Shown here piece by piece: positions 1 through 41,777 of a DNA stretch of 41,777 bases. The DNA comes from Nitrospira japonica (GTDB lineage Bacteria; Nitrospirota; Thermodesulfovibrionia; Thermodesulfovibrionales; DYHX01): NCBI GenBank assembly GCA_020723925.1, contig DYHX01000008.1, forward strand, positions 1 through 41,777. The letters are read 5' to 3'. How positions within the stretch are numbered: the first letter of the stretch is position 1; each line of letters starts with the position of its first letter. A program made the translations under genes and the position numbers. The notes beneath the pieces were generated by a model. It did not search any database. It had not been told where the DNA came from and saw only the letters and a program-made list of their open reading frames with translations.

Positions 1-226
1 TAATCTGTCGATTATAAAAATTATGAGACAGCCTTTCCTATATCTATTTTAAGGAATCTTGCAAACCCTTCCGCATGAGTGCTAAACTCATTGAAGATTC
101 CCTGCAGCTTGCTGCAGGGAATCTTAATGCAAGGAATTATTATTTTTATATTCGCTCGCTAACCCCGCAGCAAGCTGCGGGGAATACACTCGCTATCCAT
201 TAAACCTTTAAAAACTGGAGGTAGGA

Positions 227-1690
227 TTGGAGATCTACAGACTTGGGATTTCAGAGATAAGAGACCTGCTTGATAAAAAAGAGGCATCTGTAAAAGATGT
301 GGTTAACGCGGTATATAAAAGGATAGATTCTGTCGAGGATAAGATAAAGGCATTTGTTACTCTCACAAAAGATAAAGCTATCGAGATGGCTGATGCAGCG
401 CAGAAGATGATTACCTCTGCAGGGGCGGGCGGCTGCCCGCCCCTGCTCGGGATCCCCATTGCGATAAAAGACAATATGTGCACAAGAGGCATCCGGACAA
501 CATGCTCATCAAAGATACTATATAACTTTGTCCCACCATATGAGAGCACTGTCACATCAAGATTCATCGAGCAGGGATATATACTCATCGGAAAGACAAA
601 CCTCGATGAGTTTGCGATGGGCTCATCAACTGAAAATTCAGCATTTTTTACAACAAAAAACCCATGGGATTTAAAAAGGATTCCTGGCGGTTCAAGCGGC
701 GGCTCTGCGGCAGCGGTTGCTGCTGATGAATGCATAGCGGCCTTGGGGTCAGACACAGGAGGCTCAATAAGACAGCCAGCAGCATTATGTGGTGTTGTCG
801 GGCTAAAACCAACCTATGGAAGGGTTTCTCGATATGGCCTTGTTGCCTTTGCATCATCCCTTGACCAGATAGGCCCTATTACAAAAAACATAAAGGATTC
901 CGCAATATTAATGAACATTATCTTTGGTCATGACCCCCTTGATTCAACATCAGCGCCTTTGCCTGTACCTGACTTCACAAAGGTCCTTGGACAAGAAATC
1001 AAGGGATTAAGGCTCGGCGTCCCCAAAGAATACTTTATCGAAGGGATGGATAAAGAGGTCGAGGCATCTGTGAGAGATGCAATCAAGAAACTCGAATCCC
1101 TTGGCGCTGTCGCTGTTGATGTATCCCTGCCGCATACCGAATATGCTGTTGCAACATACTACATCCTTGCAACATCAGAGGCATCATCGAATCTTGCACG
1201 ATACGACGGTGTGAAATATGGCTTCAGGGCAGAGGGAAAAGATTTGATGGATATGTATATGAATACAAGGGCTCAGGGTTTTGGCGCAGAGGTGAAAAGA
1301 AGGATAATGCTTGGCACATATGCCCTTTCATCCGGATATTATGAAGCATATTATAAAAAGGCACAGCAGGCAAGGACGCTTATAAAGCGGGACTTCGAGG
1401 AGGCATTCAATACCGTGGATGTGATTGTGACCCCAACATCGCCAACTGCAGCATTTAAACTTGGTGAAAAGACAGAAGACCCGCTCCAGATGTATCTATC
1501 TGATATCTTCACCATCTCAGTAAACCTTGCAGGCGTGCCGGGGATATCTATACCATGCGGTTTTACATTAAATAATTTGCCAATTGGATTACAGATAATA
1601 GGAAAACACTTTGATGAGGAGACTATATTAAAGGTCGCATATGCGTACGAGCAGGCTACAGAATGGCATATGAGGATGCCCAGCTTATGA
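227..1690 (+). CDS. gatA: Aspartyl/glutamyl-tRNA(Asn/Gln) amidotransferase subunit A
   Basis: 487 aa ORF with amidase signature [13 protein letters not shown] and [31 protein letters not shown]. Confidence 0.97.
419..446. repeat. GC-rich perfect palindrome (12-bp arms, 4-nt loop) inside gatA
   Basis: GCAGGGGCGGGC-GGCT-GCCCGCCCCTGC read directly; encodes AGAGGCPPL. Confidence 0.85.
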
Positions 1691-3114
1691 AATACGAGGC
1701 TGTCATTGGTCTTGAAGTCCATGCCCAGATGCTAACGGATACAAAGATGTTCTGCGGCTGTTCTACAAAATTCGGCGCAGAGCCGAATACCCAGACATGC
1801 CCCATATGCACAGGCATGCCAGGGGTCCTGCCAGTCATGAACAAGAAAGCCCTCGAATTCACAATCAAGACAGGCACTGCCATGAACTGCAAGATCTCAT
1901 CATACAGCAGCTTTGCAAGGAAGAACTATTTCTATCCTGATTTACCAAAGGGTTATCAGATAAGCCAGTATGAACTACCGATATGCGAGCACGGCTATAT
2001 CGAGATTGTGGTTGATGGTGAAATAAAAAAGGTTGGCATAACCAGAATCCACATGGAAGAGGATGCAGGGAAGAACATTCATGAGGGCACCGGGAGCTAC
2101 AGCTTCGTTGACTTAAATAGGGCAGGAGTTCCACTGATGGAGATCGTTTCCGAGCCTGATATAAGGACACCAGGGGAGGCAGCAGAATATATGAGGAAAA
2201 TGAGGACAATCCTTCGCTATCTCGGTGTATGTGATGGGAATATGGAGCAGGGTTCACTAAGATGCGATGCTAATGTCTCTGTGAGACCTGTCAGCCAGAA
2301 AGAGTTTGGAGTAAAGACAGAGATCAAGAATATCAACTCATTCAGATTTGTTGAGAAGGCACTTGAATATGAGATAAAACGCCAGATAAAGGTTCTTGAA
2401 GCAGGTGGGAAAATCATTCAGGAGACAAGGCTCTGGGATTCTGTAACAGGCACGACACAATCCATGCGCACAAAGGAAGAGGCACACGATTATAGATACT
2501 TCCCTGAGCCGGACCTTGTTCCAATCATGGTTGATGATAGATGGATTAACGAGATAAGGAAAACGCTTCCTGAACTGCCTGATTTGAAGAGAAAGCGGTT
2601 TGTATTAAAATATGGGCTTCCAGAGTATGACGCTGATCTGCTTACATCCGAAAGGTCTATTGCAGATTGGTATGAAGATACAGTAAAACTCGGTGGCCAG
2701 CCAAAGGCTGTATCAAACTGGATGATGGGCGAGCTGATGAGGCTTCTTAATGAAGATAATAAGTCTATCGAGGAGTGCATATTAAAACCAGAGCAACTTG
2801 CTGCCATGTTAAAACTCATCGACAATGGCACTATAAGCGGGAAAATTGCAAAAACAGTATTTGAGGAGATGTATAAAACCGGGGAGGATGCAGAGACTAT
2901 CGTAAAAGAAAAGGGACTTGTGCAGATAAGCGATGAGGGGGCCATTGAGAAGGCGATTGATGAAGTGATTTCAAAGAATCAGAAAGAAGTCACACGGTTC
3001 AGGGCAGGAGAAGAGAGGCTGCTGGGCTTCTTTGTAGGTCAGGTGATGAAGTTGACAAAAGGCAAGGCAAATCCGCAGATTGTGAATGAGCTATTGAAGA
3101 AAAAACTCTCTTAA
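1687..3114 (+). CDS. gatB: Aspartyl/glutamyl-tRNA(Asn/Gln) amidotransferase subunit B
   Basis: [15 protein letters not shown] start inside the longer ORF 1663..3114; GatB motifs [27 protein letters not shown]; overlaps the gatA stop. Confidence 0.96.
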
Positions 3115-3161
3115 CTCAAGTTGATTTAACCTGCTTTTATCAGTTAATATTTTTGAATGCT

Positions 3162-3255
3162 GGAGAGATGTCCGAGAGGCTGAAGGAGCACGACTGGAAA
3201 TCGTGTGTGGGGTCTAAAAGCTTCACCGTGGGTTCAAATCCCACTCTCTCCGCCA
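3162..3255 (+). tRNA. tRNA-Ser(GGA)
   Basis: Acceptor ggagaga/tctctcc, anticodon loop ctGGAaa, long variable arm, GGTTCAAATCC T-loop, encoded CCA. Confidence 0.93.
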
Positions 3256-3288
3256 TCTAACGGCAGTTAATAGTTGTTAACCCATACT

Positions 3289-3361
3289 GTCATTGCGAGC
3301 GATAGCGAAGCAATCTTTAAGTGAATGGGATTGCTTCGGAGCTTCGCTCCTCGCAATGACA
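3289..3361. repeat. Dispersed inverted-repeat element (GTCATTGCGAGC...GCTCCTCGCAATGAC type)
   Basis: gtcattgcgagcgatagcgaagcaatc ... gattgcttcggagcttcgctcctcgcaatgac forms a long imperfect hairpin. Confidence 0.75.
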
Positions 3362-3497
3362 CTTTGAGAATCTTGCGTAATTTGGGATATAATAAATATG
3401 TCGCATTGAAGAAATTTTGAATCCATAGTCTGCATCTTTTGGGTTAGTGAATAGTCAAAGGATTTAATTTTTTATTTTTTACTATTCACTGTCTTTT

Positions 3498-3610
3498 TGC
3501 AGCCAGGGGCTGGCCCTGCGCAGCAGGTGGATGTGAACCCCGCCAGGTCCGGAAGGAAGCAACGGTAAGCATTTTCCCTGGGTGCCGCAGCAAGCCGGTC
3601 CCTGGTTGCA
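3498..3610 (+). ncRNA. ffs: Bacterial small signal recognition particle RNA (4.5S)
   Basis: Conserved apical motif CCAGGTCCGGAAGGAAGCAACGGTAA; terminal pairing tgcagccaggg/ccctggttgca; lies upstream of dnaX. Confidence 0.92.
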
Positions 3611-3641
3611 GAAAGAAAAAAGAGCTGACAGATTAAAGCCA

Positions 3642-3769
3642 GGCAGGACATAGTATTTTCGCTCATTCTCGGTCGCCTGAGGCGACCTCCGAGGTTTTGC
3701 CCGCTTTTATATCTCGATGTTACTATATGAATTGCAGGCAAAAAAGCCGCTCAAATACTGTGTCCTGCC
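3642..3769 (-). repeat. GGCAGGACA structured element, copy 1
   Basis: Termini ggcaggacatagtatttt / caaatactgtgtcctgcc; internal hairpin ctcggaggtcgcc-tca-ggcgaccgag (minus strand); related to 28148..28272 and 31642..31771. Confidence 0.8.
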
Positions 3770-3807
3770 TGCACCTTACAATTGCATCATTTTGGTAAAA
3801 TGAACCT

Positions 3808-5496
3808 ATGACTTATCTCGTACTTGCAAGAAAATGGAGACCTCAGGGGTTCGATGACCTTGTCGGACAGGAACCCATCACCCGAATTCTCAAAAATTCC
3901 ATCTCTCAGAGGAAAATTGCCCATGCCTATATATTCTCAGGTCCGAGGGGGGTTGGGAAGACATCCACAGCAAGAATATTAGCAAAGGCACTGAACTGTG
4001 AAAAAGGGCCAACACCTTCTCCCTGCGGTGCCTGCACATTCTGCACATCCATTACAGATGGTTCATCCGTTGATGTGATGGAAATCGATGGTGCATCAAA
4101 TAACAGTGTGAATGATATCAGAGACCTGAGGGAAAGGGTCAAATATGCGCCGTCAGGCGGGAGATATAAGGTCTATATAATCGATGAATCTCACATGCTC
4201 TCCGACTCTGCATTCAATGCCCTTCTTAAGACCCTCGAGGAGCCACCTTCCCATGTTGTGTTTGTCCTTGCAACAACAGTACCGAAAAAGATACCTGCAA
4301 CAGTATTATCCCGATGCCAGCATCTTCCCTTCAGGCGAATATCGAGCCAGAAGATTAAGGAAAGATTGAGGAAAATATCTGATTCAGAGGGTATAAACAT
4401 ATCTGACCCTGCCATCGAGATGATTGCAAGGGCTGCTGATGGAAGCATGAGGGACTCCCTCACAATCCTCGACCAGGTTTCATCTTTCTCCTCTGATATA
4501 AAAGAGTCTGAAGTAAAAGACCTGCTCGGCATTGCTGATTTCAAGGCTCTATCTGAAATATCAATGGCCATTATTGAAGGTAACAGGAAGAGAATTCTTG
4601 GGATAATCTCTGAACTTCTGGAGAGGGGCACTGACCTCAAATCCTTCACAAAAGACCTCGTCCGGTTCTTCAGGGATCTACTTGTTGCAAAGGTTGTAAG
4701 TAAGCCCGAGGATATACTCGATATCAGTGAGGACGAGATTAATGCTATCAGGAAAATACTGGAGAGGGTCTCGGATGACCAGTTGACACTCATACTCTCA
4801 GAGATAATAAAGGCAGAATCTGATGTGAGGGGTGCATTCTCGCCACGCCTTGCACTTGAGATGTCACTTATAAAGGCAAGTTTCCTCAGTATTCTGAAGC
4901 CTGTAAAAGAAGCAATCGAGGGTATAGAGGCATTTGCGGCAGAGTACAGAGCACAGTCAGCAGTCGATGGTCAGCAGTCGATGGTCAGCAGTGAAAAGAT
5001 AGACTCGGACACCAACAGTTCTAAGTCTTCTCAAACACAGACAACTGACAATGAACACAGGTTAACAGAGGACAGCCAACCGTCTTCATTTGTTGATGTT
5101 CCAGTCGCGGATGTCACCGAAGCAGAAAAAGACTTCTGGAAGGTAGCGCTCAAGAAGATAGAGGCGATTAATCATCCACTTGCATGTAAACTGTCCGAGG
5201 CAAAGGCTGAAATCGATGGAGATATGCTTACCCTGACATTCAATGGCGGAACAGCTATACATGTCGATTCGGTAAAGAAGAATCTACAGACAATAGAGGA
5301 AACGGTATCTGAAATACTCGACAAAAAGATTGTCATAAAGGTAGATACAGCAAAGAAGAGGACTCCTCGCAAGAAAGAGCTCAGGGAGAAGGTATTGTCA
5401 GAGCCTATAGTAAAGGAGGCACTCGAACTCTTTGAAGGAAAGGTCATTGATGTTAAGCCAATAGAAAATACAAAAAATGGAGGAGAAGATGTCTAA
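3808..5496 (+). CDS. dnaX: DNA polymerase III subunit gamma/tau
   Basis: MTYLVLARKWRPQGFDDLVGQEPITRILKN, Walker A GPRGVGKTSTARILAKALNC, zinc-binding cysteines, DESHMLSDSAFNALLKTLEEPP. Confidence 0.97.
   Translation: MTYLVLARKWRPQGFDDLVGQEPITRILKNSISQRKIAHAYIFSGPRGVGKTSTARILAKALNCEKGPTPSPCGACTFCTSITDGSSVDVMEIDGASNNSVNDIRDLRERVKYAPSGGRYKVYIIDESHMLSDSAFNALLKTLEEPPSHVVFVLATTVPKKIPATVLSRCQHLPFRRISSQKIKERLRKISDSEGINISDPAIEMIARAADGSMRDSLTILDQVSSFSSDIKESEVKDLLGIADFKALSEISMAIIEGNRKRILGIISELLERGTDLKSFTKDLVRFFRDLLVAKVVSKPEDILDISEDEINAIRKILERVSDDQLTLILSEIIKAESDVRGAFSPRLALEMSLIKASFLSILKPVKEAIEGIEAFAAEYRAQSAVDGQQSMVSSEKIDSDTNSSKSSQTQTTDNEHRLTEDSQPSSFVDVPVADVTEAEKDFWKVALKKIEAINHPLACKLSEAKAEIDGDMLTLTFNGGTAIHVDSVKKNLQTIEETVSEILDKKIVIKVDTAKKRTPRKKELREKVLSEPIVKEALELFEGKVIDVKPIENTKNGGEDV
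4956..4992 (+). repeat. 14-bp tandem repeat (2.6 units) inside dnaX
   Basis: gtcagcagtcgatg gtcagcagtcgatg gtcagcagt. Confidence 0.9.
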
Positions 5497-5830
5497 AAAA
5501 ATGCTTGGCGATATTATGCGTGAAGCCCAGAGGCTTCAGGCTGAGATGGCAAAGATGCAGGATGAGGCAAAAAAGAAGACAGTGGAAGCCACAGCAGGCG
5601 GAGGAATGGTAACTGTCGTGGCAAACGGTGCAGGAGAACTAATCTCTATAAAGATAGAGACGGATGTTGTCAATCCTGATGACGTGGAGATGCTACAGGA
5701 CCTGGTGTTAGCTGCTTCCAATGAAGCATTGAGGCGAGCACAGGAGATGGTCAATGAGGAGATGTCAAAACTGACAGGAGGTCTTCAGCTTCCAGGGCTC
5801 GGTGGTCTCGGGAACATTTTTGGAAGATGA
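5489..5830 (+). CDS. ybaB: YbaB/EbfC family nucleoid-associated protein
   Basis: MSKKMLGDIMREAQRLQAEMAKMQDEAKKKTVEATAGGGMVTVVANG; position between dnaX and recR. Confidence 0.93.
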   Translation: MSKKMLGDIMREAQRLQAEMAKMQDEAKKKTVEATAGGGMVTVVANGAGELISIKIETDVVNPDDVEMLQDLVLAASNEALRRAQEMVNEEMSKLTGGLQLPGLGGLGNIFGR

Positions 5831-6420
5831 CACAAGGGATAATCGAAAATCTGATAAGGGAGTTAACAAGGCTTCCAGGTATAGGCAGAAGAACTGCCCA
5901 GAGGCTTGCCTTTTTTATACTCACCATGGCTGAGGAAGAGGCAAAATCTATTGCAAAGGCAATAAATGAAGTTAAGGATAGGGCAAGATTTTGCAGCCAG
6001 TGTTTCAACATCACAGACTCCGAGCAGTGCGAGATATGCAGGGACGAAACAAGGGATAGAAAAAGGATTTGTGTTATAGAGGAGCCCAGCAATATCCTTG
6101 TTATAGAGAGGGCAAAGTCCTTTGATGGCCTTTATCATGTGCTGATGGGCTCACTTTCACCTATAGATGGAATAACGCCAGGGAAGCTCAAGATAGCCGA
6201 ACTTGTAAATAGAGTAAGGGTTGATGGCATAACAGAGGTAATCCTTGCAACAAATCCAAATACAAAGGGTGAGATGACAGCCCAGTATATAAGAGAGTTA
6301 TTGAAGCCTTTAGATGTGAGGGTTACACGAATTGCATACGGCCTGCCGATGGGCGGTGATATAGAGTTTGCAGACGAGGTGACCCTCGGTAAGGCACTTG
6401 AGGGAAGAAGAGAAATGTAG
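5827..6420 (+). CDS. recR: Recombination mediator RecR
   Basis: IENLIRELTRLPGIGRRTAQRLAF, C4 zinc motif CSQCFNITDSEQCEIC, Toprim region, GLPMGGDIEFADEVTLGKALEGR. Confidence 0.96.
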   Translation: MTQGIIENLIRELTRLPGIGRRTAQRLAFFILTMAEEEAKSIAKAINEVKDRARFCSQCFNITDSEQCEICRDETRDRKRICVIEEPSNILVIERAKSFDGLYHVLMGSLSPIDGITPGKLKIAELVNRVRVDGITEVILATNPNTKGEMTAQYIRELLKPLDVRVTRIAYGLPMGGDIEFADEVTLGKALEGRREM

Positions 6421-6431
6421 TCGATTGGCCT

Positions 6432-7745
6432 TCATCTTTTGATTCGCTCCTGCCACATCACTGCCCTATTGAGGATTTCTGATTCATCAGCGGAACGCAG
6501 GACCCCATCATTTACAGCAATCTTTCCATCCACCATGACCATCTCAACATCAGCAGACCGCATCGCATAGACGATATGAGAATAAATATCATAGATAGGG
6601 ATCAGATGAGGTTTTCTGAGGTCTGCGACCACAATGTCCGCAGCCTTGCCTTTCTCGATGCTTCCCGTAATTTTTCCGATGCCCAATACTTCAGCTCCCC
6701 ATCTTGTTGCCATGAGGAGTGCGGTCTTTGCATCAAGGGCAGTCGGGTCATCAGAGACTGCTTTATGGAGTTTTGCAGCAGTTGACATTTCGCTCAGGAT
6801 ATTCAAATCATTATTGCTTGCAGCACCATCGGTTCCAAAGGTGACCTTCACACCTGCCTTGAGCATCTGAGTAACAGGTGCAATGCCAGAAGCCAATTTA
6901 AGATTGCTCTCTATGCAGTGGGAGATGCCAACCTTTCTTTCTGCAAGTATCTCGACCTCTTTCTCTGTTGGCCAGACGCAATGGGCTGCGAGTACCCTCT
7001 CATCGAGAAAACCAAAGCTCTCAAGGTGTTCTACTGGTGTTCTACCATATCTCAACTTTATCTCATTCACCTCCCATTTTGTCTCAGAGAGATGGATGTG
7101 GATTGGTATGTCATATTTATCAGCAACCGCTCTCGCCCTCTTTAAAGTCTCAGGTCCACAGGTGTAAAGGGCATGAGGTGCAATGCAAGGGGTAATAAGC
7201 TCATCACCTTTCCAGTCTTTAATAAAGACCTCCGCCCTGTCAAAATATTCATCTATGGTCCTGGCAGCCTTTGTCGGGAAATCAAGGATTCCTACGCCAA
7301 GCACAGCCCTCATGCCCATGTTCTTTGTAACAGTACCTGCAGCATCCTCAAAAAAATACATGTCATTGTATGTCGTAATACCAGCCTTGAGCATCTCGAG
7401 GCAGGCAAGCCCAACCGCATCAGAGACGAATTCAGGGCTGAGCCACTTCCCTTCAGCAGGCCATATGTGCCCTTCGAGCCACTCTTTCAATGGAAGGTCA
7501 TCTGCAATCCCTCTGAAATACACCATTGCTGCATGGGTGTGGGTATTAATCAATCCGGGGAATACCACCCTGCCCTTCCCCCCGATTATCTCTGCAGCGC
7601 TGTATTTTTTTGAGATTTCACCAAAGCTGCCGGTATCAGCAACCTCCTTGCCCTTCACTGCAATAGCACCATCCATGATAACAGTGAGCTTTTCGTCCAT
7701 TGGAAGAACATAATCTCCATGGATAATATAATCAACCTTCTGCAT
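6432..7745 (-). CDS. Amidohydrolase, 5-methylthioadenosine/S-adenosylhomocysteine deaminase-like
   Basis: NTHTHAAMVYFRG, HIHLSETKWEV, AAHCVWP, GTDGAASNNDLNILSEM motifs. Confidence 0.88.
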   Translation of the reverse strand: MQKVDYIIHGDYVLPMDEKLTVIMDGAIAVKGKEVADTGSFGEISKKYSAAEIIGGKGRVVFPGLINTHTHAAMVYFRGIADDLPLKEWLEGHIWPAEGKWLSPEFVSDAVGLACLEMLKAGITTYNDMYFFEDAAGTVTKNMGMRAVLGVGILDFPTKAARTIDEYFDRAEVFIKDWKGDELITPCIAPHALYTCGPETLKRARAVADKYDIPIHIHLSETKWEVNEIKLRYGRTPVEHLESFGFLDERVLAAHCVWPTEKEVEILAERKVGISHCIESNLKLASGIAPVTQMLKAGVKVTFGTDGAASNNDLNILSEMSTAAKLHKAVSDDPTALDAKTALLMATRWGAEVLGIGKITGSIEKGKAADIVVADLRKPHLIPIYDIYSHIVYAMRSADVEMVMVDGKIAVNDGVLRSADESEILNRAVMWQERIKR

Positions 7746-7760
7746 AACTATTTGACTAAA

Positions 7761-9746
7761 TTATTTGATGCTCCGTTTAAGTTCATATACGATCTTTTTT
7801 GCTACATCATCTTTGCCAACTTCTTTTTCAAGGCTATCAAGATATGTATAAGCCTCATTTTTATTGCCTGTGAATTCCAGATATGCCATGTAATATATTA
7901 TACCCTCAGGATTAATAAAACTGTTCGAGAGTTTATAGTAGTGTTCAGAACGTCCAAAATCTCCTTTCTGTCTGAGTAGATAGGCATAATGATTTATTGT
8001 TATGAAATAGTTCATCTGAAGTTCTCGAGAAAAGATGTCCGCTGTCTTTATTTTCGATGACCTTTCATATACAAACTTATCAAAGGCTGATAGATACTTA
8101 TTCCAGGAAGACTCGCCGTCTCCATCCTTAGGGAATAACCGGTAAGAGAGGATAAACGGCTCTGTCCGGTATCTCTCTTTGATAAACTCTGGCTGCCCTA
8201 ATAGGCTATACGCAAAGAGTCTGCCCTTCTCACTATACATTTTATCTATTCTGCCTCTCGAAATTGGTCTTTCTTCAAAGAACTCAGGGAACATATTTCT
8301 ATACTTCCACAGAGAATTTATGTCTGATCTTATCCCATTCTTATGTGCAAAGACTATTATGGTATCTTCCTTTAACCGTTCAATCAGGAGGTTATAAATC
8401 AGGGTAAAGTACGAGATGTCAGAATTAACAAGCAGGATACTTTTGGGTGGAATGTTTGTGAGTATATCCTTAGAGAAGTCACTGGCTATGAAATATCTAT
8501 CAAGGTTGACATCCTTTATGTTCTCCGGCAGCACTGCTAATGGTATTAGAAGGATTGCCAGGCGTGTCGCTTTGTAAGCTGGTGTAAAGAGCCTCCTGAT
8601 AGAGACCGAAATATAGAAAGCTCCATATCCGACAATAATACAGATAAAATAGTTTAGCGGCATAAAATACGGCTTTATAAAGAAAAAATCATCTGCCGGA
8701 GGGTTTTGTGCCCCAATTGTTAAATAGCCGAAAAGTGGAATCCATGCGAGGAATGTGAATAGAAAGCATAAGAGCATGAGACGTGAGGCGTAAGGTGTCA
8801 GGAAGATTAAGATCCCTGGCAGTATAAACAGGAGAAGATACCCGAAGTCCGGGATGATTAAATATTTGACAACATTGTAAGGTCCATAGAGCCAGGCATT
8901 GGATGCCGAGGCTATCGATTTGATCGCATCCAGGGTAGAGCTCGAGTATTCTTTTCTGAAAAATGTATCAACAAAATGTGTAAATGTTTCTGCATTCGCA
9001 TAACTGAACAATATACCATCAGAGGCTGCCTTCAAAGACCTGATATAACTGAATGCATAAACACTGAAGCCGGCAATGAAGAAGAAAAATAAGAGAGCTA
9101 TTTGTGTTACAGCGCCCCAGAAAATCTTAAGATTTTTTGGGGACGCCAGTGATGAAAGCAGATTTTCTCTCAGGAAGAACATCCCAACAAGTGCAGGAAA
9201 TATCATAAACCCGATTGTGTGGTGATTGCCCATCCCTATTCCAAGCACAAACATAATTAAGTAAAATGGGGTCATCGCAAATGCAGGGGCGTGATTTATC
9301 ACGTCCTCTCTGGGCGCTTCCTTGATTGCTTTTATCACGAGGTAAAGGATTAACATTGCCAGAAAACTGTTGAGAGAATAAACCTCTGCTTTTATTGACT
9401 CTATCCATATGCCCCCGATCAATGCAGAAAGCAATGAGGCAGAGATAGCAGAGATTTTATCCTCCGTGAGGATGAAGACACTCCTGAATACCAGGATTGA
9501 AGCAAGGCACCCCCAGAATGCAGACATCAGATTTAATTTATATGCTACATTACCAAAAGGGAGCATTGTCATAGCCTTGCCAGACAAGATATACAATGGA
9601 TAACCTGGTGGATGTGCTAACCCAAGGGAAAACGCAGATGTGCATATCAAGGGGCTGTCACCAGTGTAGATGGTTGGACACAAAGTAAGCAGATAGATTA
9701 CGAGGATTAAGAAAAATAGTATGATTTCTAATCTAAAGTTCTTCAA
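7761..9746 (-). CDS. DUF2723-like multi-TM membrane protein (glycosyltransferase-like)
   Basis: LCPTIYTGDSPLICTSAFSLGLAHPPGYPLYILSGKAM N-terminal signature, many TM segments, TPR-like C-terminus. Confidence 0.75.
   Translation of the reverse strand: MKNFRLEIILFFLILVIYLLTLCPTIYTGDSPLICTSAFSLGLAHPPGYPLYILSGKAMTMLPFGNVAYKLNLMSAFWGCLASILVFRSVFILTEDKISAISASLLSALIGGIWIESIKAEVYSLNSFLAMLILYLVIKAIKEAPREDVINHAPAFAMTPFYLIMFVLGIGMGNHHTIGFMIFPALVGMFFLRENLLSSLASPKNLKIFWGAVTQIALLFFFFIAGFSVYAFSYIRSLKAASDGILFSYANAETFTHFVDTFFRKEYSSSTLDAIKSIASASNAWLYGPYNVVKYLIIPDFGYLLLFILPGILIFLTPYASRLMLLCFLFTFLAWIPLFGYLTIGAQNPPADDFFFIKPYFMPLNYFICIIVGYGAFYISVSIRRLFTPAYKATRLAILLIPLAVLPENIKDVNLDRYFIASDFSKDILTNIPPKSILLVNSDISYFTLIYNLLIERLKEDTIIVFAHKNGIRSDINSLWKYRNMFPEFFEERPISRGRIDKMYSEKGRLFAYSLLGQPEFIKERYRTEPFILSYRLFPKDGDGESSWNKYLSAFDKFVYERSSKIKTADIFSRELQMNYFITINHYAYLLRQKGDFGRSEHYYKLSNSFINPEGIIYYMAYLEFTGNKNEAYTYLDSLEKEVGKDDVAKKIVYELKRSIK
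9115..9142. repeat. 28-bp near-perfect palindrome inside the DUF2723-like gene
   Basis: ccccagaaaatcttaagattttttgggg; encodes SPKNLKIFWGA. Confidence 0.75.
9287..9306. repeat. Palindrome gggcgtgat-tt-atcacgtcc inside the DUF2723-like gene
   Basis: 9-bp arms with one mismatch; encodes REDVINHAP. Confidence 0.6.
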
Positions 9747-9754
9747 GGACAGTA

Positions 9755-9784
9755 AAAAGGGCCATGATTAATAATCGTGGCCCT
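9755..9784 (-). terminator. Rho-independent terminator of the pilin-like gene
   Basis: Minus strand AGGGCCACGATTATTAATCATGGCCCTTTTT. Confidence 0.8.
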
Positions 9785-9816
9785 GCTTAAATTAGGGTTG
9801 CAGTATTATATATAAT

Positions 9817-10167
9817 TTATGGTATAGCTAAACCACTCAGGTCAACTACACTAAAAATGTTATTTGCGCTGCGGTAGCTCGCTGTGATAACAGTACCTGT
9901 TCCAAGAGTGAGTGCAATTCTCGCGGTGTCATAATCAGTGTTTGCTGTTACAGCACTTCGGGTCGGCAGGATGCCCCTATTTTTTGCTATTTGAACTGCA
10001 GCAGCAGCTTTTAAAGAGCCGGCTGCACTATCGACAACTGCCCTCTCTGCATCTTTTCCAAGGTCCAGATACTTTGGTATTATGAATGCGGCTAATATCC
10101 CCAGGAGAACCATTATCATCACAAGCTCGATCAGGGTAAAACCTCCTCTGTTCTTTAAAACCATCAT
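9817..10167 (-). CDS. Type IV pilin-like / type II secretion pseudopilin
   Basis: Prepilin cleavage and N-methylation motif RGGFTLIELVMIMVLLGILAAFIIPKY. Confidence 0.88.
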   Translation of the reverse strand: MMVLKNRGGFTLIELVMIMVLLGILAAFIIPKYLDLGKDAERAVVDSAAGSLKAAAAVQIAKNRGILPTRSAVTANTDYDTARIALTLGTGTVITASYRSANNIFSVVDLSGLAIP

Positions 10168-10303
10168 CTTGCCTTCCTCCTTAAATTTTTGGAATGATCA
10201 ATACTTTATTGAAAAAATACATTTTATATGCCAAGAAGTCAAGGCAGTTTTCTAACCCTTGCGTTCTTTGCGCCTCTGCGGTGAACCCCCACACCACGGG
10301 TTT

Positions 10304-10335
10304 ACCCCCACAACCTATGCGTAGGTGTGGGGGTG
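10304..10335. repeat. ACCCCCACA...GTGGGGGT hairpin
   Basis: acccccacaacctatgcgtaggtgtgggggt; resembles hairpins at 15605 and 15682. Confidence 0.6.
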
Positions 10336-10350
10336 AATAATTCAGGCTAA

Positions 10351-11073
10351 CTATATCCTCTCATCATAGTGCGTAATTAAAATACTGTATCCTTCATCTG
10401 CAAGGGTCTTTGCAAGGCTGTATGCCTCATCCTTTCTGTGGAATTTTCCAATCCTGACCCTGTAGTATCTGCTGCCATCAATATCTGCCTCTGTGATATA
10501 TACATTGTTGTATTTGAATTCAAGAGCTATCTTCAATCGGGCAGCATTCGAATATTCCCTGAAAGAGCCGACCTGTATGGTAGATGGTCCCCTAATTGAT
10601 GAATATCTTACTTCCCTTATATAGCTGGTATCACGTCCAAGATATTCGATTTTAACCCTACCTGTGCCAGGACCTATCAGACCGATCTCTTTTGCAGCAG
10701 CGTATGACAGGTCTATGTCCCTTCCATGTATAAAAGGGCCCCTGTCATTCACAACCACAGAGGCAGATTTTCCATTAGATGCGTTTATCACCTTAAGCTT
10801 TGTGCCAAAAGGAAGCTCTCGATGTGCACATGTCATGGCATACATGTTGAACTGTTCACCAGATGCAGTCGGCCTCCCATGGAAATCCGGGCCGTACCAC
10901 GATGCAACAGCATAACCAGGCTCTGGATACGTCTCATAGCGGGCAGGGGCGCACGAGGCAAGAATAAAAACAGTACTAACCCAAATAATGCAATTGAACG
11001 ATGCAGATTTTGAATCCAAGGCTACATCTTTTGGGCTAAAGTATATACCTGCTGAGGTCTTCATCCCTGACAA
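10351..11073 (-). CDS. rlpA: Septal ring lytic transglycosylase RlpA family lipoprotein with SPOR-like C-terminus; true start probably downstream of 11073
   Basis: [39 protein letters not shown]...VVNDRGPF; lipobox LASC; the annotated N-terminus runs through a repeat and overlaps hslU. Confidence 0.85.
10976..11039. repeat. Short TTAACCCAAA-ended inverted-repeat element
   Basis: ctaacccaaataatgcaattgaacgatgcagattttgaatccaaggctacatcttttgggctaa; halves shared with 15503..15746. Confidence 0.65.
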
Positions 11074-12376
11074 TATCTATCAGTTTCAGCCTTACATACT
11101 CTCTGTCTACTGTCAACCTTCCGTTTTTCTTCTCCGGTGCCTCAAACGATACATCCTCGAGGAGTTTTTCAAGAACCGTGTGGAGTCTCCTCGCACCTAT
11201 GTTTTCGGTCTTTTCATTAACAGTTGCTGCTATGTCTGCAATCTCTTCTATAGCATCTTCTCTAAAGTCTATCTCTACCCCTTCTGTCGACAGCAAAGCT
11301 GTATACTGCTTTGTAAGGGCGTTATATGGCTCTGTCAGGATTCGCACAAACTCATCCTTTCCAAGGGGTTCCAGCTCAACTCTTATTGGAAATCTTCCCT
11401 GAAGCTCTGGAATCAGGTCTGATGGCTTTGACATGTGGAATGCGCCTGCTGCTATGAACAGTATATGCTCTGTCCGTACAGGGCCATATTTGGTTGTTAC
11501 GGTTGAACCCTCAACTATTGGCAGGAGGTCCCTCTGCACACCTTCCCTTGAGACATCAGGACCGTGGGCATGTCCCCTGCTGGCAATCTTGTCTATCTCA
11601 TCTAAGAAGACTATCCCTGTCTGTTCAACTCTTTCGATGGCTTCCTTCGTGACCTTATCCATGTCAATCAGTTTGTTTGCCTCTTCGTTCGTGACTATTC
11701 TCACTGCCTCTGGCACCTTGACCTTTCTCCTCTTTGATCTCTCTGGAAGAAGGTTGCCGAGCATCTCCTTGAGGTTAATCTCAAGCTCCTCAAGACCGAC
11801 GTTCGAGATAACCCCGAAGGGCATCGTCTTTTCCTTAACCTCTATATCAACATATCTCGAGTCAAGCTTCCCCTCCCTGAGTTGGTTCCTCAGCCTCTCC
11901 CTCGTTTCCCTGTGCCTCTCCTTCTCTTCGTCTTCTACAGTCATTCCTCTCTCCGGCCTTGGTAAAGGCAGGAGAAGGTCAAGAAGCCTCTCTTCTGCAA
12001 GGGTCTTTGCCCTTTCCTGAACCTTTTCTATGTGTTCGGTCTTTACCATGTTAAGGGATATTTCTGTTAAATCCCTGATTATGGACTCTACATCTCTTCC
12101 GACATAACCGACCTCTGTAAATTTTGACGCTTCTATCTTGAGGAAGGGGGCATTTGCAAGCCTTGCAAGCCTCCTCGCAATCTCTGTCTTTCCGACACCA
12201 GTCGGGCCTATCATGATTATGTTTTTCGGCAAGACCTCGTCCTTGATATCAGGAGAAAGCCTCAGCCTCCTCCACCTGTTTCTCAGGGCAATGGCAACAG
12301 CCTTTTTCGCCTTATGCTGCCCGATGATATATTTGTCAAGCTCTTCTACTATTTTTCTTGGTGTAATGTTATCCAT
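11036..12376 (-). CDS. hslU: HslUV protease ATPase subunit
   Basis: [58 protein letters not shown]. Confidence 0.97.
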
Positions 12377-12902
12377 TTAACTCCTCTATTGTTATATTTT
12401 CATTTGTGTATATGCATATACCCGATGTTATCTTCATCGATTTTTCGACTATCTCTCTTGCAGAAAGGGATGTGTTATCGTATAGCGCCCTTGCTGATGC
12501 CTGAGCAAACGGGCCTCCAGAGCCTATGGCTGCAACTCCATCCTCAGGCTCGATGACATCCCCTGTGCCTGAGATGATGAATGTATGCTCATTATCTGCA
12601 ATTATCAAGAGTGCCTCAAGTCTCCTCAATACCCTGTCTGTCCTCCAGTCCTTTGCAAGCTCAACAGCAGCCCTTGTTATATTTCCCCTGTAAGACTCAA
12701 GCTTTGCCTCAAATTTTTCAAAAAGCGTAAAGGCATCTGCAGTCGCACCTGAGAAACCTGCAATCACCCTATCCCCATACATCCTTCGTATCTTCTTTGC
12801 ATTGTGCTTCAGCACAGTGTTTCCCATAGTCACCTGGCCATCCCCACCAATAGCCACCTTACCATCACGCCTGACGCATAGAATTGTTGTTCCTTTAAAC
12901 AT
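12369..12902 (-). CDS. hslV: HslUV protease peptidase subunit
   Basis: [62 protein letters not shown]. Confidence 0.97.
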
Positions 12903-12928
12903 CTATTTCGTATCCTCCGCTTTTAAAA

Positions 12929-12951
12929 CGCAGGCAAAGGCCTGCGGCTAC
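12929..12951. repeat. CGCAGGC-AAAG-GCCTGCGGCTAC hairpin
   Basis: Reverse complement gtagccgcaggcctttgcctgcg matches 37893..37915 in pyrK with 3 differences. Confidence 0.7.
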
Positions 12952-12974
12952 ATTACTCCATAACTCGCCACCCC

Positions 12975-13856
12975 TTACTCATTACTGTCTTTAGCAAGGG
13001 GATGCGCCTTATCATAAATATCCATCAGATGGGTTATATCCAGATGCGTATATTTCTGGGTCGTTGACAGAGAAGAATGTCCTAAAAGCTCCTGTATCAC
13101 CCTCAGGTCTGCACCATCCTGAAGAAGATGGGTTGCAAAGGTATGCCTGAGGGTATGAGGCCCTATCCTGCCATTAACTCCCATTGCCCGTGCATATTTA
13201 ACTACTATACGTCTTACACCCCTATCTGTCAATCTCGTGCCACTCCTGTTAAGAAAGAGCGCATTCTGCTTTTTCTTGAGCAGAATCCTCTCAACCATAT
13301 ACGACCTTATCGCCTCTACTGCCTTCTTGCCAACAGGGACAATACGCTCCTTCTTGCCCTTACCTCTGACCTTAACAAGCCCTTCCCTGACATCCAGGTC
13401 ATCAACATTCAGGCCTGACAGCTCGCTTACCCTGAGGCCGCTGGAGTAGAGCAGTTCGAGTATAGCCCTATCCCTTGCTGGAAGGAAACCTATGCCTTCT
13501 GGCTTTTCTACAAGTGAAAAGACATCATCAACCGAAAGGAACCTGGGAAGTATTTTGGGCAGCCTTGGTGTTGGGACAAGCTTTGCAGGATTAGCCTTTA
13601 CATAGCCTTCCCTGTGCAGGAACTTAAAGAATGACCTTATTGTTGCAAGCCTCCTGCTGACAGTGCTTTTCTTAAGACCAGCATTGATCTGTTCTGCAAC
13701 AAACCCTCTAACATCAATAAGGTCGATATCTTCGGCCTTAGATTTAACGTATTCAAAGAACATCCCAAGGTCTTTTCTGTATGACCTGAGGGTATGTACT
13801 GACACGCCCCTCTCTATCTCAAGATACCGTAGAAATTTATCGATATAGTCCTTCAT
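12975..13856 (-). CDS. xerC: Tyrosine recombinase XerC/XerD (start trimmed from ORF start 13946)
   Basis: MKDYIDKFLRYLEIERGVSVHTLRSYRKDL, LLYSSGLRVSELSGL, HTLRHTFATHLLQDGADLRVIQELLGHSSLSTTQKYTH. Confidence 0.92.
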   Translation of the reverse strand: MKDYIDKFLRYLEIERGVSVHTLRSYRKDLGMFFEYVKSKAEDIDLIDVRGFVAEQINAGLKKSTVSRRLATIRSFFKFLHREGYVKANPAKLVPTPRLPKILPRFLSVDDVFSLVEKPEGIGFLPARDRAILELLYSSGLRVSELSGLNVDDLDVREGLVKVRGKGKKERIVPVGKKAVEAIRSYMVERILLKKKQNALFLNRSGTRLTDRGVRRIVVKYARAMGVNGRIGPHTLRHTFATHLLQDGADLRVIQELLGHSSLSTTQKYTHLDITHLMDIYDKAHPLAKDSNE

Positions 13857-13920
13857 AGCAACAGTTACGAGTAATCCAAAAACAGAGATAGGGTTATAAA
13901 CTGGCTGATACCAATATCTG

Positions 13921-13985
13921 AGGCAGGCATGGCAGGTGAAAGACAATGGGCTAAGCCCATTGCTCTGTTTCCATTTTTAGTTCGA
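13921..13985 (+). repeat. AGGCAGGCATGGCAGG-framed element with CAATGGGCTAAGCCCATTG hairpin
   Basis: aggcaggcatggcagg + hairpin + atttttagttcgaca; frame shared, in reverse orientation, with 14072..14144 and 15771..15843. Confidence 0.6.
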
Positions 13986-14071
13986 CACCTTGAAATCCTA
14001 CCTGTAAAAATAAACCACATGCATCTCGAAAACCATTGATAAAAGAATGAGATAGATATATCCATTTCTGA

Positions 14072-14144
14072 TAATCTGTCGATTCTAAAAATTATGAGCC
14101 CCGCACTACGGATGTAGTGCGGGGTGAACCCTGCCATGCCTGCC
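14072..14144 (-). repeat. 73-bp repeat copy A
   Basis: taatctgtcgattctaaaaattatgagccccgcactacggatgtagtgcggggtgaaccctgccatgcctgcc; differs at one position from 15771..15843. Confidence 0.92.
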
Positions 14145-14146
14145 TT

Positions 14147-15493
14147 CTATCTTTGTTTTAGGGAGTAACGACTTGAGCAGTTCCGACTCGTTACTACCTT
14201 TAAATAATTCTCCCATTCATTCAATGCCATTTCAACAATCATTTTTCTCCTGAGCCTTTTATCCCTTACCTTTTTATTATCGTTCAGGGCAGGGAGAAGT
14301 CCAAAGTTTATATTGCTGGGCTGAAAATCATTATTCAGTGATGTTATATGATAGAGCAGCGAGCCGTGGGCAGTAGCCCTTGGCACCTCAACAAAATCCT
14401 TTCCCATGAGCCTTCTATATGCATTTATGCCGGCCAGGAGCCCCATTGCAGTTGATTCGATGTAGCCCTCAACGCCAGTAATCTGGCCTGCAAGATAGAT
14501 GTTCTGCTTCATCTTCAATGTTAAATCTCTGTTCAAAAATATAGGTGAATTTATGAATGTATTCCTGTGGATACTACCGAACCTGAGGAACTCCGCCTTT
14601 TCAAGCCCATTTATCATCCTGAACACACGCTTCTGCTCAGGCCATTTAAGCCTTGTCTGAAACCCGACCATGTTATACGATGTCCGCTCATTATTCTCGG
14701 GCCTGAGCTGGACAACAGCATAAGGCTCCTTATTTGTTTTTGGGTCTGGCAGGCCAACAGGCTTCAGAGGGCCAAACCTCATGGTGTCTCTTCCTCTCAA
14801 TGCCATTACCTCTATGGGCATACAACCCTCAAAGACCTTCTCATCCTCAAACTCCTTTGCAGTAACCCTGTCTGCCTCAATGAGGGCATTGTAGAATGTC
14901 TCGTATTCTTCTTTTGTCATCGGACAGTTGATATAATCATCTCCACCTTTGCCGTATCTCGAAGCCATGTAGACTTTTGAATAATCGATGCTCTCAGCAT
15001 TAATGATTGGTGCAATGGCATCATAGAAATAGAGATATTCCTGCCCTACAATTCTGCCCAATGCCTGCGCCATGGCACTGGATGTGAGAGGGCCGGTTGC
15101 AATAATTGCAACGGTATCAGGTATCTCTTTTATTTCCTCTTTCACAATTCTTATATTCGAATTACTGGTCAATGCCTCTGTTATGAACTCCGAGAATATC
15201 TTTCTGTCAACAGCAAGGGCAAAGCCGGCAGGGACCTTCGATGCCTCTGCGGCTCTCATTATCAGCGAACCAGCCATCTCAAGCTCTTTCTTTAGCAATC
15301 CCGGAGCGCTCAAAGGCTCGTTGGAACGAAATGAATTGGAACAGACAAGTTCTCCAAACATGCCTGTTTTATGGGCTTCAGTGAGTTTATGCGGCCTCAT
15401 TTCATAAAGGATAACACCGACACCTCTCTTAGCAGCCTGCCATGCAGCCTCACTCCCCGCAAGCCCACCACCGATGACAATCAGTTCTTTCAT
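14147..15493 (-). CDS. trmFO: Folate/FAD-dependent tRNA (uracil-5-)-methyltransferase TrmFO
   Basis: ELIVIGGGLAGSEAAWQAAKRGVGVILYEMRP, LVCSNSFRSNEPLSAPGLLKKE, AGQITGVEGYIESTAMGLLAG. Confidence 0.96.
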   Translation of the reverse strand: MKELIVIGGGLAGSEAAWQAAKRGVGVILYEMRPHKLTEAHKTGMFGELVCSNSFRSNEPLSAPGLLKKELEMAGSLIMRAAEASKVPAGFALAVDRKIFSEFITEALTSNSNIRIVKEEIKEIPDTVAIIATGPLTSSAMAQALGRIVGQEYLYFYDAIAPIINAESIDYSKVYMASRYGKGGDDYINCPMTKEEYETFYNALIEADRVTAKEFEDEKVFEGCMPIEVMALRGRDTMRFGPLKPVGLPDPKTNKEPYAVVQLRPENNERTSYNMVGFQTRLKWPEQKRVFRMINGLEKAEFLRFGSIHRNTFINSPIFLNRDLTLKMKQNIYLAGQITGVEGYIESTAMGLLAGINAYRRLMGKDFVEVPRATAHGSLLYHITSLNNDFQPSNINFGLLPALNDNKKVRDKRLRRKMIVEMALNEWENYLKVVTSRNCSSRYSLKQR

Positions 15494-15502
15494 GTTGATA
15501 TT

Positions 15503-15746
15503 TTAACCCAAAAGATGCAGACAATGGATTCAAAATTTCTTCAATGCGACGTATTTATTATATAAAGTTTATTTTGGCGCTTGCACTAAAATATGTAATC
15601 TTTTACCCCACACCTGTAAACCCGTGGTGTGGGGTTTACAAACTTAAATGCACTTAAGGTGTCGCTACGAATAAATTTTTCACCCCACACCAACGTGGTG
15701 TGGGGTTCACCATATCTGCATCTTTCAATTGCATTATTTGGGTTAA
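15503..15746. repeat. TTAACCCAAA...TTTGGGTTAA element carrying two GGTGTGGGG hairpins
   Basis: Inverted ends ttaacccaaaagatgcaga / tctgcatctttcaattgcattatttgggttaa; inner hairpins at 15605..15635 and 15682..15706. Confidence 0.65.
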
Positions 15747-15770
15747 GTTTATTCATAGAATTCTTTCAAT

Positions 15771-15843
15771 TAATCTGTCGATTCTAAAAATTATGAACCC
15801 CGCACTACGGATGTAGTGCGGGGTGAACCCTGCCATGCCTGCC
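15771..15843 (-). repeat. 73-bp repeat copy B
   Basis: Direct repeat of 14072..14144 with one difference. Confidence 0.92.
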
Positions 15844-15914
15844 TCGTATGTCTATTTTTGGGGCAGGTAACTAACTATTTACATTTCCATACACTATAAA
15901 TTATCCTCTCTGAA

Positions 15915-16499
15915 ATGCAACTCCTCAAGCGTCTCTACAACTGGGTCTTGCACTGGGCAAATACCCCTTATGGCACGCCTGCATTATTTTTGCTTGCCTT
16001 TGCAGAATCGTCATTTTTCCCTATTCCTCCTGATGTCCTTCTGATAGCATTGAGCCTTTCAATCCCTAAAAAGGCATTTAAATATGCAGCAGTTTGTACT
16101 GTGGGTTCTGTTCTGGGTGGTGCATTTGGTTATCTCCTTGGGTGGCAGTTCTGGGAGATTGCAAAGGGGATATTATTTAAATACATAGACCCTGCTGGTT
16201 TTGAAATGGTCAGACACTATTTTATTAAATACGAAGCATGGGCAGTAAGCATAGCAGGCTTTACCCCTGTGCCCTATAAGGTTTTCACCATATCAGCAGG
16301 ATTTATGAGGGCTGATTTTCTGGTCTTTTTTATCGCCTCTTTGCTCAGCAGGGGAGCACGCTTTTTTATCGTCTCATTTCTTATATATCGTTTCGGCCCA
16401 TCCATCCGCACCTTTATTGACAGGTATTTCAATCTCCTGACATATGTATTTACATCCCTGCTTATTGGTGGGTTTATAATTATAAAATATATTCTGTGA
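15915..16499 (+). CDS. YqaA/DedA-like (VTT domain) membrane protein
   Basis: ANTPYGTPALFLLAFAESSFFPIPPDVLLIALSLSIPKKAF. Confidence 0.82.
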   Translation: MQLLKRLYNWVLHWANTPYGTPALFLLAFAESSFFPIPPDVLLIALSLSIPKKAFKYAAVCTVGSVLGGAFGYLLGWQFWEIAKGILFKYIDPAGFEMVRHYFIKYEAWAVSIAGFTPVPYKVFTISAGFMRADFLVFFIASLLSRGARFFIVSFLIYRFGPSIRTFIDRYFNLLTYVFTSLLIGGFIIIKYIL

Positions 16500-16511
16500 C
16501 AGAAATATCTT

Positions 16512-16952
16512 ATGGAACAGCATAAAATAGAACTAATAGAACAGCTTCGGAAATGGCTTGTAAAGATAGATATTGTCTTTCATGTAGTGGCAGCATTGTT
16601 GTTGCTTGCTGCATGTAGCTTTATCCTTTATTATGCATTTTTAAACATATTACAGCCATCTCGAGACTCCATAATACATCTTGTAAATGATGTGCTTCTG
16701 GCATTGATAATTCTCGAACTTCTCTGGACTGTTATCAGGTTTTTGAAGAAACAGAGATTTATATTAACACCTTTTCTCGCTATAGGTATAATAGTTGCGA
16801 TAAGGAGGATACTTTTAATCGAGGCGCAGACTTCTTATATGGAGCATGTGCCTGTTGAAAAACTATACGAGATAGGCTTAAGCGCTATAGTGATTATAAT
16901 TCTGATGGTTGCTTATTACCTGTCTGTCAAGGCACAGAAGCTCGAACAATAA
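16512..16952 (+). CDS. PsiE-like (phosphate-starvation-inducible E) membrane protein
   Basis: Four predicted TM helices with VNDVLLALIILELLWTVIRFL and IIVAIRRILLIEAQ. Confidence 0.65.
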   Translation: MEQHKIELIEQLRKWLVKIDIVFHVVAALLLLAACSFILYYAFLNILQPSRDSIIHLVNDVLLALIILELLWTVIRFLKKQRFILTPFLAIGIIVAIRRILLIEAQTSYMEHVPVEKLYEIGLSAIVIIILMVAYYLSVKAQKLEQ

Positions 16953-17042
16953 GAGTTAAGAGTTGAGGAGTTAGGGAGGTATGACTTTAAGAAGCCTTGT
17001 GATTTCTAACTCCTCAGCTCAGCACTCTTCAACTCCTTAACT
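16951..17042. repeat. Imperfect inverted repeat of GAGTTAAGAGTTGAGGAGTT words
   Basis: agttaagagttgaggagttag ... ctaactcctcagctcagcactcttcaactccttaact. Confidence 0.6.
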
Positions 17043-17059
17043 AATTTTTGGAGGCAAAA

Positions 17060-17557
17060 ATGGCAGATGAACATTCATTTGATATCGTAAGCAAGGTTGA
17101 TGTGCAGGAGGTATCGAATGCAGTCCAGCAGGCGATGAAGGAGATTGGCCAGCGGTTTGATTTTAAAGGGAGCAAGAGCAATATAGAGCTTAATAAAGAT
17201 AAAGGTGAGATCACACTGCTCTCTGATGATGATCAAAAATTGAAAAGCGTCATTGATGTCCTTCAGTCAAAACTCGTGAAAAGGGGCGTTCCTTTAAAAG
17301 CCTTGAACTACGGCAAGATAGAGCCAGCAGCAGGCGGGACAGTGAGGCAGCTTATAACGCTTCAGCAGGGCATACCCCAGGAAAATGCAAAAGATATTGT
17401 TAAGCTTATAAAGAACACAAAGCTTAAGGTTCAGGCAGAGATTCAGAAGGACCAGGTCAGGGTAAGGGCGAAGAAGATAGACGACCTCCAGGCGATTATT
17501 GCAATGCTCAAAGAGAAAGACCTTGGGATACACCTTGAGTTTGCGAATTACAGATAA
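17060..17557 (+). CDS. YajQ family cyclic-di-GMP/nucleotide-binding protein
   Basis: [44 protein letters not shown]. Confidence 0.95.
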
Positions 17558-17588
17558 AAGATTCAACTTTTTCCTGAAAATGGTATAA

Positions 17589-18908
17589 TTGCTTATGTCC
17601 AGAAAACTTACAATCATATCTGCCCTTCTTTTAACCCTTTTTATATCCAACGTTATTTTGGTTCGACAGGCTCACGATGCATCTGAAGAACAAGGGCGGC
17701 AGGTAATGGTCATAACCGTAAATGGCGTCATCAACCCTGTCTCAGCAGAATACATAGGCAGAAGCATAAAGACAGCGAATGAGAAGAAGGTCGAGGCACT
17801 TGTAATTGAACTTGACACCCCCGGCGGCCTCGACACATCCATGAGGAGCAGTGTCAAGGACATACTCGGCAGCGACGTGCCTGTTGTTGTCTATGTCTCG
17901 CCAGGCGGCGCAAGGGCAGCCTCTGCTGGTGTATTTATAACATTGGCAGCTCATATCGCAGCAATGGCACCTGGTACAAATATAGGTGCAGCCCATCCAG
18001 TAGGAGTTGGAGAAAAAATGGATAAAGTTATGGCTGAAAAGGCAACCAATGATGCAGCAGCATATATAAAGTCCCTTGCTGAGAGAAAGGGGAAAAATGC
18101 GAAGTGGGCAGAAGATGCTGTCAGAAAGAGCATATCAGCAACAGAGAGCGAGGCACTGAAGGAAAATGTGATAGACCTTGTTACAAAGGATATAAATTCA
18201 CTGCTCGCTGATATAGATGGCAAAAAAGTTCAGACCCCCATTGGCGAAAAGATTCTAAAGACCGCAAAGGCAAATGTTATCAGGGAAGAGATGAGCCTCA
18301 GACATAAAATCTTAAATCTCATCAGCGACCCCAATGTCGCCTATATCCTGATGCTCCTTGGCTTTTATGGATTATTCTTTGAACTAACCAATCCTGGCTC
18401 TATATTCCCGGGTGTTCTGGGTGGGATATGCCTTATACTTGCCTTTTATGCCTTTCAGACACTGCCGGTAAACTATGCCGGGTTCCTTTTGATTATCCTC
18501 GGGCTTATCCTTTTTATACTTGAGGTAAAAATTATCTCTTACGGTGTCCTCACAATAGGAGGTATAATCTCAATGATACTCGGTTCAATCATGCTATTTG
18601 AAACACCCGGGCCTTTTATAAAACTCTCGATATTTGTTATCCTTCCAGCAGCAATAATAACTGCCCTATTCTTTGTCCTCACCTTCAGCCTTGTCCTCAA
18701 GGCTTACAGGAGAAAACCTGTTACAGGCTATGAAGAGCTTATCGGCTCTGAAGGTGTCGCTAGAACTGATATAAAAGATGACGGCATGGCATACCTGCAT
18801 GGTGAGATATGGCGGGCGTGGAGCGATAACCCTATAAAAGAAGGGGAGAAAATAGTAGTAGAGTCTGTTTCAGGCTTAAAAATAAAAGTAAAGAAAGAGG
18901 AGGGCTAA
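17589..18908 (+). CDS. NfeD-type membrane-bound serine protease (ClpP-class)
   Basis: [49 protein letters not shown]-terminal NfeD domain. Confidence 0.92.
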
Positions 18909-18909
18909 G

Positions 18910-19677
18910 ATGTTTCCACAATCTTTAATGGGATTTCTGGTTGTAATATTCCTGCTTCTCTATATCCTTTCGAGCGCCATCAAGATACTGAAGGAGTACG
19001 AAAGGGGTGTGGTGTTCAGGCTTGGAAGGGTCATACCTGTAAAAGGCCCCGGCCTTGTAATCATCTGGCCGATAATAGATAAGCTCGTAAGGGTCAGCCT
19101 GAGGACAGTCACCATGGATGTCCCAGCACAGGACATCATAACAAGAGACAATATCACCGTTAAGGTCAATGCAGTTGTTTATTTCAGGGTCATGGATCCA
19201 GTACGCGCAATTACAGCGGTCGAGGATTTCTACTATGCGACTTCACAGATGGCCCAGACCACTTTAAGAAGCATCCTTGGCCAGAGCCAGCTTGATGACC
19301 TGTTATCAAAGAGGGATGAATTAAATGCAGAATTACAGAAGGTGATTGACTTCCAGACAGAGCCATGGGGGATAAAGGTTACTGCTGTTGAGGTGAAGAA
19401 TGTTGACCTGCCGGTAGAGATGCAGAGGGCAATCGCAAAACAGGCCGAGGCAGAGAGGGAGAGGAGGGCAAAGATAATCCATGCAGAGGGTGAGTTCCAG
19501 GCATCGCAGAAACTCGCAGATGCAGCAGCAATTATTGCATCTCAGCCCATGGCAATGCAGTTGAGATTCCTTGGAACCCTGACAGAGATAGCAACAGAAA
19601 AGAACTCGACCATCATATTCCCTGTGCCGATAGATTTGATCAAGCCATTCCTTGAGAAGGTGGAAAAACCAAAATAG
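18910..19677 (+). CDS. Slipin (stomatin/SPFH family)
   Basis: [54 protein letters not shown]. Confidence 0.94.
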
Positions 19678-19755
19678 AGGGTCACAATAGAGAACAGCAA
19701 TAAAAGATTAAAGAATTATACCTGGGTTAAGGTATCTCTGCTTGTCTTATTCCTG

Positions 19756-20415
19756 ATGCTCGTTTTAATCCTTTATAAGACAGGCACCTTTCATTTTTTC
19801 ATGGACCGTGAGAAGGTCAGCGCCTTTCTCGACTCCCTCGGTCCGCTTTCCTTCATCGGGTTTATTGTTCTCCAGGTATTCCAGGTCATCGCTGCGCCTA
19901 TCCCTGGTGAGGTTACAGGTATTCTGGGCGGCTATCTTTATGGTGCCCTTATCGGAATTATTCTTTCTACCATTGGATTAACCCTTGGCTCATGGGCTGC
20001 ATTCACATTCTCAAAAATCTTTGGCAGGCCTTTTGTTGAGAAATTTGTTAAGAAAGCAACCATCGAGAGATATGATTATCTGCTGCATCACAAAGGCGCA
20101 TTCCTCGTCTTTCTTCTCTTCCTTATACCTGGTTTTCCCAAGGATTATTTATGCTATATCCTCGGTCTCGGACACTTAAGCACAAAAGAGTTTCTGGTTA
20201 TCAGCAGTGTCGGCAGGCTCATGGGCACAATACTCCTCACGCTTGGTGGCACATACATAAGGTACCATCAGTATTACAGGTTCTCTGTGCTTTTAGGGAT
20301 TGCAATAGTTATCGTTTTTTTATCTATGGTCTACAGGGATAAGCTTGAAAAACTCTTTCATAGATGGCACCTGCATCGAGATAGAAAATCAAAGGATAAA
20401 AAAGAATGGCCATAA
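19756..20415 (+). CDS. TVP38/TMEM64 (DedA-like VTT) membrane protein; start may be further upstream
   Basis: LQVFQVIAAPIPGEVTGILGGYLYGALIGIILSTIGLTLGSWAAFTFSKIFGRPFVEK. Confidence 0.85.
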   Translation: MLVLILYKTGTFHFFMDREKVSAFLDSLGPLSFIGFIVLQVFQVIAAPIPGEVTGILGGYLYGALIGIILSTIGLTLGSWAAFTFSKIFGRPFVEKFVKKATIERYDYLLHHKGAFLVFLLFLIPGFPKDYLCYILGLGHLSTKEFLVISSVGRLMGTILLTLGGTYIRYHQYYRFSVLLGIAIVIVFLSMVYRDKLEKLFHRWHLHRDRKSKDKKEWP

Positions 20416-21887
20416 TCCGTCTTAAAAACCTCGCTCCCAGGAAACGGTTTAGTTTGATGCTGATTATTATTTATATCATTTCGCTCCCAATCATCTCCAC
20501 GGTTACATATCTCATTTTGAAGCAAAACGCTATCAGAGACGCTTACAACGCTGGAAAACTTCATCTATCTGCGATGGAAGCGACAAAGCACTATGTAGCA
20601 GATAAATTAAGACCCATTCTCCAGAGAGAGATGCCTGGCAGGTTTATAGTCGAGGGTATGTCGAGGTCTTACGTAGCAGGAAATATCGCAGAGAGGGTGC
20701 ACCAGGAACTCCCTCAGTATAAGTATAAAAACGCCTCGTTAAATCCGAGAAATCCTAAAAACAAGGCTGACGAATTCGAGGCAGGCATAATCAATAAGTT
20801 CAGAGAAAACAAGGAACTGAAAGAATGGCGGGGCTTTAGATCAGGCCCTGATGGCGAATATTATGTCATTGCAAGGGTCGGCGCACCTTTCAGCGCCGAT
20901 TGTCTACGTTGCCACGGCGATCCTGCAGTGGCTCCAGAAGAACTGATTAAAAGATACGGCCCAACTGGAGGATTTAATATGATGGCCGGCGATATAGTGG
21001 ATGCAATTCTGGCATATATCCCTATCCATGTCCCACTTGATAGCGCCAAAAGGGTTGTTGCAATTTTTATTGGTATTTACACCATATTCTTTAGTGTTAT
21101 CTTTTTAGTCATAGATGTTAGATTTCGGTGGTTTTACGAGAAGATAGACTCTGATAAGAAGAAAATCGAGGAGATCAATACGGAAATCCTCAATCTGAAT
21201 CAGGATATAGAAAGTATCGCAGCCGAACGTACCATGAGTGAGATGGCTTTGAGAGTAGCCGATCGTGTCCGAAATCCAGCCACAGTTATTGGGGGATTGT
21301 GTCACCGTCTACTGGAAAAGGAAAAAGTCCCGGAACCCTACCGTGGAAAACTGGAAGATATCCTGACCAAATCTCAAGAATTGGAGAAGATCGTCAGGGA
21401 TTTCGAGTCGCTAATGAAAAGCAAGAGGTTCATGTTTAAACGGGATGACCTCAACGAGATCGTTCTCGCTACAGCTTCACTTATGGAGCAGGAAATAAAA
21501 GACAAGGGTATTAAACTTTCTATTCACCTATCGGATACACCTTTACTATTTAATGCCAACAAACAATTATTAAAGGTAGCCATCAACCACCTCCTCAGGA
21601 ATGCTCTGGAATCCACTCCCTCGGGGGGGAAAATATCCATTTCCACCAGCATAAAGGAGGACAACATCTTTTTAACCATCAGCGACACCGGAATTGGTAT
21701 TCCCCCGGAAGATATGCATAGAATCTTCGAGCCATTTTTTACTACAAAGGAGAGAATAGGAATGGGGTTGCCACTTGTCAAGCAGATAGTGGAGGATCAC
21801 CTGGGACATATTTCGGTGGATAGCATCCCGAAGATGGGTACTACTTTTCACCTTATTTTTCCTGTTCGCTGGACGGAACAGGAGTGA
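20406..21887 (+). CDS. Sensor histidine kinase with DUF3365/Tll0287-like domain and one CXXCH haem-binding motif
   Basis: APFSADCLRCHGDPAVAPEELIKRYGPTGGFNMMAGDIVDAILAYIPI; HATPase motifs SDTGIGIPPEDMHRIFEPFFTTK, GMGLPLVKQIVEDHLG. Confidence 0.88.
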   Translation: MAIIRLKNLAPRKRFSLMLIIIYIISLPIISTVTYLILKQNAIRDAYNAGKLHLSAMEATKHYVADKLRPILQREMPGRFIVEGMSRSYVAGNIAERVHQELPQYKYKNASLNPRNPKNKADEFEAGIINKFRENKELKEWRGFRSGPDGEYYVIARVGAPFSADCLRCHGDPAVAPEELIKRYGPTGGFNMMAGDIVDAILAYIPIHVPLDSAKRVVAIFIGIYTIFFSVIFLVIDVRFRWFYEKIDSDKKKIEEINTEILNLNQDIESIAAERTMSEMALRVADRVRNPATVIGGLCHRLLEKEKVPEPYRGKLEDILTKSQELEKIVRDFESLMKSKRFMFKRDDLNEIVLATASLMEQEIKDKGIKLSIHLSDTPLLFNANKQLLKVAINHLLRNALESTPSGGKISISTSIKEDNIFLTISDTGIGIPPEDMHRIFEPFFTTKERIGMGLPLVKQIVEDHLGHISVDSIPKMGTTFHLIFPVRWTEQE

Positions 21888-21897
21888 GATAATAAGG

Positions 21898-22170
21898 TTG
21901 AATCAACATGAGATAACCCTTCAATTCTTCACACCAACAAGAATCAAATACAACCCGACTGGAGAAAAAGGCAGGAGTGAGCTTGTAAGAGTCCCTGAGT
22001 TTCATCATATCATAAGAAGGCTCAGAGACAGGATCAATGCCCTTTCAGTCGTATACTGTGGTACAGGGAATTACAATTCAAGTGTAGCAATAGTACGACG
22101 GATTGTATCTCTGTCTTCAGCCATTAAGCTAAATTGTTTTATGCAAATTCCAGCCGAAGATCCTTATTGA
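21898..22170 (+). pseudogene. Probable decayed Cas6-like fragment
   Basis: EITLQFFTPTRIKYN...RVPEFHHIIRRLRDRINALSVVYCG resembles the Cas6 C-terminal domain pattern; ORF is about 90 aa and looks frameshifted after YCG. Confidence 0.5.
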
Positions 22171-22345
22171 ACACCTTCGCAAGACGTTCAAGGGTTTTGA
22201 GTGTAGGATTGCTTTTGCCTGGTTTTTCAAGCCGCTGATATGCCTGATAAGAGATACCAAGAACCTTGGCAATATCTCCTTGAGTAAGTTTTTTAGTTTC
22301 CCTGAGTTTCCTCGTAATTCTGGTTTTTAGGATTATTAAGCTGGA
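22156..22345 (-). pseudogene. XRE-type HTH fragment lacking an evident start
   Basis: Manual minus-strand translation KTRITRKLRETKKLTQGDIAKVLGISYQAYQRLEKPGKSNPTLKTLERLAKVFNKDLRLEFA*; upstream in-frame stop and no ATG. Confidence 0.6.
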
Positions 22346-22504
22346 TAGGGAGCATCAAGAACTTAAAATTATATCCAAAGTTGCAGTAGCACTCCCTATG
22401 AAGAGGGAACTGAAAGATGTACGGAATCGACTTGCCGCTGAATATCACTGCTAACAGGAAGAAAGTTCTCAAGGCCATAGATGAAAAGCAGGATATAAGT
22501 ACCA

Positions 22505-22644
22505 CCTAAGTTAAGCGATTTTTAATGCAATTCAAGGACAGCCGAGACGGCTGTCCTACCTGTTAGGTGATTCAATTAGAGTAGTAGGACAGCCGTCTCG
22601 CCTGTCTAAAAGCATTATCTGACACAAGAATCGCTCAATTTAAG
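22505..22644. repeat. Inverted-repeat element with inner GGACAGCCGAGACGGCTGTCC hairpin
   Basis: cctaagttaagcgatt / aatcgctcaatttaag ends; inner aggacagccgagacggctgtcct. Confidence 0.65.
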
Positions 22645-22730
22645 TACCAGTAAAAAAGAACTGGCGAGGTGGAATTTAGATGTGCTCTAAGAAAATTGAA
22701 AATTTCTCAAAGGCTGGTGTATGTTAGATT

Positions 22731-24653
22731 ATGAGGTTGAAAATAAGGCAAAAGCTCCTGATAGTCTTTTTAAGCATGACGATTGTCTCCACCGCAACCA
22801 TCTTTATTCTCGGCTATGTGGTGAGCAGCCGTGCCCTCACCCTTAAGGTAAAGGAGGAGTTAAGACTCTCCCTCAGCCGCTCATCAAAAGAGGTGGACAA
22901 CTTCTTGAGAGACCAGGAGGGCGAGGTTCTCGCATTGGCTCAACTGCCGATACTAAAAGACTTCCTTTATTCTCTGAGGGCCAGAAACTATAATGATTTT
23001 GACAAAAAGCGAGAGATATTAGAGAGATTTTTCCTGAGATACCAGCGGCACAAGGAGGCGATTCAGGCAATAAGGGTAGTTGATACAAAAGGACAGGTGC
23101 TTGTTAAGATAAAAGAATTAAAGATTATAGAGAAAAATAAGCCGCACCCATACATGCCTATCACTACAGTTGGCTCCCTCTTTGAAAAGAAATTTTTCGA
23201 TGAGCTGATGACGCTGAAGAAAGGGCAGGTGTGGATGTCAAACTTCGAACTCGGTGTTGATAACAATCAGTTCTGCCCGCCGATGATACGTCTCTCTACT
23301 CCAATCTTTTACGAAGATGGCACAAGGGCTGGAGTTCTAATCATAAACATCTGGGGCCAAAGGATCGGAGAGATAATAAACAACACCATAAGAAAGGAGG
23401 ACGGTTACTCTTTTATGGTTGAAAAGAATCTTCGTGACCCCGGCCGCCACGGAATCTACCTCTGCCATCCGGAGACTGATATCTGCTTTTTAAATCAGAC
23501 CAACAAGGGCAGTGTCTTCTTTGCAGACTATCCCAATGCAGCAAAATTGATTGAAAGGAAGGAGGGCATTTTTCACGACCCATCGACAGGGAATTTAATC
23601 GCATATGTCTATTTCTCGCCCTACAGGTCTCAAGAAAGGGGCTGGCTCATCGCCACCATGGCTTATAAAGACCGTGTCCTTGGCCCGGTACTTAAACAGA
23701 GGCAGGTCATGGTAACAGTGGGCGCTATAACCCTTATAGCCGCAGGAATCGCAGTAATTCTACTTTCAAAAACACTGACAAAACCAATAAATCTTCTATC
23801 GCAGGGAGCAAAAGAGATCGGCGAAGGAAAGCTCGACCACAGGATTACCGTATCATCAGGGGATGAGATAGGAGACCTGGCAAAGAGTTTCAACTCGATG
23901 AGTACAGCCCTCAAAGAGAGCATTGAGAAAAAGATGGAGGCAGATGCAAGGGTATGTCAGGCAGAAAAACTCGCCTCCATCGGTGAGTTGGCAGCAGGGG
24001 TTGCCCACGAGATAAATAATCCATTGGGCAACATAATTTCAACAGCCAGGCTTTTGCGGCAGGATATTGATAGCAACGGCTGTGATGGAGAAGCAATAAA
24101 GGCAGACATAGATACCATTATCAGAGAAGGCAGGAGATGTGAGAGAATAATAGGTGGGCTCCTTAATTTTTCAAGGGAGATCCCATTGCATAAAAGCATG
24201 GAGAATATTAACTGTTTTCTTGATGATGTGGTTTATGGCCTGAGATATAAGATCGAAGATAAAGGGCTTATAGTATATAAGGAGTATGGAGAAGGGCTTC
24301 CACTGATTTATGTGGATAAGGCACAGATACAACAGGTCTTCTCAAATATCATCCTTAACTCTATCTATGCAACAGAAAAGGGTGGAAGTATAAAAGTTAC
24401 AACCAGGCCATACAACAATGGGGTTGAAGTGGAAATCTCAGACACGGGGATTGGAATCCCAGAAGATAATATGAAAAAGGTCTTCAATCCATTTTTTACC
24501 ACAAAAGAGGTTGGCGAGGGCACAGGGCTCGGGCTTGCCATCAGCTATGGAATTGTGCAGAGGCACAGGGGAAGTATAACACTCGAAAGTGAACCGGGCA
24601 TGGGAACAAAGTGCATCATCGTGCTGCCCTGCGATGGGGTTGGTCATGTATGA
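22731..24653 (+). CDS. Membrane sensor histidine kinase (Cache-like extracellular domain, HAMP, HisKA, HATPase)
   Basis: N-terminal TM, HAMP-like LTKPINLLSQGAKEIGEGKLDHRI, H-box GELAAGVAHEINNPLGNIISTARLL, GEGTGLGLAISYGIVQRHRG. Confidence 0.93.
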   Translation: MRLKIRQKLLIVFLSMTIVSTATIFILGYVVSSRALTLKVKEELRLSLSRSSKEVDNFLRDQEGEVLALAQLPILKDFLYSLRARNYNDFDKKREILERFFLRYQRHKEAIQAIRVVDTKGQVLVKIKELKIIEKNKPHPYMPITTVGSLFEKKFFDELMTLKKGQVWMSNFELGVDNNQFCPPMIRLSTPIFYEDGTRAGVLIINIWGQRIGEIINNTIRKEDGYSFMVEKNLRDPGRHGIYLCHPETDICFLNQTNKGSVFFADYPNAAKLIERKEGIFHDPSTGNLIAYVYFSPYRSQERGWLIATMAYKDRVLGPVLKQRQVMVTVGAITLIAAGIAVILLSKTLTKPINLLSQGAKEIGEGKLDHRITVSSGDEIGDLAKSFNSMSTALKESIEKKMEADARVCQAEKLASIGELAAGVAHEINNPLGNIISTARLLRQDIDSNGCDGEAIKADIDTIIREGRRCERIIGGLLNFSREIPLHKSMENINCFLDDVVYGLRYKIEDKGLIVYKEYGEGLPLIYVDKAQIQQVFSNIILNSIYATEKGGSIKVTTRPYNNGVEVEISDTGIGIPEDNMKKVFNPFFTTKEVGEGTGLGLAISYGIVQRHRGSITLESEPGMGTKCIIVLPCDGVGHV

Positions 24654-25992
24654 GGGTCTGAAAATCCTATCTGTAGATGATGACCCTGTCACATGCTCGA
24701 TCCTCGAGAGGATACTCAATAAATGCGACTGCAAACATGAAATCATACGAAGCGGTCCAGAGGCGCTACAAAGGATCGAAAGGGAAAAATATGACCTGTT
24801 GATAACCGACCTCAAAATGCCTGATGTTGACGGCATGACGATACTGAAAGAGGCCAGAAAGAGGTCGCCTGACATCCTTGTTATTATGATCACAGGCTTT
24901 TCTACAGTTGAGAGTGCAGTGGAGGCCATGAAACTCGGTGCCTATGATTATCTTAGGAAACCTATAGACCCTGATGAGCTTCTGCTCATTGTCGAAAGGG
25001 CATTAGAGAATAAAAGGCTCCTTGATGAAAACAGGTTGCTGAAGGAAGAATTGGCCGAGAGATTCGGCTTTGAAAGCATAATAGGCCAGCACCCGAAGAT
25101 GCTGCAGGTTTTTGAGGTCGTTAAGAAAATATCACAGTCGAGGTCAAACGTGATAATCCGCGGTGAGAGCGGCACTGGAAAGGAACTTGTAGCCAGGGCT
25201 ATACACTATAACGGCCCGAGAAGAAAAAACAGGTTTATTGCAGTGAACTGCGGTGCTATGCCTGATAATCTGCTTGAGAACGAGCTTTTCGGTCATGAAA
25301 AAGGTGCATTCACCGGTGCAGTTGCACAGAAAATTGGCCTCATTGAGGCAGCAAGCGGAGGGACGCTATTTCTGGACGAGATTGGAAATATAAGTGAGGC
25401 AATGCAGATACGACTCCTCAGGGTAATTCAGGAAAGGAGCTTTTTCAGGATTGGAGGTAGCCGCGAGGTGAATGTGGATGTTAGATTCATCTGTGCCACA
25501 AACCAGAACATTGAAAGGCTCGTTGAGGAGGGGAGATTCAGGGAGGACCTATTTCACAGGCTTAATGTTATTACCGTATCACTGCCTCCATTGCGGGAGA
25601 GGATGGAAGACATGCCCCTTTTGATTAGCCACTTTATAAAAAAATTCAACCACTATTATGGAAAGGAGATAAAAGGGGTTACAGAAGATGTCCTTAATGT
25701 GTTGATGGGATATGGTTGGAAAGGGAATGTCAGAGAGCTGGAGAATGTGATAGAGAGGGCCATAACTCTTATGGATGGCGATACTATAGAAGTCAGTGAC
25801 CTTCCAGCTTATATCCTTGAGAGGGATGATGCGAAAAATATAAGAGGAATACCCACGCTCAAAGAATTAGAGAAAAAGCATATCCTTCAGATTTTGAAAG
25901 AGACAGATGGAGACAGGAATAAGGCGGCAGAGCTTCTCGGAATAGATAAGACAACACTGTGGAGGAAGATTAAAAGGTATAACATAATCTAA
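24646..25992 (+). CDS. NtrC-family sigma-54-dependent response regulator (start trimmed from 24589)
   Basis: Receiver LITDLKMPDVDGMTIL, AAA+ GESGTGKELVARAIH and GAFTGA loop, C-terminal Fis-type HTH NKAAELLGIDKTTLWRKIKRY. Confidence 0.96.
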   Translation: MYEGLKILSVDDDPVTCSILERILNKCDCKHEIIRSGPEALQRIEREKYDLLITDLKMPDVDGMTILKEARKRSPDILVIMITGFSTVESAVEAMKLGAYDYLRKPIDPDELLLIVERALENKRLLDENRLLKEELAERFGFESIIGQHPKMLQVFEVVKKISQSRSNVIIRGESGTGKELVARAIHYNGPRRKNRFIAVNCGAMPDNLLENELFGHEKGAFTGAVAQKIGLIEAASGGTLFLDEIGNISEAMQIRLLRVIQERSFFRIGGSREVNVDVRFICATNQNIERLVEEGRFREDLFHRLNVITVSLPPLRERMEDMPLLISHFIKKFNHYYGKEIKGVTEDVLNVLMGYGWKGNVRELENVIERAITLMDGDTIEVSDLPAYILERDDAKNIRGIPTLKELEKKHILQILKETDGDRNKAAELLGIDKTTLWRKIKRYNII

Positions 25993-26007
25993 ATTGCATT
26001 GTGCAAT
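25993..26007. promoter_or_regulatory. Candidate activator site 1 (TGCA-N3-TGCA dyad)
   Basis: ATTGCATTGTGCAAT, upstream of a sigma-54-like promoter. Confidence 0.5.
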
Positions 26008-26058
26008 TATTGATTGTATAATGCACCCGCGAAAAGGCTCGTTCTATCTTATCAACAA

Positions 26059-26069
26059 TGCATCTTGCA
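26059..26069. promoter_or_regulatory. Candidate activator site 2 (TGCA-N3-TGCA dyad)
   Basis: TGCATCTTGCA, 64 bp from site 1. Confidence 0.45.
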
Positions 26070-26123
26070 CTTATTTTCAATCTCCTCAAAAGATAAGTCC
26101 TTGAAAATCTTATCTTCTCACGA

Positions 26124-26139
26124 TGGCATTATCCTTGCA
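26124..26139 (+). promoter_or_regulatory. Sigma-54 (-24/-12) promoter of the multihaem cytochrome gene
   Basis: TGGCATTATCCTTGCA against consensus TGGCACG-N4-TTGCW with correct GG/GC spacing. Confidence 0.75.
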
Positions 26140-26188
26140 TATTTTTAGTAGTATTAGCAGGAATCCTATAGTGATTAAGGAGGAATAA

Positions 26189-27991
26189 ATGAGGAAATTG
26201 ATATTGATACTCGCTGTTCTGTCAATTTGTATTATCGCATTGTTCATTGTAAGCAACAAAACCATTGCACAACAGAAGCCTCATGATGTCAATAGCTGCC
26301 TTGAGTGCCATAGCAATGCGGAAAAAATGAAGGAGCTTGGTTATCCCCAGTTCACCATGACAAAAGATGAAGTTGAAAAGCAGACAGGCATGCCTGCAAC
26401 ATGCACTAACTGCCACTTCGGGAATCCAAAAGACAACACAAAGGAAGGTGCACATAAGGATATGCTCAGACTCTATTATGTGAGGATGAAAGGGTTTGAA
26501 GCAGTAACAAGGGATAAACTTAAGAAATTTGCGCCTGAGTCTCTGGAGCCAAGAGGGAAAAATCAAATGATTGACCTTTTGCCGATAGTAGAGAAAGAAG
26601 GTAAAAATGTAAAGGACCCAGAGGTAAACACAATTTTATTCCATGATAAAAACCCTGACACCCTCTCTTATGATTACTCTATCCAGGAGAAGACCTGCGG
26701 CGTCTGCCATCCAAAACAGGTTGAGGAGTTCAAGAAAACCGCTATGGGTCACAATGCAAAGCAGAGCCAGTATAAGACATGGACAGACGAGAAAAGGGGG
26801 CCGCATAACTGCGGTCTATGGTTTATAGAAAACCAGGCTGAGATAGCAAAAAACACATCTGTCCCCTATACATCGGAGATGGCAAAGATTAACCAGAAGG
26901 CATGCAATACCTGCCATGCAGGCTGCCTTGACTGCCACTACAGCCCGAAAAAGAAAGACCCGAACAACCCAAAGATGGGCTCACATACATTCACAAAGAC
27001 TATATCGCCGCAGGCATGCTATGGTGGCGGGAGGGGTTCTATATGTCATGCAGGGCCTGAAGATAGAAGGCGAGGTGGTGGTTATATGGGCGGTGATTAT
27101 GCAAATCCAAAAGGAGCAATAGCGGATATTCATTATTCAAAAGGGCTCCTCTGTACAGACTGCCATGAGACTGCGGCTAAGGATAAAAAACTGCTGCACG
27201 GAGAGGTAAAGAGACAGGCTAAATGTACCAAGTGCCATGAGCCTGCTGTGAAGGCAGTCTCAAAATCTATTCATAAAAGACTTTCCTGTGAGGCATGTCA
27301 CATACAGGATGTTGGTGCCTATACAGGCACATTCTGGGGGCCTGGTAAGGTTGGTGGTGTTGCAACGCCTTTCAAAAAGTATAAAGACTATTACGGAACG
27401 ATGAAGGAGCCCATTCTCATCAAAGATCAAAAGGAAAGGTGGGTGCCTGTAAAGCCCTATGCAATGGCTGCAATGAACCAGAAGTCTGCAGGAGAACTCA
27501 AGCCTGGGCTTGCATGGAGATATCCTGTAAATCTGCCTGACCTTGAGAGGACAGATGATGTATATGCCTTTGTTGGACTTCTGAAAGGGATGCCTGAGAA
27601 TGACAATGTCCTTGCATGGATACAGATGGATAAGATGTCCCATAAGTATGGGAAATCAAGGAGTTGCGAAAGCTGTCACACAAAGGACGGAGAGCAGCGT
27701 CAGGAGGTTTCATGGAAATATACAGACCAGGGGGCTGAGCCTTTTGAGGGAAAACATACGGTAGTGGCGAACAAGGAGGGGCTGTTCATAAAGGATATAC
27801 AGGCAACTACCGAAATAAAGGTCAAAGAGGGCTGGAAGCTCTCAAGCTTTGCACCATGGTATTATCTCAAGGACCAATGGCAGGTTGAGGGTAATTTCTC
27901 AGTACCACCCGTGAAGAATACAACAGCCTATAAAAATGAAAAATCGAAATACGAAGAGGTAATAAAATCTGCGTGGAAATACCACATGTAA
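26189..27991 (+). CDS. Secreted multihaem cytochrome c
   Basis: Signal peptide; CXXCH motifs CLECH, CTNCH, CGVCH, CNTCH, CLDCH, CTDCH, CTKCH, CEACH, CESCH plus CYGGGRGSICH. Confidence 0.93.
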   Translation: MRKLILILAVLSICIIALFIVSNKTIAQQKPHDVNSCLECHSNAEKMKELGYPQFTMTKDEVEKQTGMPATCTNCHFGNPKDNTKEGAHKDMLRLYYVRMKGFEAVTRDKLKKFAPESLEPRGKNQMIDLLPIVEKEGKNVKDPEVNTILFHDKNPDTLSYDYSIQEKTCGVCHPKQVEEFKKTAMGHNAKQSQYKTWTDEKRGPHNCGLWFIENQAEIAKNTSVPYTSEMAKINQKACNTCHAGCLDCHYSPKKKDPNNPKMGSHTFTKTISPQACYGGGRGSICHAGPEDRRRGGGYMGGDYANPKGAIADIHYSKGLLCTDCHETAAKDKKLLHGEVKRQAKCTKCHEPAVKAVSKSIHKRLSCEACHIQDVGAYTGTFWGPGKVGGVATPFKKYKDYYGTMKEPILIKDQKERWVPVKPYAMAAMNQKSAGELKPGLAWRYPVNLPDLERTDDVYAFVGLLKGMPENDNVLAWIQMDKMSHKYGKSRSCESCHTKDGEQRQEVSWKYTDQGAEPFEGKHTVVANKEGLFIKDIQATTEIKVKEGWKLSSFAPWYYLKDQWQVEGNFSVPPVKNTTAYKNEKSKYEEVIKSAWKYHM

Positions 27992-28020
27992 GAGAAACAA
28001 AAATTTAGCAATAGAAACTC

Positions 28021-28053
28021 GGGCCGCCTTTTACTAAAAGGCGGCCCTTTTTG
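28021..28053 (+). terminator. Rho-independent terminator after the cytochrome gene
   Basis: gggccgccttttactaaaaggcggccctttttg. Confidence 0.9.
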
Positions 28054-28147
28054 TAATACCCAAATCCAGCGATAACCGCAGGCGGCACAATCTGTCGATG
28101 AGTCTTATTGTTTAAGGAGCTGTATTGATGGCTTCAATCAAACTATA

Positions 28148-28272
28148 GGCAGGACACGGTATTTGAGCGGTTTTTTTCGCTGATAAGCGAGGACAGGATG
28201 TCCGAGCAAGCGAAAACCTCGGAGGAAGGCTTGGATGCCTTCCGAGAATGAGCGAAAATACCATGTCCTGCC
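28148..28272 (+). repeat. GGCAGGACA structured element, copy 2
   Basis: ggcaggacacggtatttgagcgg ... gagaatgagcgaaaataccatgtcctgcc; internal ctcggaggaaggc-ttggat-gccttccgag. Confidence 0.8.
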
Positions 28273-28312
28273 TATTTAGAATAGTTTATGAATAATCTGG
28301 GTTAGACGACTA

Positions 28313-28741
28313 TCAGGCAATCTCCAGTAGTTGAATATCGAAAAACAGGTCTTTTCCTGCCAGCGGATGATTTCCATCCAGAGTTAGTGCCATCTCGGAA
28401 ATATCGACCACAGTGACCATAAATATTTTACCGTCTGCCCGACTCATCCGTATCTGTTGACCCACTTCAGGATTAAAGTTTGCAGGGGCTTTCTTCCTAT
28501 CGAACTCAAACACCATCTCTTTCCGATGTGGGCCGTACGCCTGGTCCATTGGAATCTTGATTGTCTTTGATTCGCCTATACCCATTCCAATAACAGCATG
28601 TTCAAAGCCCGGGATCATTTGACCTTCGCCAAGTGTGAATTCCAGAGGGTTGCTGTTTGCAGAGGAATCAAATACCGTCCCGTCCTCAAATTTGCCCGTG
28701 TAATGAACCTTAACGGTGTCACCTTGTTTTGCCTTTGCCAT
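28313..28741 (-). CDS. FKBP-type (SlyD-like) peptidyl-prolyl isomerase
   Basis: GDTVKVHYTGKFEDGTVFDSSANSNPLEFTLGEGQMIPGFEHAVIGM, DGNHPLAGKDLFFDIQLLE. Confidence 0.94.
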   Translation of the reverse strand: MAKAKQGDTVKVHYTGKFEDGTVFDSSANSNPLEFTLGEGQMIPGFEHAVIGMGIGESKTIKIPMDQAYGPHRKEMVFEFDRKKAPANFNPEVGQQIRMSRADGKIFMVTVVDISEMALTLDGNHPLAGKDLFFDIQLLEIA

Positions 28742-28764
28742 TTTTAACCTCCTTACTTAAGGAC

Positions 28765-28868
28765 TAATACAAACGCATTAACTTATGGTACCCCCCCACC
28801 CTTCCCTCCCCCTCAAGGGGGAGGGTTAGGGTGGGGGTGATGTATCGTAACTTCTTACGTTTGTATTA
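28765..28868. repeat. MITE-like element with TAATACAAACG terminal inverted repeats and long G/C-rich inner hairpin
   Basis: taatacaaacgcattaacttatggtac / gtatcgtaacttcttacgtttgtatta; inner ccccccacccttccctccccctcaagggggagggttagggtgggggt. Confidence 0.75.
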
Positions 28869-28938
28869 AAAGTTCCAAAAATCGTTGTACTCTTATTAGA
28901 GAATTACAAAGTCATGTTTCGTTTATACCAGATTTTTT

Positions 28939-29886
28939 TTACAGCTGTTTATAAAGCACCAGATACTCTTGCTCAAGGATTGAATACCTACCCTGCAAAT
29001 CACTTAATGCTTTGCTTTTTTCTTCTAATTTTTCTTCGAGTCCTTTGAGCCTTGTCAGAAATTCATCTCTTTCCTGAACAATCCTGTTATATTCTTCTTC
29101 CTCAACTTTTTTAGCGTGCTCCTTTTCTGCCTCAATCCTTTTAAGCTCTTCCTCCCAAACATGGAAGTCGCCGCTGAGCCTTTCGTTTTCTTTTTCAAGA
29201 ATACCAACGCACATTTCCAGTTCTCTATTGGTCTTTTCAAAGACAGTAAGAGCCTCTTTTATTTCTTCACCCTCATCAGCCTTATCCATCAAGCCTGTAA
29301 TCTTACTCCTTAAATCTTTATTACTCTGCTGAACAACATTAAGGCGCTTCTGTGTCTCATTGAACATGCCTTTGTAGCTCATAAGTTCTGTAATCTTGCT
29401 CGCCTGCTTCTCGATTACATTCTGCAACTTCTTCCTTTCCTCTTTTAAAAGTCTAATTTCATTTAAATTAGTCTTCAGAGTATCTTCCTTTAACAATAAA
29501 TCCCTTTTTTTCTGGAGCTGGTCTTTTATTATATCCTCAAAACCGTTGAATAGATTTTCCCAGAATACCCTGTATCCAGTGTCTCCCTTCCTGAATCCAT
29601 CAAGTGCACTTTTCAGGAATTGAAGTCTTAATGAGTGCATTTCTCTGACGATTCGAGTTTCAATATTATCTTCAAACTCATCACCGCTCAAAAGGTTTTT
29701 CATATCTTCTAATTTTTCTGCTGTCTGCTTTTCAAGAAATACACCAAAGTCATCTCTTCCTCTTACTATAAGCTTTTCCGAAGACCTGTATTTCCTGTTT
29801 CGATAATAGAGATAAAGGGAAATAGCTATCGTCAGTATCAGAAATTCGATAAGTAACAGGAGATAAAGGGCATTAATTCTTATCAT
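28939..29886 (-). CDS. Membrane-anchored coiled-coil protein of unknown function
   Basis: N-terminal TM (LYLLLLIEFLILTIAISLYLYY) followed by extended Glu/Lys-rich heptads; overlaps the vWA gene by 4 bp. Confidence 0.7.
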   Translation of the reverse strand: MIRINALYLLLLIEFLILTIAISLYLYYRNRKYRSSEKLIVRGRDDFGVFLEKQTAEKLEDMKNLLSGDEFEDNIETRIVREMHSLRLQFLKSALDGFRKGDTGYRVFWENLFNGFEDIIKDQLQKKRDLLLKEDTLKTNLNEIRLLKEERKKLQNVIEKQASKITELMSYKGMFNETQKRLNVVQQSNKDLRSKITGLMDKADEGEEIKEALTVFEKTNRELEMCVGILEKENERLSGDFHVWEEELKRIEAEKEHAKKVEEEEYNRIVQERDEFLTRLKGLEEKLEEKSKALSDLQGRYSILEQEYLVLYKQL

Positions 29887-31397
29887 CTGAGCCGTCTCCT
29901 CCTTAATCTATCAGGCACTTTTTTCAAGGCATTTCTGGAAAGGTAAATAACACCACCAATGATGAGTAATAGATTGATAAGGCCAAATTTAATAAGAACA
30001 GGCCCCCATGAAAACTCCCTCTCTAATTCGGCCTCTTTTCTGGTGGTTACATCTTTTTTACCTTTATCGGATAACCCTGTTTCTTGAGGTTGCGGTTCTA
30101 TGATCTTAAAGACATAGACCTTCTCTCTCTTAAAAGTCTTCCCTTCAGCATGTATCTTAAGCTTATACTCGCCGAGCAGGTCTGCCTTAAATTCATTGAA
30201 ATAAAACCCATCCCCTGCATGGGTGTCACCATGTGTTCCATCATCAAAGAGTTCTATATGAGCGCTCATGCCATCAGGGGAGAAGAGTTCTGCTGAGACT
30301 TCTATATGCTGAAGGATGTCTCTTGCCTTTAAAGGCTCTTTGTCCTTCTCAAGCCAGGCATCCACCTGAAGAACAGTGCCCTGAGGGACAAAGTTTCTAT
30401 TAAATGAACTCATAAGCCTCAGATTTGTGATGATAAATACCTTATTCCCCTCGCCAGAGCTAAATTTCACTGTCCACTGTCCGGTGAGTGGCTCTTTAAT
30501 AGTAACCATATCAAATATCTTTGATTCAAACCACTGGATATTCTCTCCGTGTCTTTTTGATGTAATCCTTTTTTCTCCAGGGTCAATAATAGCAATGGTT
30601 GTCTCAGGTGTCTTCTTTGAGACAAGGAGGATTACCTCTTTTATATTTTCGTCAACAAGGAAGGTTTCACCCTTCATGGGAACAGTATCCGGAGATTTTA
30701 TCTTTTCGAAGATGGATGTAAATATTAGATGCAGGTCTTTATCAGTCTTTGCAAGGCTAAAAAATCCTCCAGTCTTAAAGGCTATCTCCTCAAGCAGTTT
30801 CTGGTCAGACAATTCAGTAAAGGCTATAGTATATATTTTTACCCCTGCATTATTAATTTCAGGGAGAAGCTTTGTCCTCAGTTCCTCAGTCATGGCAGAC
30901 TCTCTATCTTTATCGCCGAGATCCATCTTTCCATCTGACATAAGTATAAGTATTCTTTCCTTTCCTGATGACAATTTAATCATCTCAAAGCCCCTTTTGA
31001 GGGCATCATGGATATTCGTATAGAGACCCTTTGAAGATACCGCATCAATCGCCTTAAAGAGCTTATTCTGGTTGTCTTTCCCTGCAGCCTCTGTCAGAGA
31101 GCTCATGGGATGACCTGCATCGCTGAAACTTATAACTCCCACCCTATCTTTCTCCTTAAGCAGGGTAATAAAGAGTTTTGCAGCAGGCTTTCTGAGGGTT
31201 TTTGGATCTGTCTTTTTCATGCTGCCAGAGCTATCCATAACAAGTACCATATCAATTCCATCTTTTTCATCAGCCAATGCTGATTGTGGAAAAATGCCTG
31301 ATAAAAGGCAGACATAGATCAATATAACAAGATGTTTAATCTTCCATCGTTTAACAAGATAACGACCGAATAGTACAGGAATCTCCATGCTCCTCAT
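29883..31397 (-). CDS. von Willebrand factor A domain protein with signal peptide and C-terminal TM
   Basis: MIDAS motif VLVMDSSGSMKKTDP, ILMSDGKMDLGDK; C-terminal TM LIKFGLINLLLIIGGVIYL. Confidence 0.88.
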   Translation of the reverse strand: MRSMEIPVLFGRYLVKRWKIKHLVILIYVCLLSGIFPQSALADEKDGIDMVLVMDSSGSMKKTDPKTLRKPAAKLFITLLKEKDRVGVISFSDAGHPMSSLTEAAGKDNQNKLFKAIDAVSSKGLYTNIHDALKRGFEMIKLSSGKERILILMSDGKMDLGDKDRESAMTEELRTKLLPEINNAGVKIYTIAFTELSDQKLLEEIAFKTGGFFSLAKTDKDLHLIFTSIFEKIKSPDTVPMKGETFLVDENIKEVILLVSKKTPETTIAIIDPGEKRITSKRHGENIQWFESKIFDMVTIKEPLTGQWTVKFSSGEGNKVFIITNLRLMSSFNRNFVPQGTVLQVDAWLEKDKEPLKARDILQHIEVSAELFSPDGMSAHIELFDDGTHGDTHAGDGFYFNEFKADLLGEYKLKIHAEGKTFKREKVYVFKIIEPQPQETGLSDKGKKDVTTRKEAELEREFSWGPVLIKFGLINLLLIIGGVIYLSRNALKKVPDRLRRRRLR

Positions 31398-31476
31398 CCT
31401 TTCAGCATTTTACTGTACCTCTTAGTTTATTTATCGAAACTTTTATAGAAAAACTTAAGGGGAAGGTAAAGAAATC

Positions 31477-31566
31477 TGGCGGAGGGAGAGGGATTTGAAC
31501 CCCCGGTGGAGTTGCCCCCACAACGGTTTTCGAGACCGCCCCATTCAACCACTCTGGCACCCCTCC
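31477..31566 (-). tRNA. tRNA-Ser(CGA)
   Basis: Minus strand GGAGGGG...gtCTCGAAAac (anticodon CGA), long variable arm, GGTTCAAATCC, encoded CCA. Confidence 0.92.
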
Positions 31567-31641
31567 ATAAAATAGTTGTCAGTGAATAGTGAACAGTTTT
31601 TAGTTTACAACAAGAGAAAAAATTAATGCATAGAAATGAAA

Positions 31642-31771
31642 GTTGGGCATAGTATTTGAGCGGTTTATTTTGCCGATAGTCCGACAGTATATTTATTTAA
31701 AAATCAAGAGGCAAAATCCTCCCAGCCCTGATATTATCGGGGCGAGAATGAGCGAAAATATTATGCCCAGC
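31642..31771 (+). repeat. GGCAGGACA structured element, copy 3 (diverged)
   Basis: gttgggcatagtatttgagcggttta ... ggcgagaatgagcgaaaatattatgcccagc. Confidence 0.72.
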
Positions 31772-31790
31772 TTTTTTAAATAACTAAAAA

Positions 31791-32246
31791 CTACCTTCTC
31801 TCCTGAAAAAACCTCTTCAACATCTCTGCGCACTCATCTTCAAGAACACCTGATATAACTTCTACCTGATGGTTAAGTCTTTTATCAGAAAGCAGGTTAT
31901 ACAGGCTGTCCACCGCACCGCCCTTTGTGTCTTTGCAGCCGTATACAAGCCTTCCGAGCCTGGCATTCACCATAGCACCAGCACACATAACACATGGCTC
32001 TTTAGTCACATAAAGAGCAGCATCTGTCAGACGCCAGCTATCCCCCTTTTTTGCCCCATCCCTTAATGCGATTATCTCGGCATGAGCAACTGGGTCTTTA
32101 GATGTCTCACGGATATTATGAGCCATTGCGATTATTTCGCCATCCTTCACAAGGACAGCACCAACAGGAATCTCTCCCTCAATAAAAGCAAGGCTGGCCG
32201 CTTTTAGGGCCAGCCTCATAAAGTAGATATCGTCTTCCCTATTCAC
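31791..32246 (-). CDS. tadA: tRNA(Arg) adenosine-34 deaminase
   Basis: HAEIIALRDGAKK, PCVMCAGAMVNARLGRLVYGCKDTKGGAV. Confidence 0.95.
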   Translation of the reverse strand: MNREDDIYFMRLALKAASLAFIEGEIPVGAVLVKDGEIIAMAHNIRETSKDPVAHAEIIALRDGAKKGDSWRLTDAALYVTKEPCVMCAGAMVNARLGRLVYGCKDTKGGAVDSLYNLLSDKRLNHQVEVISGVLEDECAEMLKRFFQERR

Positions 32247-32279
32247 TAATGATCACTGACGACTGTTCACCGTCTTTTC

Positions 32280-32356
32280 TGGCGCGCCCAGGAGGATTCG
32301 AACCCCCGACCTGCGGATTCGTAGTCCGACGCTCTATCCATCTGAGCTATGGGCGC
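32280..32356 (-). tRNA. tRNA-Arg(ACG)
   Basis: GCGCCCATAGCTCAGATGGATAGAGCGTCGGACTACGAATCCGCAGGTCGGGGGTTCGAATCCTCCTGGGCGCGCCA. Confidence 0.95.
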
Positions 32357-32367
32357 AAACTTTATCC

Positions 32368-32859
32368 TTATTTCACTCCCTCTTTCAGGGCAAGGCCATA
32401 CTTCGGATGTTCAAAGGGGTGAATATCCGGGAACTTAGCATATAACCACCCTTTAAAAATTTCCTTATCTCCCTCGTAGACCTTTATTCCAACTGCAGGG
32501 TTATTTGGCTCATTCGACATCGAGGTTATTGTACCAACATCCATCCTGAAATTCGGGAGGAACTCTCCAACAGATACCCTTAGATTAGAATCCGGTATCT
32601 TGAGGTCGCTGTTAAGGTTAACCGTGAATTCCTGGGACTTCTTTGCCATCTTATCCTCAACAATAATCTTCACAGCGCTCCATTTACCTTTTACACTGTC
32701 AGGAACAACAACCTTAACCTCTGTTTTTGTCATTGTTATATCATGTCCTTGTATTGGTGTTGATGCCTTCGGTACTGGCTGCTGCTCTTTCTTCTTACAT
32801 GCACTTACTGAAATAGCTAAAACAAGTCCTAATGTTACTGCTAACACCTTTTTTTTCAT
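32368..32859 (-). CDS. Lipoprotein, DUF2155-like
   Basis: Lipobox [27 protein letters not shown]...[41 protein letters not shown]. Confidence 0.75.
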
Positions 32860-32956
32860 TCAACCCTCCTACTTAATTTTTAGTTATGAGTTCTAAGTTA
32901 TGGAGTTCAGGAGTTATGTGAGTTTTTCTCAACTCTCAACTCTCAACTGTCTTTAC

Positions 32957-33050
<94 letters not shown>

Positions 33051-33105
33051 ATGAGCATGTTAATATTACCAGCTTAAAATTAGATTTGTAAAGGCATGAG
33101 GGGAA

Positions 33106-33507
33106 TTACCAGCCCTCAAATCCCCTCTTCTGAGACCAGACCTTCCCGTTAGAAGGGTCGTAGGCATAAGGCATGTCAAAAGGGTCGAGTATATTCATAT
33201 CTTTATCCATGGAGTATGGCTCAAGATATTTACCCCTTATGACACCATCTTTATAGGGCATTATAAACTCTGCTGTAATCAGCTCTTTAAGGTCCTTTGG
33301 ATACCTGCCCTTTGTTATCTTGAACAGTAGGATTGACTGCCTGAGATTTAAAAGTTCTGCATGAAGCGCTGTCTTCTTCGCCTCCCATATTACCCTCTGA
33401 TAGCGGTCCACCGCCACCGCTATTAGACCACTTATGACTATAATGACTATTAGAGTCTCAACGATTCCGTAGCCACTGTTACATCTGTTTGCTCTTGTAA
33501 TCTTCAA
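33106..33507 (-). CDS. Pseudopilin-like protein (type II secretion / type IV pilus family)
   Basis: GYGIVETLIVIIVISGLIAVAVDRYQ N-terminal helix; KGRYPKDLKEL and FDMPYAYDPSNGKVWS. Confidence 0.68.
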   Translation of the reverse strand: MKITRANRCNSGYGIVETLIVIIVISGLIAVAVDRYQRVIWEAKKTALHAELLNLRQSILLFKITKGRYPKDLKELITAEFIMPYKDGVIRGKYLEPYSMDKDMNILDPFDMPYAYDPSNGKVWSQKRGFEGW

Positions 33508-33847
33508 TGGCTTTTTTCAAGGCATCAGCCCCAAGGTTTGAACAATGCATCTTCTGAGGTGGAAGCCCTCCAAGTTCATTCGCAACAGTCTCTTTTGAGA
33601 TAGAGAGTGCTTCTTCGAGGGTTTTGCCCTTAACCATCTCCGTGACCATGCTCGACACAGCAATTGCAGCGCCGCAACCGAACGTCTTGAATTTTGCATC
33701 AACAATCCTTCCATCTTTAACCTTGATAGAAATCTTCATAACATCACCACATGTAGGGTTGCCTTCTGTGCCAACACCGTCAGCATCAGGCATCTCACCA
33801 ACATTCCTGGGGTTTGTAAAATGGTCCATTACTTTTTCGGAATACAT
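33479..33847 (-). CDS. iscU: Fe-S cluster scaffold protein IscU/NifU-like
   Basis: MYSEKVMDHFTNPRNVGEMPDADGVGTEGNPTCGDVMKISIKV, FKTFGCGAAIAVSS, LPPQKMHCSNLGADAL. Confidence 0.95.
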   Translation of the reverse strand: MYSEKVMDHFTNPRNVGEMPDADGVGTEGNPTCGDVMKISIKVKDGRIVDAKFKTFGCGAAIAVSSMVTEMVKGKTLEEALSISKETVANELGGLPPQKMHCSNLGADALKKAIEDYKSKQM

Positions 33848-35027
33848 TGTCCACCTTCCTCCACACTCCCCAGCCTTTAGCGTAGGGAGAAATTTCTCTT
33901 AATCTTGTTATAACCTGCAGAAATTCATTAAGCAGATACTTGATATCATCATCTGAGTTGTCGGTACCAAGTGTGAAAACTATGGAACCCTGTGCAAGGC
34001 TTGCAGGAATACCCATGGCTAAAAGAACCGGTGATGCCTTCAATGCCTTTGATGAACAGGCTGAACCACTCGCCGAGTATATCCCCCTTGCTGCAAGCAG
34101 GAGCAACATCGCCTCACCCTCTATATACTCAACACAAAAGCTCGCATGTCCGGGCAGCCTGTCTGTCGGATGCCCTGTGAGATAAACATTCTCGACCTTA
34201 AGTATTCCATCTACAAGCCTGTCTCTTAATTTTTTAACGCTCCCCATCCTTGCACTCAGCTCCGCCTTTGCAAGCTCTGCCGCCTTTCCCATCCCAACAA
34301 TTGCAGGCACATTCTCTGTCCCTGCCCTTCTTCCATTTTCCTGTATCCCACCATAGATTAGTGGAACAATCCTCAATCCTTCCCTGACGTATAATGCACC
34401 AGCGCCTTTTGGCCCGTAGAATTGATGTGCTGCCATGCTCAGGAGGTCAACATTGAGTTCTTTCACATCCACAGAAATGTTGCCTGCTGCTGCGACTGCA
34501 TCTGTATGAAAAATTATCCCCTTCTCCTTTGCAACCATTGCTATCTCTTTTATAGGCTCTATGATTCCGACCTCGCTGCTGGCATGGATTATAGATATCA
34601 GCGTTGTCTCCTTAGTTATAGACTTCTTTACTATATCAGGATCAATCAGACCGTATTTATCCACAGGTAGATATGTGACCGCGAACCCCATCTTCTCAAG
34701 AAACCTTGCTGAATTCAGGATTGAGTGATGCTCCATCTTTGATACAATTATGTGCTTGCCTTCGTTCTGTCTTGCCAGAGCAATCCCGCGCAGGGCAAAA
34801 TTATTTGCCTCTGCACCGCTCGATGTAAAAATAATCTCAGAGGGCTTTGCATTTATAAGCGAGGCAACCTGAGTCCTCGCATTCTCGATGGCCATCTTTG
34901 CCCTGATACCGAGATCATAGACACTCATAGGATTTCCAAAGTCCTCTTTTAAAAAGGGAATCATCGCATCAAACACCTGAGGATGCAGTGGATTTGTTGC
35001 AGCATGGTCAAAATAACACTTTCTCAT
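33795..35027 (-). CDS. iscS: Cysteine desulfurase IscS/NifS family
   Basis: YFDHAATNPLHPQVFDAMIPF, PLP-lysine region MAAHQFYGPKGAGALYVR, active-site loop SASGSACSS. Confidence 0.94.
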   Translation of the reverse strand: MRKCYFDHAATNPLHPQVFDAMIPFLKEDFGNPMSVYDLGIRAKMAIENARTQVASLINAKPSEIIFTSSGAEANNFALRGIALARQNEGKHIIVSKMEHHSILNSARFLEKMGFAVTYLPVDKYGLIDPDIVKKSITKETTLISIIHASSEVGIIEPIKEIAMVAKEKGIIFHTDAVAAAGNISVDVKELNVDLLSMAAHQFYGPKGAGALYVREGLRIVPLIYGGIQENGRRAGTENVPAIVGMGKAAELAKAELSARMGSVKKLRDRLVDGILKVENVYLTGHPTDRLPGHASFCVEYIEGEAMLLLLAARGIYSASGSACSSKALKASPVLLAMGIPASLAQGSIVFTLGTDNSDDDIKYLLNEFLQVITRLREISPYAKGWGVWRKVDNVFRKSNGPFYKPQECW

Positions 35028-35030
35028 ATC

Positions 35031-35288
35031 CTACCTCGCTGTTTTTCTTATATAAAACTTATAGTAATCCCCTGAGTCCTCAAGGCCGAGGAACTCATTC
35101 CCGGTCTTTGCACACCATCCAGGAATATCCTCAAGGGCTCCATCATAGTCGGTAAGAATTTCGAGTATCTGCCCCTCATCAAGTTCTTTCAGCTTCTCCT
35201 CGAGTTTCAGCAGATGCATCGGACACATCATATAAACGATGTCTGTAGTTACATCTGCCTTTACATTCTCAATAAATTTCATATACAA
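35031..35288 (-). CDS. TusA-like sulfur carrier/sulfurtransferase protein
   Basis: DIVYMMCPMHLLKLEEKLKELDEGQILEILTDYDGALEDIPGWCAKTGNEFLGLE. Confidence 0.8.
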   Translation of the reverse strand: MYMKFIENVKADVTTDIVYMMCPMHLLKLEEKLKELDEGQILEILTDYDGALEDIPGWCAKTGNEFLGLEDSGDYYKFYIRKTAR

Positions 35289-35335
35289 GATTTATAACTC
35301 CTGGAGTTTCCTTAATTTTTATTATCAATATCCTT

Positions 35336-35353
35336 ACGAGGCGAGACGCCTCG
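35336..35353. repeat. CGAGGCGAGACGCCTCG hairpin
   Basis: acgaggcgagacgcctcgt; shares the GAGACG core with the hairpin at 22532..22555. Confidence 0.5.
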
Positions 35354-35359
35354 TCCATC

Positions 35360-35833
35360 TTAAACAGAAAATAGGTCAGGCATCTGTGCTGACTTTTTGA
35401 CTGATCTGCCTGACTGTTTACCCAGATGTTGTCCATCGATAAGGTCTTTCAGTGTTATAGTGTCGAGAAATGCCTCTATCTTTTCTCCAAGCGACTTCCA
35501 TAATAAATGGGTAACACATCCATCCACTCTTACACAGCCCTCTTCAGGGTCAAGACATGATGTTATGGCTACAGGGCCTTCGAGTTCTTTTAGTATCGAG
35601 CCTATGCTTATGTCGCCCGGTTTTCTGCTCAACACATAGCCGCCGCCCGGCCCCTTTACACTCGTTATAAGTCCGGCCCTTCTAAGCCTGTTAAGTATCT
35701 GTTCAAGATAGGCGACAGAAACGGCCTGTTTTATTGATATCTCCCTTATGGTAATAGGTCCATCCGGATAGCCCATTGCTATCTCGAACATCGCCCTGAC
35801 CCCATACTGTCCCTTTGTTGATAGCCTTAACAT
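35360..35833 (-). CDS. iscR: Rrf2-family Fe-S regulator IscR
   Basis: MLRLSTKGQYGVRAMFEIA, YLEQILNRLRRAGLITSVKGPGGGYVLSR, cysteine cluster SCLDPEEGCVRVDGCVTH. Confidence 0.92.
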   Translation of the reverse strand: MLRLSTKGQYGVRAMFEIAMGYPDGPITIREISIKQAVSVAYLEQILNRLRRAGLITSVKGPGGGYVLSRKPGDISIGSILKELEGPVAITSCLDPEEGCVRVDGCVTHLLWKSLGEKIEAFLDTITLKDLIDGQHLGKQSGRSVKKSAQMPDLFSV

Positions 35834-35847
35834 AAAATAAATTTAGA

Positions 35848-35872
35848 ATACTTTAGTAATTTTGTCAAGTAT
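35848..35872 (-). promoter_or_regulatory. Candidate IscR/Rrf2 operator overlapping an iscR -35 (TTGACA)
   Basis: Minus strand ATACTTGACAAAATTACTAAAGTAT, about 22/25 against the E. coli type-1 IscR motif ATASYYGACTRWWWYAGTCRRSTAT. Confidence 0.6.
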
Positions 35873-35894
35873 TATTTTTAAAAATTTAGGCATT

Positions 35895-36707
35895 TTAAGG
35901 GGAAAGAACGACTTCTACTCTGTCACCAATATTTATATTGAATGTTGAGGATGCGTTTCCTCTGTATATAAAGAGTTCTACGTATCCGAAGCTGTTGATT
36001 AAGGAATACAGTCCCTTGTCTTCTGCCTGCGAATAATAATCTACAAACGGAATCTGTTTGCCCTTAAGGACAACTTTCAGTTTTCCCTCTATTGTTGATC
36101 TCTCGAGTTTGCTTATATCCTCACTTTTGATATTTGTTATTGCATTGCCAAACCGGTCTGTATAGAGTACTTCACCTTCGAGCGTATTTCGAGTTGGCAA
36201 AGCGGGGGTTGGAATAGAAAGGCTTACATAATCATCTATATGGTCTCCGAAGTTTGTGATCGACACCCCTTTTGTAAGCCATGCCGCTGTAGGGGCAAAG
36301 ATATCCCTGCCATGGAAGGTGGATCCTTTTGACTGAATGAAATAGTGCCCTGCCGTGATATTGATAACTTCCATGGTCTCGCTCCCTGAGTTATAGACCA
36401 TCGAGAAGACACCGTTATCAGGACCTATAAAATAGTGGTGGTCTGTTACAACAAGTATAGGTCTTCTGCCTGAACCAACACCCGGGTCAACAACAACGAC
36501 ATGAATCGTCTTGGGCGGGAAATAACTGAAGCTCATACCTATGGTTAAGGCTGCCTCTCTTATGTTATGGGGACTTACATCATGTGTTATATCCACTATC
36601 TTTGCCAGTGGGTTTATCTTCAGTACCACTCCCTTCATTATTCCAACAAAGGGGTCTTTATAACCAAAGTCTGTTGTAAGGGTTATTATTGGTGGTGTAT
36701 TCAGCAC
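35895..36707 (-). CDS. SAM hydroxide adenosyltransferase (DUF62) family
   Basis: [61 protein letters not shown]. Confidence 0.92.
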
Positions 36708-37609
36708 CTGAGTGCACCTATTAATTCTTTAACATCCACTATACTATTTTCTTTCATAAATGATTCTATACCATGGATTATATCAATCGTTACTGTGGGA
36801 TTAACAAAATTTGCAGTCCCAGCTGCAACTGCTGTGGCACCTGCAAGCATAAATTCTATGGCGTCTTCAGCCTTCATTATACCACCCATCCCGATTATCG
36901 GGATTTTAACTGCCCTGTATGCCTCATAGACCATCCTCACAGCAATTGGTTTTATGGTAGGCCCTGAAAGGCCACCTGTCATGTTTGCAAGCCTTGGCCT
37001 TCTTGTCTTTATATCTATGGACATGCCAGTAATCGTGTTTATCATTGATACTGCATCGGCCCCAGCATCTTCTGCCACCTTTGCCATAAGAGCAATATCC
37101 GTCACATTCGGGGAAAGCTTCACAATCAGAGGAAGATGCGTTGCCCTTCTTACGGCACTGACCACTTCAAAGGTTACCTTGGGGTCTGTGCCAAAGATAA
37201 TCCATCCGGCATGTTTATTAGGGCAGGAGATATTCATCTCAAGGCCGTGAATGTCCTCAATATCGCTTAATCGCTTTGCTGCCTCAGAATATTCCTCTAC
37301 TGTATCACCGAAGAAATTTGCTATCACTGGTGTGTGAAACTGCCTGAGAAATGGAAGTTTATCTTTTATAAATACTTCTATGCCTATGTTCTGAAGCCCT
37401 ATGGCATTCAGCATCCCTGCTGGCGTTTCTATAATGCGCGGCGGAGGATTTCCTTCCCTTGGGGTTAGCGAAAGCCCTTTTACAACAACTGCACCGAGCC
37501 TGTTGAGGTCAACAAATTCAGAATATTCCTCACCATAGCCAAAAGTTCCAGAGGCAGTCATGACGGGGTTTTTGAGTTTAAGTTTCCCTATGTTTACAGA
37601 TAAGTTCAT
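36701..37609 (-). CDS. pyrD: Dihydroorotate dehydrogenase B, catalytic subunit
   Basis: [70 protein letters not shown]. Confidence 0.95.
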
Positions 37610-37685
37610 ATTTATACCGTAATGAGTTATGCGTTAAGCGTAATTTGATTTTCCATTTACGCATTACAAATTTTAATGAATAGTA

Positions 37686-38468
37686 TTACCAAACAATCTC
37701 CTCTATCGGGAATACAGGCCCCTCCTTGCATACCCTCTTATATCCTTCTCTTGTCTTCACAACACATCCAAGACACGCACCAACACCACATGCCATATTC
37801 TCTTCGAGAGAGACATAGCCGTTCAATCCTTTATCTATTGCAATCCTTGATACAGCCTCAAGCATGGGTTTTGGCCCGCATGCATAAATTGAGTAGCCGC
37901 AGGCTTTAGCCTGCGTGACTGGGGAGGGGTGAGTCAAAAAATCATTTAAAACATCCGCGATGGTTCCCTTTCTTCCAGATGAGCCATCATCAGTGCTAAT
38001 GAAAAGTTCTTCGGCCAACCCTTTAAGTTCGTTGAGCATCAAAAGCTCATCTCTGTTTCTTGCTCCATAGAACATATACGATTCCCCGCTCAGCTTTTCT
38101 GCAAGAGAGAATACTGATGCAATTCCTATCCCTCCTGCGACAATCAATGGTATCTGTCCTTTGTCAGGCAGTGGATAGGAATTTCCGAGAGGGCCTAGTA
38201 CATCTATAACCACACCTTCTTTCATATCCCTCATCAGTAGCGTCCCCCTACCCTTTATCCTATAGAGTATCTGAAAGCCGTCTGAATTTTTTCTGAATAC
38301 ACTGAAAGGTCTTTTAAGTAATGGGTCATATTCGCCACCAATCCCAATCATATAAAATTGTCCCGGTTCAGGTTCTCTGGATGGCTTTAAAGGTTTTAAA
38401 CCGAGAATGTTATAGCTTTTATCTACAGGTCGGTTTTCTTTTATCTCTGCCCTGAAGTATCTACTCAA
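37686..38468 (-). CDS. pyrK: Dihydroorotate dehydrogenase B, electron transfer subunit
   Basis: PGQFYMIG, RPFSVF, VAGGIGIASVFSLAEKL, ACGPKPMLEAV, SLEENMACGVGACLGCVVKT. Confidence 0.93.
   Translation of the reverse strand: MSRYFRAEIKENRPVDKSYNILGLKPLKPSREPEPGQFYMIGIGGEYDPLLKRPFSVFRKNSDGFQILYRIKGRGTLLMRDMKEGVVIDVLGPLGNSYPLPDKGQIPLIVAGGIGIASVFSLAEKLSGESYMFYGARNRDELLMLNELKGLAEELFISTDDGSSGRKGTIADVLNDFLTHPSPVTQAKACGYSIYACGPKPMLEAVSRIAIDKGLNGYVSLEENMACGVGACLGCVVKTREGYKRVCKEGPVFPIEEIVW
37893..37915. repeat. GTAGCCGCAGGC-TTTA-GCCTGCG palindrome inside pyrK
   Basis: gtagccgcaggctttagcctgcg; encodes part of THPSPVTQAKACGY; matches intergenic 12929..12951. Confidence 0.8.
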
Positions 38469-38937
38469 AGCTTATCTCTAAGATCTCATACTCCATAAGC
38501 CTGGCAGGAGCTTTGATTTGCACCGTATCACCAATTCCCTTCCCAATGAGGGCCTTACCAACAGGGGAGCTTATGGATATTTTCCCATTCTTCACATCCG
38601 CCTCATCTGGACCAACAAGGGTAAAGACATATTCCTCATCAGCAGCTAAATCAAGAACCTTCACCTTTGCACCAAAGGCAACATTGGACTGATTTATCTT
38701 TGATGGGTCTATCACATGGGCCAGTGCAAGCTTTGCCTGGAGTTCCTGAATCTTTCCCTCTATGAAGGACTGCCTCTCCTTTGCAGCGTGATATTCGGCA
38801 TTCTCTGAAAGGTCACCATGGGCACGGGCCTCTGCTATGGCCTGTATGTTTTTAGGCCTTTCGACTTTCAGAAGCCTCTCAAGCTCTTCCTGAAGCTTCT
38901 GATAGCCATTTGGCGTCATTGGTACTCTCTGCATCAA
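38461..38937 (-). CDS. greA: Transcription elongation factor GreA
   Basis: VPMTPNGYQKLQEELERLLKVERPKNIQAIAEARAHGDLSENAEYHAAKERQSFIEGKI. Confidence 0.97.
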   Translation of the reverse strand: MMQRVPMTPNGYQKLQEELERLLKVERPKNIQAIAEARAHGDLSENAEYHAAKERQSFIEGKIQELQAKLALAHVIDPSKINQSNVAFGAKVKVLDLAADEEYVFTLVGPDEADVKNGKISISSPVGKALIGKGIGDTVQIKAPARLMEYEILEISFE

Positions 38938-39075
38938 ATTACTTGCCTCCTTGAGATAGATTAATTTAACACTTTTCCTCTCAATTTTTCAAAGCCCCTT
39001 TGTGAAAACCTTACTCCCCTTGACTAATCCCACTCTATGCTTTAGTCTAACTCATTATTTTTAATGGAGGAAGGC

Positions 39076-40764
39076 ATGCGTTTTTCAAAGATGTTTATAC
39101 CCACATTAAGGGAAAACCCTGCAGATGCAGAGGCAATAAGTCATAAGCTGATGCTGAGGGCAGGGTATGTCAGACAGCTTGCTGCTGGTCTCTATATATT
39201 TCTACCTTTAGGCTGGAGAGTGCTCAATAAGATCAATAACATATTAAAAGAAGAGATGGAGGGCATAGGGGCTCAGGAAATCTCGATGCCATTGCTTCAT
39301 CCTGCAGAGGTATGGCAGCAGACAGGAAGGTGGTTTGAGATAAAAGAGGAGATGTTCAGGTTAAAGGACAGAAGTGGACGTGACATGTGCCTTGGCATGA
39401 CCCATGAGGAGATAATGACATGGCTTGCATCAAGGGAAATCCGCTCATACAGGGGCCTTCCACAGATATGGTATCAGATACAGACAAAACTGAGGGATGA
39501 GGCAAGACCAAAGAGCGGTGTCCTACGCACAAGAGAGTTTATCATGAAGGATAGCTATAGCTTTGATGCCTCTGAAGATGGGCTTGAAAGGAGCTATCAG
39601 CTCCATGCAGAGGCGTATCACAGGATATTTAAGCGCTGTGGCCTGAAATTCTATCAGGTCGAATCAGACCCTGGAATGATGGGCGGTGCTACTGCCCATG
39701 AATTCATGGCACCAAGCCCTGCAGGAGAGGATGAGGTTGCACTCTGCGAAAAATGCGGATATTCAGCCAATGTGGAGCTTGCAAAGTCGGTCTCTCCAGC
39801 GGTTGAATTTGAGGACTGGCCATTCGAAGGAGTGCATACGCCAGAGAAGAGGACGGTTCAGGAAGTCTCGGAGTTCTTAAGAATAAAACCGCCTTATTTC
39901 ATTAAAAGCCTTCTGCTTATGGCAACAAAGGGGCCCGTCCTTGCACTGATAAGGGGAGACCAGGAATTGCATGAAAAGAAGATGCAGAGAATAATAGGCC
40001 CATTCAGGACAGCCTTAAAGGACGAGATAAAGTCAATTCTTGGTGTTGAGGCCGGGTTCATCGGACCAGTGGGGCATAGAATTGAGATAATAGCCGATAT
40101 AAACCTTAAAAATGGGGTCTATATAAGCGGTGCAAACAGAGAGGATTATCATGCAAAGGGAATAAGGCCAGGCGTGCATTTCGAGGCAGAGTGGCATGAT
40201 ATACATATTGCAAAAGAAGGTGATGGGTGCCCGAACTGCGGTGCAAAATTAAGGATTGAGAGGGTCATCGAGATTGGTAACATCTTTAAGCTCGGCACAA
40301 AATACTCTGTGCCTTTAAAGGCATTCTACCTTGATGAAAACGGACAGGAAAAACCGATCGTTATGGGAAGCTATGGCATTGGCCCCGCAAGGATTGCAGC
40401 AGCAGCCATTGAGCAGAACAATGACAAGGATGGAATTATCTGGCCAAAGAGCATTGCGCCGTTTGATGCTGAACTCATACCCTTAAATATGAAGGATGCA
40501 AAGACAACAGGGGTGGCTGAAGAACTCTACAGGAAACTCATAGCAGAGGGTATCGAGGTTTTAATGGACGACAGAGATGAACGCGCTGGAGTAAAATTTA
40601 AAGATGCAGACCTAATCGGTATTCCAACACAGGTTATCATAGGCGAAAAAAACCTTAAAGAAGGACTAATAGAGATTAAGGACAGGAGGACAAAAGAGGC
40701 AGCGAAGGTAAGGGTCGAGGAAGTGGTTAGGAATTTCCCGGGCAAGAGAAAAGTTAGAAGTTAG
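39076..40764 (+). CDS. proS: Prolyl-tRNA synthetase
   Basis: MRFSKMFIPTLRENPADAEAISHKLMLRAGYVRQLAAGLYIFLPLG; LGMTHEEIMT; start trimmed to follow the GGAGGAAGGC ribosome-binding site. Confidence 0.97.
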   Translation: MRFSKMFIPTLRENPADAEAISHKLMLRAGYVRQLAAGLYIFLPLGWRVLNKINNILKEEMEGIGAQEISMPLLHPAEVWQQTGRWFEIKEEMFRLKDRSGRDMCLGMTHEEIMTWLASREIRSYRGLPQIWYQIQTKLRDEARPKSGVLRTREFIMKDSYSFDASEDGLERSYQLHAEAYHRIFKRCGLKFYQVESDPGMMGGATAHEFMAPSPAGEDEVALCEKCGYSANVELAKSVSPAVEFEDWPFEGVHTPEKRTVQEVSEFLRIKPPYFIKSLLLMATKGPVLALIRGDQELHEKKMQRIIGPFRTALKDEIKSILGVEAGFIGPVGHRIEIIADINLKNGVYISGANREDYHAKGIRPGVHFEAEWHDIHIAKEGDGCPNCGAKLRIERVIEIGNIFKLGTKYSVPLKAFYLDENGQEKPIVMGSYGIGPARIAAAAIEQNNDKDGIIWPKSIAPFDAELIPLNMKDAKTTGVAEELYRKLIAEGIEVLMDDRDERAGVKFKDADLIGIPTQVIIGEKNLKEGLIEIKDRRTKEAAKVRVEEVVRNFPGKRKVRS

Positions 40765-40859
40765 AAGTGAAAAGTTATGTGAGTTTAGGGGTTCAGGAGT
40801 TATGGAGTTTTTCTCAACTCTTACCTCTTACTAAGGAGTTCATTAGTAAGACAACATGA

Positions 40860-40971
40860 CTGTCATTCCCGCGAAAGCGGGAATCCAGAAAGACACTGGA
40901 TTCCCCCGTATCAAGTACGGGGCAGGCTCAGTCAAGCCCTGTACTGAACTTGATTCAGGAACGGAATGACA
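40860..40971. repeat. Dispersed GTCATTCCCGCGAAAGCGGGAATCC-type repeat
   Basis: gtcattcccgcgaaagcgggaatccagaaagacactggattccc ... ggaacggaatgac. Confidence 0.75.
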
Positions 40972-41031
40972 AAAGTTGGATGATATGTATTCTTACTTAT
41001 GAACCTCTTAGTAACTAAAAATTGCAGTAGA

Positions 41032-41238
41032 TTATTGCCCAGTTTTTTCTCTTCTTGGGCCCCTCATTGCCTTGCGCCGTTTTTTCTGGGCTTCGGCCTG
41101 TTTGCGTTTTCTTTTGACAGAAGGCTTTTCATATGAACGTCTCTGCTTGAGTTCTTTCATCAGGCCATCTTTAGATATTTTGAGCTTGAGTGCCTTCAGG
41201 GCTTTTTCGAGCTGCCTTTCCTGAACCTTGACCTCCAA
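41032..41238 (-). CDS. rpsU: 30S ribosomal protein bS21
   Basis: LEKALKALKLKISKDGLMKELKQRRSYEKPSVKRKRKQAEAQKKRRKAM. Confidence 0.93.
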   Translation of the reverse strand: MEVKVQERQLEKALKALKLKISKDGLMKELKQRRSYEKPSVKRKRKQAEAQKKRRKAMRGPRREKTGQ

Positions 41239-41241
41239 GGG

Positions 41242-41577
41242 CTATCTCCTGCCACCCCGGCCTCCGCCGAAACCACCTCCACCACCGAATCCTCTTCCTC
41301 TACCACCCCTGAAACCGCCCTCGCGCTTCTGCTGCGGCCTGGCTTCGTTTACTGTCAGGGCTCTTCCCTCAAACTCTTTACCGTTAAACATAGAAATTGC
41401 CTTCCTGGCGTCTTCTTCTGTTGCCATCTCTACAAAACCGAATCCCCTCCCTCTACCAGTCTGGGGGTCAGTAATCAGTTTTACCGAGACAACCTCTCCT
41501 GCCTGTGTAAAGAGTCCCCTCAGGTCATCTTCTGACACTTGATACGAAATGTTACCTACATAAAGCTTTGTTGCCAT
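41242..41577 (-). CDS. Small RRM-domain, Gly-rich RNA-binding protein
   Basis: KLYVGNISYQVSEDDLRGLFTQAGEVVSVKLITDPQTGRGRGFGFVEMATEEDARKAI; GGRGRGFGGGGGFGGGRGGRR tail. Confidence 0.96.
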   Translation of the reverse strand: MATKLYVGNISYQVSEDDLRGLFTQAGEVVSVKLITDPQTGRGRGFGFVEMATEEDARKAISMFNGKEFEGRALTVNEARPQQKREGGFRGGRGRGFGGGGGFGGGRGGRR

Positions 41578-41611
41578 ATGTTTCCTCCTCTTGAATTTTC
41601 ATGGATTAACT

Positions 41612-41649
41612 AAAAAGCCCCCAGAGCTTTTTAATCGTCTCTGAGGGCT
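41612..41649 (-). terminator. Terminator-like hairpin in the leader of the RRM gene (candidate attenuator)
   Basis: Minus strand AGCCCTCAGAG-acgattaaaaag-CTCTGGGGGCT-TTTTA, about 35 nt upstream of the RRM ATG. Confidence 0.7.
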
Positions 41650-41730
41650 CAGATCAAAACCGCTAAAAAGTTACAATACTATGCAACTTTTTTGAGGTAT
41701 TTGTCAAGAAATAAAACAGAACGTGTCAAG

Positions 41731-41772
41731 CCAAAATAGAAATGTCCTATTTTCACCAAAATAGAAATGTCC
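41731..41772. repeat. Direct repeat of ccaaaatagaaatgtcc (41731..41747 and 41756..41772), possible insertion-sequence end
   Basis: Two exact 17-bp copies 25 bp apart at the window edge. Confidence 0.55.
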
Positions 41773-41777
41773 GGTTA

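Follow-up and report, generated by a model that had tools for sequence, protein, structure and literature searches.

In the Bacillus cereus group, bcr1 and further structured repeats are present in multiple copies in intergenic regions, and a fold with a conserved structure has been proposed for them. The bacterial MITEs Correia/NEMIS, ERIC and RUP resemble the element described here in being non-coding, intergenic sequences of 100-200 bp with a long stem running from end to end and, as regards the longer form of the element only, in having terminal inverted repeats that end at TA; a further likeness to ERIC is that orientation matters for the effect on mRNA (PMC2229807). REP/REPIN elements with their RAYT enzyme are likewise dispersed intergenic palindromes with a strand preference, and integron attC sites are alike in working, structure rather than sequence being conserved and one DNA strand being the folded one. 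Template switching between the arms of an inverted repeat homogenises the arms and inverts the spacer (PMC8604942). A role in the origin and upkeep of RNA hairpins has also been proposed for it, loop inversion being a telling but rare footprint (PMC8794818).

The window, that is the whole stretch of 41,777 nucleotides that was analysed, contains three copies of the element (Table 1). A sequence-only reading had placed them at 3642-3769 (minus strand), 28148-28272 and 31642-31771; all are present at these places, with the outer stem P1 extending a few bases beyond the proposed ends. The block GAGAATGAGCGAAAATA is identical in 3/3 copies; allowing 3 mismatches, 0.16 matches are expected by chance, and none of the shuffles had as many as 3. 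On the read strand the fold z-scores are -6.5, -7.7 and -5.3 for copies 1 to 3, and 0/200 dinucleotide shuffles were as good. At gathering scores Rfam identifies in the window an SRP RNA and four tRNAs, and nothing else; the small SRP RNA gene (3507-3604) lies directly before dnaX and is followed by copy 1. The family had been described as having three copies, a number that proved too low: the genome of the window (G000, 1.87 Mb) holds four full copies, three on the window contig and one at C85:42001-42139, and in a related genome (G330) the 17-mer matches at about 37 places with no more than 1 mismatch.

Table 1. Positions of the element copies and of their parts in the window, with scores from the covariance model R1
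Feature	Position	Strand	Context or basis	R1 score (bits)
Copy 1	3638..3773	-	between SRP RNA gene and dnaX, antisense to both	120.4
Copy 2	28144..28276	+	between convergent cytochrome c7-type and FKBP genes	111.8
Copy 3	31637..31776	+	between tRNA gene and tadA-like deaminase gene, both minus	127.7
Copy 1, outer stem P1, 5' arm	3753..3771	-	model pairs 3-21	
Copy 1, outer stem P1, 3' arm	3640..3658	-	model pairs 3-21	
Copy 2, outer stem P1, 5' arm	28146..28164	+	covariance model	
Copy 2, outer stem P1, 3' arm	28256..28274	+	covariance model	
Copy 3, outer stem P1, 5' arm	31639..31657	+	covariance model	
Copy 3, outer stem P1, 3' arm	31756..31774	+	covariance model	
Copy 1, invariant block GAGAATGAGCGAAAATA	3654..3670	-	exact 17-base match; spans P3 closing, junction and inner P1 end	
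Copy 2, invariant block GAGAATGAGCGAAAATA	28244..28260	+	exact 17-base match	
Copy 3, invariant block GAGAATGAGCGAAAATA	31744..31760	+	exact 17-base match	
Right half of outer inverted repeat (CTAACCCAGATTATTCATAAA)	28285..28305	-	8 bases past copy 2; left half absent	

Copies are spread through one class of the Nitrospirota. The search with R1, a covariance model built from 43 copies, covered 396 genomes of this phylum and gave matches in 88: 77 from the order of the window (its own genome included), 9 from elsewhere in the class and 2 from elsewhere in the phylum. In each genome 8 candidates were scored, so the counts read as at least 8 copies in many genomes. An exact 17-mer scan of contigs from one genome per species yielded at least 120 stretches, and among those listed most are Nitrospirota/Thermodesulfovibrionales MAGs with the full architecture. 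Matches in other phyla (Ezakiella, Pelagibacter and others) lack this architecture and were discarded as chance, as were 7 exact matches in viral contigs, 0 of which fit the model. Two loci (L041 and L090) carry full elements in a MAG labelled Nitrospinota (JAHILQ) and so assigned to another phylum; mislabelling, contamination or transfer are possible origins. The sequence-only reading recognised no family, in agreement with Rfam (release 15), where no family covers the elements and no match was obtained at the gathering threshold or at E values up to 10. Searches of the open literature gave no description of such an element in Nitrospirota. The family is real, widespread and, as far as tested, undescribed, with an unusual evolutionary behaviour; for a phylum that has been little studied, it is an additional structured family, numbering dozens of copies per genome.

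The fold is a three-way junction comprising the outer stem P1, a tandem G-A/A-G step with two GC pairs, the junction itself and two inner hairpins, P2 and P3. The GAGCG found on both sides, taken at first as simply unpaired, contributes in the consensus the tandem G-A/A-G mismatch and the paired G-C/C-G. P1 measures about 19 bp, its inner end (TATTT/AAAATA) being nearly fixed and its outer part free. P2 reads GG ... NTTTTGCC/GGCAAAAN ... CC and encloses the conserved GCCGATANTC...AAGAGGC; P3 is free in sequence, closed by TC/GA and with a GGA bulge. The near-invariant letters of the family are GAGCGG, CCTCGGAG and GAGAATGAGCGAAAATA. A second palindromic repeat (CCCCCCTTAGTCCCCCCTTGATAAGGGGGG...) has been inserted repeatedly in the P2 apical loop (L008, L009, L034, L038, L047, L110 and L112), the rest of the element being undisturbed.

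The matched stem changes noticed in the window extend to the 43 sequences of R1, where P1, P2 (TTTTGCC/GGCAAAA plus its base) and P3 each covary, with two-sided changes in 26 of the 38 model pairs. The covariation score, calculated on the same data from which alignment and structure were chosen, is 0.422 and lies above both controls, 0.148 in shuffles (0/500 reach 0.422) and at most 0.083 with the partners slid. A test of P1 without the model agrees with this result: 13.1 of 14 positions pair with their own partner and 9.8 with the partner from another copy, and pairing drops to background sharply after about 19 pairs. That structure is kept while sequence changes, as first suggested from three copies, holds strongly with more of them, in the 43-sequence model, in the model-free test and in pairs of copies at the same gene junction.

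The read strand is the folded one, as RNA or single-stranded DNA, whichever way the element lies in an operon. Among 132 distinct copies its non-Watson-Crick pairs are GT in 235 cases and AC in 68 (P1, 180:46; P2 and P3 together, 55:22), counts in which related copies enter separately, so that the cells are not independent, and in which model fitting favours GT slightly. A double-stranded palindrome yields no excess of this kind. Orientation makes no difference to the excess, which holds for copies antisense to the operon (97:27), sense (22:8) and between convergent genes (31:9). Selection at the level of the mRNA in operons was considered and rejected, the AC/GT ratio pointing the wrong way.

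A longer form, present in a subset of copies, carries an outer inverted repeat (TTARCCCRNNTTATTCATRAA) that flanks P1 at a distance of about 10 bases. Of about 130 copies, 17 have these repeats at both ends, 22 have one of them (with about 10 one-sided cases in the wrong-orientation control) and the rest have none. They end at TA; comparison for a target-site duplication gave empty sites in diverged relatives only and no clean one. G330 has 39 occurrences of the motif and G304 has 58, with 0 control matches; outer repeats are common in these two genomes, and identity between cores of one genome reaches 97-99%. Where genomes have core-only copies, the similarity within a genome is no higher than between genomes; between families, cores are about 93% alike. 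Some lineages have therefore seen recent movement; elsewhere many copies are old. Complete units with outer repeats measure about 156-255 bp, the core about 130 bp; they need no ORF and reach dozens of copies, being short, non-coding and multi-copy as MITEs are. With terminal inverted repeats in its longer form and near-identical copies, the element is or was mobile.

No transposase or autonomous relative was found among the genes adjoining copies or in one widely spaced outer-repeat pair of G330. The latter, on contig C48, was rejected as an autonomous element, having ordinary genes only; at G330:C48:152500-155500 (L217) a truncated and a complete copy flank two such genes, and their outer repeats mimic one unit of 1.8 kb. 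Copying of the P1 arms from the target site at insertion, considered for two G238 copies that share the core and not the arms, was also rejected, recent G304 copies sharing their arms. Two lone outer-repeat motifs of the window genome (L298, G000:C20:4957-4977; L299, C76:31800-31820) lie upstream of gene starts with a common extension (CTAACCCRRATTATTCATAAACNTTGATAARATATAAAC) and may be promoter or regulator sites, or left-over ends.

Comparison of flanks identified copies that share one gene junction between genomes, also between genera. One of them, upstream of dnaX, is present in G000, G260 and G403; its flanks are homologous in the three, and its P2 is of one rare type. At this ffs/dnaX junction the core is inverted in G403 relative to the other two, and G256, of the same genus as G403, is without the copy. 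A second pair inverted in place is L069/L131, and in L289, L295 and L301 the core is inverted relative to two types of outer end. Across 16 overlapping comparisons of same-junction copies, the P1 pairs that differ comprise 70 two-sided changes, 25 one-sided but still paired and 22 that break the pair in one copy. Copy 2 has no counterpart at the same place in 29 other FKBP loci and copy 3 no clear one in 29 other deaminase loci, with a single 26-bit match in L361.

Covariation alone is no proof of selection, because arm-to-arm template switching in DNA also gives matched changes and predicts in-place inversions (PMC8794818, PMC8604942). Both footprints, matched arms and inverted core, occur here, so mutation may account for some of the covariation. 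Three features speak for selection on the fold as well: GT exceeds AC on the read strand, the junction letters are fixed and the stem is limited in length. Because one copy can be followed at its gene junction through many species, where two-sided changes in the stems and inversions of the whole core are visible, the family is a natural test set for whether compensatory changes come about in single template-switch events or in selected steps that pass through GU, and it lends itself to testing how folded sequences spread and keep their pairing.

The preferred reading, given about an even chance, is that of a MITE-like, non-autonomous mobile DNA element of the Nitrospirota, mainly of the order of the window, with a folded strand recognised in trans and arms kept complementary by selection together with template switching. 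A trans-acting enzyme would move the mobile form as a unit between its terminal repeats, and the folded strand, RNA or single-stranded DNA, would be bound at the fixed letters by a putative protein, for which the mobilising enzyme or a host factor is the simplest candidate. Once the element is inserted, arm-to-arm template switching would carry changes across P1 and sometimes invert the core, and selection would remove copies with a damaged folded strand. The sense orientation would be disfavoured in operons because a folded RNA would interrupt or destabilise the host mRNA. It counts against this reading that no transposase or autonomous relative came from the adjoining genes and the repeat pair mentioned above, that most copies are without outer repeats and that no target-site duplication was read against a clean empty site. 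Decay at old junctions would be expected of a purely selfish element, yet the cores remain as alike between families as stated above.

More tentatively, and with clearly less confidence, the family may be a class-wide mobile element in which the folded single strand is itself the recognised unit for movement, template switching keeps the pairing perfect and repeatedly inverts the core in place, and many copies are long retained at operon junctions. If this is true, mutation, and not selection only, would maintain a complex RNA-like fold.

The copies are intergenic, often with only tens of bases remaining (by crude longest-ORF gene calls), and between tandem genes 84 are antisense and 24 sense (binomial p ~5e-9, uncorrected for shared ancestry). 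The flanking genes form a mixed housekeeping set, where neighbour enrichment identified thiG and thiE as the sole recurrent families. Within the thiamine operon, whose genes thiS-thiG-thiE-thiC were named by means of conserved protein ends and Pfam, elements occupy three junctions in G238 and G136, two in G274 and one in at least 7 further genomes. They are always antisense and reach up to three successive junctions in distant lineages (L150/L310, L330 and L325); most genomes of the family f15 have none in this operon. Recurrence at these junctions, in at least 10 genomes, favours a structured RNA or cis-regulatory element with a host function, spread by transposition and then kept, for instance for antisense control of the operon or for limiting antisense transcription. 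Conservation of the core between families in genomes without recent amplification is in line with such a function, as are the inner letters of P2, conserved beyond the need of pairing. It is considered doubtful, however, as in most cases the folded strand lies antisense to the operon and so is absent from its mRNA, the remaining flanking genes are mixed, neither copy 2 nor copy 3 of the window is shared at its site and many genomes carry no copy. The thiamine operon junctions offer a concrete place for testing function.

A passive palindrome, where template switching during replication homogenises the arms and inverts the core with no selection on the fold, would account for the two-sided changes outnumbering the one-sided at shared junctions and for the in-place core inversions, both being published signatures of the process (PMC8604942, PMC8794818). 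It does not predict a GT excess on one strand, a direction in which P2 and P3 also point, and is improbable in view of the sharply limited length of P1, the near-invariant junction letters and the covariation of P2 and P3. Only a slim chance is given to an attC-like recombination site, folded from a single strand and acted on by a tyrosine recombinase on one strand of the DNA: the variable stem sequence, the one active strand, the folded strand opposite the coding strand of the neighbours and the single intergenic sites fit it, but no conserved R-box letters (RYYYAAC / GTTRRRY) are present at the element ends, where the outer P1 positions change freely and take all four bases, copies are dispersed and not in cassette arrays, and no recombinase is enriched among neighbour genes. 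A REP/REPIN-type element moved by a RAYT (Y1, TnpA-REP) enzyme, an idea already raised in the sequence-only reading, has in its favour the intergenic palindromes and the Y1 genes of 75/122 genomes of the order of the window, but is already disfavoured and scarcely credible, as Y1 genes neither track nor flank the element (the complete genome G004 lacks a Y1 gene and carries at least 8 copies, and R1 places 0 elements near the best 30 Y1 genes), no GTAG-type foot was seen and the unit is several times the length of a REP.

With respect to the known systems, bcr1 is set apart by description, the Nitrospirota element belonging to a different phylum and having a different architecture. REP/REPIN elements are much shorter and come with a RAYT, whereas here none is nearby and a many-copy genome is without a Y1 gene. 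The element also differs from integron attC sites, having neither R boxes nor cassette arrays and carrying its junction letters inside and not at the ends. Finally, when compared by description with Correia/NEMIS, ERIC and RUP, it is distinguished by the three-way junction with fixed letters, the strand-specific compensatory change and the class-wide spread, and also by a core-only form free of terminal repeats and by the inversion of the core in place.
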